Below are positions 1 to 64,000 of a stretch of 64,000 nucleotides of DNA, piece by piece. The translations under genes and the position numbers were made by a program. Position 1 is the first letter of the stretch. Each line of letters starts with the position of its first letter. The stretch comes from Chloranthus sessilifolius. Lineage: Eukaryota > Streptophyta > Magnoliopsida > Chloranthales > Chloranthaceae. The notes below the pieces were generated by a model. The model was not told the origin of the DNA. It was given only the letters and a program-made list of their open reading frames with translations, and did no database searches. The stretch lies in assembly GCA_021018995.1 (NCBI GenBank), contig CM037591.1, positions 4,966,001-5,030,000 on the forward strand, given 5' to 3'.

Positions 1-2073
1 AAGGGGTTGACAGGGATGGTTGAAGGGCCATGGAATGGAACAAGGTCCACCACATTGAAAGTCATACTAATCCCAAATTCTGGCGAAAGATCTAAGATGT
101 AGGCATTAGAACCGGCACGCTTCAAGATCTGATAGGGTCCAATACCACGAGCTTATAACTTCTTTACAACTCCTTGCGGGAATCGCTCGGGTTTATTCCA
201 AACCATCACAAAATCACCCTCTTGGAATTCTTTGAACCGTCTATGAGAATTTGAAGAGAGCTTGTATTTTTCATTCTTTAAATTAATACTTTTCTTAATC
301 TCAGCATGTAACTCATGAATGCAATATGCAAAAGTGGATGCAGACTCAGATGACCTTTGATGAATGGACATTGGGAGAAAATCTGTGTGTTCTAGTATTC
401 GGCTTACCCTTCCACTGGATGAGGTATGCCTGATGTTTCTCAGATTGTGTTCTCCTTGCAGTCCAAGTGTTGTCAATTTTCGGTTTAACTTTCCACTTAA
501 GAAGATACTCTCGATATGCTTGGTGTGTCTTTACCTTAGTAACAAAATATGGATCTCCTAAAACTTTTTCATCTACCCTCTTCACATATTGTTCAGGCGG
601 GTATTTGGAAATCAATGAGTAGATAGGATTGGGCTTAGGTGGATGGGCATCAAGGAATAGGTCTGAAGGATTTATTGATAGACCTAAAAAAGGTGTACAT
701 GCGTCTAGAGACTCTATAGGCTCATGTGTAAGTGACACTACTGACACTAACGACTCTTGTGTGAATGATGCAAAGAGCACTAATGGCTCATATACTCTCG
801 ACTCGATTAACTCGTATGTACTCGCTTCAACCAAAACCAAAGATTCTGGAGTACTCAATTCAATTGACACTAATGGTTCTTATGTACCCAGTTCAATGGA
901 CTCATATGTATTCGACCCAATGGGCACCAACAAGTTGTGTGCGCCCAACTCTACGAGTACCAATGACTCATAGGCAAGTGGCTCGATTAGTTCAAGTGTG
1001 AGTGACTCAATATCACTACTCACAAGGGAAACAGAAGTCTCTTTAACACAAACTAGACTTTCATCAGCTTCTTCTATCTCCTCTTCACTCAGCACGGTAC
1101 TAGGGTTGTACACTTCTTCCACTTCCCTAGCTCCGGCTCCGTAGGACTCACTCTTTTAGTCAATAAATTCGGAGTGGAAAATTTTGTGAGGCATTGGTAT
1201 GCAAAGTGTCCAAACCCTTGACACTTAAGGCAATCAGGACACTTATCCGTCTTGGTTTTCAAACTCCTAAGAAGGTGACGGTGTGTTAAAGGAACATACT
1301 TTTCAATAAGTCTCACTTTCATGTCCTCCCATGTGGAGATGTGTTTATTTCGAAGATATTCAGTACGACGTTCTACGCGAGTCCAAAAAATTTTGACATT
1401 ACCCTCCAACTTTATTTTTGCTAGCCTAATTTTGTACTCATTTGGTACGTTATACCAATCAAAATATTCCTCTACCCAGACAACCACTCTACGAAGGTTT
1501 TGGGGTTTAACCATCCCTCAAAACTTGGAACCTCATTCCGAATAGATTTGAGAAACTTCTCGGCAGGGTCGTACTCGGGTTCACGATGATGAGGGTATCC
1601 CCTAACTCTAGTCTCATCACGATTTTTGGGACTTTGCCAAGAATTTAGAGTGTAGCGGTTACCTTGTTTGGCTAGTACCCTCTCATGGCGGATAAGGAGT
1701 TCACGGTGACGTGTAAGTGACCCATACATGATGCTTGCCACAAACACAACTCAGACACTACTAAAAAAGACACACTATGAACTAACAATGGATGAGAACT
1801 TTTGTCAAACACTAGGCGTGCACACTAATGAACACTAATGAAATAAAATGCAATAAGATTGAAATGACATGCAATTATGAAACCAAGTGATGCAAGACAA
1901 AAGTTAGACAAAGGCAGACTAAATTTAGACAAAAAAAAAATCAAACAAAAGACAGACGAAAATTGTAGATAAAAGCCAGACGAAAACTTTCAGACAAAAG
2001 TCAGACGGATCTGAAATACTAACTTTTTTTTTTAAATAAACCCTAAAACTAAACTGACGCTCTGATACCAATT
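1..2073 (-). mobile_element. Ty3/gypsy element interior, shortened derivative, cut by window edge
   Basis: Minus-strand interior of a gypsy-type LTR element; its 5' LTR is the next feature to the right. In element order it shows: a primer-binding site on the minus strand at about 2059-2070 matching the 3' end of initiator tRNA-Met (TGGTATCAGAGC type); a gag region (1747-1089) with capsid-like sequence followed by a zinc-knuckle-like CPDCLKCQGFGHFAYQC; a Ser/Glu/Leu-rich repetitive stretch (about 1120-640); and integrase C-terminal-like sequence with the motif EGDFVMVWNKPERFPQG near 240-165. I see no protease, reverse transcriptase or RNase H between gag and the integrase tail, so the middle of the element is missing. 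It looks non-autonomous and broken, with several breaks. Confidence 0.75.
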
Positions 2074-3148
2074 TGATGAGGGAACTTGCTAAATGCAATG
2101 TTAGGGTTGAGATTAGGATTAAAATTCATTCAAACAATTAATAAATAACAATTTCTCTTAACAAATTATCACGAAAAATTCTAGAAATCCAATTAGATGC
2201 TTTAATTCCAGCCCAAAATAGCGTTACTTTCGTGTACGTTTTCTATCGCGGATCTAGAAGACTAGAGTTCTTATGAACGGCTAGATCTCCGATAGTTTTA
2301 GGGTTCTCTCGATACCAAACGAAAATAAAAGGCTAATAAAATTAATGATGAACAAAATATTAATTTTGAATTTTATGAAATAAATAAAATAACTAGAGCT
2401 ACGCTACTTACGCAAACCGTAGATCTAAAAAAGATAGAGATGAAAGAAAAGTTGGCCTCGCACCAAACCGCCAGCGGGAATCGAAGAATTACTCTCCGTT
2501 TTGAAAGAATCACACCCTCACGAAAGTTTAGAACTCTCAATTTTGCATAAGCAATTTTCATTAACCAAAAACTAATAATAAAAGTATTTACAAGCCTTTA
2601 AATAGGCTAACCAATGCATAAAATTAGAAATCCTAATATAACTCTAATTCCTAATAAAAGAAATATCATAATTCTTCTAAAACAATGAAGTCCTAAAACA
2701 ATAAGGAAACTAATCCTATTTCTAATAAAAGAAATAACTCTGACTTTTTAAAATAAAATAATAAAAGAGACTAATCCTAATTCAATTAGGATTCTTGAAA
2801 GTCGTCACTTTATGTGCAACTTCTGAAAACTGACCATAACTTCTTCAATACTTGTCGGAATTGCACGTTTTTTGGCTCGTTGGAAAGCTACTTCGATAAG
2901 CTTTCAAATATGACCAATTTCACATCAATCCGACTTTATTTAATACTTCAAAATAGGCCAAACATAAAAGTGAGGCATTGAAAGTTGAAGACCCTAATAA
3001 ATTTTGGATTTTCTTCTCTCTGATCAAACGGGTCTTTAACGGGCCTCTTTTTTTTTTAAAAACCCATTCGTGGGTCCACTTTTTCTTTTGACGTCTCCTC
3101 TTTATCCGACCACGATTCAAACAAGTGGATCTAAAATACGCATCATCA
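2074..3148 (-). repeat. 5' LTR of the gypsy element
   Basis: On the plus strand this block starts TGATGAGGG and ends GCATCATCA, so the ends are short inverted repeats (TGATGA/TCATCA). It lies 3 nt from the minus-strand tRNA-Met primer site, where a 5' LTR should be. Length is about 1,075 bp. The outer boundary is inferred from the inverted termini; the partner LTR lies beyond the left edge, so it cannot be checked here. Confidence 0.65.
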
Positions 3149-3522
3149 TGCTTGATACTCTCCCCCTTCTTGTCTTTGGCTTGGCAGGGCCCTTGCTTTC
3201 AAGCCTAGGAGGGTGCTTTTTGAAGGGTGGCTATTTACACTACTCATTGGGGGATTTGGCTCGAAAGGAATGCGCGAGTTTTCAACCAGATTCGTAGATC
3301 CATTGGGGACACTCTGAAATCCATTAAAGATCTGATGTGTTTTTGGGTGTCAATGGCCCCCGTGATGGCCTCAAATAGAGCTCGTGGCTCGCTATATTAG
3401 CCCCTTTTTGTTTTTGGTTTCTTCTGTTTTTCTGTTTCTCTATTCTTGTAGGCTTCGGCCCTTGGTTTCCAGCTCCTCGCTGGTTTTTTAATGGAATTCT
3501 CCTTACCGATCAAAAAAAAGAA
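3149..3522 (+). mobile_element. 5'-truncated L1-type LINE, 3' end only
   Basis: This is the last few hundred bases of a plant L1 LINE. The reading frame at about 3249-3399 encodes WLERNARVFNQIRRSIGDT, the motif that closes plant LINE reverse-transcriptase proteins, then a stop and a T-rich 3'UTR ending in an A run (3512-3521). A related LINE with the same tail plan is at 38410-39718. The left side abuts the LTR end, so either the LINE is strongly 5'-truncated or the LTR element landed in it. Confidence 0.7.
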
Positions 3523-4764
3523 ATAGGTTGATAGTGATCGACCTCTTCCCACATACTCTGAAGGGTGGTGTAATACTCCCTCATAAAAGAATCACCATGT
3601 TTACACTCGGGAGTCATTTGCATAAGTTGATAAATAGGTGTTATCATGCTCAAAAGGTGTAACGGTATCAACCAACTTACTCCAAAGCTTGGCGGCAGAG
3701 ACAGAGAAAATAAATGTTGATATAAGGAATCCATGAAATTGATGAGCCATCTTAAAATGATGGCATTGTCCGAATACCATTTTTTAGCATCACTTACACT
3801 AGTTTTCGATCGTGGGGTAGTTTCAAAAAGAATCCCCATCTTCATCCGACTTTGTACTTATAGGGTAAGGGCAAGTTTCCATTCCAAACAGTTAGTAGAA
3901 TTCAACTTAATGGAGGTAATCCATGTGGGCAAATTTCCCAGGCTCATAGATTTATACACTCAGCCATAATATCAACAGAACACTTCTACAGTTCTACCCA
4001 ACAGTTTGAGGGCAAAAAAGACTTAGAATGGTGAAAAAGCATGCCACTGATGCAACCTAAACTGTGGAAAACCAACGTAATCAGCATGATGAGACTGGGA
4101 AACACAAATTAAAGGCCACTGGAACTGAGACATACATGTTCCACAATCCACGAGACAGTTAGGATGCTCAAAAAAGCATGAAAAACAATAAAACCAAGGG
4201 GTATTCTCGGCGATATTCATCACATCTCTCTCGGGTCTCCATGAAACTTCACAAAAATGGATTCAAAAGATTTCTAAGGGAAAATCAAAGTTATTACATA
4301 CCTTCTTCACAATCAGAGGGGCTTTGATGTGATGAAAAAAGCCAAAATGATATATTTGAGCCGATGAAGCATGAACACAAGATCCCTTCGAAAGTCACAT
4401 TAGTCTACCTCAAATCAAATATGCCAAGAGAGAGATGGATAAATCCAAGTGGTCCCGGATTCAGATCAAATGGAGGTCAAACCCTCTGATCTGTTGATGT
4501 CAGCATATGACCTCAGCATGCTGAGATCAGCTGAGATAATTACGTGGAATTCCTTGAAGCCTGCTCATAGGTTAGGCTATTATACCAAGTTGAACTTTAG
4601 GGCTTTTTATGGTTTAGGTTAGTGGTATTAGGGTTTGGAAAGATGGTGTTAGGTTTAGGGCTAGAGAAAGAGAAGAAGAGAGGAGAGATAATTAGAGAAG
4701 GCTTAGTGAGTTAGAGGGCCCCCACTAGCATTTATATTAAGTTATAGTACATACTAACAATGAG
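3510..4764 (-). mobile_element. Ty1/copia fragment: LTR part, leader and gag
   Basis: Minus-strand copia fragment. The reading frame 3845-3510 encodes a gag-like segment (KKWYSDNAIILRWLINFMDS near its start), typical of copia gag just after the N-terminus. A degenerate tRNA-Met-type primer site lies near 4575-4588. The pyrimidine-rich sequence to its right (minus-strand view) resembles the R-U5 part of the LTR at 6333-6535. The LTR piece stops near 4764, where plus-strand RNase H sequence begins; the gag side stops at the LINE tail. Old, with several breaks. Confidence 0.6.
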
Positions 4765-5118
4765 TTTATGCATGCTCCTCATATGGTCGTTGGACAACAG
4801 ATTATCAAATCCAACCCGGGTCGTGGATTTGTTTATCACTCACATGGTCACCTCCATATTTCAAGATACGCAGATGCTGATTGGGCTAGTGTTATTACCG
4901 ATAGACGATCTACTTTAAGATATTTTGCCTTTCTTAGACGCAAGTAGGTTGCTTGGAAGAGCAAGAAACATGTAGTTTCTCACTCTAGTGCTGAAGCAGA
5001 ATAACATGTTATTGCTCATGGAGTATGCGAGATGCTATGGCTTCGTTCACTTAACATGAAGCGTGCATTTCCCATTAGTGGTTCTATGCCTCTTCATTGT
5101 AATCATGAAGCGGCTGAA
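4765..5118 (+). mobile_element. Ty1/copia RNase H fragment
   Basis: The plus strand encodes a stretch typical of the copia pol C-terminus: a FMHAPH-like lead-in, then ISRYADADWASVITDRRST, a SSAEAE-like segment and MLWLRSL. It is opposite in strand to the copia gag/LTR piece on its left and runs into hAT transposase sequence near 5118. It is an isolated, broken fossil with no LTR of its own in view. Confidence 0.75.
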
Positions 5119-6047
5119 AAAATTGCATCATCTTGCACTACAGAGAACGTTGCAAAATGATGTGCACAAGTACCGGATGATGTATCGTTAAAGATTAAGA
5201 AAATGTGAGAAGGCATAGACAGAAACCAAAGAAATGTTTAATAGAGGTGGTGATAAATAAGATGACAAAGTTCAAATTGTTGATAGGAAGGGAAAAAGAA
5301 AGATTGCTGCTTTTTTTTAATGAAAGGGAAGAAGCAATCTACATTAAATGAAATCTGGAAAAGGAAGTTAGATAGAAAGCATGTGAGGTATGTCACTTTC
5401 TGTATGCGAGTGATCTACCGTTGATTATGGGAGAGTTCATTTTTCAACTCAATGATGGAAGTTATATGCATATTTGGGAAATGGTTAAAGCTTCCTTCTT
5501 ACATGAAGCACGAAATACTTTTTTGAAAAAAAAAAAAGGAATGACATCCAAAGTAGGAAAATATAGACTTGAATGAAGACTAGTTGAACTATTATGTTCG
5601 ATGGTTGGACGAACAAAAAGTAACATTCCATCACTAATTATTGGTGAACAGCCCTAAGGGGCTGTATTTTTTAAATCAATTGATACTTCACAAATTTTTA
5701 AGAATGCTGAGATTTATTTGCTTGATGAAGTTGTCGAGGAAGTTGGTGAGGATTATGTTGTTCAACATGTAACAAATAGTGCAACAGCATCTGTGAAGGT
5801 TAGAGAGTTGTTAATGGAGAAGAGTAAGAAGTTATTTTGGTCTGCATGTGCAGCTCACTACTTTGATTTAATACCGAGTGATATAAGAGAATTGCCTACT
5901 CATAAAGAAATTGTACCTACGTCAAAGACAATTACAGTTTATATAAGAGAATTGTGTACTCATATAGAAAAGAGAGAAAAGTCATTCAATCTCCTTATTA
6001 TATTTTGTTTATTTTTTATAGTTGGTGATAAGTTGTATTTAGACTAG
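5119..6047 (+). pseudogene. hAT-superfamily transposase fragment (DUF659 type)
   Basis: Plus-strand remains of a plant hAT transposase. The order matches the family: a segment like VPDDVSLKIKKM (about 5167-5205) after the N-terminal zinc-finger region, a low-complexity linker, then the DUF659 catalytic-core segment, best kept in the open frame 5718-6047 with VGEDYVVQHVTNSATASVK and CAAHYFDLIPSDIRELPTHK. The conserved CAAH and the following Asp are visible. Many in-frame stops upstream of 5718 show it is dead. No terminal repeats or target duplication were found. The last part (about 5970-6047) departs from the family and may be intronic. Confidence 0.75.
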
Positions 6048-6332
6048 CGGGTGTGTTAATAGTATCTTTGGGGGTGTGAGTAGTGTAATCACTTATTCTT
6101 TTTCCTGTTTTTGGTTACTCCGTAATCTGAGATGTATTAGACCCATATATATATTACCAATGCCTTGGGAAGAGTGCTCAAGCAACTCAACCCTAATTTC
6201 TCTTCTCCCTACACTTCTCCCTCATCTAACCCTAGCCCCAATCCACCCTAGCAAATTTAACTTTTATTGCTCAATTGATATTGGTTTTGGAAAAAAAGAT
6301 TGAGAACAGATGTATTGTGTTGATATTTGAAT
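6048..6332. other. Non-coding spacer between hAT fragment and copia element
   Basis: No credible gene. The stretch has CT-rich and CCCTA-rich sequence (6180-6250) like the R-U5 end of a copia LTR, so it may be a decayed LTR piece. The last nine bases (6324-6332, TATTTGAAT) recur just after the copia element on the right and are its likely target duplication. Confidence 0.4.
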
Positions 6333-6535
6333 TGGGTTATATGTGTGTTTGTGTTACGAGTCATGTACGTAGTGCGTAGTTCATTAGATGTTAGATTTAG
6401 TGGTCTGTGCTATATAATATAGGTATGTGAGTTCTAAGTATTCTATTAATATAAAGGTTAGTAGGGCTACTCCAAACCCTGACTTCCATTTTAACCTCTC
6501 TCTCACAAACCCTAATCATTGCCACTAAAGTCAAG
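6333..6535 (+). repeat. Left LTR of the copia element
   Basis: About 203 bp, followed within a few bases by the tRNA-Met primer site. It shares with 10483-10693 the run GTCATGTAC(G/A)TAGTGCGTAG and the CT-rich end before AATCATTGC. Confidence 0.85.
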
Positions 6536-9500
6536 TTGGTATCAGAGCAACCCACCTAAGAGTGTGTTGTAGACATCGCCATCTCCCTTGCTAACATCAA
6601 CGAGCTTTATTGAAGTCGTGTTGACATCACGTTGACATCAGGTGGGTCAACTTTTAACCAACCTATATTGCTTCGGGAGTACCACAGGATCATTTTTGTC
6701 TTCTGTTATCGGTTTGAGGACTGCAACCTTGATTTCCGTGAATATCTTTCGTGTTGAAGGGTTTGACAGTTTTTGGAGGTTTTGACCATTTTCTCCATCT
6801 TTTTCATCGATTCTAGTTTGGATTAGAATCCTCTTGTTCTTAGAAACTTTTTGATACCCTATTTGCATAGTTTGTTGAGAATTGATGAAAATATGGTATT
6901 TTTCCAGTTTCCCAAAAATCAAGTATTTTACAGGTTTCTTGGGCTTCCGCTGTTTGTGATGCTTTTCGACAAGAACTTCCACATCGTTTCGGATCGGTTT
7001 TATACCAGAGATCTATCGAATATATTCTTGTGTCATTTGAATCAGTTTTGAATCTTCTACGACAATTTTTCGATGTTTTTTCACACTTATTTCCATATTC
7101 TTTAGTGTGATTTATACCCAAATACTGTGGATAATTCCCACTGCCTTCTAGGATATACTGAAGCTATCTTCTTCTCGTTTATAATGTGGATGCTCTCTTT
7201 CCCGCAATATTGATTTTTCCCCTTCAAAATGGAACCAAAATCCAATATTTCTCTTCATTCCTCCGATACTAATGCTAGTGATGTTATTACTAGCACAAAA
7301 TTAAATCGACAAACTTTCCTTTCATAGTCTTGGGCCGTAAAATTGTACTTGGGCAGTCATAGAAAATGGGGCACATTCTTGAATCCGTTACGAGACCTCC
7401 TTCGGATGCTACATTTGCACAATGGGTGATACACAACTATATTGTGTTAAGCTGGCTGTTGCCTCGATGGAGAAGCCCACTTAAATTTTGTACATGTTTC
7501 ATGAGATGATAACATAGGTATGGGATGCATTGACTCAAATGTATACCCATTCAAGAACAATACAAGGATCTATCAGTTGCTTTGAGAGGTCTCCTGTGCA
7601 GGGCAGGGCAATCAAACGTTTTCAGAGTTTCGGATATCTAAAAATTCGATGAGATGAGGTTGGTCAGTATGAGTCACCATCCGAGTATCCTGGTGAGAGC
7701 TCTAGGCTTGCAACCTGTCGACTAGAGTGCCAGCAGATTTATTATTTTTTATAGGACTTCGGCCACAGTTTGACCAGCTCAGATTGCAGATTTTAGCCCC
7801 TGAACCTCTTCCTCCACTGCGGACAGTCTATGCTACGATTGATGGTGATGAGTATTGTCATACTCTTATTGTCACTCCCTCGTCTACTCATGCTGAGCAT
7901 AATGCTCTTGTTTCTAATACTCAGGGTCGGGGAATGGAAGCCGTGGGGGACGTGGGGGATGTTCTGGTGGATGTGAGGGTCGCGGAGACTCTCTTACTGT
8001 ATGCTCCTTTTGTTTTAGAGCAGGGCATGATCACTCCAACTGCTTCAAGTTGCATGGCTTCCCTCCTCGACAGGGGTCTTCATCTGCCCATGCTGCAAAT
8101 GCCTCTGAAACTGCTGGTCATGGATCTACTTAGGGATCCTTTTCCATAGAGCCGGTTGTTGTTGATGCCCCCTTATGACCTTGTTTCCCTCTGTGTTGAG
8201 CTCAGTGATTTGTGTGGACGGCTGCAGGCGCCCCAGCCTACTTCTTCTCCCACCAAGTACCTTGTGCCTATCATGCAGCCATGTCCATGTCATTCACATC
8301 TTCTCCCTGGCTCATTGATTCAGGTGCTTCTGATCAGATGACGGGTGAGTCACATTCATTTTCTTCTACCATCCCTCTCATCTCCTAGGCAGGTATGCAC
8401 TTGTTTTATTCAAGATCTGCGACCCAACGACATAAGTTTGATGATAAATCTATTAAATGTGTGTTTTGGGGATACAATGGATCCAAAGGATATAGGTGCT
8501 ATGGCCCCCGGTCTAAGAAATTGTTTAATACAATGGATGTATCCTTCTTTGAGGATACATCTTATTTTTCTGATTCGGCTCCTGCTGCTGCTCCTGAGGT
8601 GCCAGCTGTTGTGCTTCCTAGGCCTATGCATCACACTCCTGCAGAATCTAGTCCTCCTCGTGATCGCTTGCCTATACAGTTCATCGATCAGCGTCGTAGC
8701 TGGTCTATGCCTCCTCCACAATCCCCAATGTCAGCGACCCACTCGGAATTTATTAGTTCAGATAGACGTGCACCTTCTCCTCCTTTGGATTCTTCCATAC
8801 TATTCTACCTTCTATTACTAATGATATTTTCATTCCTATTGCTCTTCGTAAAGGAAAGAGGAGTTGTTACCTCTTTTCGTGTTGCTAAGTATGTTTCGTA
8901 TCGGAGTATCTCTCATTCTTATCAAGCCGACCTTGAAAAGGAATCGACTGTCTCCATTCCTCGTTCTGTTGGAGAAGCTCTTAAACTTCCTTCATGATAT
9001 GCTGTTATGGCTGAGGAAATGGCAGCGCTTGAGAATAACAAGACTTGGGAACTTGTTGATCCTGCTCCAAATAAGCGTGAATGGGTCATTGCTTCTAAAC
9101 TTCATGAAGCTGGGACAGTTGAAAGATACAAAGCTTGTCTTGTTGCCAAGGGTATTTACCCAAGTTCCTGGTCTTGAGTTACTGCCACCTTTGCCCCATT
9201 GGCAAAGCTCACTTCTGTATAGGTTCTTATATCTTTGGCAGTCTATCATCATTGACCCTTGTACCAGTTAGACGTCAAGAATGCTTTTCTTCACGGTGAC
9301 ATAAATGAGGAGGTCTACATGGCTCCTCCTGGATATCAGTTTCAGGGGGAATTCTCTGGAAAGGTTTGTCGTCTTCTCAAATATATTTATGGTCTGAAGC
9401 AATCTCCCAGGACTTGGTTCCTTAGTACAGTACTATTGTTCTTGCCATGGGCTTTGTGTGATGCCATAGATTATACTTGCTTCACCCATACTGGCAAGGG

Positions 9501-10482
9501 TGATGTGTGCACTACATTGTCAGTGTGTATATTGATGATATCATCATCACTGGAGATGATTCTGATTTTATATCTTGTGTGAAGACTGGACTTAGTTGTG
9601 CATTTGAAGTTAAGGACTTGGGTCACCTCAGGTTCTTCCTTTGTATTGAGATTTCTAGATCATCTCAGGGTCTCTCCTTATCTCAGCGGAGATATGCACA
9701 TGAGCTATTGCGGGAAACTAGCATGCTAGAATGTAAGTTTGTCAAGTCTCCCATGGATCCTAAACATCAACTACATGTAGATATTGGAGATCTCTTAGCT
9801 AATCCTTCAAAGTATTAGGCTCGTTGGTCGCCTCATGTACCTTACAAACACTCGTCCGGGTCTCACCTTTGCAGTGTCATTGGTTGCACAATTTATGCAT
9901 ACTCCTCACCTTGTTGTGGTTCATCTCATTTTACATTATATTAAAGCCTCTCCTGATCTTGGCCTATTCTATGGTGATGTGGGCCATTTTTCTCTTACTT
10001 GCTACAGTGATGATGACTATGTTGGTGTTCCTACAGATCGCCGCTCTACTTCAGGTTACTGTGCTTTCATTGGCGGCAATCTTGCAGTGTAGAAGAATAA
10101 GATGTGGGATGTCATCTCCATATCTAGTGTTGAATCTGCGGAGCGAGCTATGGCTCATGGAACTTGTGAACTTTTATGGCTGAGATCTCTCCTTACTGAG
10201 CTAGGCTCTCCTCCATCCATTCTCATGCCACTACATTGTGATAACCAAGCTGCCATTAATATTGCTGGTGACTCGGTTCTACGTGAGAGGACCAAACATA
10301 TTGAGGTGGATATTCATTTCATTCGTGAAAGATTCAAGTTGGCCTCATAGATACCCCCCAGTTTCCTCTTCTCAACAAATGGCCGATGTCTTTTACTAGA
10401 TCCCTTGGTCCTACTCAACTTCAAGATATTCTTTTCAAGTTGGGGATGATGAATATCTATGCACCAGCTTAACGGAGGGTAG

Positions 10483-10693
10483 TGGATTATATGTAAGTGT
10501 TACGGGTCATGTACATAGTGCGTAGTTCATTGGGTGTTAGTATTAATGGCGTGTGCTATGGAATATTAAGTGTGCGAGTTGTAAGTATTCGATTAATATA
10601 AAGGCTATTAAGGCTACCCCAAGCCCTAGTTAACTCTCTCTCTCTGTCTCCTCTTACCAAACCCCAACCTTAATCATTGCAACTAAAATCAAG
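10483..10693 (+). repeat. Right LTR of the copia element
   Basis: About 211 bp, preceded by a purine-rich tract and followed directly by TATTTGAAT, the same nine bases that precede the left LTR. Confidence 0.85.
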
Positions 10694-10702
10694 TATTTGA
10701 AT

Positions 10703-11640
10703 CTAATGTGCTAGCATCAAACACTCAATAACAATGAAACTATCGACCTGTGACTTGTGAGTTTCAGGAAATAGAACAGGAGTCAACGGAAACAATGCCC
10801 AATAAGATAGAAATAATGAATCATAAATAGAATTCATATTCAAATTCTATAGATAAAATAATCTAATATGCATTAAATTACCCATAATGATAGAGAAATA
10901 AAATATGTCCTCATGATTTATTTCATCTATTTGATGGTAGCATGGTGCGCCTATTAATGGGAATAAGCATCATGTGAGGTGGAACTTGTTAATGTACATG
11001 TCAAGTGTTATTGGTTTGTATATATAGGACTTAATGCTAACTCAAGTGTTATTGGTTAGTATATATAGGACTTAATGCTAACCATTAACACTATTTTGAA
11101 GTATTTAAAGGTCTAGGGGTATTTCTACCATTCTAAGTTTATTCTAACCAGTGGCACGCATGTAAATGTTTTAGATATCACAAATACTATAAAAAGGAGA
11201 GGACGCGCGAGAGTAAACCATGCACATCTTCTCTCTCCTCTCTTTGTGCACTCTCTTTTCTCTCTTCCTTGCATTTTTCTCTCTCATTATATCATCTTTC
11301 TCTGCAACTTGTTTGTCCATTTTCTTTTCTTTTGTCATTGAGAAAACTCCTCTTCTTGTCTTTTTCCATAACTAAGTAATTAAATTCAACTACTGTTTAA
11401 GAGAGTTTCATGAAGGTGTAACTCAACTAAAGGAAACTTCGGCAGAAAAATCAGGTCAGACAACAGGTTTGTGAATCAGTTCCCAAGAAGACAAGGCTAT
11501 CCATGAGAAAGCATCCAGAAACTGGTGAAGGAAAAAAAAAAACCCATGAAGTACCACAAAGGAAGAAGTTAATTCTTCTTCAATGAGAATACATGAAGAA
11601 GCCAAATTTATTTTAGATGAAGATATATCAAAAGATGATG
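10703..11640. other. Non-coding stretch with 41-bp tandem duplication and TATA-like site
   Basis: No credible gene. A unit starting TCAAGTGTTATTGG is duplicated head to tail at 11001 and 11042 (period 41). A TATA-like CTATAAAAAGGAG near 11188 is followed by a long CT-rich leader-like stretch (11225-11300), as in an LTR or a transposon promoter. It may be the 5' part of the hAT remnant that follows; that is a guess. Confidence 0.4.
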
Positions 11641-12400
11641 ATGATATAGAGAAGATGATATCTAGGCAACATAGCGTGTGGGCCACCTGGCAGCAGAGGA
11701 GAGCACAAAGTTGATGGTGAGAGCATGAAGTTGATGCCAGTTTTGTTAGTGGTGGTGCTGAGATTGGGAATGTATGCCGCTAAGGTAATACAAGATAACA
11801 ATTACAGAGGTAGGGAGAACACGGAGAGAGATTTTGATATAGATCTCATGGAGACTCATTTGTCTATAGATTAGAAACTGCTAATCAATAAAGGCTGAGA
11901 GGTTCACTCCTAAAACAGAGATGACTAAGACAAAGTTGACAATAAAATTTTCCCACTATAATTAGATTGTTGCAAATGCAGAGCTTTCGCATTCTTTCAG
12001 TTGATCATAGATTAGACACCATTATTCAGGTGGTCACGAAGTGAAGGAGCCTTCACCATACGAACTTGTCAAGCCTATCCTTAATGATGCGATAGATGAC
12101 CTAAAGTAATATATTCAAACTTTAAAACAGATTTGGGAGAAAGGTGATGCACTGTTATATGTGATGGATGGAAAAAATCCTATTAAGAGATTCACAATCA
12201 ATTTTCTAGTACATTGCAATCTTGGTACCATCTTTCATAAGTTGGTTTATCCATTTGCCTACATCTATGATGCACAGTATATATTTGGTCTCGTTGATTA
12301 GATGGTTGACAAGATTGAAAAGAAATTTATACAAGTATCACTAATAACAGAGTTAATTTTAAGGCAGCTGAGCAGCTTCTAATGTAAAAAATGAAGCACC
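11640..12400 (+). pseudogene. Second hAT transposase fragment
   Basis: Plus-strand remains of a hAT-type transposase. The clearest part (about 12145-12300) reads TINFLVHCNLGTIFHK and, a little later, PFAYIYDAQYIFGLVD. These match the start of the DUF659 core, where plant proteins have a Gly-Trp-Thr-like motif followed by TLINFLVxxxxGxxFxKSVD. Several in-frame stops show it is dead. It is a different copy from the fragment at 5119-6047: its best part lies upstream, in family order, of that fragment's best part. It ends about 60 bp from ATG13 exon 2, so it lies inside that gene's last intron. Confidence 0.6.
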
Positions 12401-12461
12401 GACATTGAAAAAAAAAAGTACTACGGTCAAGCATTACACGATTAGCCATCCATTACAATAC

Positions 12462-14231
12462 CTATTACGTGGATCTGTAACATCATCATCATCCACAGGC
12501 ACAGCAAAGGGGCAAAACTCAGACTCGTCAAACTCTTCCTCAAGAGAAAACCTACTGGAGCTCCGGGAAAACGAGATACGTGGTGAACTGCTGGACGATA
12601 TCTTTGCTCCACCAAAAAGTCCAACTTCATCTTTTGCGAAAGAGAACGCCTAGAGTAGACAAAAAGAAGCTTTAGTAAGGCATAAAACCAAAACCACAAA
12701 TATTCCCATAATAAATAAATAAAATATTAGCATAAATTTTGCAAATGTTTAGCAAGGACAGGTGTCACAAGTGCGTTACCTTTTGAGCTCCTGAACCAGT
12801 TTGAAACTCTCCCGATCTTAATGGATTTTGCTTCGTCCGAAGCTTACTTTCAGGCGTAGAACTCTGAGACGACGATCCCAAGGAAATTTGAGCTCTGGCA
12901 TTATCGGGGTGAGAAGAACAAATGGGCCTCACGTTAGGAGAAGGAGTTGGGGGCAAGACTTGGCTCAGTAATCCAGGGCTCCTACCAGGCTTAGCAAAGG
13001 GTATACCGACAGGAGCACTTTCGGAGCGTAAGAGACCCTTTGATATATGACTACCAGGCAAATGAGTCGGCGGAGAAGGGGAAGGAGATGGCGAAAACGG
13101 AGGTGATGACCAATACTCTTCAAAACTTGCATTCTTCTTATGAGCCAAAGAGACGGATGGGTGATGAGGTAAGTTCACGGGTGGTGAATTATCCATAGTT
13201 AGATAACATCGAGGTGGAAGGCGATGGGTACAAATCTTAGAAGGCAAACCGCGAATATCGGAGTACGTAGGCGAAGGCGAAGGAGATACAGAAGGCGCGG
13301 CTCTATGAAGGTCATTACTCCAACTATGTCGTCTCGCAAATGGGACATACGAAGGTGATCGATGTGCCCAGGGAAGAGAAGGGAGCCTCCTAAGCGGGTC
13401 GGTCCTCGGGCTCCCTACATAATCCAGTATGAATTGTGGGGACATCGGCGTCGATGGTTCTTCGGAACTCATGTCCGATAGAGTTGCACGGTACATCACA
13501 GACAAACAAAGCTTACCGCAACAAGTATCAACCGGGACAAAGCTAAATGGCGTCATCTCGGCCTCCTCTCTACGACTAAAATGCTCGACAAATGACGACA
13601 CCTTATAAGCGAGGCTAAAAGTGCGGATTCGACCCGACGAATTGAGGTCTTGGAAGAGTTTAAAGGCAGGTAAGAGCCTAACCATCACATACAATGACCT
13701 CAACAGTATAATTGACTTCCTATAAGTCTTCTTATACAAAGACTCCATAGAATGAGAACTAGAACTACCAGTTTTCTTACTACTACCTAAATTTAAACCC
13801 TTACAACTCTCATACTTAATTATCCATCTCTCTATAACCTTTTCACTCTTGGGTTCGGACAAAAACTCATCGTAATACAAAAGCGGATTGAAAGAGGAAT
13901 CATTGTTGTTACCTTTTGAACCGATTGATCGCCGGGCAAGAACCACGTCGACGATTAGTAGGTTGTTCTGACGCCAGAGATCGAGATTCTCCAGAGCAGC
14001 GGGGCACTCACGTAAGGCTAAATTGAACCACTTGTCTCTTGGTCTAAAGCTCGACGAAGACGATGAAGACGAAGGGGAAGATAAAACAGTTTGATCGCCA
14101 CTGAAATTACGCGAAGAAATGCTCGATGAACGAGATTCCAGTATGATTTGAAGGCTTTTGGGGAAGAATTCGGTGATTATTTGCTCGATTTTCGCAGGTT
14201 CCGAGTGGGAATTAGTATGTGAGTATGCCAT
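12462..14231 (-). CDS. ATG13: Autophagy-related protein 13 (partial: exons 1 and 2 of a spliced gene)
   Basis: ATG13 is the regulatory subunit of the ATG1 kinase complex that starts autophagosome formation; TOR signalling controls it by phosphorylation. Exon 1 is complement(12780-14231), 484 codons from the ATG at 14231. Residues about 13-230 are the HORMA-type N-terminal domain (KIEQIITEFFPKSLQIILES, DKWFNLALRECPAALENLDL, KSIILLRSLYVMVRLLPAFK). The rest is a Ser/Pro-rich disordered tail with the plant-typical DYVGSPRTDPLRRLPSLPWA. The exon ends CAAAAG with donor GTAACG. Exon 2 is complement(12462-12649): it follows a TCTACTCTAG acceptor in frame and encodes ISFSRSSSRFSLEEEFDESE and VDDDDVTDP, the conserved acidic segment, ending at a GTATTG donor with a split codon. 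The expected C-terminal exon was not found. Codon use and frame are intact in both exons. Confidence 0.9.
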
Positions 14232-14648
14232 AATTGATAATTCTATCTACATAAACATCAAAATAACGATTACAAACCTCAACTTTTGATTAGAAAGTAG
14301 AAACCATAGAATTTAACTAGAACCCTTTTGTATTTTTTGATCAATTAAGGAATCCTAAAATTCAAAAAACGTAAAATTCAACTAGAAATCGGAAGTCTAA
14401 GTAATAAGCTCTAATGATCAATTAAAAAAACTAGAATTCGAGAAACCCTAAGATCAAATTATAAACCCCAAAATTGATGTAAAAACCCTAATTCAAAACG
14501 ATTAGCTGGCTCCTGGTGGTAAGAGTAGGCGTCGGCCTCCTCGCAAGTTTTCAAAATTTTATGACAGATCACTTGTAAAACGGATACAATGTAGATAGAT
14601 ATATGCGCTGGCTTTGAAGATGTAGACGGTTAGGAATGGCGAACATCT
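14232..14648. promoter_or_regulatory. Upstream region of ATG13, with a foldback sequence at its outer edge
   Basis: About 330 bp of AT-rich unique sequence precede the ATG13 start (read on the minus strand) and probably hold the 5'UTR and core promoter; I see no decisive TATA box. At 14566-14610 a run like ATCACTTGTAAAACGGAT is the inverted partner of 14668-14720, so a hairpin-forming element bounds the promoter about 340 bp from the start codon. Confidence 0.5.
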
Positions 14649-15442
14649 AGTTTTATGGCTGTAGTAATTGTATATATACTCTATCTTACATACGTTTTAC
14701 AAGTGATATATTCTAAGGTAAACACAAACAAACAAAAATCTATCATTATTTGCACCAGCTCGGCCGAGACGTATAGGGACCGATACAACACATATCGGAC
14801 TTTAAATCCGTAATCAAACGGGAGTTCATTTTTCATCCCAATCTTTCAAAAAATGAATTAATTCCACGTGGCACACGTCTTAAAAGTAATTCAAATTTTC
14901 CATAATAGACATTATGTTGAAAGCAACGTATCTGTATCGGGTATCGGTTTTGCCGATAATCAATGCGTGTCACCAATATGTGTTGGTATCGGCCAGTACA
15001 TCGTTATGGTGAAATTTATTTTTTTGTTTTTAAATCCTAAATGTATCATAAAATACTTATATTTAAACTATTAGATATATATTCTTTATTAAAAAAAATC
15101 AAATTTGGCGAATATTAGATGCGTATCAACTGATATTGTGTAGTATCAATTGATACCAATACATGATACCGATACCACCCCAATACTGGTATCGGTATCA
15201 GGGTGGTATCGGTATCAATTGGCCAAAATACCGATATGTATTGGTATCGGGCAATGCTTGATACCTTGGTTTAAGGGTGATTTGGGAGTCACTTTTTGGG
15301 ATGTACGTCATGTTCAATAAAAAATTGATGGTATACGCTCATGATCTCAAGATTCATTACGTGTAATGTAATACTCAGGCAAAAACTTATCTCGATCATC
15401 ATATCCTAAGCCAAAGTAGTCAATGGTGAACTTTTAGACTAG

Positions 15443-15534
15443 GTGAGAACCGGTTGAGCATTAGCTCAACTAGTATACTCTTCCCTTGTGAAGCAACAGG
15501 TCGTAGGCTCTAAACCTCACGCCTGCTCTCACCA
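15443..15534 (+). other. tRNA-like segment in tandem unit 1
   Basis: This 92-nt segment starts GTGAGAA and ends TCTCACCA, so its ends can pair like an acceptor stem. Inside are an A-box-like TTAGCTCAACTAG, an anticodon-arm-like CTTCCCTTGTGAAG and a T-arm-like segment before CCTCACGCC. The T loop lacks TTCGAAT, so this is not a normal tRNA gene. It looks tRNA-derived, as in a SINE head. Confidence 0.45.
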
Positions 15535-16516
15535 TGTGTGCGGCGAGTCTCCTCCCAGTGTGTTGTGCCAAAATAGATTTTCTCTACATGCAAATTTGTA
15601 AAGGCACTGCATCTGGGTTGTCTATGTCGTATGGTGTAACGACCCGGATTTATTATAGCCATCTAGGTTTATGGCTGTAATAAATTGTATATATACTCTA
15701 TCTTTAAATTCATTTTACAAGTGATATATTCTAAGCTAAACACAAACAAACAACAATAATACATTTAGTAGAGTAATAATATCATTATTTGGACCTGGTC
15801 TATTTGGACTGGCTCGGCTAAAGGGACCCGATACAATATATATATATATATCGGACTTTAAATCTGTAAATCAAACAGGAGATCATTTTTCATCCCAATC
15901 TTCCAAAAAATGGAGTAATTCCACATGGCACGCGTCTTAAAAGTGACTCAAAATTTACATAACAGACATTATGTTCAAAGCAACATATCTATATCTATAT
16001 CGGGTATCGATTTTGTCGATGATCAATATGTATCACCAATATGTGTTGGTATCGGCCAGTACATCGTTATGGGGAAATTTATTTATTTATTTCTAAATCT
16101 TTAAAGCATCATAAAATACCTATATTTAAACTATTAGATATTTTTTTTATAAAAAAAAATATATTCTTTATTAAAAAAATTAAATTTGGTAAATATTAGA
16201 TACGTATCAACCGATATTGTGCAGTATCAGCCGATACCAATACATGATACCAATACCACCCCAATACTGGTATCGGTATCAAGGTGATGGCGGTATCAAT
16301 TGGCCAAAATGCTGATACACATTGGTATCAGCCAATACTTGATACCTTAGTTCAAAGGTGATTTTGGAGTCACTTTTTGGGATGTATGTCATATTGGATA
16401 AATAATTGAATGTACGCTCATGATCTCAAGATTCATTACGTGTAATACTCAGATGAACACTTATCTCTGTCATCTGATCCGAAGCCAAAGCAGTCAATGG
16501 TGAATTTTTAGACTAC

Positions 16517-16608
16517 GTGAGAACCAGTTGAGCATTAGCTTAATTGATATACTCTTCCCATGTCAAGCAACAGGTCGTGGGCTCTAAACCCCACACCTGC
16601 TCCCACCA
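16517..16608 (+). other. tRNA-like segment in tandem unit 2
   Basis: Equivalent 92-nt segment with GTGAGAA at the start and TCCCACCA at the end. The end stem has one weakened pair compared with units 1 and 3. The T-arm-like part GTGGGCTCTAAACCCCAC is well paired. Confidence 0.4.
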
Positions 16609-17533
16609 TGTGTGCGGGTCTCCACCAAAATGGATCTTCTTTGTGTGCAATTTTGCTCAGGCATTACATCTGGGTTGTCTATGTCATATGGTATAACGAC
16701 CTGGATTTATTACAATCATCTAAGTTTATGGCTATAATAAATTGTATATATACTCTATCTTTACATTCGTTTTACAAGTGACGTACTCTAAGGTAAACAC
16801 AAACAAACAAAAATAATACATTTAGTAGGAGTAATAATACCATTAGTTGGACCAGCTCAGCCGACACGTAAAGGGACTTGATACAATATATATCGGACTT
16901 TAAATCCGTAAATCAAATAGGAGATCATTTTTCTTCCCAATCTTCCGAAAAATGGATTAATTCCACATGGCACACGTCTTAAAAGTGACTCAAAATTTAC
17001 CTAACGGACATTATGTTCAAAGCAACATGTCCAAATCGGGTATCAGTTTTGCCAATGATCAATACGTATCACCAATATGTGTTGGTATAGGCCAATACAT
17101 CGTTATGGTGAAATTTATTTATTTATTTTTAAACCTTAAAAGTATCATAAAATACCTATATTTAAACTATTTGATATTTTTTTAATAGAAAAATTATATT
17201 ATTTATTAAAAAAAATCAAATTTGGTAAATATTAGATACGTATCAACTGATATTGTGCAGTATCGGCCGATACCAATACATGATACTAATACCACCCCAA
17301 TACTGGTATCAATCAATTGGCCAAAATATCGATACGTATTGGTATCAGCCAATACTTGATACCTTGGTTCAAAGGTGATTTTGGAGTCACTTTGTGGTAT
17401 GTATGTCATGTTGGATAAAAATTTGATGGTACGCTCATGAGCTCAAGATTCATTACGTGTAATACTCAAAAAAAAACTTATCTTGGTCGTCTGAACCAAA
17501 GCCAAAGCAGTCACTAGTGAACTTTTAGACTAG

Positions 17534-17625
17534 GTGGGAACCGGTAGAGCATTAGCTCAACTGGTGTACTCTTCCCTTGTGAAGCAACGGGTTGTGGGCT
17601 CTAAACCCCACGCCTATTCCCACCA
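17534..17625 (+). other. tRNA-like segment in tandem unit 3
   Basis: Equivalent 92-nt segment with GTGGGAA at the start and TTCCCACCA at the end: seven perfect pairs with base changes on both sides relative to unit 1. A-box-like TTAGCTCAACTGG and T-arm-like GTGGGCTCTAAACCCCAC are present. Confidence 0.45.
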
Positions 17626-17743
17626 TGTGTGTGAGTCTCCTCCTAGTGTGTTGTGCCAAAACGGATCCTCTCTGCGTGCAAATTTTCACAGGCACTACAT
17701 ATGGGTTGTCTATGTCATATGGCATCCTCAAAAAATAAAAAAT

Positions 17744-18179
17744 AGATTTTGCTCTCTTAAAAGGAGAGGCTACTCTTTGAAACATGATAAATGCCTCTCT
17801 TTAAGGCCTCGTTCGAGAGCCCATTAAATCACCAGGATTCTCTATCCGCACTCAGAAAGGTGGGCAGGAAATGACGTTTTGGTGTGATTCCTGTGTTCGC
17901 AAGATTTTGTGGGCCCTGCACGAAATAGAGCACTTTCCTGAAGAAAGCGATGTTTGTATTTCCGCCCAAAACACTCATAAATGCCAAGATTCGGACCTCA
18001 ACATACTATACTACTCCCAATGCCTAACACCTGATTCTAGCTCCACCGCCTGTGACTCCCAACTGCTACCGAATTGAAGAAATCAGTGAGTTCGAATGCA
18101 TTGATGAGGAGAAAACACCTGAAAAAAGGATTGAAGAAACTGGAACTGAGATCTGGAATTGTTTTCTACTCTCAAGCTC

Positions 18180-18220
<41 letters not shown>

Positions 18221-19330
18221 TTTAATTGGTCACTTGCTACTTGCAAATAAATTCTCTTTTATAGTTGAATATTCATTGTTACTTACAAATACAAATAATC
18301 AGTCTTTGTGCATCTAATATCGTAAAATCTATAAGGCGATTTTGGATTACTCCTATAGCTAAATTTTCAATTATAATTTGATGAATGTGTGAGCTTAGGG
18401 ATCTTAATGGACCGGCCTGGCCTGCAACCTAGCCAAACCCAACCTGAAAAGTAGTTTATTTGTCCTAAAAATTTGGTGTGGGCAAGCGGACTGGGTTTGA
18501 ATTAGAACTCCAATAACCCAGCCCCACCCGAGCTTCTATATAGATGAGGCATGAGGCTGGGACATTAGATAACATTTTGCTGCTATTCACAAGCCACATG
18601 GGTGCCATGTGGCACCCAATCCAAAGATTGAGTCCATTGACCACTTGCCCAAATTCAATTAGGTACCATATTAAAAAAAATCAAGCTAATTTTTTTGCAA
18701 TGACCTACTCAAATACATATTGTTTATCATTAGATTATTTTTATAAAAGTATCCTATTTTGGCATTAACATTCTTAGCCCGAGTACTTTCATGAGTTTAT
18801 AATATTCATTTGCTATATGTATATGAAGTTTTTGGTATTATCCTTCAGCATGTCGTATTATTTAAACGCCACCGTCTAATATGTTCTACCTCATATAGAT
18901 TAACAACCCGAAATTTATTGACCAAATTCGAGTTCGACTCATATACCGATGATTAAATAACATGTCTACAGCAGTAGTATAAGCAACATTTCAACCGATT
19001 CTGAGCTTTTTTGAGATGAACTTAAGAACGATAGGATTATGTGCTTTTCCAGAAAAAATTAGGAATCAGTGAAACTTAAGAACAGTTCTAGGAAAAGACA
19101 TGAATAAGAGTTTGCTAAGTATTAACATGAATTTGAGTTATCAGGATTGAAAGCTTTTCTGAGAAAAGTCAGGAAACACTTGAACGAGGCCTAAAAGAGC
19201 ATGATTTTCCTATTTCAAAGAGCACCCTCTCTTTTATCTTCTTCCAATCATTCTCTCTCTACATTTCTTTGCAATAGCAAAGAGCCTGCAACTCTTTTCT
19301 ACTCTCCCAAAGAGCAATGTCAAAATCTAC
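17744..19330. mobile_element. DNA element with long inverted ends, possibly two nested elements
   Basis: Sequence at 17752-17825 (CTCTTAAAAGGAGAGG, ACTCTTTGAAA, then GGCCTCGTTCGAGAG) recurs inverted at about 19140-19245 (GAACGAGGCC, then TTTCAAAGAG and CCTCTCTTTTA). The inner pair GGCCTCGTTC/GAACGAGGCC is flanked by TAA on both sides, as for a PIF/Harbinger-type insertion. The outer pair could be a second, hairpin-like element split at its centre by the inner one. No transposase is visible in the roughly 1.3 kb interior. A GA microsatellite lies at 18186-18213. Confidence 0.5.
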
Positions 19331-19569
19331 TTTTATCTCTAAGGGTCTTGATTGGCTTGGTAGTGCGATTGACTCATGTTGTTTATGGCCCTACCAATAT
19401 TCCTATAAGAGTACTAGTGTTGTCACACCAACATTTGTTGTGTGCACACCAAACTTCATAAAATTTTTAATATTTTTTTGGATACTTATGTTCATGCCAA
19501 TCTTTTTACTGAAAGAGCTCACATAAGTCATGTGGGGAAAAAAAAAAGATTTTTTGCACCTTTTACAAA

Positions 19570-20350
19570 ATAGGACACTCCTTGTCTTTATACTTCATAG
19601 ACACGTATATCTAATTTTTTTTTCATTCTTCATCTTCTTTTTCCTTCTCAACTTCGACAACCACAATAATGACGCAACATCACTGAATCACACTCTACTT
19701 CTCCCTTAACTCTAACCAATCGCAACAATGACCAACATCATCGAAACACCTTTTTTTCTTCTTTTTATTTCTTTTCTTCATCTTATTCCTCAACTCCGAC
19801 GAGTCGCAACGATGATGTCAACTTTATCGAAGCACTCTCTTCTTTTGCTCTTCCTTCTCCTTCGTCAACTTCAATGAAATCCTAAAAAATCCTATAAAAA
19901 AATAATAATTATAAAATCTTTTAGAAAAATCTTGAATTTGTGACAGTGGGCACCAACGCCATATGTCATAATTTGACCGTAGGAATCTACTGTTAGATAT
20001 AAAATAGTGACAATGGATGATCGTTGTCAATTCTTTACAACTAATTGTGAGTACCTACTGTCACGAATTTAAGATTTTTTTAAATTTAAGATTTTTCTTC
20101 TTCTTTTTTAGGCTTCTTCTTCAAGTTTGTAGGATTTTCAGTATTGGTCATAGTGATGCTGGTGAGGTCGATGTTGTTGTTGCAACTTGCTAAGAAAAAA
20201 GATGAAGAAAAGAATAAAAACAACAAAAAGATTAAAATAAACGAGGAAGAAAAAGAATGATAGTGCTTGAGAGATGCCGTCGAGTGGTAGCCGGAGAAAG
20301 AGAAAAAGAAGGACCGTCGGTATTCTCAGCTAGGAACAAAGACAAGTGCT
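19570..20350. mobile_element. Foldback element with arms of about 300 bp
   Basis: The left arm (CTTGTCTTTATAC, then CTTCATCTTCTTTTTCC and repeated GACAACCACAATAATGACG-like sequence) matches the reverse complement of the right arm (20150-20345, ending GAACAAAGACAAG). At the centre a tighter hairpin pairs GAATTTGTGACAGTGGGCA (19935) with CTACTGTCACGAATTTAAG (20055-20075). No coding potential. It is a non-autonomous DNA element of uncertain superfamily. Confidence 0.55.
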
Positions 20351-20390
20351 AGTAATTTTGATGACATAAGTGGCACTTTCAGTAATTGAG

Positions 20391-20880
20391 TTGGCGCATG
20401 GGTACCTCTATTTGCAGCGCCCACGTATTCTTCGAAAGCACCCACAGCCCAAATCCCCTAAAAACCATTGATTGCTTCAAATCATATGATGGAGATCGTG
20501 CTTCACCCCGATCTTTCACACAATAGATCTTGAGATCATGGAGCAACTATCAGGCAGTCTGATTTTTTTTCCAACTGCCACAGATCCCCCCAAAAACGGC
20601 CCATAAATCATATGACACATTACACTCAAATATAAATTTAGGGGCATTTTTTGGGGAGCTGTGACACATGGAATAAAAATCTAACCAAGTGATAGATGCA
20701 CCATGATCTCAAGATCTATTGTGTGGAAGATTAGGGTGAAACACGATCTCCATCATCTGATCCGAAGTAAAATACGATCTCCATCATCTGATCCGAAGTA
20801 ATTAATGATTTTCAAGGGCCTGTGATGAGGGCACTTTCAGAGAATGCATTGGGGCAAATAGAGGTACCTTTGGCGCACAA
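20391..20880. mobile_element. MITE with GGTACCTCTATTTGC inverted ends
   Basis: Left end GGTACCTCTATTTGC (20401-20415) is matched by GCAAATAGAGGTACC near the right end (20854-20868). Inner arms pair AGATCTTGAGATCATGG (20527) with CCATGATCTCAAGATCT (20701-20717). A short piece (ATCTCCATCATCTGATCCGAAGTAA) is duplicated at about 20747 and 20778. Non-coding. Confidence 0.7.
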
Positions 20881-20887
20881 AGGATTG

Positions 20888-21530
20888 TATTTTTTTCGGG
20901 TACCTCTGTTCGCTAGCCATACGTTCTCTAAAATCGCCCACGTCCTAGACCCCTTGAAAATCATTGATTACTTGAGATAAGATGATGGAGATTGTTTTTC
21001 ACCCTTATCTTCAACACAATAGATCTTGAGATCATGATGAACCTATCAGATGATCAATTGTTGATTTCATGTGTCACAGATCCCCAAAAAATGACCTTTG
21101 AATCATGGACAATATTATATGGCATACAGGAAACGACAAACCATTCAACGGACTGGTGTTGTAGTGTGATGCAAGCGCAGTAGCCCCAACAATGCACGTC
21201 GGGGTAGCCACTTATATCGCGCCACGTAAGCATTTGTTGAATGATATGCTGTTTCCCATTGGTTCATTATAATTTTCTTTGAATCATATGCCACATATCA
21301 CGCTCAAATGTGAAGTTAGGTCATTTTTTGGAGATTTGTGACACGTGGAATAATAAATTGACCGTCTGATAAGTGTTCTATGATCTCAAGATCTATTTTG
21401 TTGAAGATCGAGGTGAAGAACGATCTCCATCAACTAATTCAACGGAATCAATGGTCTTCAAGGGAATTGGGACCTGGGGGATTTTAGAGAATGCGTGGGC
21501 GCGTTTAGCAGAACTTAGAAAAGTACACTA
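20888..21530. mobile_element. Related MITE carrying a nested small element
   Basis: Left end CGGGTACCTCTGTTCGCTAG with ACGTTCTCTAAAATCGCCCA pairs with the right end TTTTAGAGAATGCGTGGGCG (21482-21502). It carries the same AGATCTTGAGATCATG/CATGATCTCAAGATCT arms as its neighbour. It is longer because 21107-21276 is an insertion. Confidence 0.65.
21107..21276. mobile_element. 170-bp nested MITE with 11-bp target duplication, Mutator-like
   Basis: CTTTGAATCAT occurs directly on both sides (21096-21106 and 21277-21287). The ends are imperfect inverted repeats sharing GGAAAC and CATTCAAC (left about 21128-21150, right inverted at about 21235-21256). The length of the target duplication (9-11 bp in the family) points to a Mutator-like MITE. 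Confidence 0.65.
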
Positions 21531-21659
21531 TCTCATTGTAGCCACCGCCACCAAGGTCAATTGCGTAATTCCATAAATGTTAGTATGTTAGATATTTCTA
21601 TCTGCGTGCGCCGCCAAAGAACTTGATTGGTTTGCGTGCTAATTGACCCTGCCACAGGA

Positions 21660-21775
21660 ACCGCGCAGATACACGTCCCGCGTACCTAGTGCCATCTCAT
21701 AGCTCTATATCTTCTATCCCCAAGCCCTCTCGTCTCGTTTTCAGAAGGCTAGCAGAGGGCAAGATCTGTTACTAG
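21660..21775 (+). promoter_or_regulatory. Probable core promoter and non-coding exon 1 of the eRF1 gene
   Basis: This TE-free island has host-gene character: a TATA-like CTCTATATCTTC (21703-21714), a CT-rich start region CCCTCTCGTCTCG, then GGCAAGATCTGTTACTAG followed by a strong donor GTATGT at 21776. T-rich intron-like sequence follows for about 800 bp. The next plus-strand acceptor that precedes a host ORF is TGTGTGCAG at 45001-45009, 43 nt before the eRF1 ATG. No other gene in the window could use this exon. The link to eRF1 is inference; a donor-like GTAAGT at 42429, downstream of this site, is an alternative closer exon. Confidence 0.5.
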
Positions 21776-22131
21776 GTATGTCCAACGAGCCCTAGATTAT
21801 ACGGTCTAGGATTTTTTCAGATCTCTTTTACTATCATGTTGATTGCAAGTCAATTGCTGATGATCTTGAACAATTTCTGTAATTTGTTTAATTAGATCTG
21901 CTTATGTTTTAGATATCTTGATACATCCTAGGAATTTTTTAATAATCTTCGTAAAACAGCTATGATTTTCTGTTGTTCTTCATGTATTCTTAGTTTATGC
22001 TCTTTTTTGATTGGTGGATAAGATTTCTCTTGACAAACTCTTAATCTATTAGTTCGTATAATTTTTTTTTTAGTTTTTATATTATATATATATATTTTTT
22101 AATACGGTCGATGCACAAAAAAAAGTAATTT

Positions 22132-22185
<54 letters not shown>

Positions 22186-23390
22186 TTTTATTTTATTTTA
22201 TCTTTTTCTTTTGGTGCGATGTTAGGTGCACATATTTTTTTTTCCTTATATATGCTTATTGAGTTTTGAAATCTACTGTATGCTTTTACTTATTAATACA
22301 GCTCCTAAACTGTGCAGTTCTTTGTTCTTAGATATGTGGAATTTTTTATTTTCTAAAAGAGCTGAATTGTGCATGCTTTTAAAATAATTAATTGCAGTGA
22401 ATAAAAATAAGATTTCTGGTTGTTTACACACACTGTAAGTTATTCAGTTTAGATCTTCAAAATTGCTTGATTTTCGTTACTTGAGCAGAATTTGTGGCTT
22501 TAACCGTGTTCTGTTATAAGAATTTATGAGAGATCTTTGGAAGAAAGGGTGTAAGTGCTGAATTTGACAATCTATGAATTTGAGAATCTATCGTGTTTCG
22601 GTTGGTCTCCTGTTCGGTATTAGATCAATAGCGAATGTGATTAAAGCGGATAATACATACTACAACATTTGATTTATTGCTTATCTTAAATTTGATTCAA
22701 AAGGTAGAAAAAGCAGCGTATAGGAGAAACTCCGTGATTAGCTGGCCAAAAGACAAAATAAAAATAGTAGATCTCTTTTACAACGGAAAAAGATCCAAAA
22801 ACAAAACTGTGTCCACCCTTCCTCCTCTTCATCCTTTTATCTACAGTTGTACCCGTTTAATGAGCTAGTTTTAGGTACCTGACTCGACCGCTGACTCCCT
22901 TGGTACTCTGGTCATGTTTTGGGATCTATACCATGTGGAACCATCATGTGTTCCATACTTCCTTGTGATTTGGCACCCACGAATTCAGAATTTGTTTTGT
23001 GAAAGATTTCACAGAAATTGGTCCCCATCATCTGATTCAATCCGATCATAACGCCCTCTAATATTAACGGATTAACGGTACGTTGGATTTACATGACAAC
23101 CGCTAATTTTAGATGTCATTTGACAACTTTAAATTGAATGGACGCTGATTTTCATCCCAATCTTTCACACCAAAGACCTTCATATCATGGGCCTACCAAA
23201 TGGCACACATCGCAAAAGGGTGATCTGAGTACTAAGTAACCTGGCACTAGTGCTGCTCATCTAGCACATACATAAACTAACTCTTTTTTCTCTGACCTGA
23301 GTACTAAGTCACCTGGCACTCATGTCGTTCATCTAACAGTACATAATACTAACTTATTTTCTCTGACGATCGTAACTTGCCCCAAGGTCT
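21776..23390 (+). other. Start of putative eRF1 leader intron
   Basis: T-rich sequence without long ORFs, typical of a plant leader intron up to about 22700. It holds an AT microsatellite (about 22131-22181). From about 22900 to 23390 there are decayed foldback pieces with TCTTTCACA and ATCATGGGCC-type motifs, plus a partial direct repeat (GAGTACTAAGT-ACCTGGCACT at about 23225 and 23299). No gene seen. Confidence 0.4.
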
Positions 23391-23871
23391 AGCCCTGAGA
23401 TTTTGGGGGCCCAAGGCGAGTTCCTAAAATGGGCCCCCTCCATGTTAATCTAAAAAAAATAAAAATTGCCACAAATTTTTATTTTTTTTGACAAATAAAA
23501 CAATTCTCATTGCTCCTAGATTACAAATATCTCCATATTCCATTCTACTGTTTATAATTTGAAAATGCAACTAACAAACTAGTGAAAGTATATATATTAA
23601 AGAAAAATGCAACACAAAAAGAGAAAAGCTAAATAGTAGAACGTACCTGACAGATCGAGTAGCTCAACCAATAACTTCGACATTTTTTAGTACTTTACCT
23701 GCCATTGAATCTTTCAATGCCATTTTTTAGTACTTTAACACACTCAAAAGGCTCCATAAATAGGTTCATTGGATAGGATTCGTCGAGTAGATCAAAATTG
23801 ATAGGTTATTTGCAAAAAATGGTATTGTAACGAGATTGAAATCGTTGTTTTAAATTAGGGTCATTTATTAA

Positions 23872-23938
<67 letters not shown>

Positions 23939-24265
23939 TAAAAAAAATCCGGTTTGGTCAAAATTGGGACAAAGAATCTACTAGGTCAATGCATAAGACC
24001 GGCCTAGCCTAGTGAGGCCAGTGACCCGACCAATGATTCGGCCGAGACTTATTAAAAAAAAATGCAAATATGGAACCTGGGAAGAGTTGAACCCACAACT
24101 TGTTGGGTAAAAAGTAAAACCCCAATAGTCACGTAACCAACTAAACCATTAGCTTGATTTAATGATTTTGTATATTGAAACCAACTAGCTGGTAGACTTA
24201 CAAGATTTGGGCCCCCCAAAAATTTGGAGGTCCAAGGTGGCAACCTCTTGGGCCTTGGAAGAAAA
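23391..24265. mobile_element. Short non-autonomous relative of the hAT element at 24818
   Basis: Its left end (TTTTGGGGGCCCAAGGCG, AGTTCCTAAAATGGGCCCC) closely matches the left end of the large hAT element, and its right end (TTGGGCCCCCCAAAAATTT) resembles an inverted copy. The interior holds an AT microsatellite (about 23875-23935) and, on the minus strand, a tRNA-like stretch with GTTGTGGGTTCAACTC (about 24068-24084). No ORF. It is probably an internally deleted copy with later insertions. Confidence 0.55.
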
Positions 24266-25079
24266 TACCATCTTTGCCCCAATTTTTTTATTATAAAGTT
24301 TTTCTCTTTTTCTTTCTTTCTTTTTCCCCCGCTCTATTTGGATACTTCCAGTGCATGTGGCTTTCATGGAACTCTCATTGTTTTTGCTTTGTAAGGACTT
24401 AGAATACATGCAATAAATTTATTGAAGGGAACAAAGGGTATACTGATAAAGTTGCTTACGTTCCCTACAAAACAAAGTAATGCATTGGAAAACGGAGAAG
24501 GAAGAAGATGGAGTTAGAGGGCTACGATAGGAGGGGATTAATGCCAACTTTGAAGATGTTATATGGGATTTCAAGAGGGGATTGCGGGCTGCTGTGAGAA
24601 GTTGGTTGCTGGGTCAGAAGGGGCTGGTGCATGAGAATAATGAGTAAAAAAATGGTTCAGATTTCACAAAATTTGAGGGCAGAAAGTGGGCCCGGAACCG
24701 AGTCGATATGGTCCCTATTATAGGAAATATTTATGGACTGCAACTGGGCCTTAAGTAAGACCCATAAATCTAAAAAGTACGGACACGGGTATAATACGAT
24801 AAGGGTATGGCGATACGCAGGGCCGGCCCTAACATTTTGGGGGCCAAGGCGAGTTCCTAAAATGGGGCCCCTATTTCATATTACTTTATAATATATAAAA
24901 AATTTGCCAAAATTTTTTTTTTGACAAATAAAATAATACTCATATTCTATTTTACTATATATAATTTGAAAATGTAACTAAGAATTTAATACAAGTAAAT
25001 ATAAAAAGAAAATGCAATATAAAAAGAAAATGCAATACTCATAAATGCAATACTAAAAAAATTCATTTAAATATTTCTT

Positions 25080-27126
25080 TTCTCGCATTTTTAGCGGCAA
25101 AGTCACTGATTAAAGTTGTATCGTCAATCTTATCCACCATATCATTTTCAATGGCTAACATATTTAATCCATTTAATCTTTCTTGTGACATTGTTGACTG
25201 AAGATGTGATATGATTAATTTCAATTTGGAAAAACTTCTTTCAGCAGAGGCAACTGTAACTTGTATAGTAGTATCTTATAAGCAATCCTGACATTTGGGT
25301 AACAACCTTTCATTTGCTTCAAATAATTTAACACTTCAATCGGCGTTTTCACTTCTTTCAGCAAAGTATCTTTCAAGACTTTTAATTCTGAAGATAAATC
25401 TAGCCCATCAATATCAATATGTTGTTCATGTTTGAGAACATGTTCAAAATTTACGCAAAAAGTCTTCAAACATTCTTCACTGACTGAACCTAACTTCTCC
25501 AAATCAAACAAAAGTCCAAAATGTTGCTCATGTTATAAACTGTTCAAACCTATGCTCAATAGATGAAAGGTCTTGATCAATAATATAAGTCAAGTAATTA
25601 ATTCTGAAAGATTCTTTAGTTGATTATGCCACTTTCTCACTTGCATCCTCATCAAACTGTCTATTCGAACAATTCATTTTTCACGAAATATAGGCTCGAT
25701 CCCCATTTCAGCCGCAACTTCCTTAGCTTCAGTTAGGGCCATCGCGAACCCACTTTCTCTATACCTTTTAAAATTGGTAATGAGTCATTCAAATTGTTGG
25801 ATAACAATATTAATATTCATACTTTCTTGTTGAAGAAACTTGCTAATAGTATTCACAACAAACAATACATTGTGCCAAATAATCATAGCTAGTAAGAACT
25901 CATAACTCTGAAGTTCATTTGTTGCGAGAGATTGTGCTTTACTAGAATTTTCGCTGTCATTTTCACAAGTAGACTCTGTCAGGATAAGTAGAGCATCTTG
26001 CTAACAGTATTCACAACAAACAATGCATTGTGCCAAATAATCATAGCTAGTAAGAACTCATAACTCTCAAGTTCGTTTGTTGCGAGAGATTGTGCTTCAC
26101 TAGAACTTTTGCTGTCATTTTCACAAGTAGACTCTGTCAAGATAAGTAGAGCATCTCTTATTTCTAAAGCTTGATACCTTATTGCTTTAACACTTCGAAC
26201 ACGACTCTCCCAACGCGTATATGATAGCCCCTTAACCTAAAACCTTTCACATTATCCGTTAAAATTTGCCACCGCTTTGTAGAAGATGAAAAGAGTGTGT
26301 ATAGACACTGCACTACGCCGAAAAATGATGAAACTTTAGAACAAGAGTTCGCCATGTCAAAAAGTGCAGGGTTTAGACTATGACAACCACATGAGGTGTA
26401 AAATGCTCTAAGATTTATTTCAAATAATTTTTATTGTACACCTTTGTGTTTTCCTTTCATATTGGATCTATTATCATATCCTTGTCCTCTTATATCATCA
26501 ATATTGAGTGCAAGAGTCTTCAAAACTTCTATGAGAACTTTAAAAAGCCCTTGTCCAGAAGTATTATTGACTTTCAAGAATTCTAGAAAGAACTCTTTCA
26601 TTTGTATTTGACTTAGTGACTCATCAACACATCTTATGGCAAGAGACATTTGCTCTACATGGCTAATATCTGGAGTGCAATAAAGTATTATCAAATAGTA
26701 TTTCGCTGCTTTGATTTTCTGAATAATCTTACTTTTGATCATATATCCCATCATTTGTATCAACTCATTCTGAATTTTGTGACTTAGATAATGATAATGA
26801 ATATCTTTATTTTGGACTCGTCGAAGGTGCTTTTGCATTATTGGATCAAATTTGGCTATCGCTTCAACTATACCCAAAAAGATTTCATTCCTCTCTTGAT
26901 AAATCTTTTCATTATCCCCTCGGAATGCTATATTTCCGGATGCAAGAGTCTTCACGATGGAAACAATCCTTATTAATTCACGCCTCCAATGCTCTTTCTC
27001 TTTCTTTATTTTTTCTTGGACCTCTTGATCAATTGTCTCATTCTTTCCCAATCTCAATCTCAAACTCAACTCAATCCATTTGCTCATGCTTGTAATATGT
27101 TCGCTAGTCCTTTTATGACTTTTCAA
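25080..27126 (-). pseudogene. hAT transposase (DUF4371 / hAT dimerisation type), inactive
   Basis: Reads right to left. The open frame 27126-26431 (231 codons) carries the DUF4371-type segment: EHWRRELIRIVSIVKTLASG, the NIAFRGDNE motif, then IKAAKYYLIILYCTPDISHV and VDESLSQIQMKEFFLEF, ending in the GQGYDNRSNMKGKHKGVQ catalytic-core motif. The frame 25511-25221 lies further on. After it, at about 25220-25090, minus-strand codons give RSFSKLKLIISHL and STMSQERLNGL, the C-terminal hAT dimerisation signature. Stops and frameshifts between these blocks, and a 158-bp tandem duplication at 25839-26154, disable it. Proteins of this type are often annotated as TTF-type or MYM-type zinc finger proteins in plants. 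Confidence 0.85.
25839..26154. repeat. 158-bp tandem duplication in the transposase
   Basis: A unit starting CTTGCTAATAGTATTCACAAC (25839) is repeated from 25997 (CTTGCTAACAGTATTCACAAC), ending GATAAGTAGAGCATCT both times. Copies differ at only a few sites. A 158-nt unit is not a multiple of three, so it shifts the transposase frame. Confidence 0.85.
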
Positions 27127-28766
27127 TCTTTCGCTTATATTCTTCTAATCATTGAATCCTTCTTTAGCCAATTGAGTAGTCATTTCTTCAGTGAAAAATA
27201 ACTTGCAACTGAAACAATAAACTCATTGACTAGTATTTGAATATACTAACCATTTTCTATCACCCTTTTCTCCATTTGCTAATTGTTGCATGTAATGAGA
27301 GGACGAGAACTTCCTACTATAAATAGGAAGGTAGATCTTGAAAATGAGATGTATTCTAGTACTCATGACAAAAATTTGGTGTGGTACTTCTATCACCTTG
27401 GGATGATGTTATACCATGGTGGTCTCACACCAGAGTTGGTTTTTGATTGAGGGAGTGATGTCACGATATGAACTATGAATTGTATCTCTCTAATATGCGT
27501 AGAGGTATATTGAGAAAGCTTTACTCCTACGAGCAATGTTTTCAAAGAAGGCGTGAAGTGAGGTGTTACAGCTACTTAGAGGCGGAGGCCATATGTTTCA
27601 AGGTGTGAGGCATGCACCTCTTCAAATTTTTTTTTCTAATTACAAAAATTAGAAAAACTAAGAAAAAAATCACACAAATTAAAAGGACCTTTAGATACCC
27701 TTAAAGCTTTAATAAAAAATAAAACAAAACCACTGGCCAATAAGAAGAGATGTGGGAAGGCCCAGGAGACTTAAGCACTACTAGCATCCCAAGGGCTCCA
27801 TTGTTCAAAGTTCAAACTCTCAAGAACAATAAAAATGCCAATAATGTGCCCTCTGTTGCATTGAATCAAGGCAACAGATCAAATCACTGATGCAACATGC
27901 ATCAATTAAGTTGTTTCACGTCAACCCAAATCAATATCCCCCCCATTCTGCACCAGATTCAAATTGAGTATTGATTCTCGAATATCAAGAACCTGGATTT
28001 TACTTCCACGTCATCAGTTTACCGTAACCAACTGAAATAATGCCGAGAGTATCAGCCCCCATCCATCTAATCAATTTTTTTAATGGGTGCCTGAAGATCA
28101 ACCTCGCAATCTCAATCACTGCAATTAACCACCCATGACCCATTAATGGAGAAATGGGCCTGACGCCGATAGATTGGAAAATCAACATAAGTCCTCCACG
28201 TCCAATTTCATATGTTGTACCATACAATTGTTCATTGTTCTAATGTGGGACAAATTGTAAGGTCCTAAAATTGGTACCACTTAACTAAGAACCAACCAAT
28301 TCCACCTAAATCATCTACTAAAAAACAAAATTTTCAGGAAAAGAAAAAAATGTTCATATCATATCAGCAATCAAACTTAAAAAAAAAACAAAAAACAGAA
28401 ACTACCCAGATAAAAATTAAACAAATACAACCGAAATGTCTTCAGGAAATCGAATAATTTGTTCCTTTTTCTACTGTGGGATGCCTACTTAACTAAGAAT
28501 CCATCCAACCAATTCCACCTAAAATTGTCTACTAAAAACCAAAATATTAACAAAAATTGTTCATATCAACAAAAAAAAAACTAAAAAACAAAACTACCCA
28601 GATAAAAATTAAACAAATACTACCTGAATATCTTCATGAAGCTGAAATTAAAGAGAACAGATTAAATAACCTAGAGTCAACAAAACCCATTTGGATTCTA
28701 TGTTCAATCTATTGTAAACCCAAACTTGCAAACTGGAATTACTAAAGCGATGTTAGAGTAAAATAA

Positions 28767-28817
<51 letters not shown>

Positions 28818-29334
28818 AATAAAAAAATAAAATTTAACAAGAAAATAAATTAAGTAGCATATAATGAACAAAACTCATTAAGATTCTATGATCAATCTAT
28901 TGTGTTGATCTTTAAAATAAGGGGAAAATTAAAAGAATCAACAGAGAGTCAGTAGGATTCCTGAAGTAGAGTTTTTATGCCAGAAACTGCCCCACCAATC
29001 AGATTCTATGTCTTCTCCTGGATTCTGAAGAAGATACATTTTTGCTGCTTGATTTGTAACTTATAAGCTGCATTTGTTGATTTTCTTTTGGGTTTCTTTG
29101 GTTTCTTCAAGGGTGGGAGGGTTTGACGCTGGAGCGGTGGAGAGCCTTGAGAGAGGGGAGGGTTTGGCCTTTGGAGAGAAGAGAGAGAGAGGGCTGGAGA
29201 TGGGGGCCTTATATATATATATATATATATATATTTTTTCAAACCTAGTTTTTAAAAGGTTTTTTTTTCTGGGGGCCCCTGGAAATTGGGGGCCCAAGGC
29301 TGCCGCCTCTAGCCTTGGTCTAGGGCCGGCCCTA

Positions 29335-30143
29335 GCGATACGACAATTATAAAAAAATCAAGATACAATATGGGGGCTATGTGTATTTAAAAATTATTTT
29401 AAACATATTTTTAGGTGTATTTTAAGTTAATAATCGTAAGAAATAAAAGAAGAAAACAAAAAAGAAACACAAAAAAAAACTTTTAGGGACTGATTTCAAA
29501 TAGGTAGGCTACGCGCTTTTAAATTCCCAGGTAGGCTCGTTTGATTCCTTATTCATCTTTGTTTCCGAAAAACCCTAAATCCCAAACTCGCAGTTTGATT
29601 TATTATTTATTTATTTATTTTTCTTTGGGAAACAACATGATAAGCATGCAGCCGTATCACTCAAGTATCAATATCCAATACGGATACAATACGGGTACGC
29701 TGCCAAAATGGAGTATTTGTGCTTCCTTGCCATAAAGTGACTTAAAAAAGTTACACTTGATTTATGGGTTGGGAGAACGTACATAAATCTGCCGATTTTC
29801 TTAAATGAGTTAGAGGTGATATAGGAGTCTTATTTGATTAGGAAAGTACTCGTTTCAATTTTATTAGATAAATTAGGAAAGTTAGAATAATTTATGAGTC
29901 TCGTGATTAATTGCCTACAAACTAGGAAAGCTGAGATTTATGAATACCAAGAGCTAAAATCCCAACTTGCAAATGGGGTTCGAGGGCAATGGTCAGGTCC
30001 CACCAAGTAAGTCAAGATTCTCCTATTTTCAAAGGACTGGAAATCCAATTATACTTGGTAGGGAAATCCTGTTCTACTTGGTAGGACCTGACCATTAACC
30101 CGGGGTATGAAGCTTATTCCTAATTAAGAAGTTGCAAATAAGT
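29335..30143. other. Non-coding spacer with a foldback
   Basis: No gene. A TATTTATTTATT-type run lies near 29600. At 29987-30103, ATGGTCAGGTCCCACCAAGT is matched by the inverted CTTGGTAGGACCTGACCAT, forming a hairpin with a loop of about 75 bp: a small MITE-like foldback. AAAGT at 30144-30148 is the left target duplication of the next element. Confidence 0.6.
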
Positions 30144-30665
30144 AAAGTTGTCACGACCCAAAATTCTACCCCATCCCGAGGGCTTAGAATTCCAAGTTAT
30201 GACCCGCATGCATCTCAGTTATGCTAAGCGGGCATACACATAACCAAAGTTCTTGCGCAAATAAGGTTCCACGAAATCCGTGAAAGCCAACAAATAAGGG
30301 TGAAATAAATGGGCAATCATGAATATGAATAAAGCGATAAATCTAAGAAATCTACAAATAAAATGGTAGTAAAGATTAGAGACAAATTTGATACAAGAAA
30401 GCATAGGGTCAACAATAATAATGTCCAACGAAACTCAATACCGAGTCTACAACAGTCAGTAATTAGCGCTCAGATCAAAATTGTCACCAAAGTCCTCTTG
30501 ATAATCAACGATGTTGCCCTCCCAAGGCTCTTGGTACTCGGCGCTCATGGAGTCAATGTCGTAGGATCAAGATAGCTGGCGTCTACTCCACCAATGTAAT
30601 CACATGCAACTATTAGATTTTCATGGGATGAGTTTACTCAGTCACGTAAATTCAGTGGATACACC

Positions 30666-31501
30666 CATAGTTGTCATAAGTGATCGCTTAAGCGATTTTA
30701 TGCCATCAAATCGCATAAGATGGCTTATGCGATTTGGCCATTATGCGATCGCTTACTAAAGTATGCGATCGCATAAGCCATAAAATTGCAATCGCATACT
30801 TAGTATACGATTGCATAATAATTCAAACACTTATTTTTTAATTTTATTTTTTTGCTTTTTGAGGTTCCATTGCCTTTATAAAATGGTGGGTTTGGTCCTC
30901 TACTCCTCACACAACTATTTTGGCTTTGACTTTCTCTCTAATCTCCATTCTTTACTCCGAATCTCCACTCATCTTTCCTATCTAATTTTTTTATTATTTA
31001 TTTTATGCTTTGTAATCATTTTTTTAGTGAATTAAATTGTTATAAACTTAGTTATATTAAATTGTTATAAACAACATCTTGCTTATGGAGCCAGTACAAA
31101 TGCTAGGGCTTGTAGAAAAGCTATTATGGAAATCCGAAAGGAAATAATGGAGTAGATGGACAAGCGTTTTAAGAAAACACATGATTAAGATGTTATTTTA
31201 GAAGGCTATATGGAAGATGATCATGATGATTATGAAGATGATAGATCTACACCATCAACGACCCAAAGTAGACAATGTTGGTATTCAGTATCAAAATTAA
31301 AGTTATAATTTTGAATATTAGTATGTAAAACTTCTGTTTTAAATGCACGAATGTCTATTTTTCCCTTCTATATACTTGAATACTTATTGTTAATTTATTT
31401 TTATTTATTTATTTATTTTTTGAAAAGAAAATAAAAGTATGCCATGGCTTAAGCGAAATTGAGCCAAATCGCTTAAGCGAAATTAAGCCATTTGACAACG
31501 A
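30666..31501. mobile_element. TIR element inserted in the left LTR
   Basis: Flanked by the direct repeat TGGATACACC (30656-30665 and 31502-31511). The ends are inverted (left GTTGTCATAAGTGATCGCTTAAGCG, shared core GTTGTCA and CTTAAGCG; right inverted equivalent at 31450-31500). The left sub-terminal part is packed with GCGATCGC/TATGCGAT palindromes. About 31085-31265 has short coding-like sequence (GASTNARACRKAIMEIRKE) but no full ORF. A duplication of 9-10 bp suggests a Mutator-like element; hAT cannot be excluded. Confidence 0.65.
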
Positions 31502-32263
31502 TGGATACACCACCAATTCACCCCATACTATTCAGGTGCATTGTCGGTGCACCACATAAGTGATAAACATAGTATAACAATGAAATATGAAAGAAGAAAA
31601 AAATAATCATGTGTATATCGTATAACTCATATCATAATCATAAATGCAGGACCATGAACTACACTCATATCATAATCATAAAGCCTTGGTGTGAAATCTC
31701 AGAAATCCTTGGTGTGAAGCCTTGAACCTCTATCCTCTTATTCCCTATTTTCTCTATTTATCATATGGTAATATCTTCCCTTGCTTTGATAAATCTCCAA
31801 AACCCCCCAAAAAAGAGAATTACTAGTTCCAACCTTTTGATCTACCCTTTTATTTGTTTTACTCCTTCAACCCATATTTATTCACTCGAGAGGAATCAAG
31901 AGACGATATCGTGATTATTGCTTGGTACCCTAAATTAGAACGAAACTCGAATCCTTCATCGGATCCGTTTTTCTAGATCGGGAAATGTTAATGCATGCGA
32001 AACGCTTAAGTTTATTTAATCTAATTGTTTTAATTAAATTTAGTAAGCTATTTTTGTGGATGGGTGATTTGAATATTTCCGTTGTTCGATCTAATCTAAA
32101 AGTTAATCCCAAATCGCATTAATTAGAGTTTTAACGTTTGCCCTGTGTCAGTATCACAAACCATGCTTTCCAAAGGACTTGGATGTACTTCGTGTGGCAG
32201 CCCATACTACCATAGAGGTGTTGCATCTGTACATGGATGCCTACATTCCGTGTTCCACGTGTC

Positions 32264-32425
32264 TAGGGTTGTGCATTTTTTGGACCGAACTGACCGAACC
32301 GTTGGGTTTGGTCCGGTTTGGACGAGTACTAGTTTGGGTTTGGTTTGAAAAAAAAGGGAAACCGAAAAGTTTGGTTTGGTTTCAGTTCCAAGCCGAAATC
32401 GACCGAACCGTATGTAATTTGTAAG

Positions 32426-32511
<86 letters not shown>

Positions 32512-32794
32512 CACGGGTTTTGATTAATTTTAAAGGGCATTTAAATACTACCCTTGTTTTATATAAAACCTTTTTAGCCTAGTCTTAAATCCTAAAGCAG
32601 TAAAGCAGAACTTATAGGAAAACCAGTTGAGAAGTTGAGAAAATTTTGATGTGCAAGTAGAACTTATAGGAAAACTGAAATTGACCGAACCGAATCGAAT
32701 CTAATCGAGTTGGTTCCAAACCAGTTTAAGAGTTGGACGGTTTGGTTTGTGGTTTTGGTCCAAAACCGACCAAACCGAACCGAATACACCCCTA
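32264..32794. mobile_element. hAT-like MITE inserted in the left LTR
   Basis: Ends TAGGGTTGTGCATTTTTTGG and the inverted ACCGAATACACCCCTA, rich in GGTTTGGTTTGG/CCGAACCGAA motifs. It is flanked by near-identical 8-mers CACGTGTC (32256-32263) and CACGTGAC (32795-32802). Length 531 bp including a long AT microsatellite (about 32430-32508). Non-coding; the TAGGGGTGT-type ends and 8-bp duplication fit the hAT superfamily. Confidence 0.75.
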
Positions 32795-33315
32795 CACGTG
32801 ACCGTGATGGAAACCCACCATGACTATGGCCTAAAGGTCTAAACCTCGTACCTTAACTCATATCTTATCCTATCATATTAGAACTTGGAGGTGATAGGGT
32901 CACCGTATATGCCACCATATACGAGCCTACACTGATTCGCACTCACCCTCCTCGGCATGATGTCTCATACCACCATGAGTTGTAAGGCATGTAAATACGA
33001 TGCATTCCTTGCTTCGATATCATCTCAGCGAATCACCACGCCCAAGCGTAGGCATGATTGCATACACTCACGCATTCCTAACTCACGATCATAACAAGGA
33101 TATAAGCATAGAATTATTATACTCAATGGATAAATTTACATTTGAGATTACATTATGATTATACGTATATAAATATTTACACAACACACCAATAAATATA
33201 GACTAAGGTAGTTAATAGTGTGATTTTGATGACGTGAATGTCAAAATTCGATTTTCACGAGGTATCGAATTTCTAACACTTGTTATCGAAGTGGTCGCAT
33301 TGAGGCGATAAAAGT

Positions 33316-33347
<32 letters not shown>

Positions 33348-33376
33348 TTATAAAATGCTCAAATAGAAAGATATTA

Positions 33377-33904
33377 TTTTAAAGGTTAAGTGAATCACGA
33401 CCATTGATCGAAATATGTATTAAAGATTGGTCGTGAGTAAAGTGAAATAAAAAGGTAAGTACAGTCGTTTGTTTGGACGAGAATCGATCAGTCGATTTTG
33501 GAATCAATCGGTCGAATTTAAAGCATTTTAAATTACACAGTGGTTCGATTCTGTTCAGAATCGATCAATCAGACACAAGGGTTGATTGATCGATAATAAA
33601 GGTTAATAAGCCCTTATAATTGGTCAATTGCCCAAATGTGTTTTAAAGGTTAAGTGAATCACGACCATCGATCGAAATATGTGTTAAAGTTTGGTCGTGA
33701 GTAAAGTGAAATAAAAAGGTAAGTACAGTCGTCTGTTTGGACGAGAATCGATCAGTCGGTTTTGGAATCGATCGGTCGAATTTAAAGCATTTAAAATTAC
33801 ACAGTGTTTCGGTTTTGTTCAGAATTGATCAATCAGGCACAAGGGTTGATCGATCGATCGATCAATCAGACACAAGGGTTAACAAGCCCTTATAATTGGT
33901 CAGT
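33377..33904. repeat. 264-bp tandem duplication within the left LTR
   Basis: TTTTAAAGGTTAAGTGAATC begins at 33377 and again at 33641; both copies run through GACGAGAATCGATCAGTCG to AACAAGCCCTTATAATTGG-type sequence. The right LTR seems to hold a single copy (about 37380-37640), so the duplication came after the two LTRs diverged. Confidence 0.75.
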
Positions 33905-35120
33905 TGCCCAATTGTATGTTTAATATATTAGTTACCTCCCTTATCTGTTTTAAGGTAAGTTATATAATTATTATAATATAACATTTAAGTATTAGTAATT
34001 TATATATTAATATAATAATATTACCTTATATAATTATTATAATATAACAAGTGTCAATAGCTTATATATTAATATATTAATATTACCTTATATAATTATT
34101 ATAATATTACAAGTGTCAATAGCTTATATATTAATATAATAATATAAGAATATGATGTAACCCCAAGTGTATATTAAATATAATAAAACCACAGGCGTAC
34201 TTGAGTGCTATAATAAAATATATTATATTGTAATCACTTATACCTCTATGCATCATTACACCTTAAAGTGTGTTTTATAATATAATATAGCTATCAACGG
34301 ATTGAATGCCAAGTTCAATTTAGAACATGGTGGGTCGATCGATCGATCGAATAGAAGGATCGATCAATCGATAATAGAGTGTCAGAAACAATTGTGGTTA
34401 AGTAACGCAGTTTGGTTATTAATTAAATTTTCTTAGATTCAATCGATCGAACGTAATAATCGATCGATCGACTTTTGAGATTTCTAAACATGTTAGGTTT
34501 TCGAGAATAAACCCAATGTATAATATAAAGTAATTAAAATTAATATTAAATCTAAGGATCATCATCATTTCATTCCTAAAAGCAATTTTATATGAAAATA
34601 AATCTATGATTCATTTCATTAGCCCGTCAATACGCGATCAAACGTATCCTATGCGACGAGATCTGAGAAGTACAAGATGGATTGGCGGGTACTCACCTCT
34701 TGAAGCGTGATCGGTAGAATAATGACGATTACGGTGGTAAGATCGGTGTTCGACGTTTCACGCGATGGCCCTTCCACGATTACTACGTCTTCTTCCTCGA
34801 TCTTGATGGCGGAAATAAATCGTGGTGTTTTTTGTGGAAGCACACACCAAAGGTTTTAGGGAAGAGATTAGGGGGTTTTAGAAAAGGTTGGGTGGAGAAG
34901 AAGAATTTGAGACGGCTAGGGTTTCTTAAGAAGAAGAAAAGAAAAGAGACGGCGAGGGTTTCTTAAGACGAAGAAAAGTGAAAAGAAGTATTGTGTAACT
35001 TAAACTTAAATAGAATTTTCTCAAATAGGTTAAGTTTCGGTGTGAAACACTAACACTGTGCACTGTGTAAAACACATTTAACACCATTAAATAAATTAGA
35101 AAATAATTCGGGTCGTTAAA

Positions 35121-35710
35121 TTCTCCCCCCTATAATATTTTCGTCCTCGAAAATTATGTACCTGTGGTGGTGAGCTCCGAGTACTTCTCCAAAGTCTTGG
35201 CTTCTCGTTCCCAAGTGGCTTCCTTTGGTGAATGATGTTGCCACTGTACCTTGACGAAGCGTATGGATTTACCCTTGACGAGCTTCTCCATTCGATCTAT
35301 GACACGAATCGACTTTTCTATGATGGTCAGATCATCCCTGACTTTAGTCGGCTCGATATCAACGACGTGAGATGGATCAGGCAGGTATTTTCGCAAGATG
35401 GAGACGTGAAACACATTATGCATACTGGTGAAGTGTTTCGGAAGTGAAATTCGGTAGGCCACCTCGCTGATGCGATCTGTGATAACGAAGGGTCCCACGT
35501 ATCTCGGACTTAGTTTTCCCCGCATTCGAAAACGTATGATTTCTTTAATCAGTGACACACGGATGAAAGCCAAATCACCAATTTCAAATTCTATCAAGCG
35601 TCGTCGACTGATGGCATAGGCTTTCTGACGGTCATGAACTTTTTTCAACCTCTGTCGGATACTTGAACCTCTTCGATTGTGGGTTGTACGAGTTTCACCC
35701 CAAGCACTAA
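35121..35710 (-). mobile_element. Gypsy integrase C-terminus with chromodomain, between the inverted LTRs
   Basis: The minus-strand frame 35648-35154 (164 codons) is the end of a chromovirus-type pol. It has the integrase C-terminal segment (EIGDLAFIRVS, GKLSPRYVGPF, HNVFHVSILRKY) followed by the chromodomain-like VKVQWQHHSPKEATWERE. The polypurine tract follows, then the left LTR. Upstream in element order, the pol sequence stops abruptly at 35711, where the opposite-facing LTR begins. Only the 3' end of the coding region is kept. Confidence 0.85.
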
Positions 35711-38409
35711 TGTAATGACTCGAATTTTTTTCGAATTTATTTAATGGTGTAGATGTGTTTTACACCGTGCACATTGTTATTGCTCCACACCGGAACCAAA
35801 CTTATTTGAGAAAATTTTATGTAAGTTTAAGTTATGCAATACCTCATTTCACTTTTCTTCTTCTTAAGAAACCCTAGCCGTCTCTTTTCTTTTCATCTTA
35901 AGAAATCCTAGCCGTCACAACTTCTTCTCCACCCACCCTTTTCTAAAATCCCCTAATCTCTTCCCTAAAATCTTTGGTTTGTGCTTCACAAAGAACACCG
36001 CGATTTATTTCCGCCGTCAAGATTGAGGAGGAGGAAGACGGAGTAATCGGGGACGAGCTATCGCTTAGAACGTCGATCTTACTACCGTAAATCACCGTTG
36101 TTCTACTGATCACACTTCAAGAGGTGGGTATTCGCCAATCCATCTTGTACTTCTCAGATCCCGTCGCGTAGGATACGTTCGATCGCGTATCGACGGGCTA
36201 ATAAAATGGACCATAGATTTATTTTCATAACAAATTGCTTTTGGGAATGAAATGATGATCCTTAGTTCAAATATTAATTTTAATTACTTTCTGTTATATG
36301 TTGGGTTTATTCTCGGAAACCTAACATGTTCAGAAATCTCAAAAGTTGATAGATCGATTATTATGTTCGATCGATTGAATTATGAGCAAATTGTGACAGT
36401 GCGCTAGTTTTGTTGCTCAATCGATTGAGCTTTGCCTTATAATCGAGTATATGATAGGACTTGTGGTTAATGCTTACTTGATTGATTTTGTTTGGTAATG
36501 GGAGGTCAGTTGAGACTCGTGCTTATATTATATTGTATTCAAGAGTGGAGTTATAAAATATATTATATTTTATCTTATTTAATCTCTTTTTAACTAATAA
36601 AGCATTATATGTTTTATATTATATGATTATTACTTTCCTTCATACGTCACCCTACTTAAGCATTAAAATATTATATTAATGTAATTGTTTTATAAGACAT
36701 GAATGATAGTATTTTATTAATATAACCCACCTTATTCTAATGATTGGGCACACAAAACTCTGTTTCAAATTCTTTTCATGTCGATCGATCGATTCTGAAC
36801 CAAACTAACCGTGTATACTTTATTAAATTCGATCGATCGATTCCTTATGTTCGATCGATCGATTCTGGGCAAAATTGATTAATAACTAAACTGCTCTATT
36901 TAACTACAATTATTTCTGACACTTTATTATAGTGATTGATCGATCATTCTGTTCGATCGATCGACCCACCCTATTCTGGATTGAACTTGGCCTTCAATCC
37001 GTTGATAGCTATATTATATTATGTAATGATGCTTAGAAGTATAAATGATTACAATATAATATATTTTGTTATAACACTCAATACGCCTGTGACTTTATTA
37101 TATTTAATATACACTTGGGGTTTTGTTATATCAGCTTACGTCATAGAACTAAGGAAATGTTGCATATTATATTATTATATTAATATATACGTTACTGACA
37201 CTTGTTATATTATAATAATTATATAAGGTAATATTAATATATAAGCTACTGACACTTGTTATATTATAATAATTATATAAGGTAATATTATTATATTAAT
37301 ATATAAGTCACTGACACTTAAATGTTATATTATATATATTATAATAATTATATAACTTACCTTAAAACAGATGAGTACTATTAGATTAAGCATACATTTG
37401 GGCAATTGACCAGTTATAAGGGCTCGTTAACCTTTATTATCGGTCGACCCTTGTGTGTGATTGATCGATTTTGAACAGAACTGAACCACTGTGTAATTTA
37501 AATTGCTTTAAATTCGACCGTTCAATTCTCATCCAAACAGACGACTGTACTTACCTTTTTATTTCACTTTACTCACGACCAAACTTTAATATACCTTTCG
37601 ATTGATGGTTGTTATTCACTTAACCTTTAAAATAATAATATCTTTCTATTTGAGCATTTTATAATAATACTATATATATATATATGACTTTATCACTTTA
37701 ACGCGACCACTTCGATAACACGAAGTGTTAGAAATTCGATGCCTCGTGAAAATCGAACTTTGACTTTTACGTTTTCAAAATCACACTATTATTTACCTTA
37801 GTCTATATTTATTGGTGTGTTGTGTAAATATTTATATACGTATATCCATAATGTAATCTCAAATGTAAATTTATCCATTGAGTAGGATAAGTCTATGCTT
37901 CTATCCTTGTTATGATCATGAGTTAGGGATACGTGAGTGTATGCGATCATGCCTATACTTGGGCGTGGAGATTTGCTGAGATGGTATCGAAGCAAGGAAT
38001 ACATCGTATTCACATGCCTTACAACCCATGGTGGTATGAGACATCATGCCGAGGAGGGTGAGTGCGAATCAGTGTAGGCTCGTATATGGTGGCATATACG
38101 GTGACCCTATCGCCCCCGAATTCTAATATGATAGGATAAGATATGAGTTAAGGTACGAGGTTTGAACCTCTAGGCCATAGTCATGGTGGGGTTCCTTTCA
38201 AGATCACATGAAACTCAGAATGTAGGCATTCATGTACGGATGCAATACTTCTATGGTAAGTATGGGCTGTCACACGAGGTACATCTAAGTTACTACGGAA
38301 CCCGTCCCTTGTGAAGCGTGGTTTGTGAAGCTTACCGCACGATGGTTTGCTGTGGATTCAGGTAATAAAAGTATGATAAGATATGCACGAGTATGATAAT
38401 AAGACACCG

Positions 38410-39718
38410 CTGGAAGGCTATCTGTGGAACGTGGCCTTCGTATGCTAAATGGATCAGGTTCAAGTGGGGTTGCGGTTCTCAGATAAGGTTTTGGGATGAT
38501 ATTTGGGTTCGTGTTTGTCTTAAAACCATATTTCCGGACATCTATGCCATTTCCACCAATCAAGGGGGGGGGGGGATCAACGATTTTGTCACGGAATCAA
38601 GTGGGGGTAGGATATGGGAGGTCTCTACCCGCCGATCTCTAAGGTGCGAGGGGATAGTCTCCTTTACCAGCCTACTGTCTATGACTTATTCTACCCTCCC
38701 TAATGTGCAGCGTCAAGACCAGCGGATATGTGCTGCTAACAAAGATGGCAGTTTCAGCGTGAAGACTTATTATCGGATGTTCACATGCCGTCCTCTTATC
38801 AAATTCCAAGGAGCTATGTTGTGGAAAACGGGGATCCCTCCTAAGGTTAGATTCTTTGCTTGGTCGTTACTCAAAGGGAAAGTCCTAACCATTGGTCAGC
38901 TCATCCGTCGGGGAAAGGAGATGAACAATCTATGTGTAATGTGTCACCAACAGAAAGAGTCTGCTGAGCACTTGTTTCTCCACTGTCAGATGGCCTACAA
39001 GGTCTGGGGTGCGATTCTTAGGTTTTTTGGCATCGTTTGGGTTACCCCTCCAACTACTGCCCAACAACTCTTTTCTTGGACAACCTCAAGGGGTTAGGGG
39101 AGCTGGCCAGGTACCTGCTTCCAAAGCAGGAGACTTGAGTTCGAATCCCCTCCCGCCCTTGAGGCCACCCTAGGGATTTATATCCATTTGCTAACTCGAC
39201 TTGTACTGAAATAGGGGTGCGCATGTGCCCTTGGGATTAGGCGGGTGCTCTAAGAGGCCCGGGTGCGCATGTGCCCTTGGGATTAGGCGGGTGCTCTAAG
39301 AGGCCCGGGTATCCAAGTTATAAAAAAAAAAAACTCTTGGCTTGGACATCGGCCAGTTTTGAGGATCAGCTTCGGCACTGGCACTACTGGAAGGTGGCGT
39401 TCTTCGCGGTCTGTTGGAATTTATGGCTTGAAAGGAATGAAAGGACCTTCGCTAATAAACTGAGTCCGATGGGGGTGGTCATCAAGTCTGTTAGGGATTG
39501 TATGTCTATGTGGGTTTCCAGCCATTGGGACGCTGATGGGGAGCAGTCCGCGCCTTGGGATCCGGGTTAGATTTTAGTAGCTCTGTCCCTGTCCTAGAGG
39601 CTGTGCCGGGGTCTTGGATTGTTTTGTTTTTTAGTTTTTGTGTTTGCTTTTTGTGTCGGTGTAAGTTTATTCAACGTCTTGCTGGTTTTTAATACTATTA
39701 CTATTACCGATAAAAAAA
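38410..39718 (+). mobile_element. 5'-truncated L1-type LINE inserted in the right LTR, with its own SINE insertion
   Basis: AAGACACCG flanks it (38401-38409 and 39719-39727). The frame 38393-39097 encodes the end of ORF2: GCGSQIRFWDDIWV, WKTGIPPKVRFFAWSLLKGK and the zinc-binding CVMCHQQKESAEHLFLHC of the zf-RVT domain. After the SINE, the frame resumes at 39337 and ends with WNLWLERNERTFAN and a stop at 39568. A 3'UTR and a short A tail (39712-39719) close it. Apart from the SINE the reading frame looks well kept, so the insertion is younger than the LTR. Reverse transcriptase and endonuclease domains are lost by 5' truncation. Confidence 0.88.
39083..39332 (+). mobile_element. tRNA-derived SINE inserted in the LINE
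   Basis: About 250 bp with a pol III promoter: A-box-like GAGCTGGCCAGG (39101-39112) and B box GAGTTCGAATCCCC (39137-39150), then an unrelated body and an A tail (39322-39333). Flanking copies ACTCTTTTCTTGGACA (39067-39082) and ACTCTTGGCTTGGACA (39333-39348) are a 16-bp target duplication with two differences. The body holds a 46-bp tandem duplication (GGGTGCGCATG at 39215 and 39261). I do not recognise the family. Confidence 0.85.
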
Positions 39719-40353
39719 AGACACCGTTGTCTAGGGCAGCATAAGATTAGGAACTTAAGTCTCTGTATGTGTCGTTCCTTGCATAGCCACCGTAAGGGCA
39801 ACACCGTCTTCAGTCAAGACGGGTCTTTGGGAGATAGAGTTGAGTCGCAAACCGCCCCTGTGACTGGATGAGGTGTATGATGAGTATGATATAGAGGGCT
39901 TTATGATATGGTGGTATGATACTATGGTGATCCTCATATGGTAGCTACGAATGTTGATTTCATTGACTCCGTGAGCGTCGAGTATCAAGAGCCTTGGGAG
40001 GGCAACTTCGCTGGTTATCAAGAGGACTTTGGTGTTGATTTTAATCCGAGCGCCGATTACTGACTGATGTAGACTTGGTATTGAGTTTCGTTGGATATTA
40101 TTATTGTTGACTCTATGCTTTCTTGTATCGGATTTGTCTCTGACCTTTATTGGATTTATCGCTTTTGTTCATATTCGTGGTTGCCATTTGTTTCACTTTT
40201 ATTTGTTGGCTTTTACGGATTTCGTGAAACCTTATTTGCGCAAGAACTTTGATTATGTGTATGTGCGCTTAGCGTATCTAGGATGCGTGCGGGTCTTAAC
40301 TCAGAATTCTAGGCCCTTCGGGATGGGGTAAAATTTCGTGTCTTAACAAAAGT

Positions 40354-42963
40354 ATTATAGGAAGACAAGATTTTCTTGAATAAAATTCTCTTTGTTTTAT
40401 GCGTGAAAACTTGAAGTTATCTTAGCGGATGAGAACCGCAAGTCTTTTCTTCTTGTTCAATATTTTGCATAAAAGGTGAGTTATATTATTAAATTCTGAT
40501 TTTTTTTATTTTGAATCTTCTCCTATACAACTCTACATCACAAAATTTGGTAAGATTTTACATAATAGGGAGGGTTGGTCCTATCTTGGGCACAAGCTGA
40601 CACATGCTTTGTTTATCCAAGTGGTTGGCTTTGAGATTAGCTTCCCATGCACAAGTTGAAAGAAAACATCTTGTCAATCCCTATGGCTTCTTAGTTGACC
40701 AAATCTCCAACAGAGATGATCTGCAATCACACTGATTGGGTCTGAGTACGTAGTAACCTGAGTTTGAGATTAAGGTAGTCGCATTTCCTCTCATTGGTTC
40801 TTTTTTTTTTTGTTTGGAGGGAGCGAGCGATTGTCTTTTTCCTGCACCAGTTCACATTAAGGCCTTGTTTGACAAAACTCATGAAATTTTTTATATGTTT
40901 TTTTTACTTTACATGGGTTTGTAAATAAATGAACTCATGGGAAGTTTTATTTCTAGAATTTTACAGTGGTTTGGTTTTTATTTTTTTCAGCTGTTTGGCT
41001 ACACTTGTGGAAAATTATTTTTGTAAGGTACCATAATCACACCATGTGAACCTGTAACCTCGCCCATGTCCTCGGGCCAAAATGTATTAATCGCTTAATT
41101 GATATTTGCTCCAACTTTTTACAAGATCGGTCTTGAGATCATGGGCATAACCTCGGATGGTTATTTTTTTTTCCGTGGTACACATCCCAAATAGTAACTC
41201 TAAACTCGTGATACATACATCAAGCTCAAATATGAATCAAGGGTATTTTTTGGAATCGGTGCCACATGAAATAAAAAAACCGCCTGATGATATACCCATG
41301 ATCTCAAGATGCATCGTGTGGAATATTGGGATAAAAAACAATCGCCAATCTTTTTCACTTATGATTTTTAGATCATGACCTTCAAATCAAGTGGCCCGGA
41401 TGGTTGGGTTGCATTTAAGGCATTTGATTTGAAGGTCATGATCTAAAGAACTACTATGCAAAAGAGTGGCGCAAAACTGAATCTCTATCGTATTGATTTG
41501 ACACAATCAAGTGTCGAATTAAATAATGGCTTTTGAGTGTATTGAATAATATGATGAAATAATGTTTGGTGCCAATCTTTTTCACGTAAGTTCCTTAGAT
41601 CATGAGCTTCAAATCAAATGGCTTTGATGGAGTTTTAACATGGCATGAGTTTCACATAACAATTGGCTCAGATGGTTGGGTTGCATTTAAGTCATTTGAT
41701 TTGAAGGTCATGATCTAAAGAACTACCATGCAAAAGAGTGGCGCAAAACTGAATCTCTATCGTATTGATTTGGCACAATCAAGTGTTGAATTAAATAATG
41801 GCTTTTAGTGTATTGAATAATATGATGAAATAATGTTCGGTGCCAATCTTTTTCACTTAAGATCTTTAGATCATGAGCTTCAAATCAAATGGCTTTGATG
41901 GAGTTTTAATATGGCACGCGTTTCACATAACAATTGTCGTAACATGTTACACCATGCTCACTGTCACTTTTGGGGATGTGCACCACGTGGAATTAACACC
42001 TGGCCGTCTGATACGTGGGCCATGATCTCAAGATTTATTGCGCTGAAGAAGGGACAAAAAACAATCTCCGTCATCTAATTCAATACAATCAACACTTTTA
42101 ATGGTGAAAACCTCGTCCGCAGAAACCAAATTTTCAATTGGTGCAAGAAAGGAGGGGCTTTGTTTTTTCCCCACAACATAGGCTGAAAATGTTTTCAGGA
42201 GATTTTTCCCTGGAAGTTCTGATTATCACCCTTTCAGCAAGATATACCATTATAATAGATTAAAAGATGGGGGCACAGGCAAACATCTGTCACACAAAGC
42301 CCAGAAATGGGTTAGTTCAGGGTTTGCTCATAAAAGGAATCTGAATTCTGAAAAATACTAGCAGGCCTTTTGATTGGAATAGCCAATCTGAAAAGTGCTT
42401 TTGTGCCATGTACTCCACCTAGATTCGTAAGTCATAACTTTTGATCTTAGTTGGTAACACCTAATATATACTCTCTTTTTATCCAGGGTATAGTCTCTTG
42501 CACCGTCTCTGTGTTAGTTGTTTTGATTTAATGTTTACAGATTCTATTTTAGCGATATTGTTGAACTTCATGTCAATTGTATTTTTTTAAGCTATATCTA
42601 TGTTGCTGTGAGCAGATATGTAGTGGTTGTTTTCCCTGTGATTAATTTTTATCTCCAATGCTTGGATCTGCTAGTGGATTTTTTATGTTTAAGCTATCTT
42701 AAAAAATAGTTTTACTTGAGTGCAAACTTAATCTGATATGGGGGTACGAATTACGATTTTGTACGGTCTCTAGAGATTAGATACTAGAGAAAAGTATGAT
42801 TCTTAATTTGATGGACTAGGCTGTTGAAAGAGAGTTTTCTTGTAAGTGACGGTTTTTTTATTTTTTTATTTTTCTAGTTACTGGTCAACATTTATTACCT
42901 AATTGAAAATGAGAGAAGTTCATTTGCTGCACACCTTATAACTGATAAATGTATTAATAGTAG
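40354..42963. other. Non-coding intron-like stretch with foldback and tandem repeats
   Basis: No gene. 40858-41100 begins with a TIR-like GGCCTTGTTTGACAAA. Arms AGATCGGTCTTGAGATCATG (41123) and CCATGATCTCAAGATGCATC (41298) form one copy of the window-wide foldback family. 41400-41943 is a 272-bp tandem duplication. 41990-42100 is another half copy. 42360-42950 is T-rich unique sequence resembling plant intron, with a donor-like GATTCGTAAGT at 42424 and acceptor-like TTTTTATCCAG at 42484; these are too weak to call an exon. Confidence 0.45.
41400..41943. repeat. 272-bp tandem duplication
   Basis: ATGGTTGGGTTGCATTTAAG starts at 41400 and again at 41672. The two units share the whole order through GTGGCGCAAAACTGAATCTC and GGCTTTGATGGAGTTTTAA, differing at scattered sites. 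Non-coding; it probably arose by unequal exchange within a foldback element. Confidence 0.85.
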
Positions 42964-43317
42964 CCAAGGTGTCAAACTCCGTATTGGTATCGGGTGTTGG
43001 TCCATCTTTGACTGATACGTATCGGCCGATACGGATACTGTATCGGATGATACAGATATGGTATTGCTGATATTGTATTGGTCGATATTGTTTTTTTTTT
43101 TTTGTGGAAAAGCGTAAAAAAATAATAATTGAAAAATGGTTGTATCAGTTAGTATCGGCCGACAACACCGAGACAGTATCAGCCAATACCTACCAGTAAC
43201 AGTCTGATACCCATACCATCCCTATACCTGTATCGGGGTGGTATCGGTATCAGTTCTCGACGAAACCAATACGTATCGCCGTTACGTATCTGTATCGGCC
43301 GAGTTTTGATACCAAGG
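42964..43317. mobile_element. TATCGG-rich MITE with terminal inverted repeats
   Basis: Ends CCAAGGTGTCAAACTCCG and the inverted CGAGTTTTGATACCAAGG; flanked by TAGTAG (42958-42963 and 43318-43323). The interior is almost wholly made of TATCGG, GATACG and GTATCGGCCGATACG-type short palindromes. It resembles the cores of the tandem units at 14649-17725. Confidence 0.8.
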
Positions 43318-43719
43318 TAGTAGCAATTGAATATAATCTGACTACCAACAAGCTAAAACTGCTCAAAATATTTAGCTACTGCAGTTACAGTGATGTACAT
43401 ATCCATCCATACACTTACGTAGTTGGGCAAAATTGCATACATTTCGTAGCTCTCTCGCCCCCTCTTAGTGCAAGAGATGGACGCACTAAGGCAGAGATGG
43501 TAGCTCTTGTCCTAATCTAGATGTTAATATGTTGCTGTTCCTACTTCCTACATTACTCATATGGCTCTCGTAAAGTATGTAGAAAATTGCACATTATTTA
43601 ACTAGAATAAGCAACTCATTTTCAGATGCTCTTTGGAGTTTTAGATGGAAATAACCCTGCTTTAATGTGGATTATCATTTTTGGCACTATCTAACAATAT
43701 TTGGATGGCTACTTACATC

Positions 43720-43934
43720 CATGGGTCAAAATATCGTCCGATACCGATACATATCGGACGATACGTATCAGTTTTGGACCTCACCGATACAGTATATTCA
43801 AGGTTCCGTATCGGTGCCTTTCATACAAAACTCCAAAATTTCGGACGATACATTGGAATGTATTGTCTGAAACCGATACGTATCGGTTTTGGGGTTGGAC
43901 GATACGTATCGTTTTTCCGAGATTTTAACCCATG
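43720..43934. mobile_element. Second TATCGG-rich MITE, 8-bp target duplication
   Basis: Ends CATGGGTCAAAATATCG and inverted GAGATTTTAACCCATG; flanked by CTTACATC (43712-43719 and 43935-43942). 215 bp of ATCGGACGATACGTATCGG-type palindromes. The duplication length fits hAT. It shares word content but not terminal sequence with the element at 42964. Confidence 0.85.
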
Positions 43935-45009
43935 CTTACATCTACGTCTCTACTTGTGCTACTATCTGTGATATTTGTCGTGTTCCTGGCACTCTTAATT
44001 GGTTGTACTTGTATTTATCTGGCATTTTTTTGTTGTGACTGTGGTATGTGGTTTGAGTTGATTAACCATTTCTATGATGAGCTTTAGAACATCTTTTCCA
44101 TGTAATGCCCTCCAGTGGAGTACGGTGAGCATCCTCCAAGGTCCGCTTGACACCCAGATTTCAATGTCCTCCAATTGACTGATTTCAATGGCCCAGATTT
44201 CAAGTCTCAAAACACACGGTGGAGATGAGTGTTTAAAAAAAGATGATCTAAACAATGAACCTGAGCTCCATGCGGCACCAAAACAGTATTTTGGGGTGCC
44301 ACGTGGAGCTCCACGTTGGACCTACATATTTTGGGTGCCACATGAGAGCTCCATATGGACCTTGGTGTATGGTGAAGGTACCTAATTGGGATATATATAT
44401 AAGAGAAAATGGAGAGTGCGTCCGGATGGAAAGTAGGTCCCTGCACCCGGACGCCTGATCACTTGCCAACCCAAAACAACACTCGTTTTGGGATGTGGTT
44501 TAAAAGAACATTATTTTTTAGACTTTTTTTCATTTGATGGGTTAAAGCTACCATAAAGCACCACAAAACTGCTGCATTGAATTTGGACCCCTGTGACCAC
44601 ATTTTCAACGGTGGATAGATATTGGATTGTGCCTACAATTTTTGGGTGGCACTTCATCGATCTTATCCAAGCGGCTGTGCACACCCCATCCTCGTGATGG
44701 GTGCCACATGATGCCCAGCTCGTGTGGACGCATAGTCCCAGCCCTCATATATATATATATATATATATAACCCGATTGGGGGGGGGGGTGTGGTTGAACC
44801 CTTGAGGATGGGTGTAACTCGCTGATCACGTGATCTGCATCTGGGTCGCTGCATCCGGATGCATATCCTGCTACTCTGTGTGTGTGCGTGCGCGCGTGCG
44901 TGTGTGTGTGTGTGTGTGTATATATATAAAATTTTCACTTTTTTTTTTCCTTGAATTATATCTCATCATGCGTATTCATTGATGATTTGATTATCTGTTG
45001 TGTGTGCAG
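43935..45009. other. End of leader intron: foldback, repeat copy and microsatellites
   Basis: No gene. A tight hairpin at 44263-44312 pairs GAGCTCCATGCGGCACCAAA with its near-perfect inverse ending ACGTGGAGCTC. 44440-44700 (CCCAAAACAACACTCGTTTT, then GTGCATTGAATTT-like and GGTGGCACTTCATCGATC) is one copy of a repeat whose other copy is in the eRF1 3'UTR intron (46600-46850). AT and GT microsatellites lie at 44744-44769 and 44876-44928. The stretch ends with the acceptor TGTGTGCAG at 45001-45009. Confidence 0.6.
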
Positions 45010-45052
45010 GTAGATAGCTTTTTCCCTTGCATTCTCTCTGATCTCTCTCGCA

Positions 45053-46366
45053 ATGGCAGATGGTCATGAAACTGATAAGAACATTGAGATCTGGAAGATC
45101 AAGAAACTGATCAAGGCTTTAGAAGCCGCAAGAGGCAATGGCACCAGTATGATCTCTCTGATCATGCCACCGCGTGATCAAATAGCTCGGGTCACTAAGA
45201 TGTTGGGTGACGAATTCGGAACTGCTTCAAACATCAAGAGTAGAGTGAACCGGCAGTCTGTCTTGGGTGCCATCACCTCTGCTCAGCAGAGGCTGAAACT
45301 CTACAACAAGGTTCCTCCCAATGGGTTGGTTCTATACACCGGCACTATCGTAACTGAAGATGGAAAAGAAAAGAAGGTTACGATTGATTTTGAGCCTTTT
45401 AAGCCCATTAATGCATCACTGTACCTCTGTGATAACAAATTCCATACTGAGGCCTTAAACGAACTTTTGGAATCTGATGATAAATTTGGTTTCATAGTTA
45501 TGGATGGAAATGGAACCCTTTTCGGAACTTTAAGTGGCAATACACGTGAGGTCCTGCATAAGTTCACCGTTGATCTCCCAAAGAAACACGGAAGAGGAGG
45601 GCAGTCTGCTTTGCGATTTGCTCGGCTTCGGATGGAGAAACGTCACAATTATGTGAGGAAAACAGCCGAGCTAGCTACGCAATTCTACATTAATCCTGCC
45701 ACGAGTCAGCCGAATGTCTCGGGACTGATTCTAGCTGGTTCTGCTGATTTCAAAACCGAGCTGAGCCAGTCCGACATGTTTGATCCCCGTCTCCAAGCAA
45801 AGATACTCAATGTGGTTGATGTCTCTTATGGAGGGGAGAATGGTTTCAACCAGGCAATCGAACTGTCCTCAGAGATATTATCTAACGTGAAGTTCATACA
45901 GGAAAAGCGATTAATCGGAAAGTACTTTGAAGAAATAAGCCAAGATACAGGCAAGTATGTTTTCGGGGTGGACGACACCCTGAAGACTCTTGAAATGGGT
46001 GCCGTAGAGATCCTCATTGTGTGGGAAAATCTAGATATCAACAGGTACACGGTAAAGAACACAGTTACTGGGGAAATCATTATAATGCATTTGAACAAAG
46101 AGCAAGAGGGCGATCAGAGCAATTTCCGTGACACAATTACCAATACCGATTTAGAAGTTCAAGAGAAGATGTCCCTTTTGGAGTGGTTTGCGAATGAATA
46201 CAAGCGTTTCGGGTGCACCCTCGAGTTCGTAACCAACAAGTCGCAGGAGGGGTCTCAGTTCTGTAGAGGGTTTGGCGGTATTGGGGGTATCCTTCGTTAC
46301 CAGCTTGACATAAGGTCATTTGACGAGCTTTCTGACAATGGAGAGGATTTCGATGATTCTGAATAG
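45053..46366 (+). CDS. eRF1: Eukaryotic peptide chain release factor subunit 1 (eRF1), complete
   Basis: eRF1 reads all three stop codons in the ribosomal A site and, with the GTPase eRF3, triggers release of the finished protein in the cytoplasm. The 437-residue product has the full family length and no introns in the CDS. N-terminal stop-recognition domain: GTS at 30-32, TASNIKS with NIKS at 60-63, YLCDNKF at 124-130. Middle domain: GGQ at 182-184 in [20 protein letters not shown], the peptidyl-tRNA hydrolysis loop. C-terminal eRF3-binding domain ends in the acidic [14 protein letters not shown]. The ATG context AGCAATGGC is good and no upstream in-frame start exists after the acceptor. The stop is TAG followed by CGG, a leaky-type context. 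All key residues are intact, so the gene looks functional. Confidence 0.98.
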
Positions 46367-46474
46367 CGGTCAATCAATTGTTTCCCCCGAGCTGGTCCGG
46401 GGAAGCCTGTGCTGGCCGTGCCAGCTGTGCCGCGCGAGGTGAACCACTGTAGATTTGCACGCACGATCTTCTAA
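46367..46474 (+). promoter_or_regulatory. In-frame readthrough extension of eRF1 (35 codons) and second stop
   Basis: After the TAG (46364-46366) the same frame stays open for 35 codons, starting CGG TCA ATC, and ends at TAA 46472-46474. A CGG triplet right after a stop is one of the known leaky plant-virus-type contexts (best shown for UGA). The second stop lies 9 nt from the probable 3'UTR splice junction, whereas the main stop lies 117 nt from it. The first should provoke exon-junction-dependent NMD and the second should not. Confidence 0.55.
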
Positions 46475-46483
46475 AATACCAAG

Positions 46484-47022
46484 GTTTGCAACTATTCCCG
46501 TCTGTTATTTGCATTTAATTATCTGTTTCATTTGTGGCAAATGGGACAATGGGTTTGAACTTTGAACCCACACTGAAGACGGTGGGGTTGAACCCCAGAT
46601 CACATGCCACGTGGCACATGATTCCAAAACAACACCCATTTTGGGATCATGTGGCACGTGGCATGTGATCTATAAAAAATTCACAAAAAAAGTGTTTTTG
46701 GTGCTCAAAACTGTGCTCAAAGTTTGGGTACCGCCCAGACATTCTGGTGCATTGAATTTTTCTCCCTTTGAGCACATTTTGGACGGTGAATATGCATTAG
46801 ATCATGCCCATTTTTTTTGGGTGGATTTGATCGTCCTTAGGCAAGATGTCGTAGAACCCTATCCGTCGGATGGACGTCACATGGACCCCAACTGATTTGA
46901 ACCCACCACTCTGCGGTAGGTTTGAACCCATAATCCCGGGCCTCTTAATTTGTTGTCAGCTAGTTAGATTTTGTTCGGTTTCTGATGAGTACTGTCCTTT
47001 ATTTATTTATTTTTTGCATCAG
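46484..47022 (+). other. Probable 3'UTR intron of eRF1, holding a hairpin element
   Basis: Donor AAG/GTTTGC and acceptor TTTTTTGCATCAG (ending 47022) frame a T-rich stretch. Inside, 46600-46672 is a near-perfect hairpin whose arms read GATCACATGCCACGTGGCAC and its inverse and contain CACGTG on each side. 46600-46850 is a copy of the repeat also found at 44440-44700. Splicing is inferred from signals only. Confidence 0.5.
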
Positions 47023-47160
47023 AAAGAGCGCATTTTGATGATAGGGTGGGATTCAGCTTGGCTGGCTCACTGGCTATCCATTGGAGAGACCAGAGAGACC
47101 TTCAGATGCTTGTTACTTCGCATTTATATTGCGGGACCTCATCAGAGTATTGTCTAATAT
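47023..47160 (+). other. Probable terminal 3'UTR exon of eRF1
   Basis: Sequence from AAAGAGCGCATTTTGATG onward is less AT-rich than its surroundings, has no long ORF in the host frame and is free of repeats, as expected for a UTR exon. The end near the TATA-rich stretch at 47155 is a guess; no clear AATAAA was found. Confidence 0.4.
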
Positions 47161-48128
47161 ATAGTACGCCACTATGGCTACTATAATATAATTTGGCTGC
47201 CAAAGTTTCCAACTTGTTTTTTTTTTTTTTCCGAATGAGCTAGATGCAGCCATGCAGGGACACATGCACCTGATATTGTTTACTACCTCCACTGAACTGC
47301 GGTCAGATCAACGATGGTGGTCCAAATAACAGTGACCCCTGTACAGTTTGTGCCTGACATCATCAACACCATCCAATGCTGAAGGGCCGATCCACCATTG
47401 GATCTTGATCTCATTGTGGTTCAACGTGGGAGTAGCCATTACGGTGCCCGCTGGTGCACTGAACCAAAACTCATATATGCATGTTATTGGATATTTTACT
47501 GCTCATATTGCTTTTAGGACGTGTTATATATTTATATGAAAGGTTATGGACTTTGGGTGAACTTGATTGGCTGAAGCGAAATTTCAGTGTACAGCAGCTG
47601 TTATGCAAAGATCTTATACAATTAACTGTCCTTTGAAATTGGTGGTGCTGCGATCCATCCATCAGTCAATGATTTCAAATGTTAGTTGATGGTGTAAGAT
47701 TTATAAGCAGTTGAGAGGTGCCTAAATGTCTGAACATATGCGTTTGATCAGGTTGATGGTGGTGATTGACCGTATGCCTGTGGTGCCTAAATTTCTTATT
47801 TTTGAGACTTGCTTTACTTTTAGGATTGGTATTCCTGTATTAGGTGGGACACAGCTAGAGATCCTCATGTCTGGACTCTGGAGATATTGGGTGCATATTG
47901 ACCGTATGCCTGTGGGACGTGTCGGGCACCTAATACCAACTAATTTTTGGAAGGGGAAAACTGTTGTGGAAGTCATGTAGTGCAGTCCATAGCATAGTGA
48001 CCAAATTCTTCGACTGTTTGAAGAAATGAATAATTTGCAATTTTTTTGAAACATTTATAAGACTAATTCTTTGTGACTTTTAGTATTATTCATGAATTTC
48101 TATAATCTTTTACACACGCACACACACA

Positions 48129-48185
<57 letters not shown>

Positions 48186-48788
48186 ATTCTGAATTTTTGA
48201 TCGCTTCTTTCCGGAATTTGTCAGATTTTTTTGAGGCAGATTTATTCCCAACCCTGATTTGGTCAGACCATGTTTAGTTTGTATATAGTGACTTTAAGAG
48301 CCTACTGATCGTCATCAGTGCTTTAAGAATGGACATCTTGGAGGATTTTTTTACCAAGTGTTGACACTAGATGTAATAATCCAAGCTATGGATCTTGCGT
48401 TGGGTATCTGGCCCAGGGTTACCCAATTCCCTATAAGGGGTAGCGAATGGCAAACCGAACCAATTCTGGGTACAGTCCGGCTCGTTGTTGGTAGGTTGGT
48501 CCTACCCTTAGTGAAACAGGTTGCCCGACTCTAGCGAAATGCGAATTCCAAACCTGAATTCGGCCCAACGAGTCAGGTAACATTGATCTGGCCTCTTAGA
48601 GCACCCTGATTGAGTCCAGCGTCTTAGAGCACCCCTATCAAGTCCCTGGCTACCTGAAGGATGAGAATTGAACCCACGACCAACTCCCTTATATTGTAGG
48701 TAGCGTAACCTATGGACTAATGCCTCTTTGGTGAATACTGAATAATTAGCAAGAGGAATCTATACTAAAATAATTCACCTTTACTTTG
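47161..48788. other. Intergenic stretch with microsatellite and tRNA-like repeat
   Basis: No gene. GACCGTATGCCTGTGG occurs twice (about 47768 and 47900). A CA/TA microsatellite lies at 48112-48182. At 48660-48745 the minus strand is tRNA-like: A-box-like CATTAGTCCATAGG and B-box-like CGTGGGTTCAATTC. Upstream on that strand lies GAGGCCAGATCAATG, and TCTTAGAGCACCC is repeated twice at about 48594 and 48623. It may be a decayed SINE. Confidence 0.45.
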
Positions 48789-49944
48789 GGGAAATTTATT
48801 GGATCGACCTTGTCAGATACACTTTTTCCGTTAGAGGCCCTGTATTTTCACCTTTACCCAAACCGAAGTTATTTCAAGCTAGCACAAAAAGTCTGAAATA
48901 CCCATTACATGGAAAAAAGGCGATATCGCCTCTTTACAAAAACAAAAAAAAGCTTTTCTACCAATCGATGGCGACTCTTAACATAGTCGGTACCGACCAT
49001 TTTAAGAGTCGTCATCGATGGTGTACAAAGTCGTCATGACTCTGTACACAGTCGCTATCGATTGTCTTAAAAAAAAAAAAAAAGCGTATGTGTACAGAGT
49101 TGATGGAAACTCTATAAGTGCGCACCGGTAATTCCTACACAGTTCAAACTCCCTTCGACTGCTAACTCTTAGCAATCTCCTTTCTTATATACTTGCAGTT
49201 AAGTTCCAAGCCTTAGGGCAATGATATGATAAAGAACCGCTCCGCACCTTCCCTATGTGCAATGCAAGAAGTTCTTTGGCTTATAGAGGTCAATCAGTCA
49301 GACATGCCATGTTCAGTCTAATGGCCCTATAGGTCTTACAGACTAACTATTCCTAGTGTCAGAGCTAATCAAATTGGGATACCTTAAATAGTAAAGATTT
49401 TGCCCCTATGTCAGTTGGATTCGTGAAAAGAGATCAGCTCCTTCTTTGCATCAGTTACCTTTCAAGGCTTTGGCGCTTTTGTCAAAAAGTCCTAAGACCG
49501 GTAATGCCGCATCTAGAGAGATAACTTAAAATAGTCGGTACCAATTTTGTACATAGTTGATATCACATTTTTTTCATATCTATCTTTGGCACTATCGATT
49601 TTATATTGTGGCCTTCAAATCAGACGGCATAAATCTCGTTTCACATCATGCAAATATAGAAAAATATAAATATTCAAAATTTTAAATTATATAAGTGTAT
49701 CATTTTCTTTCTCATTTTGATCGCTACAGTCTTTGACGAAAAAGGTATATCTGGGTCGATCCAAATAGTAGATCGGAGTAGATTGGACTGAAGAAAAGAC
49801 CCATCACTTTTGCCATGACTTAAAGAAAAGGGATAATTTAAATTTTTTACTCTCTTTAGGGTCCGCTAGGGTCCCAATTAATGGGTTTTGGTGAAGGTAA
49901 AAATATAGGGGCTCTAACCTAAAAGGTGTATGGGTAAATTTCCC
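48789..49944. mobile_element. Non-autonomous Mutator-like element with long TIRs
   Basis: Left end GGGAAATTTATTGG and right end inverted GGGAAATTTACCC. The TIR similarity extends about 80 bp (GTTAGAGGCCCTGTATTTTC against GTTAGAGCCCCTATATTTTT, then ACCTTTACCCAAACC against ACCTTCACCAAAACC). Flanks are TTTACTTTG (48780-48788) and TTTACTTTA (49945-49953), a 9-bp duplication with one change. GGGAAATTT-type ends plus a 9-bp duplication fit a MULE. The 1.16 kb interior has no transposase but contains a palindrome-rich block (48900-49090) with CGATGGCGACTCTTA-like repeats. Confidence 0.8.
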
Positions 49945-49953
49945 TTTACTTTA

Positions 49954-51955
49954 TCTATTGCGATAAGAATAAAGAATACAAAAGTAACAGAGTTATAGAC
50001 GCTTTAAGCCGAGAGGTTTCCTTCCGCTTAGATTTTTAGACCAAAGTACTTGGATTTAAGATCAGTATGAGTTAGTTAGATTTGAGATCAGCTTTAAATT
50101 CACCCACCCAATCTTGGAGGGCAACTCCCAAGGCAAGTTTGGTAACCGCCTACTGTTTTAAAAATCTTGTAATATAATTAAATAATACTACTTATTATTT
50201 TAAATAAGTTGTCAAACTTAAATTAAGCCTCTCTTTATTAGCTGCACGCCTATTTCTTAGCTATCTAAATTCTTATTTTTTGGTTAGCCATTTGGAGCGA
50301 AAGATACGTGTGGTATAATTGATGGTTTCATCCTTCATACCGTTTACAGTTTTGAATCAAATGCTAGATATAATCTTTTATCTTAATTATGCATACATTA
50401 AATTTGAGGTCATTAATTAAATATCATACGGTCAAATGTTGATTACGCGTGACATACATATGTGATAAAAATATATTATGGTACACCATGATCACGGTCA
50501 CTTTGGGAAAGTTTCCCATGTGTAAATCAACATCTGACTGTTTGATAATTGAGACACGATTTTTAAGATCTAATGTGTAACAGATTGGAGCAAAAAACAA
50601 CCTCTATTATCTGATTGAAGACAACCAACGGTGTGAGCGGTGGAACTATAGTTGCGTTGCAAGAATTTTTTGTTATTACAAAAATTGCTACCTTTAATTC
50701 ATATTAAAAAAATTCTCTCTACGAGTGCATACCACGGGCAAACTACTAGTATTTTTTAATTAAATTTCTTTTTACAAGCAAAAATATTGTAAATTTCTTT
50801 TACAAGGGCCGTATTGGAGACTTTTGCCTAAGGCCTTAGACCATGTTGAGCCGGGCCGTATTGGAGACTTTTGCCTAAGGCCTTAGACCATGTTGAGCCG
50901 GGCCTTATTTGAGGGCACCCATGCTGAAAACCCATTGGCTGCTTGGAATCAGATGATTGCCCCAATCTTTCACATGATGGATCTTGAGATCATGAGCGTA
51001 ACGATCAATTTTTTATTTCATGTAGCACGCATCCCAAAAAATGACCTTAAAATCATGTTTAAGTGTGATGAGTGCCGTATTATGCTATGGTCACTTTTTT
51101 GAGATGGGTACCATTTGGGACGGACTGATGGTACGCCTAAGATCTCAAGATCCATCATATGAAAGGTTGGGTTGAAAAATGATCCGCATCGTCTAAAAGT
51201 AGTCCATGTGATTCAATGTGGAGCCCTCAAACATCCAATGGATTATATCATCCCCCACTCCACCGATTATTGCATTGAATAATATGATAGAGGTCTTTTT
51301 TTTGTCCCAATTTTTCACAGATTGGATCTTGAGACCATTGTCCACATCACTCAGAAGGATGTTGATTATAAGTGGAACAAATAGTGAAATAGTCATCTAG
51401 TACCATGTTATCACGGATGTGCACCATGTCGAATCAACATTTGACTGTCTTATGTGTGGCCTAAGATCTTATGATCTAATATGCGAAAGATTGGAAATAA
51501 ATCGACCTCTATCATCTCATTCAAGGCAGTCAACGGTGTCAATAGTAGAACTGGTAGTTGCACATAAAAAGTCTTTGATCGGAAAAATTAGGACCTTAGC
51601 AATAACCTAGTAAGGATTGTATTGGAAAGCAAAGTGTTTTTTAAAGGTTATTTCAGACATTTTAAAACTTTTAATTTATTGAGTTAAAGTTAACCATTCT
51701 CGTGGGCAATATGACGTGACAGTTTGGGGTTTTTAAAACAACAAACTTTAGAAAATGAGTTTATTTATTTATTTTTATAAATATAAGAACTTAAGGGGCT
51801 ATATATAAATTTAGAATTTGATAGGGGATATTTGCGAAAAACCCATCTTATCTCTAAGCTTCATGGTGGTGGTTTAGGATGTCACTTTAAGAAGAGAAAA
51901 TGACTCCCATATTTATTTATTTTGAGTGGAAAGAAAATTAGATTAAAAGTGAAAA
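49954..51955. other. Non-coding stretch of foldback-element copies
   Basis: No gene. 50280-50640, 50920-51210 and 51220-51540 each hold TCTTTCACA, TCTTGAGATCATG or CATGATCTCAAGAT-type arms of the window-wide foldback family. A 47-bp unit (GGGCCGTATTGGAGACTTTT) is duplicated at 50806 and 50853, with a third partial start at about 50900; it resembles a hAT-type terminal sequence. 51600-51950 shows nothing recognisable. Confidence 0.5.
50806..50899. repeat. 47-bp tandem duplication
   Basis: GGGCCGTATTGGAGACTTTTGCCTAAGGCC-type unit ending CATGTTGAGCC, at 50806-50852 and 50853-50899, identical as far as I can read. Confidence 0.85.
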
Positions 51956-52616
51956 TTAGAATTAACAACATCGCCAATGTGAGGAGGAGCATCCTCCATC
52001 CAGATTTCATCACAACCATCGCTAAGACCTATTTTAGCTAAAAGATCAGCGAGTCTGTTAAAAACCTGTTTCACATGGGTACACTCATAAGAGTTAAACA
52101 GAAGAATAGCCTCCTTAATTTCATCAATTAAAGACCAAGCATAGAAAGATCATCAGTTTGATCGGCCACTATATTTATCACCCAAAGCGAGTCCCCTTTG
52201 AATATCACATTTCGAAATCCACAATCGCAAGCAGAACTAGCAGCTTCTAAAAACGCAACAACCTTACAATGATCCGAGCTTGAAAGAATTTTATCATTTT
52301 TAGCAAGTGACGCCATTACCGATCCTTCGTGGTTACGGATTATAATGCCAATGCCCCCATTAAAATTATGTCCACACCATGCCCCATCAAAATTGATTTA
52401 TAGACATTATGCGGAGGCAAGTTCCATATAAAGGGGATGGAGAGGATCCATCATGCGAGTTTTCATAGGTTTCTCTCTTATTGATTTGCCGGAAGTTGTT
52501 GAGGTAGCTTTCAGTAGCTGAAGAGATTAAAAACGGTTCATGCAGAGAAGATCCGTGGCACACTTTGTTTCTCATTCCAAATTGCCCAAGCGGTGCAACA
52601 TAAGTGGTCTAGAATC

Positions 52617-53056
52617 TGTTAGAGTTTGAAATATCTTAGGCAATTTATTTCAATCAAAATAATATGATGCAAGGGTAGAACATATTTTGCCATCGGAGAG
52701 AATGATCCGCAATAGATGATTCCGATATATGCCGCTCGCTAGAACTCAAGGACAATTCTACCTCGCTTCTATCTCCCTCTATATGATGGGCACGATTGCA
52801 TTGAGTGGAGATGAAGAGGGACGCTGTCCTCTTTTATAGCATGCCCTTGAATCCTAACCCATCAAGGATTCAAGAGAGAGGTGTATCACTAGAAGATAGA
52901 GATTGGCTTACCACAAACCAATAAAGTTGAAACCAACTCCTTAAGTTGCGTGGAGTGGAATCACGTAACAAGAAAATCTCAAGGTCTTTAGTCAATCATG
53001 TTTTAATTAAAATAGGAAAAGGGTAATGTTATTGTGCGAGTCACAAATACCCAACA
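52617..53056 (-). repeat. 3' LTR of the gag-only element
   Basis: 440 bp, TGTTAG...CCAACA, preceded by GAATC. Its inner side has the purine-rich AAGTGAGAGAT (minus strand), a polypurine-like tract. Confidence 0.9.
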
Positions 53057-56000
53057 ATCTCTCACTTGAACCACACAATAACTTTAATAATAACATATAT
53101 ATTTTTGATAAAACAAAAAAAAATAATGAAAAAAAAAAATATCATGATTGACTTAGTTCAAAAACGGATGGACATCCTTTAAAGTTTTATAAAAATATTG
53201 ACTTTCAAAATTTCGATGTAACACACATTCTTCCAAGTTCAATAACAATCTTAATGTCGGATCATGAATGCCAATAATATATCATTTCTTCAAATCTCAT
53301 TATGACAGTTTCATAGTCAAGACACTAATATCATTAATAAACTGGGGAGCTCATTGTGGTTTTAGTGATACCAGAAAATATACACTTTAATACAATTTCT
53401 TGTGTATATCCCCTCATTTGTCCTGCTTCATACCCTAAGGTATGTTGTCCTGATATATTACGACATGCGTCATGTGAAAGCCATCACCCACCTATCAGGA
53501 CAAAAGCTATACAAACCGTGATGCCTAATCACGATAGCTCAAGCAACCTTATTTGAGCACTTATGCTCCCAGATAATAACATTGCATATGCACAAATAAT
53601 AATAATAATAATGGTACCAAAATGAAAGCATCAATAAAATGAAGCATAATATATGCAATAAATATATCATAAAATAAGATAAAATATTGTGAAAACAGAA
53701 ACTCCCACTCAAATAAAGTCCTCAAAAGACTCTAATATTCTCAATCTAGTCACCTCAATTTAAATGAATATACTGATCATTAGTGAATTTGATATTGTCC
53801 TTTATTCTTAACTCACACTTAATGTCTTATCTTTAAGAAAATTGATATAACTAATTTCAACGATTGTAATTATTTACTAGAGAACCATATTCAACACTAA
53901 TAGAATCCAAAGTAATAGTCAAATTATCACTTAGAGGAGTAAAACTATAAATAACTCTAATAAGTTTAACATTAGCAATAAAATTTGTCCTCAATAAATA
54001 GAATTTGTCCAGAATTCCTCCTCATTGCCAAAGAATAACTTTTCATTCAACCTGGGGCTCCTCCTGCTGATTAGCTTCTCCTTGCTGCTTCTGTTGATTA
54101 GCCCCTCCTTACTGCTTCTTCTTTATAATATTTTTCCATAAGTAGCAATCTTTCTTGATATGACATTTTTTCTTGCAGAAGTAGCAACCATCATCATTGT
54201 CAGTCTTTACAACATTCAGATTGGAGTCTTCATTTGTTCCCTTACCATTGTGGTAGTTCTACTTTTGACCCTTCTTCTTAAAATTCTTCTTATGAGCTGG
54301 CTTATAAGCCGGATTGTAGACAAAATTAGCAGACTCTACTTGGTTTCCTCGAAGCTTCTCTTCTTTAATCACACACATCGAGATCAATTGATTTAAATCT
54401 CATTTATCCTTTTGAGCGTTGTAATTCACTTTAAAGGTATCAAATTGCTTAGGAAGAAAAGCAACAGCTAGATGCACTACGACATCTTCTTCGATTGTAA
54501 TTCCTGGTTCTTTAAGTTTCATACCTAATATGGACATTTTAAGAATAAATTCTCGCACACTCTCGTTTCCATCATATCGCATTTTGACAAATTGCACTAA
54601 GTAGCCGTACTGTAAGGACTTTACTGTTCCAACGAACTCGTCTTGAATGATCTTCAACAATTCTTTGGTTGTTTCGGTAGTTTTAATACCACCTCTAATG
54701 GGTTCAGTAATAGAAGCGCGTATGATCATCATCTTCATACGATTTGCCTTATCCCAACGAGCATATTAGGCCTTTTGGATTTCAGTGGCGTTGGACGATA
54801 AAGTTGGCTTGTCCTCTGAGAGAACAAAGTCATAGTCCATATATCCAAAGGTTAAATTAAGACCCATTCGCCAGGTGTTATAATTGGTGCCATTAAGTTT
54901 TTCAATACTAGTCATCTGTTGATGTAAACTTGATCCGTCCATAGCTGATATGAAAAGGAATAACTATCAACACATTGCTCAATTAGAACTTTATAAAATA
55001 AAAATTCATACCCGGGGTCAAGGTTGAATTAATGAGAGTGTAAACAAGTATGTGCAAAAGAACATTCACTCTGAGGGACAGACTTCACTCATTGTCTCAG
55101 CATCACCTTTGGGCAGAAGCTTTGACTTATCGTAAGTCTCCTTAAGTTGTGTTTAGGAAATATACATAGACCTAGTCAGATGTATTTTCGGTTTGATCGA
55201 AGCTATCCATCAGCTTAGGCCAGAAGTGTCGCTCTTCTCTCACCTAGACACACATGACTATTCTACTCATTCTATCTACATGAATTTTCTAAATCAGCTT
55301 TGGCCAAAAATAGTAGTTCACATAGACGAATGCACATGCAATCTTAATTAAATTAGATTTCAAAATTTAAGGATAACGTGTCCTCCATAGATCGGTCACC
55401 TTTGGGCAGACTACAAACCTACTTTGGCTACGCATCCCGAAATGATTGCTTTATCGTTCTATCTAAACCTCTTTATAGATAGAACTAAAATTCTTAGGCA
55501 TTCTATCATGTCATTAGTTCAGTGTTTCATACCCTAAATACATTCATATACCAAGTTTAGGGAAAACAGAGTCATAAAGTGAAGATGCATATGCAGTAAT
55601 TATGAACAATGACATGATGGTGTAAGAGTATTCATACAGAATATTCAAAAGGGTTCAAAAAATTTATTTGAATAATAAAACAAATTTATGACCTTTAAGT
55701 GAAAATTTTAAGTCTAAAATAGTGTCAAAATGACTCATAAATCAGTCCAAAGAGTAGATCTCGTCGATTAGACCAAAATCGATAGGTCATATGCGCGAAA
55801 TAAAGTTGTATATTTCAAGATATCGCGTTTTAAAGTTTGAGTCGAAAAGGGTTCAATCTGGTAGTAGAAACATGTTCTGAGTTTAAAAGTTTTGTCTGCA
55901 ACCGACGGAAGCAGTTCAGAAAAATAGTTGCAAACAAAATTTGAATAGTTTGAGTCCAAATGGGCCAGGGCCAAATGGGCAGAGTATTAGGCCGGTCCAT

Positions 56001-56384
56001 GGCCCATGGAACCGGGCTGAGGTGGGCCGAAGTGGCAATGGGCTGCATGGGTCGGGTTGCGGGTCGGGTCAGGTCCACCGGTCGGGCAAACGGGTTAGGT
56101 GAGCCGGTAACGAACTTGAACCGGCCCTAGGAAACCCTAAACCCTACTGTTCATCTTCTTCTTAAAAAAAAAAAAAGAATTTTTTTTTTTTTAAATTTAA
56201 AATTTTTTTTTTTAATAACAGGACAGCAATATAAACAGTCCTCAAGGGACTTAAACCCGCCGACTCACTGGTCACTGGCGCCGATGGTCCAGTGCGCTGT
56301 CCGGTCGGCCTCGGTATCGGTCATCGACCGGTGCCAGTCCGGTGGCCGGACATCGGCGGACCGTCGGCCAAAAGGATGCCAAAA

Positions 56385-56450
<66 letters not shown>

Positions 56451-56641
56451 GAAGTTGTTGCGAGAAATGTAGTGAGCCCCTGCCCTTCTGGTCACCAGAC
56501 TTGGCAGTTCGGTGTCTTGTCAAGTTAGCCGACGGCTCCATCCGATGGGACGGTCGACGCCGGACCATCGGACAAAAGGTGTAATTTTTTTTTTTTTTTT
56601 GATTGGAAATAAATATGCCATAACCGGGCTCTGATACCAAT

Positions 56642-57079
56642 TGTTAGAGTTTTAAATATCTTAGGCAATTTATTTCAATCAAAATAATATGATGCAAGGG
56701 TAGAACATACCTTACCGCCGGAGAGAATGATCCGCAATAGATGATTCCGATATGCCGCTCGCTAGAACTCAAGGACAATTCTACCTCGCTTCTATCTCCC
56801 TCTATATGATGGGCACGATTGCATTGAGTGGAGATGAAGAGGGGACGTTGTCCTCTTTATGGCATGCCCTTGAATCCTAACCCATCAAGGATTCAAGGGA
56901 GAGGTGTATCACTAGAATATAGGGATTGGCTTACCACAAACCAATAAAGTTGAAACCAACTCCTTAAGTTGCGTGGAGTGGAATCACGTAACAAGGAAAT
57001 CTCAAGGTCTTTAGTCAATTATGTTTTAATTAAAATAAGAAAAGGGTAATGTTATTGTGTGGGTCACAAATACCCAACA
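56642..57079 (-). repeat. 5' LTR of the gag-only element
   Basis: 438 bp, followed by GAATC on the outer side; the inner side carries the tRNA-Met primer site two bases away. Confidence 0.9.
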
Positions 57080-59777
57080 GAATCTTCTTTCCAATTATAG
57101 CATTCACCTCCATTGTCTATTCCTTAAAAGATAAATATCTGTGGAAGGAAGCTTGTATACCCAGAGAGGATGTATACCAACACAACTCAGCCTTAGGGCA
57201 ATCCCGATTCACATGGAAAACACTCTCCAAAGATTAGTTACATATTTCACAAATCGGGGATATGTTGCTGATCTTGTTATGCAATCAGGATCGTACATGG
57301 AGAATATTATTGTACGTGCACCAAACACTTATTTTTTTGAAAAAAATTAGGAATGCATAGACTCCAGAGATCTTTCCAAAATTGCGTTATCCGACGACAA
57401 ATTGGACATAGAGGCTTCACTTTTTCATCTAGAAGGTTGCAAGAAACTTTGTATGCACTACGAACTTAGAATTTACCTTTTCTGTTATGGATCCAAGCCA
57501 CTTTGTCTTTCATTAGTGTATTGGGATAGGGATCTGAAGTATAGCATCTGTATCAACATTGTAGAAGATGCCCTGTAACTTTTCAAGATCCCATCTTCTT
57601 GGATTATGCAGAATAAGGTCAGAGACCTTCTCCACATAATTTGATATTTTGGGTGTGATAGGCTTGTAAGTAGAAGCTCTCGATATCCACTTGTCTTCCC
57701 AAACCAAAATATCATTGCCGCTGCCCACTCTCCAAATCATCCCTTCTTCTATGATAATTTTTGCAGAGAAAATGCTAACCTAAGTATATGATGGATTCCT
57801 ATCTCTTTGAATATTGAGAAAGTTAGAGCTCTTAAAATATTTAGCTTGAAACATGCCACTTGGGAGATAGAGGGGGTTGGAAAGAGCATGCCACCCTTGT
57901 TTAGCAAGGGTGGCATTGACAACAATGAGATTTTTGAATCCCATACCTCCAACCTCCTTAGGTTTGCAAACCTCGACCCAACGCTCCAATGGATTCCTTT
58001 CATATGACCTACTTCCCCCACCAAAATCTAGCAATGAGAGAGGATATCTCCTTAAGAACTTGAAGCGGAAATTTAAAGTAGCTCATATAGTAGGTTGGGA
58101 TTGCTTGGATCACAACTGTGATTATGATTTTTTTTTCGGCTTTAGAGAGAAGGTTTCCTTTTCAACCCATGAGCTTTTTCCACCTTGATAACATAAAAAA
58201 CAACCTTTTTAGATTTTTCAATCACCATTGCTAAACCCACGTACTTGTTATGGATAGCCATATTCTTGATATTAATCATATTTTGGATATGCACACTTAG
58301 AGTGCTTTGTACATTCTTACTAAAGGAGAATGTGGATTTATCAAAATTGATCATTTAACCAGACACCTCTTCGTAAAGCTTAAGAGTGTTGATAATCTTC
58401 CCATACTCGGATTCAATTGTCTTAAGATAAATTAGGCTATCATCGGCAAAGAATAAGTGAGATACAATAGGTGCACTATAACACACTCAAATTAGAAATT
58501 TTGTTATGAGACACAGTTGAATTGAGTAAGTTAGACAAAACTTCAGCACATAGGATAAAGAGAAAGGGGGAAAGAGGGTCCCCTTGTCTCAGACCACGAC
58601 TAGGAATTACATTACCGAGAATATGACCATTGACAAAAAATTTGAAAGACACAGATGAGACACAACCCATGATAAGACTAATCCATCTATTGCTAAAACT
58701 CATTTTTGATCATCGTTTTCTCAAGAAAAGTCCATTCTACACGATCGTACGCCTTACTCATGTCTAACTGTAAAGAACACTAACCAACTTTCTCTTTTCA
58801 CCTATTTTTCAAAAAATGAGCGATCTCAAATGCAACAAGGGAGTTATCATATATGAGTCTATCAAGGACAAATGCATTTTGAGATTCAGAAATAATTTGT
58901 GGAAGGACATTTGTAAGCCGATTAGCTAAAACTTTCGCAATAATTTGGTAAATGACGTTACATAAACTAATCGGCCTAAACTATGAAAGATGCTTGAGAT
59001 TTTTGGTTTTGGGAATGAGAACAATATAAATATTGTTAAGAGAAGAAAGATCATGAATATTACCATTTAGATAATCCAAGACAAAATTAGAAACAAAAGC
59101 ACTAACGATGGACTAATATTTTTGAAATAACTGGGGAGCATACCATCTAGTCTCGGCGATTTGATGGGATGCATTTGAAAGAGTGCCTTTCGGATCTCCT
59201 CAGCAGTGATTATGTTATGGAGATATTTTTTGACTGATGCCCTCAAGCGCCCCTTTCATTCTCGGCAGGGTAGAAGAATTGAATAATTTTGTATAATGAG
59301 CCGAGATAGAAGCTTCAACGTCCTCCAAACACCATCGTCGTTGATTAAACCATTGATCTTATTAATTTTCCTTCTCAGGGTAGCCGTAGCATGAAAGAAC
59401 TTAGTGTTATTATCTCCATTTTTATCTTTTGACCTTTGAATCCACATCATTTCCTCCTTGGAGTTTCACACAATCGGATTCACTTTCTGCATCTCGGCTA
59501 ACAGTTTTTGGAGAATCTGAATCTGCGGTTGTATTTGCCCAAATGAATTTATGCTCCAATGTATCAATTGTTTTGGAGTCCCCTCAATTTTACCGCAAAC
59601 ATTAGACAGAGGAGATTTTAGGAGGGTGTTTATAATAGGTGAACACAGGGAAGGAGTAGGAGTGATATCATTAGCAGGTTTAGGGATGGAGGGATTGAGA
59701 CAAGGATACTTGTTGGAGGTTGGGTCATCAATAGATTGACTCGTTTTGGTTGGAGATGATTCAAGAGTAATAGAAAT

Positions 59778-60286
59778 TGTATGTTGAAATTTTTTATGGA
59801 AACTAAAATTCTTATTTTATATGGCCCACACATACTAGGATTTTATAAAACTCTGGATTGCAGTTACTTGAAATAATAAAGGGCATTATAGGAAATTGAA
59901 GGAAGCTTTAAGGTTTCCTAATTTACATGTGATTCTTATTCCTATTAGAATACCTTGATGGACAGTATTCTAAGTGGGGCATGACTCTTCATATTATATA
60001 TATTGGTGAATGTCCCCCGCTCACTATACACAAGCCTTTTGGCATCTTCCCATCAAGAGAGTGTAGCAAGAGAGGCGAGTAGAGTCACCTTCTTCTTCTT
60101 CTTCCTTGTAGGAAAGGCCTCGGGATTAATATATCGGATTAAAGCTAAAGCGACGGTCACGATCTTTGCGATAAGGTACGCACATAAATATTTTAATATA
60201 TGGTTATTGATTTATTATTTTGATTGATCATGCACCTAGATCCTAGGGCAATTATATTTTGGGTGATCGGATTGATAGATCCAACA
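59778..60286 (+). repeat. 5' LTR of the second gag-only element
   Basis: It follows LINE sequence on the left and ends CCAACA two bases before the tRNA-Met primer site. A TATA-like motif and a CT-rich TTCTTCTTCTTCTTCC stretch (about 60089-60106) mark the promoter and start region. Confidence 0.8.
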
Positions 60287-61975
60287 AGTGGTATCAGAGC
60301 CATGACTGGTGTTTGATCGTTCAAACAAAGAAATATGGAGTAGAGATAGAGAGAGAGAAAGATAAATAAAAATGAAAAAAAAAAAACTTAGTTGAGAATT
60401 TTATGATCCATCGAAAATGCTGAGCCCCTGAAATTTTCTACAACTCAATTTAGGGTATATAATATTAAGGTAATCGATCTTCGCTTTTCCTTCTTGATTA
60501 AGCGGAAAGTGGAAAAGGTTCTTTGACCACGAAAGATTTTATCTTTTTAGATTTTGTATTGCTTTCTATTTGGTGATGATGGATAAAAATTGGGATGTGC
60601 ACAGATTTCTCAAATGTGCAAAATTTGGCCAGGTCCACTGCCCACGGTACATACAACTTCAATATTAGAAGCCGCAATGGCATAATGAGAAGGGACCCTC
60701 TGTAGCTAAACCTTTACGGGAACTAAAGCCCTTATGGACTCTTTAAAGGGACTTCTTTCATAAAATAAATACAAATTGGTTGAAAGGTTCTGAACTTATT
60801 ATGTTGCAATTCAATAATAATTTAACCTGAGCAACCATGGAAAAGTTTTACATGGTTTCTCTCCCTCTATGGTCCCGCCTTCATATTAATTTGGCTTTGT
60901 ATGATAATTTTGTTGTTTTGGCCATTATTTTTTTCATCGGTATTTATGTAATTTTATTTCTCCACCGATGCTTCTATGATGAGTATAAATCAGTATGAAA
61001 TATAATTAGATGGGTATGGACGGCTTATGATTTTCTCATAAGCCGTCTATTTTGTTATTGATTCCATGTGCTGCTCTTGTTTATTAATTTATTTATTAAA
61101 AAAGAAACAAGAAAAATGTTTTCTTGGTTTGGGTGTATCGGCCATTTTTCAAGTCCGATTTTCACCCATTAGTAGTCGATTTCGATCTACTCGTTGAGGC
61201 CTATGCTTGTTTTTATTATCAGCAACAATTAATGATTGTATATAATGGAATACAATATTTTGATGACCCAATGATATGTCTAGTATATTGTTATTACATG
61301 TGCTTTTGGATATTTATTTTGATCTTATGACCTAAGTGTATGTGTGTGCAAGCTCATAGGTCTATGGCTAAGTTTTGTAATTACAAATTTATTTAAATAT
61401 TATTTCTTAATTTTCTTGACTATGAGCATGGCTACGCGTATACACTTTACGGTGAGTTGGTTAAACTCTTGAGACTAAACATATCAGGTCTAGGTCTTTC
61501 CAATGGGGTTAAGGAAGGCCGCTAAGGTAGTCGTTCGAGAGACTATAATTGAAGTAGGATTGGATCTGCCCAAAGGTGACCATTCTATAGAGGTTGTCGT
61601 TTCTTGAATCTTGAGATTTTAGCTCATTAAGATCACCTTGTGCACTGATTTGCATTGAGTTATTGATTTTGTCCAAAGGTGATTCATTAATTTCGTGTAA
61701 ATGGGGTAAGTAGAATAGTCGTAAGTGTAAAGGAGAGAGAATGATAATTCTCTTGCCCAAAGGTAGTGAATCATCAGGATCAAACCGAAACATAAGCGAT
61801 TAGGTCTACGCGCATTTTTTCTGCGCCCCGGGGGAGAGGACAGGTTGTACACTCAGTTTCTGCCCAATGGTGATGCTGGATGTTATACATTATATATACC
61901 TAAAGAGTGGATTATTTGCACATGATAAAACACTCTAATCAATTCGTTTATATCCTAATATGAATTGTTTTGTCT

Positions 61976-62250
61976 TTGGTGGATATTAATGACTTATAGT
62001 CATTTTGGAGTCCTTTGTGGACATTGGTCTTTTAGACCTTTTAGTGACATGTTATCGCTCTATATCCTTGGTGGATATTAATGACTTATAGTCATTTTGG
62101 AGTCCTTTGTGGACATTAATCTTTTAGACTTTTTGATGACATGTTATCATGTCTATATCCTTGGTGGATATTAATGATTTATAGTCATTTTGGAGTCCTT
62201 TGTGAACATTAGTCTTTTGGATTTTATGATTTCGTAATATTTTTTCATTC
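61976..62250 (+). repeat. Three 92-93-bp tandem repeats in the LTR-element leader
   Basis: TTGGTGGATATTAATGA begins at 61976, 62068 and 62161; units run through CATTTTGGAGTCCTTTGTGG to GACATGTTATC. A shorter decayed fourth piece continues to about 62335. Non-coding, just before gag. Confidence 0.85.
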
Positions 62251-63389
62251 ACTAGTGATGCATTTATTGTTTATATCCTTTGTGGATTTTATGGTCTCAT
62301 GACATTTTTTCATTCACTAGTCATGCATTTATTATTGTTCTTTAAAATTGTAGAGTAATAGAAATGACTTCTATTTAGCAAAGTTTGGCAGAGATAGAGC
62401 ATTTGAATGACTCTAATTATACTTCTTGGAAAATGAACATTGAGATCATTCTTAGTTGTTCAAATTATGACTTTGTTCTTACGGAGAACAAGCCTCCCTC
62501 TCCACCAGCAGATGCTACGGAGTCTGTAAAGATTTATTTTACTCGGTGGGAGAAGGCTAATAGGTTATCCATGATGATTATTCGTGCTTCTATTAGTGAA
62601 GTCATTCGAGAAGGTATAGAATCTATCGAAACAACGAAGGAATTACTTGAGAACATTCAGAATTAGTTTGTAGGCTCAAAGAAGGCTTTACAGTATGAAT
62701 ATTTAAGTCAACTCATGAACCTTAAGTATGATAGTAATGGAAACATTCGTGAGCATCTTCTTAAGTTATCTACACTGGCTATTAGACTTCGTCAACAAAG
62801 TATTAAATTTGAAGAAGCACTGGTAGTTCACATGGGTGTTCGGTCATTGTCAAACGCTTATGACACTTTTAAAGTCAACTACAATGCTCAAAAGGAGCAA
62901 TGAGATTTGACTCAACTTATCACATTTTGTGTTACTGAAGAAGAACGCCTTAAAGGCTCTAAAATTGAATCTGCGCATCTAACCCTCAATAAGAATAGCA
63001 AGAAGAATTTCAAAAAATGAGATTTCAACAATAATTGAAAAGACAAAGGCAAAGCAGTAAAAGATCAAGCCAATAATGAGTGCTTCTTTTGCAAGAAGGA
63101 AGGTTACATTATAAATAATTTCTTTATATTCAAGAAATGGTTGAAGGAGAATCCTGATGACATTCATTATGAGGAGAACTTTAAGCCAATCGAATGATAA
63201 AGATTCTTATGAACATTTCTTTAATTTTCAGCTATTTGACTACTTTTGTTATTATTGGTGGTTAGTTGTTATGCTTGACTTTATTATCATCTCTAGTATG
63301 TCATTTTGTGGGATCGTAAAACATTTAGACTTTACATTTAAGTGGGAGTTATCTTACTTCTAAATTACAATTATCATTGATGCATCTTA

Positions 63390-63650
63390 AAATCTTTGTC
63401 TTATATATACATATATATTTTGGGTGGAGTTTTCCACAAAATCAGGTTGAATTTTTTATATAATTATATTTTGGGTGGAATATTTCACAAATTGAGGGTG
63501 CAGTTTTTCACAATTTGAGTGGCATACCTTGGTGAGTGGGCCAATAAATTTTTTTTTTATTTTGGGTGGAATTTTTCATAAATTATGGGTGAAGTTTTTC
63601 ACAATTTTGGGTGGCACACCTTGGTGAGTGAGCCAATAAGGTTTTACCTT
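63390..63650 (+). repeat. Short degenerate repeats downstream of gag
   Basis: TTTTGGGTGGA(A/G)TTTTTCACA-like units occur at least five times between 63417 and 63620. A larger unit ending GGCA(T/C)ACCTTGGTGAGTG(G/A)GCCAATAA appears twice (about 63523 and 63622). Confidence 0.7.
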
Positions 63651-64000
63651 AATCTTGCCTGTGAGTATTGATACTCTTTTAGATTTGCTTGGAGTTAAAC
63701 GTGATTAGGCATCACGTTAATAACTTCTTGTTCTGAGGATCAGGTGAAGTATTTCACAAGCCAAAATTTTCTGGATGTTAGAACAACATACGACGAGTAT
63801 GGAGCGGGACATTATGGATTTTCACATTTTGGTTGTTCATTTAATTCACATGTTAAATTGGTTATCATCTCTTAAATTTATTGTTAATTATAGTTTTGTG
63901 ACCATGGAACTGTCGTAGTATTGATTTCAAAAAATGGTATATTATGTGCATTCATGATCAATTTCTATATTTTCATTAAATTTGGGTGATTTTGGGAATG

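Follow-up and report, generated by a model that had tools for sequence, protein, structure and literature searches.

A palindromic pair of LTRs with both U5 ends outward in Chloranthus sessilifolius, possibly inserted once as an aberrant cDNA

The window analysed here, a stretch of 64,000 nucleotides (C8:4966001-5030000) from a genome of 2.17 Gb in 32 contigs, contains two long terminal repeats (LTRs) lying head to head. Comparison of the window with itself returned reverse-complement matches between 30148-35122 and 35709-40349, with 78-87% identity per block, and bore out the original prediction of two LTRs at these positions, opposite in orientation and with U5 at both outer ends. LTR1 (30149-35120, minus strand), the 3' LTR of the minus-strand part, has its U3 start TTTAACGACC (minus strand) at 35120, with TT in place of the usual TG, and its U5 end, GGGTCGTGACA, at 30149. 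LTR2 (35711-40348, plus strand) runs from the U3 start TGTAATGACT at 35711 to CTTAACA at 40348, so that in both LTRs the U3 start faces inward and the U5 end outward. The spacer between the two U3 starts, read on the minus strand, consists of a polypurine tract and ~587 bp of the 3' end of pol with a 3' untranslated stretch (35121-35707). The tract, TATAGGGGGGAGAA, adjoins LTR1, and the region that holds it (35121-35140, minus strand, TATTATAGGGGGGAGAA) abuts the LTR1 U3 start. An open reading frame at 35154-35648 (minus strand) covers the pol 3' end and matched SH3_Tf2-1 with an E value of 4.7e-22, above the cut-off of that profile, which places in the spacer the SH3-like region that ends Ty3/Gypsy integrases at the C terminus; the match to Chromo was weak (E 3.7e-4; 20.8 bits, below the curated cut-off of 25.1). 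A spacer of pol 3' end and polypurine tract had been predicted and was found, with one correction, the three bases TAA (35708-35710) at the junction with LTR2, which match neither the pol of relatives nor the LTR.

The element is an old Ty3/Gypsy retrotransposon, probably of the chromodomain type. The lengths of its LTRs, 4.6-5.0 kb, are inflated by insertions, among them a LINE fragment with a zf-RVT match and an A-rich tail (38410-39717, plus strand), which entered LTR2 later and is bordered by the duplication AAGACACCG at 38401-38409 and 39718-39726. An ordinary element of the same family resembles the window in its pol 3' end (84-87% identical in other copies) and in its LTR pieces (~71-86%), but has its two LTRs in the same direction, with one outer U3 end and one outer U5 end, an arrangement from which the window pair departs. 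An internal purine tract, GCGGGGAAAAC, lies ~400 bp from LTR1 and is a candidate cause of a hotspot of breakpoints in pol. Genes for eRF1 and ATG13 are present in the same genome.

The pentamer AAAGT stands next to both outer U5 ends (30144-30148 and 40349-40353) as a putative 5-bp target site duplication. The two copies agree at 5/5 positions, as predicted for the outer ends of the whole pair, and two random 5-mers from the window would agree by chance with a probability of 0.0015. The pentamer to the left of LTR2, ACTAA, differs from the AAAGT on its right. Neither the left flank (29735-30143) nor the right flank (40354-40855) had another match in its own genome among the matches listed. Duplications of 5 bp also border two solo LTRs of the family (GATTT/GATTT and AGAAT/AGAAC); a third pair of family flanks, AAATG/AAGTG, is less certain, its right side also resembling the start of a primer-binding site.

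The junction between pol and LTR2 was compared with relatives, which have AAGCATCTT in the place of the three bases before LTR2 in 19/28 loci and TAA in 0/28. The TAA of the window is unlike the pol of relatives and thus its junction is not a clean join of pol to TG; the U3 terminus TG is present, and the 2-3 bases before it are not clearly pol. The AA of this TAA may represent the final two bases of the polypurine tract.

LTR trees were built with family copies of the same genome, from which overlapping duplicate loci had first been dropped. LTR1 and LTR2 were sisters in the mid-LTR tree (31 rows, 725 columns; support 100/99), in the U5 tree (27 rows, 411 columns; 96/82) and in the U3 tree (24 rows, 495 columns; 97/88), at path distances of 0.097, 0.14 and 0.14, respectively. 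For comparison, two direct pairs from ordinary elements were ~0.07 (C3:22.2 Mb) and ~0.19 (C10:5.58 Mb) apart in the mid-LTR tree, and the arms of the window lie within that range. Sisterhood in all three segments points to one insertion or to early homogenisation by gene conversion, which could have mimicked sisterhood between the arms. Among the matches listed, LTR1 was the best other match of LTR2 in the mid-LTR and U3 searches, and LTR2 that of LTR1 in the U3 search. In the U5 search a copy at C2:2.64 Mb was as close to LTR2 (82%) as LTR1 is (82%), and LTR1 was not among the best 40 scored candidates. The pol tree was too poorly resolved to help.

These trees bear directly on whether two elements of one family are present, a plus-strand copy having entered the pol of a minus-strand copy and been trimmed later, with AAAGT matching by chance. 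Plant genomes very commonly contain nested insertions, and the closeness of C2:2.64 Mb to LTR2 in U5 would agree with it. However, two separate elements would not be expected as supported sisters in three segments, nor as each other's best listed matches outside themselves (LTR1 for LTR2 in mid-LTR and U3, LTR2 for LTR1 in U3), and the ACTAA left of LTR2 does not repeat the AAAGT on its right. Two insertions, the case that the original prediction had named as its refutation, are thus disfavoured; with the LTRs being sisters, nesting was dropped as the main reading and we regard it as improbable.

Family loci elsewhere in the genome were collected from the best 40 scored matches of each of six genome searches, lower fragment matches being left out. 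At least 113 loci were listed, nine of which had two listed LTRs within 15 kb (four direct, four head-to-head and one tail-to-tail), a head-to-head share that is biased upward because all six LTR queries came from the window and other head-to-head loci. For a control query taken from a young subfamily, the 40 matches listed fell at 37 loci, with three direct and no head-to-head pairs by hand count. Seven single LTRs inspected upstream of U3 revealed no palindrome. Three of the seven were 3' LTRs with pol running past the 447 and 473 positions at which pol breaks off in two head-to-head loci described below (matched to 476-504, in a stretch that ended before 587), and another three had no pol match upstream of U3. 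At L076 there was no match to the pol 3' end, and the LTR appeared by eye to be joined in the same sense to reverse-transcriptase-like sequence.

The search for further head-to-head pairs, which had been proposed as a check, thus yielded C11:12.37 Mb, C8:26.8 Mb and C8:104.4 Mb, the flanks of the first two agreeing at only 3/5 positions and the third being rearranged. As read from its sequence, C11:12.37 Mb is a closed palindrome with the same anatomy as the window: an inverted LTR, the polypurine tract, 447 bp of pol and an LTR beginning ~19-22 bp inside U3, with U5 outward on both sides and each U5 bordering host DNA (flanks GTCGA/ATCGT). It is without a primer-binding site, its right flank matching at 8/20 positions and not being PBS-like. 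Its arms were sisters in the U3 tree (96/90) and were not separated as sisters in the U5 tree; the best match of the left arm among those listed was the right arm, at 90%, followed by one at 85%. C8:26.8 Mb is an eroded head-to-head case, with U5 outward and flanks CTTAA/CTTGT, which has lost U3 and pol and has a separate inverted-repeat element at its centre. The arms of this locus were sisters in the mid-LTR tree (99/98) and, again, were not separated as sisters in the U5 tree. Taken jointly, the flanks of C11:12.37 Mb and C8:26.8 Mb match at 6/10 bases (P ~0.03 at 0.28 per base); they offer supportive but weak backing for a target duplication, for which the 5/5 match of the window carries most weight.

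C8:104.4 Mb has a different organisation. An inverted LTR without its last 12 bp is followed by the polypurine tract, 473 bp of pol and an LTR lacking approximately its first 24 bp, and this plus-strand LTR then continues into a primer-binding site and ~4.65 kb of internal sequence (gag content unchecked). The internal pol stops at ~468, nearly the same point as the inverted piece; beyond it come 12-21 bp from an LTR terminus, and then host DNA. The arms were sisters with support of 99/96 and 100/94 in the mid-LTR/U5 tree set and 90/86 in the U3 tree. A single element that broke at one point in pol and was rearranged is the best reading of this locus, in preference to two nested elements, and breakage with inversion of one integrated element explains it more directly than an event at the cDNA stage. 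A head-to-head arrangement can thus also come about when one element breaks and part of it is inverted.

The original prediction had further raised the possibility of a mobile palindromic form. In the U3 tree the head-to-head loci did not form one clade, C11:12.37 Mb grouping with L036 and C8:104.4 Mb with L050, an ordinary 3' LTR, and thus the head-to-head form probably arose more than once, to judge by this tree. The U5 tree grouped C8:104.4 Mb, C11:12.37 Mb and the window without strong support (85/80). The junctions also differ between the three loci, with pol breaking off 447, ~473 and ~587 bp from the 3' LTR at C11:12.37 Mb, C8:104.4 Mb and the window, respectively. The idea that the palindromes are a lineage propagated as a unit is therefore unsupported.

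In the three loci with a readable junction (3/3), the plus-strand LTR joins pol within ~28 bp of its own U3 terminus, as would be expected if a free cDNA end had taken part; at C11:12.37 Mb and C8:104.4 Mb this LTR begins ~19-25 bp inside the LTR and not at its terminus. The breakpoints in pol cluster near the polypurine tract. Inspection of the junctions by eye found microhomology that was clear only at C8:104.4 Mb (TCTA), with none that was convincing at C11:12.37 Mb or in the window.

The anatomy of the window, its sister LTRs, its matching flanks and the second closed locus are observations, and we give about even odds to the proposal that they go back to a single insertion of the Ty3/Gypsy element, in the form of an aberrant cDNA with two U5 termini. 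From the observed structure we infer a cDNA stage at which the U3 end of the cDNA, or the end of a plus-strand strong-stop part, would have been joined to pol ~587 nt from the 3' LTR, either on the same cDNA or on a co-packaged sister cDNA. Either integrase (autointegration) or reverse transcriptase switching strands would have made the join; the product would have had a U5 end at both termini, and integrase would then have accepted both U5 ends to leave the 5-bp duplication AAAGT. The molecule may already have consisted of only an inverted LTR, the pol 3' end and an LTR. Alternatively, it may have been a dimer with three LTRs (LTR'-pol'-LTR-internal-LTR), whose direct LTRs would have recombined later as in the formation of a solo LTR; such a dimer would need known steps only. 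Against a cDNA origin, the 2-3 bases at the window junction that are not clearly pol mean that the join is not a textbook strand transfer, and the plus-strand LTRs of C11:12.37 Mb and C8:104.4 Mb begin short of the U3 terminus. The core of the original prediction, one two-U5 product with one duplication, in whose making integrase or copying back may have had a part, thus gains from the sister LTRs, the exact 5-bp match and C11:12.37 Mb with its weaker flanks, and loses from the rearranged C8:104.4 Mb and from a right flank with some resemblance to a primer-binding site. Autointegration is regarded as a suicide route. The wider proposal, that cDNAs of this genome with a U3 end that attacked pol, or was copied onto it, repeatedly escaped suicide, and that two-U5 molecules formed near a preferred breakpoint in pol integrated with normal duplications to leave a recurring class of palindromic LTR insertions, is one we advance tentatively, at somewhat less than even odds.

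The serious rival to a cDNA origin is a rearrangement in the genome. In an ordinary minus-strand element flanked by AAAGT, the segment between pol and the 5' LTR edge would have been inverted, and the internal region would then have been lost by deletion between the near-identical 11-bp LTR ends, GGGTCGTGACA of U5 and GGGTCGTTACA of the reversed U3 start; in a variant, a double template switch during DNA replication would accomplish both steps, and in either form the original target duplication is kept. Such a history predicts sister LTRs equally, U3 and U5 are indeed almost inverted repeats of each other over their terminal 11 bp, and C8:104.4 Mb, with its order of inverted LTR, pol piece, plus-strand LTR, primer-binding site, internal sequence and LTR terminus, resembles an intermediate. 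It requires, however, two rare events whose breakpoints lay near an LTR edge, and LTR2 of the window has a full U3 start, so that, short of a duplicated break, no terminal residue would remain as a guide for the second step. Furthermore, the base by which a U5 end is distinguished from a reversed U3 start is, at the right end, of the U5 type (G) in 2/2 readable closed pairs, C11:12.37 Mb and C8:26.8 Mb, the A of the window being of neither type, and the loss of the last 12 bp from the left LTR of C8:104.4 Mb is unexplained by a simple inversion. We consider a genomic rearrangement at this locus somewhat less likely than a cDNA origin, while giving it real weight. Homologous recombination between local LTRs alone was rejected by reasoning, as it cannot place a U5 end beside both host flanks.

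If the right AAAGT were instead the decayed primer-binding region (AAGTGG...) of a truncated 5' LTR, only the head-to-head join would be real. The right flank matches the primer-binding starts of relatives at 11/20 positions, a score equalled or bettered by 2.4% of 20,000 random windows, so that it is more PBS-like than 97.6% of them. In contrast, the primer-binding core TGGTATCA is intact after U5 in three other copies (L034/L062, L057 and L058), and nearly so in L053, and is only half matched here, so that the locus has no clear primer-binding site; moreover, 1.65 kb of the right flank gave no match at E 0.1 to the internal family sequence with which it was compared, and its first 500 bp had no other copy among the matches listed. 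A decayed primer-binding site at this position thus has a small probability. An assembly artefact joining two ordinary copies is less probable still and would be quite surprising: long inverted repeats can be misassembled, but the arms differ by 10-14%, far beyond the usual confusion of assemblers, they are sisters, and C11:12.37 Mb is a second locus of the same form.

Inverted LTR products of autointegration are already known, and the chromosomal palindromic LTR pair would be a variant of them. Passages of PMC4751563 that cite Shoemaker 1980 and Garfinkel 2006 describe autointegration by the U3 end as giving inverted two-LTR circles in retroviruses and Ty1. As those passages present them, such circles share with the window a U3 end joined to an internal site and LTRs in inverted orientation, but are extrachromosomal, whereas the window holds a short chromosomal LTR-pol-LTR structure with a 5-bp flank match, from which most of the internal region is absent. 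Solo LTRs left by plant Ty3/Gypsy elements likewise have termini with a 5-bp duplication, and their formation is perhaps the last step of the dimer pathway outlined above; unlike them, the window pair has two opposed LTRs, a pol remnant and U5 at both outer ends. Foldback elements, or elements with long terminal inverted repeats, have similarly long inverted arms and a short spacer, but the arms in the window are retrotransposon LTRs, and nothing indicated that they move as a unit. Among the titles and abstract openings of a partial literature search, we recognised no prior description of U3-to-U3 LTR pairs that recur in chromosomes and carry target duplications.

These findings suggest that a retrotransposition product regarded as a dead end is sometimes able to insert after all. 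If so, fixed palindromic insertions with target duplications would be genomic fossils of autointegration-type events, and concerted integration in vivo would need no more than two U5 ends. Such insertions would, in addition, supply long inverted repeats from a hidden source, with consequences for hairpin RNA, small RNA and chromosome destabilisation, and ordinary annotation would file them as solo LTRs or nested elements. Such pairs are searchable in any plant genome as U3-to-U3 LTRs that are sisters, with a spacer of 0.4-0.6 kb of pol 3' end and 5-bp flanks.

In the self-comparison of the window, positions 30559-32176 within LTR1, the minus-strand member of the head-to-head Ty3/Gypsy LTR pair, gave no blast match to LTR2, the plus-strand member. 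Repeated AAGCGAT/ATCGCTTAAG motifs were observed at both ends of a stretch of LTR1 at ~30680-31500, which is perhaps an inserted element. A repeat at G000:C3:146.23 Mb of the same genome (L037 and L077) hosts a solo LTR, and what seems to be the unoccupied form of this host repeat is present within LTR1, at ~32640-32680. By eye, the unoccupied copy agrees with the 5-bp duplication AGAAC of that solo LTR.

LTR2 contains a LINE fragment (zf-RVT) with an A-rich tail and a 9-bp duplication, AAGACACCG, occupying window positions 38401-39726 including its flanking repeats, and inside it a stretch at ~39080-39332 resembles, by eye, a tRNA-derived SINE. The self-comparison also revealed a tandem direct duplication at 14644-17725, with units of ~1 kb that are ~82% identical, and a 440 bp direct repeat pair (52617-53056 and 56642-57079; 95% identity, 4 kb apart) that may represent the two LTRs of an element of more recent origin.

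Other LTR arrangements were noted in this genome. An LTR palindrome lacking U3 and pol has at its centre an inverted-repeat element, foldback or MITE-like (G000:C8:26814344-26815214; positions 6345-7215 of locus L063). At G000:C2:4748315-4752090 the LTRs lie tail-to-tail, a plus U3 fragment being followed by a minus LTR whose U3 terminus is intact and adjoins non-pol DNA; LINE-like sequence lies on the left side. At G000:C2:119.736 Mb (L048 and L076), an LTR missing ~30 bp from its U3 end is directly continuous, in the same orientation, with pol that by eye resembles the reverse-transcriptase region, the mark of an internal deletion with one endpoint close to where U3 begins.
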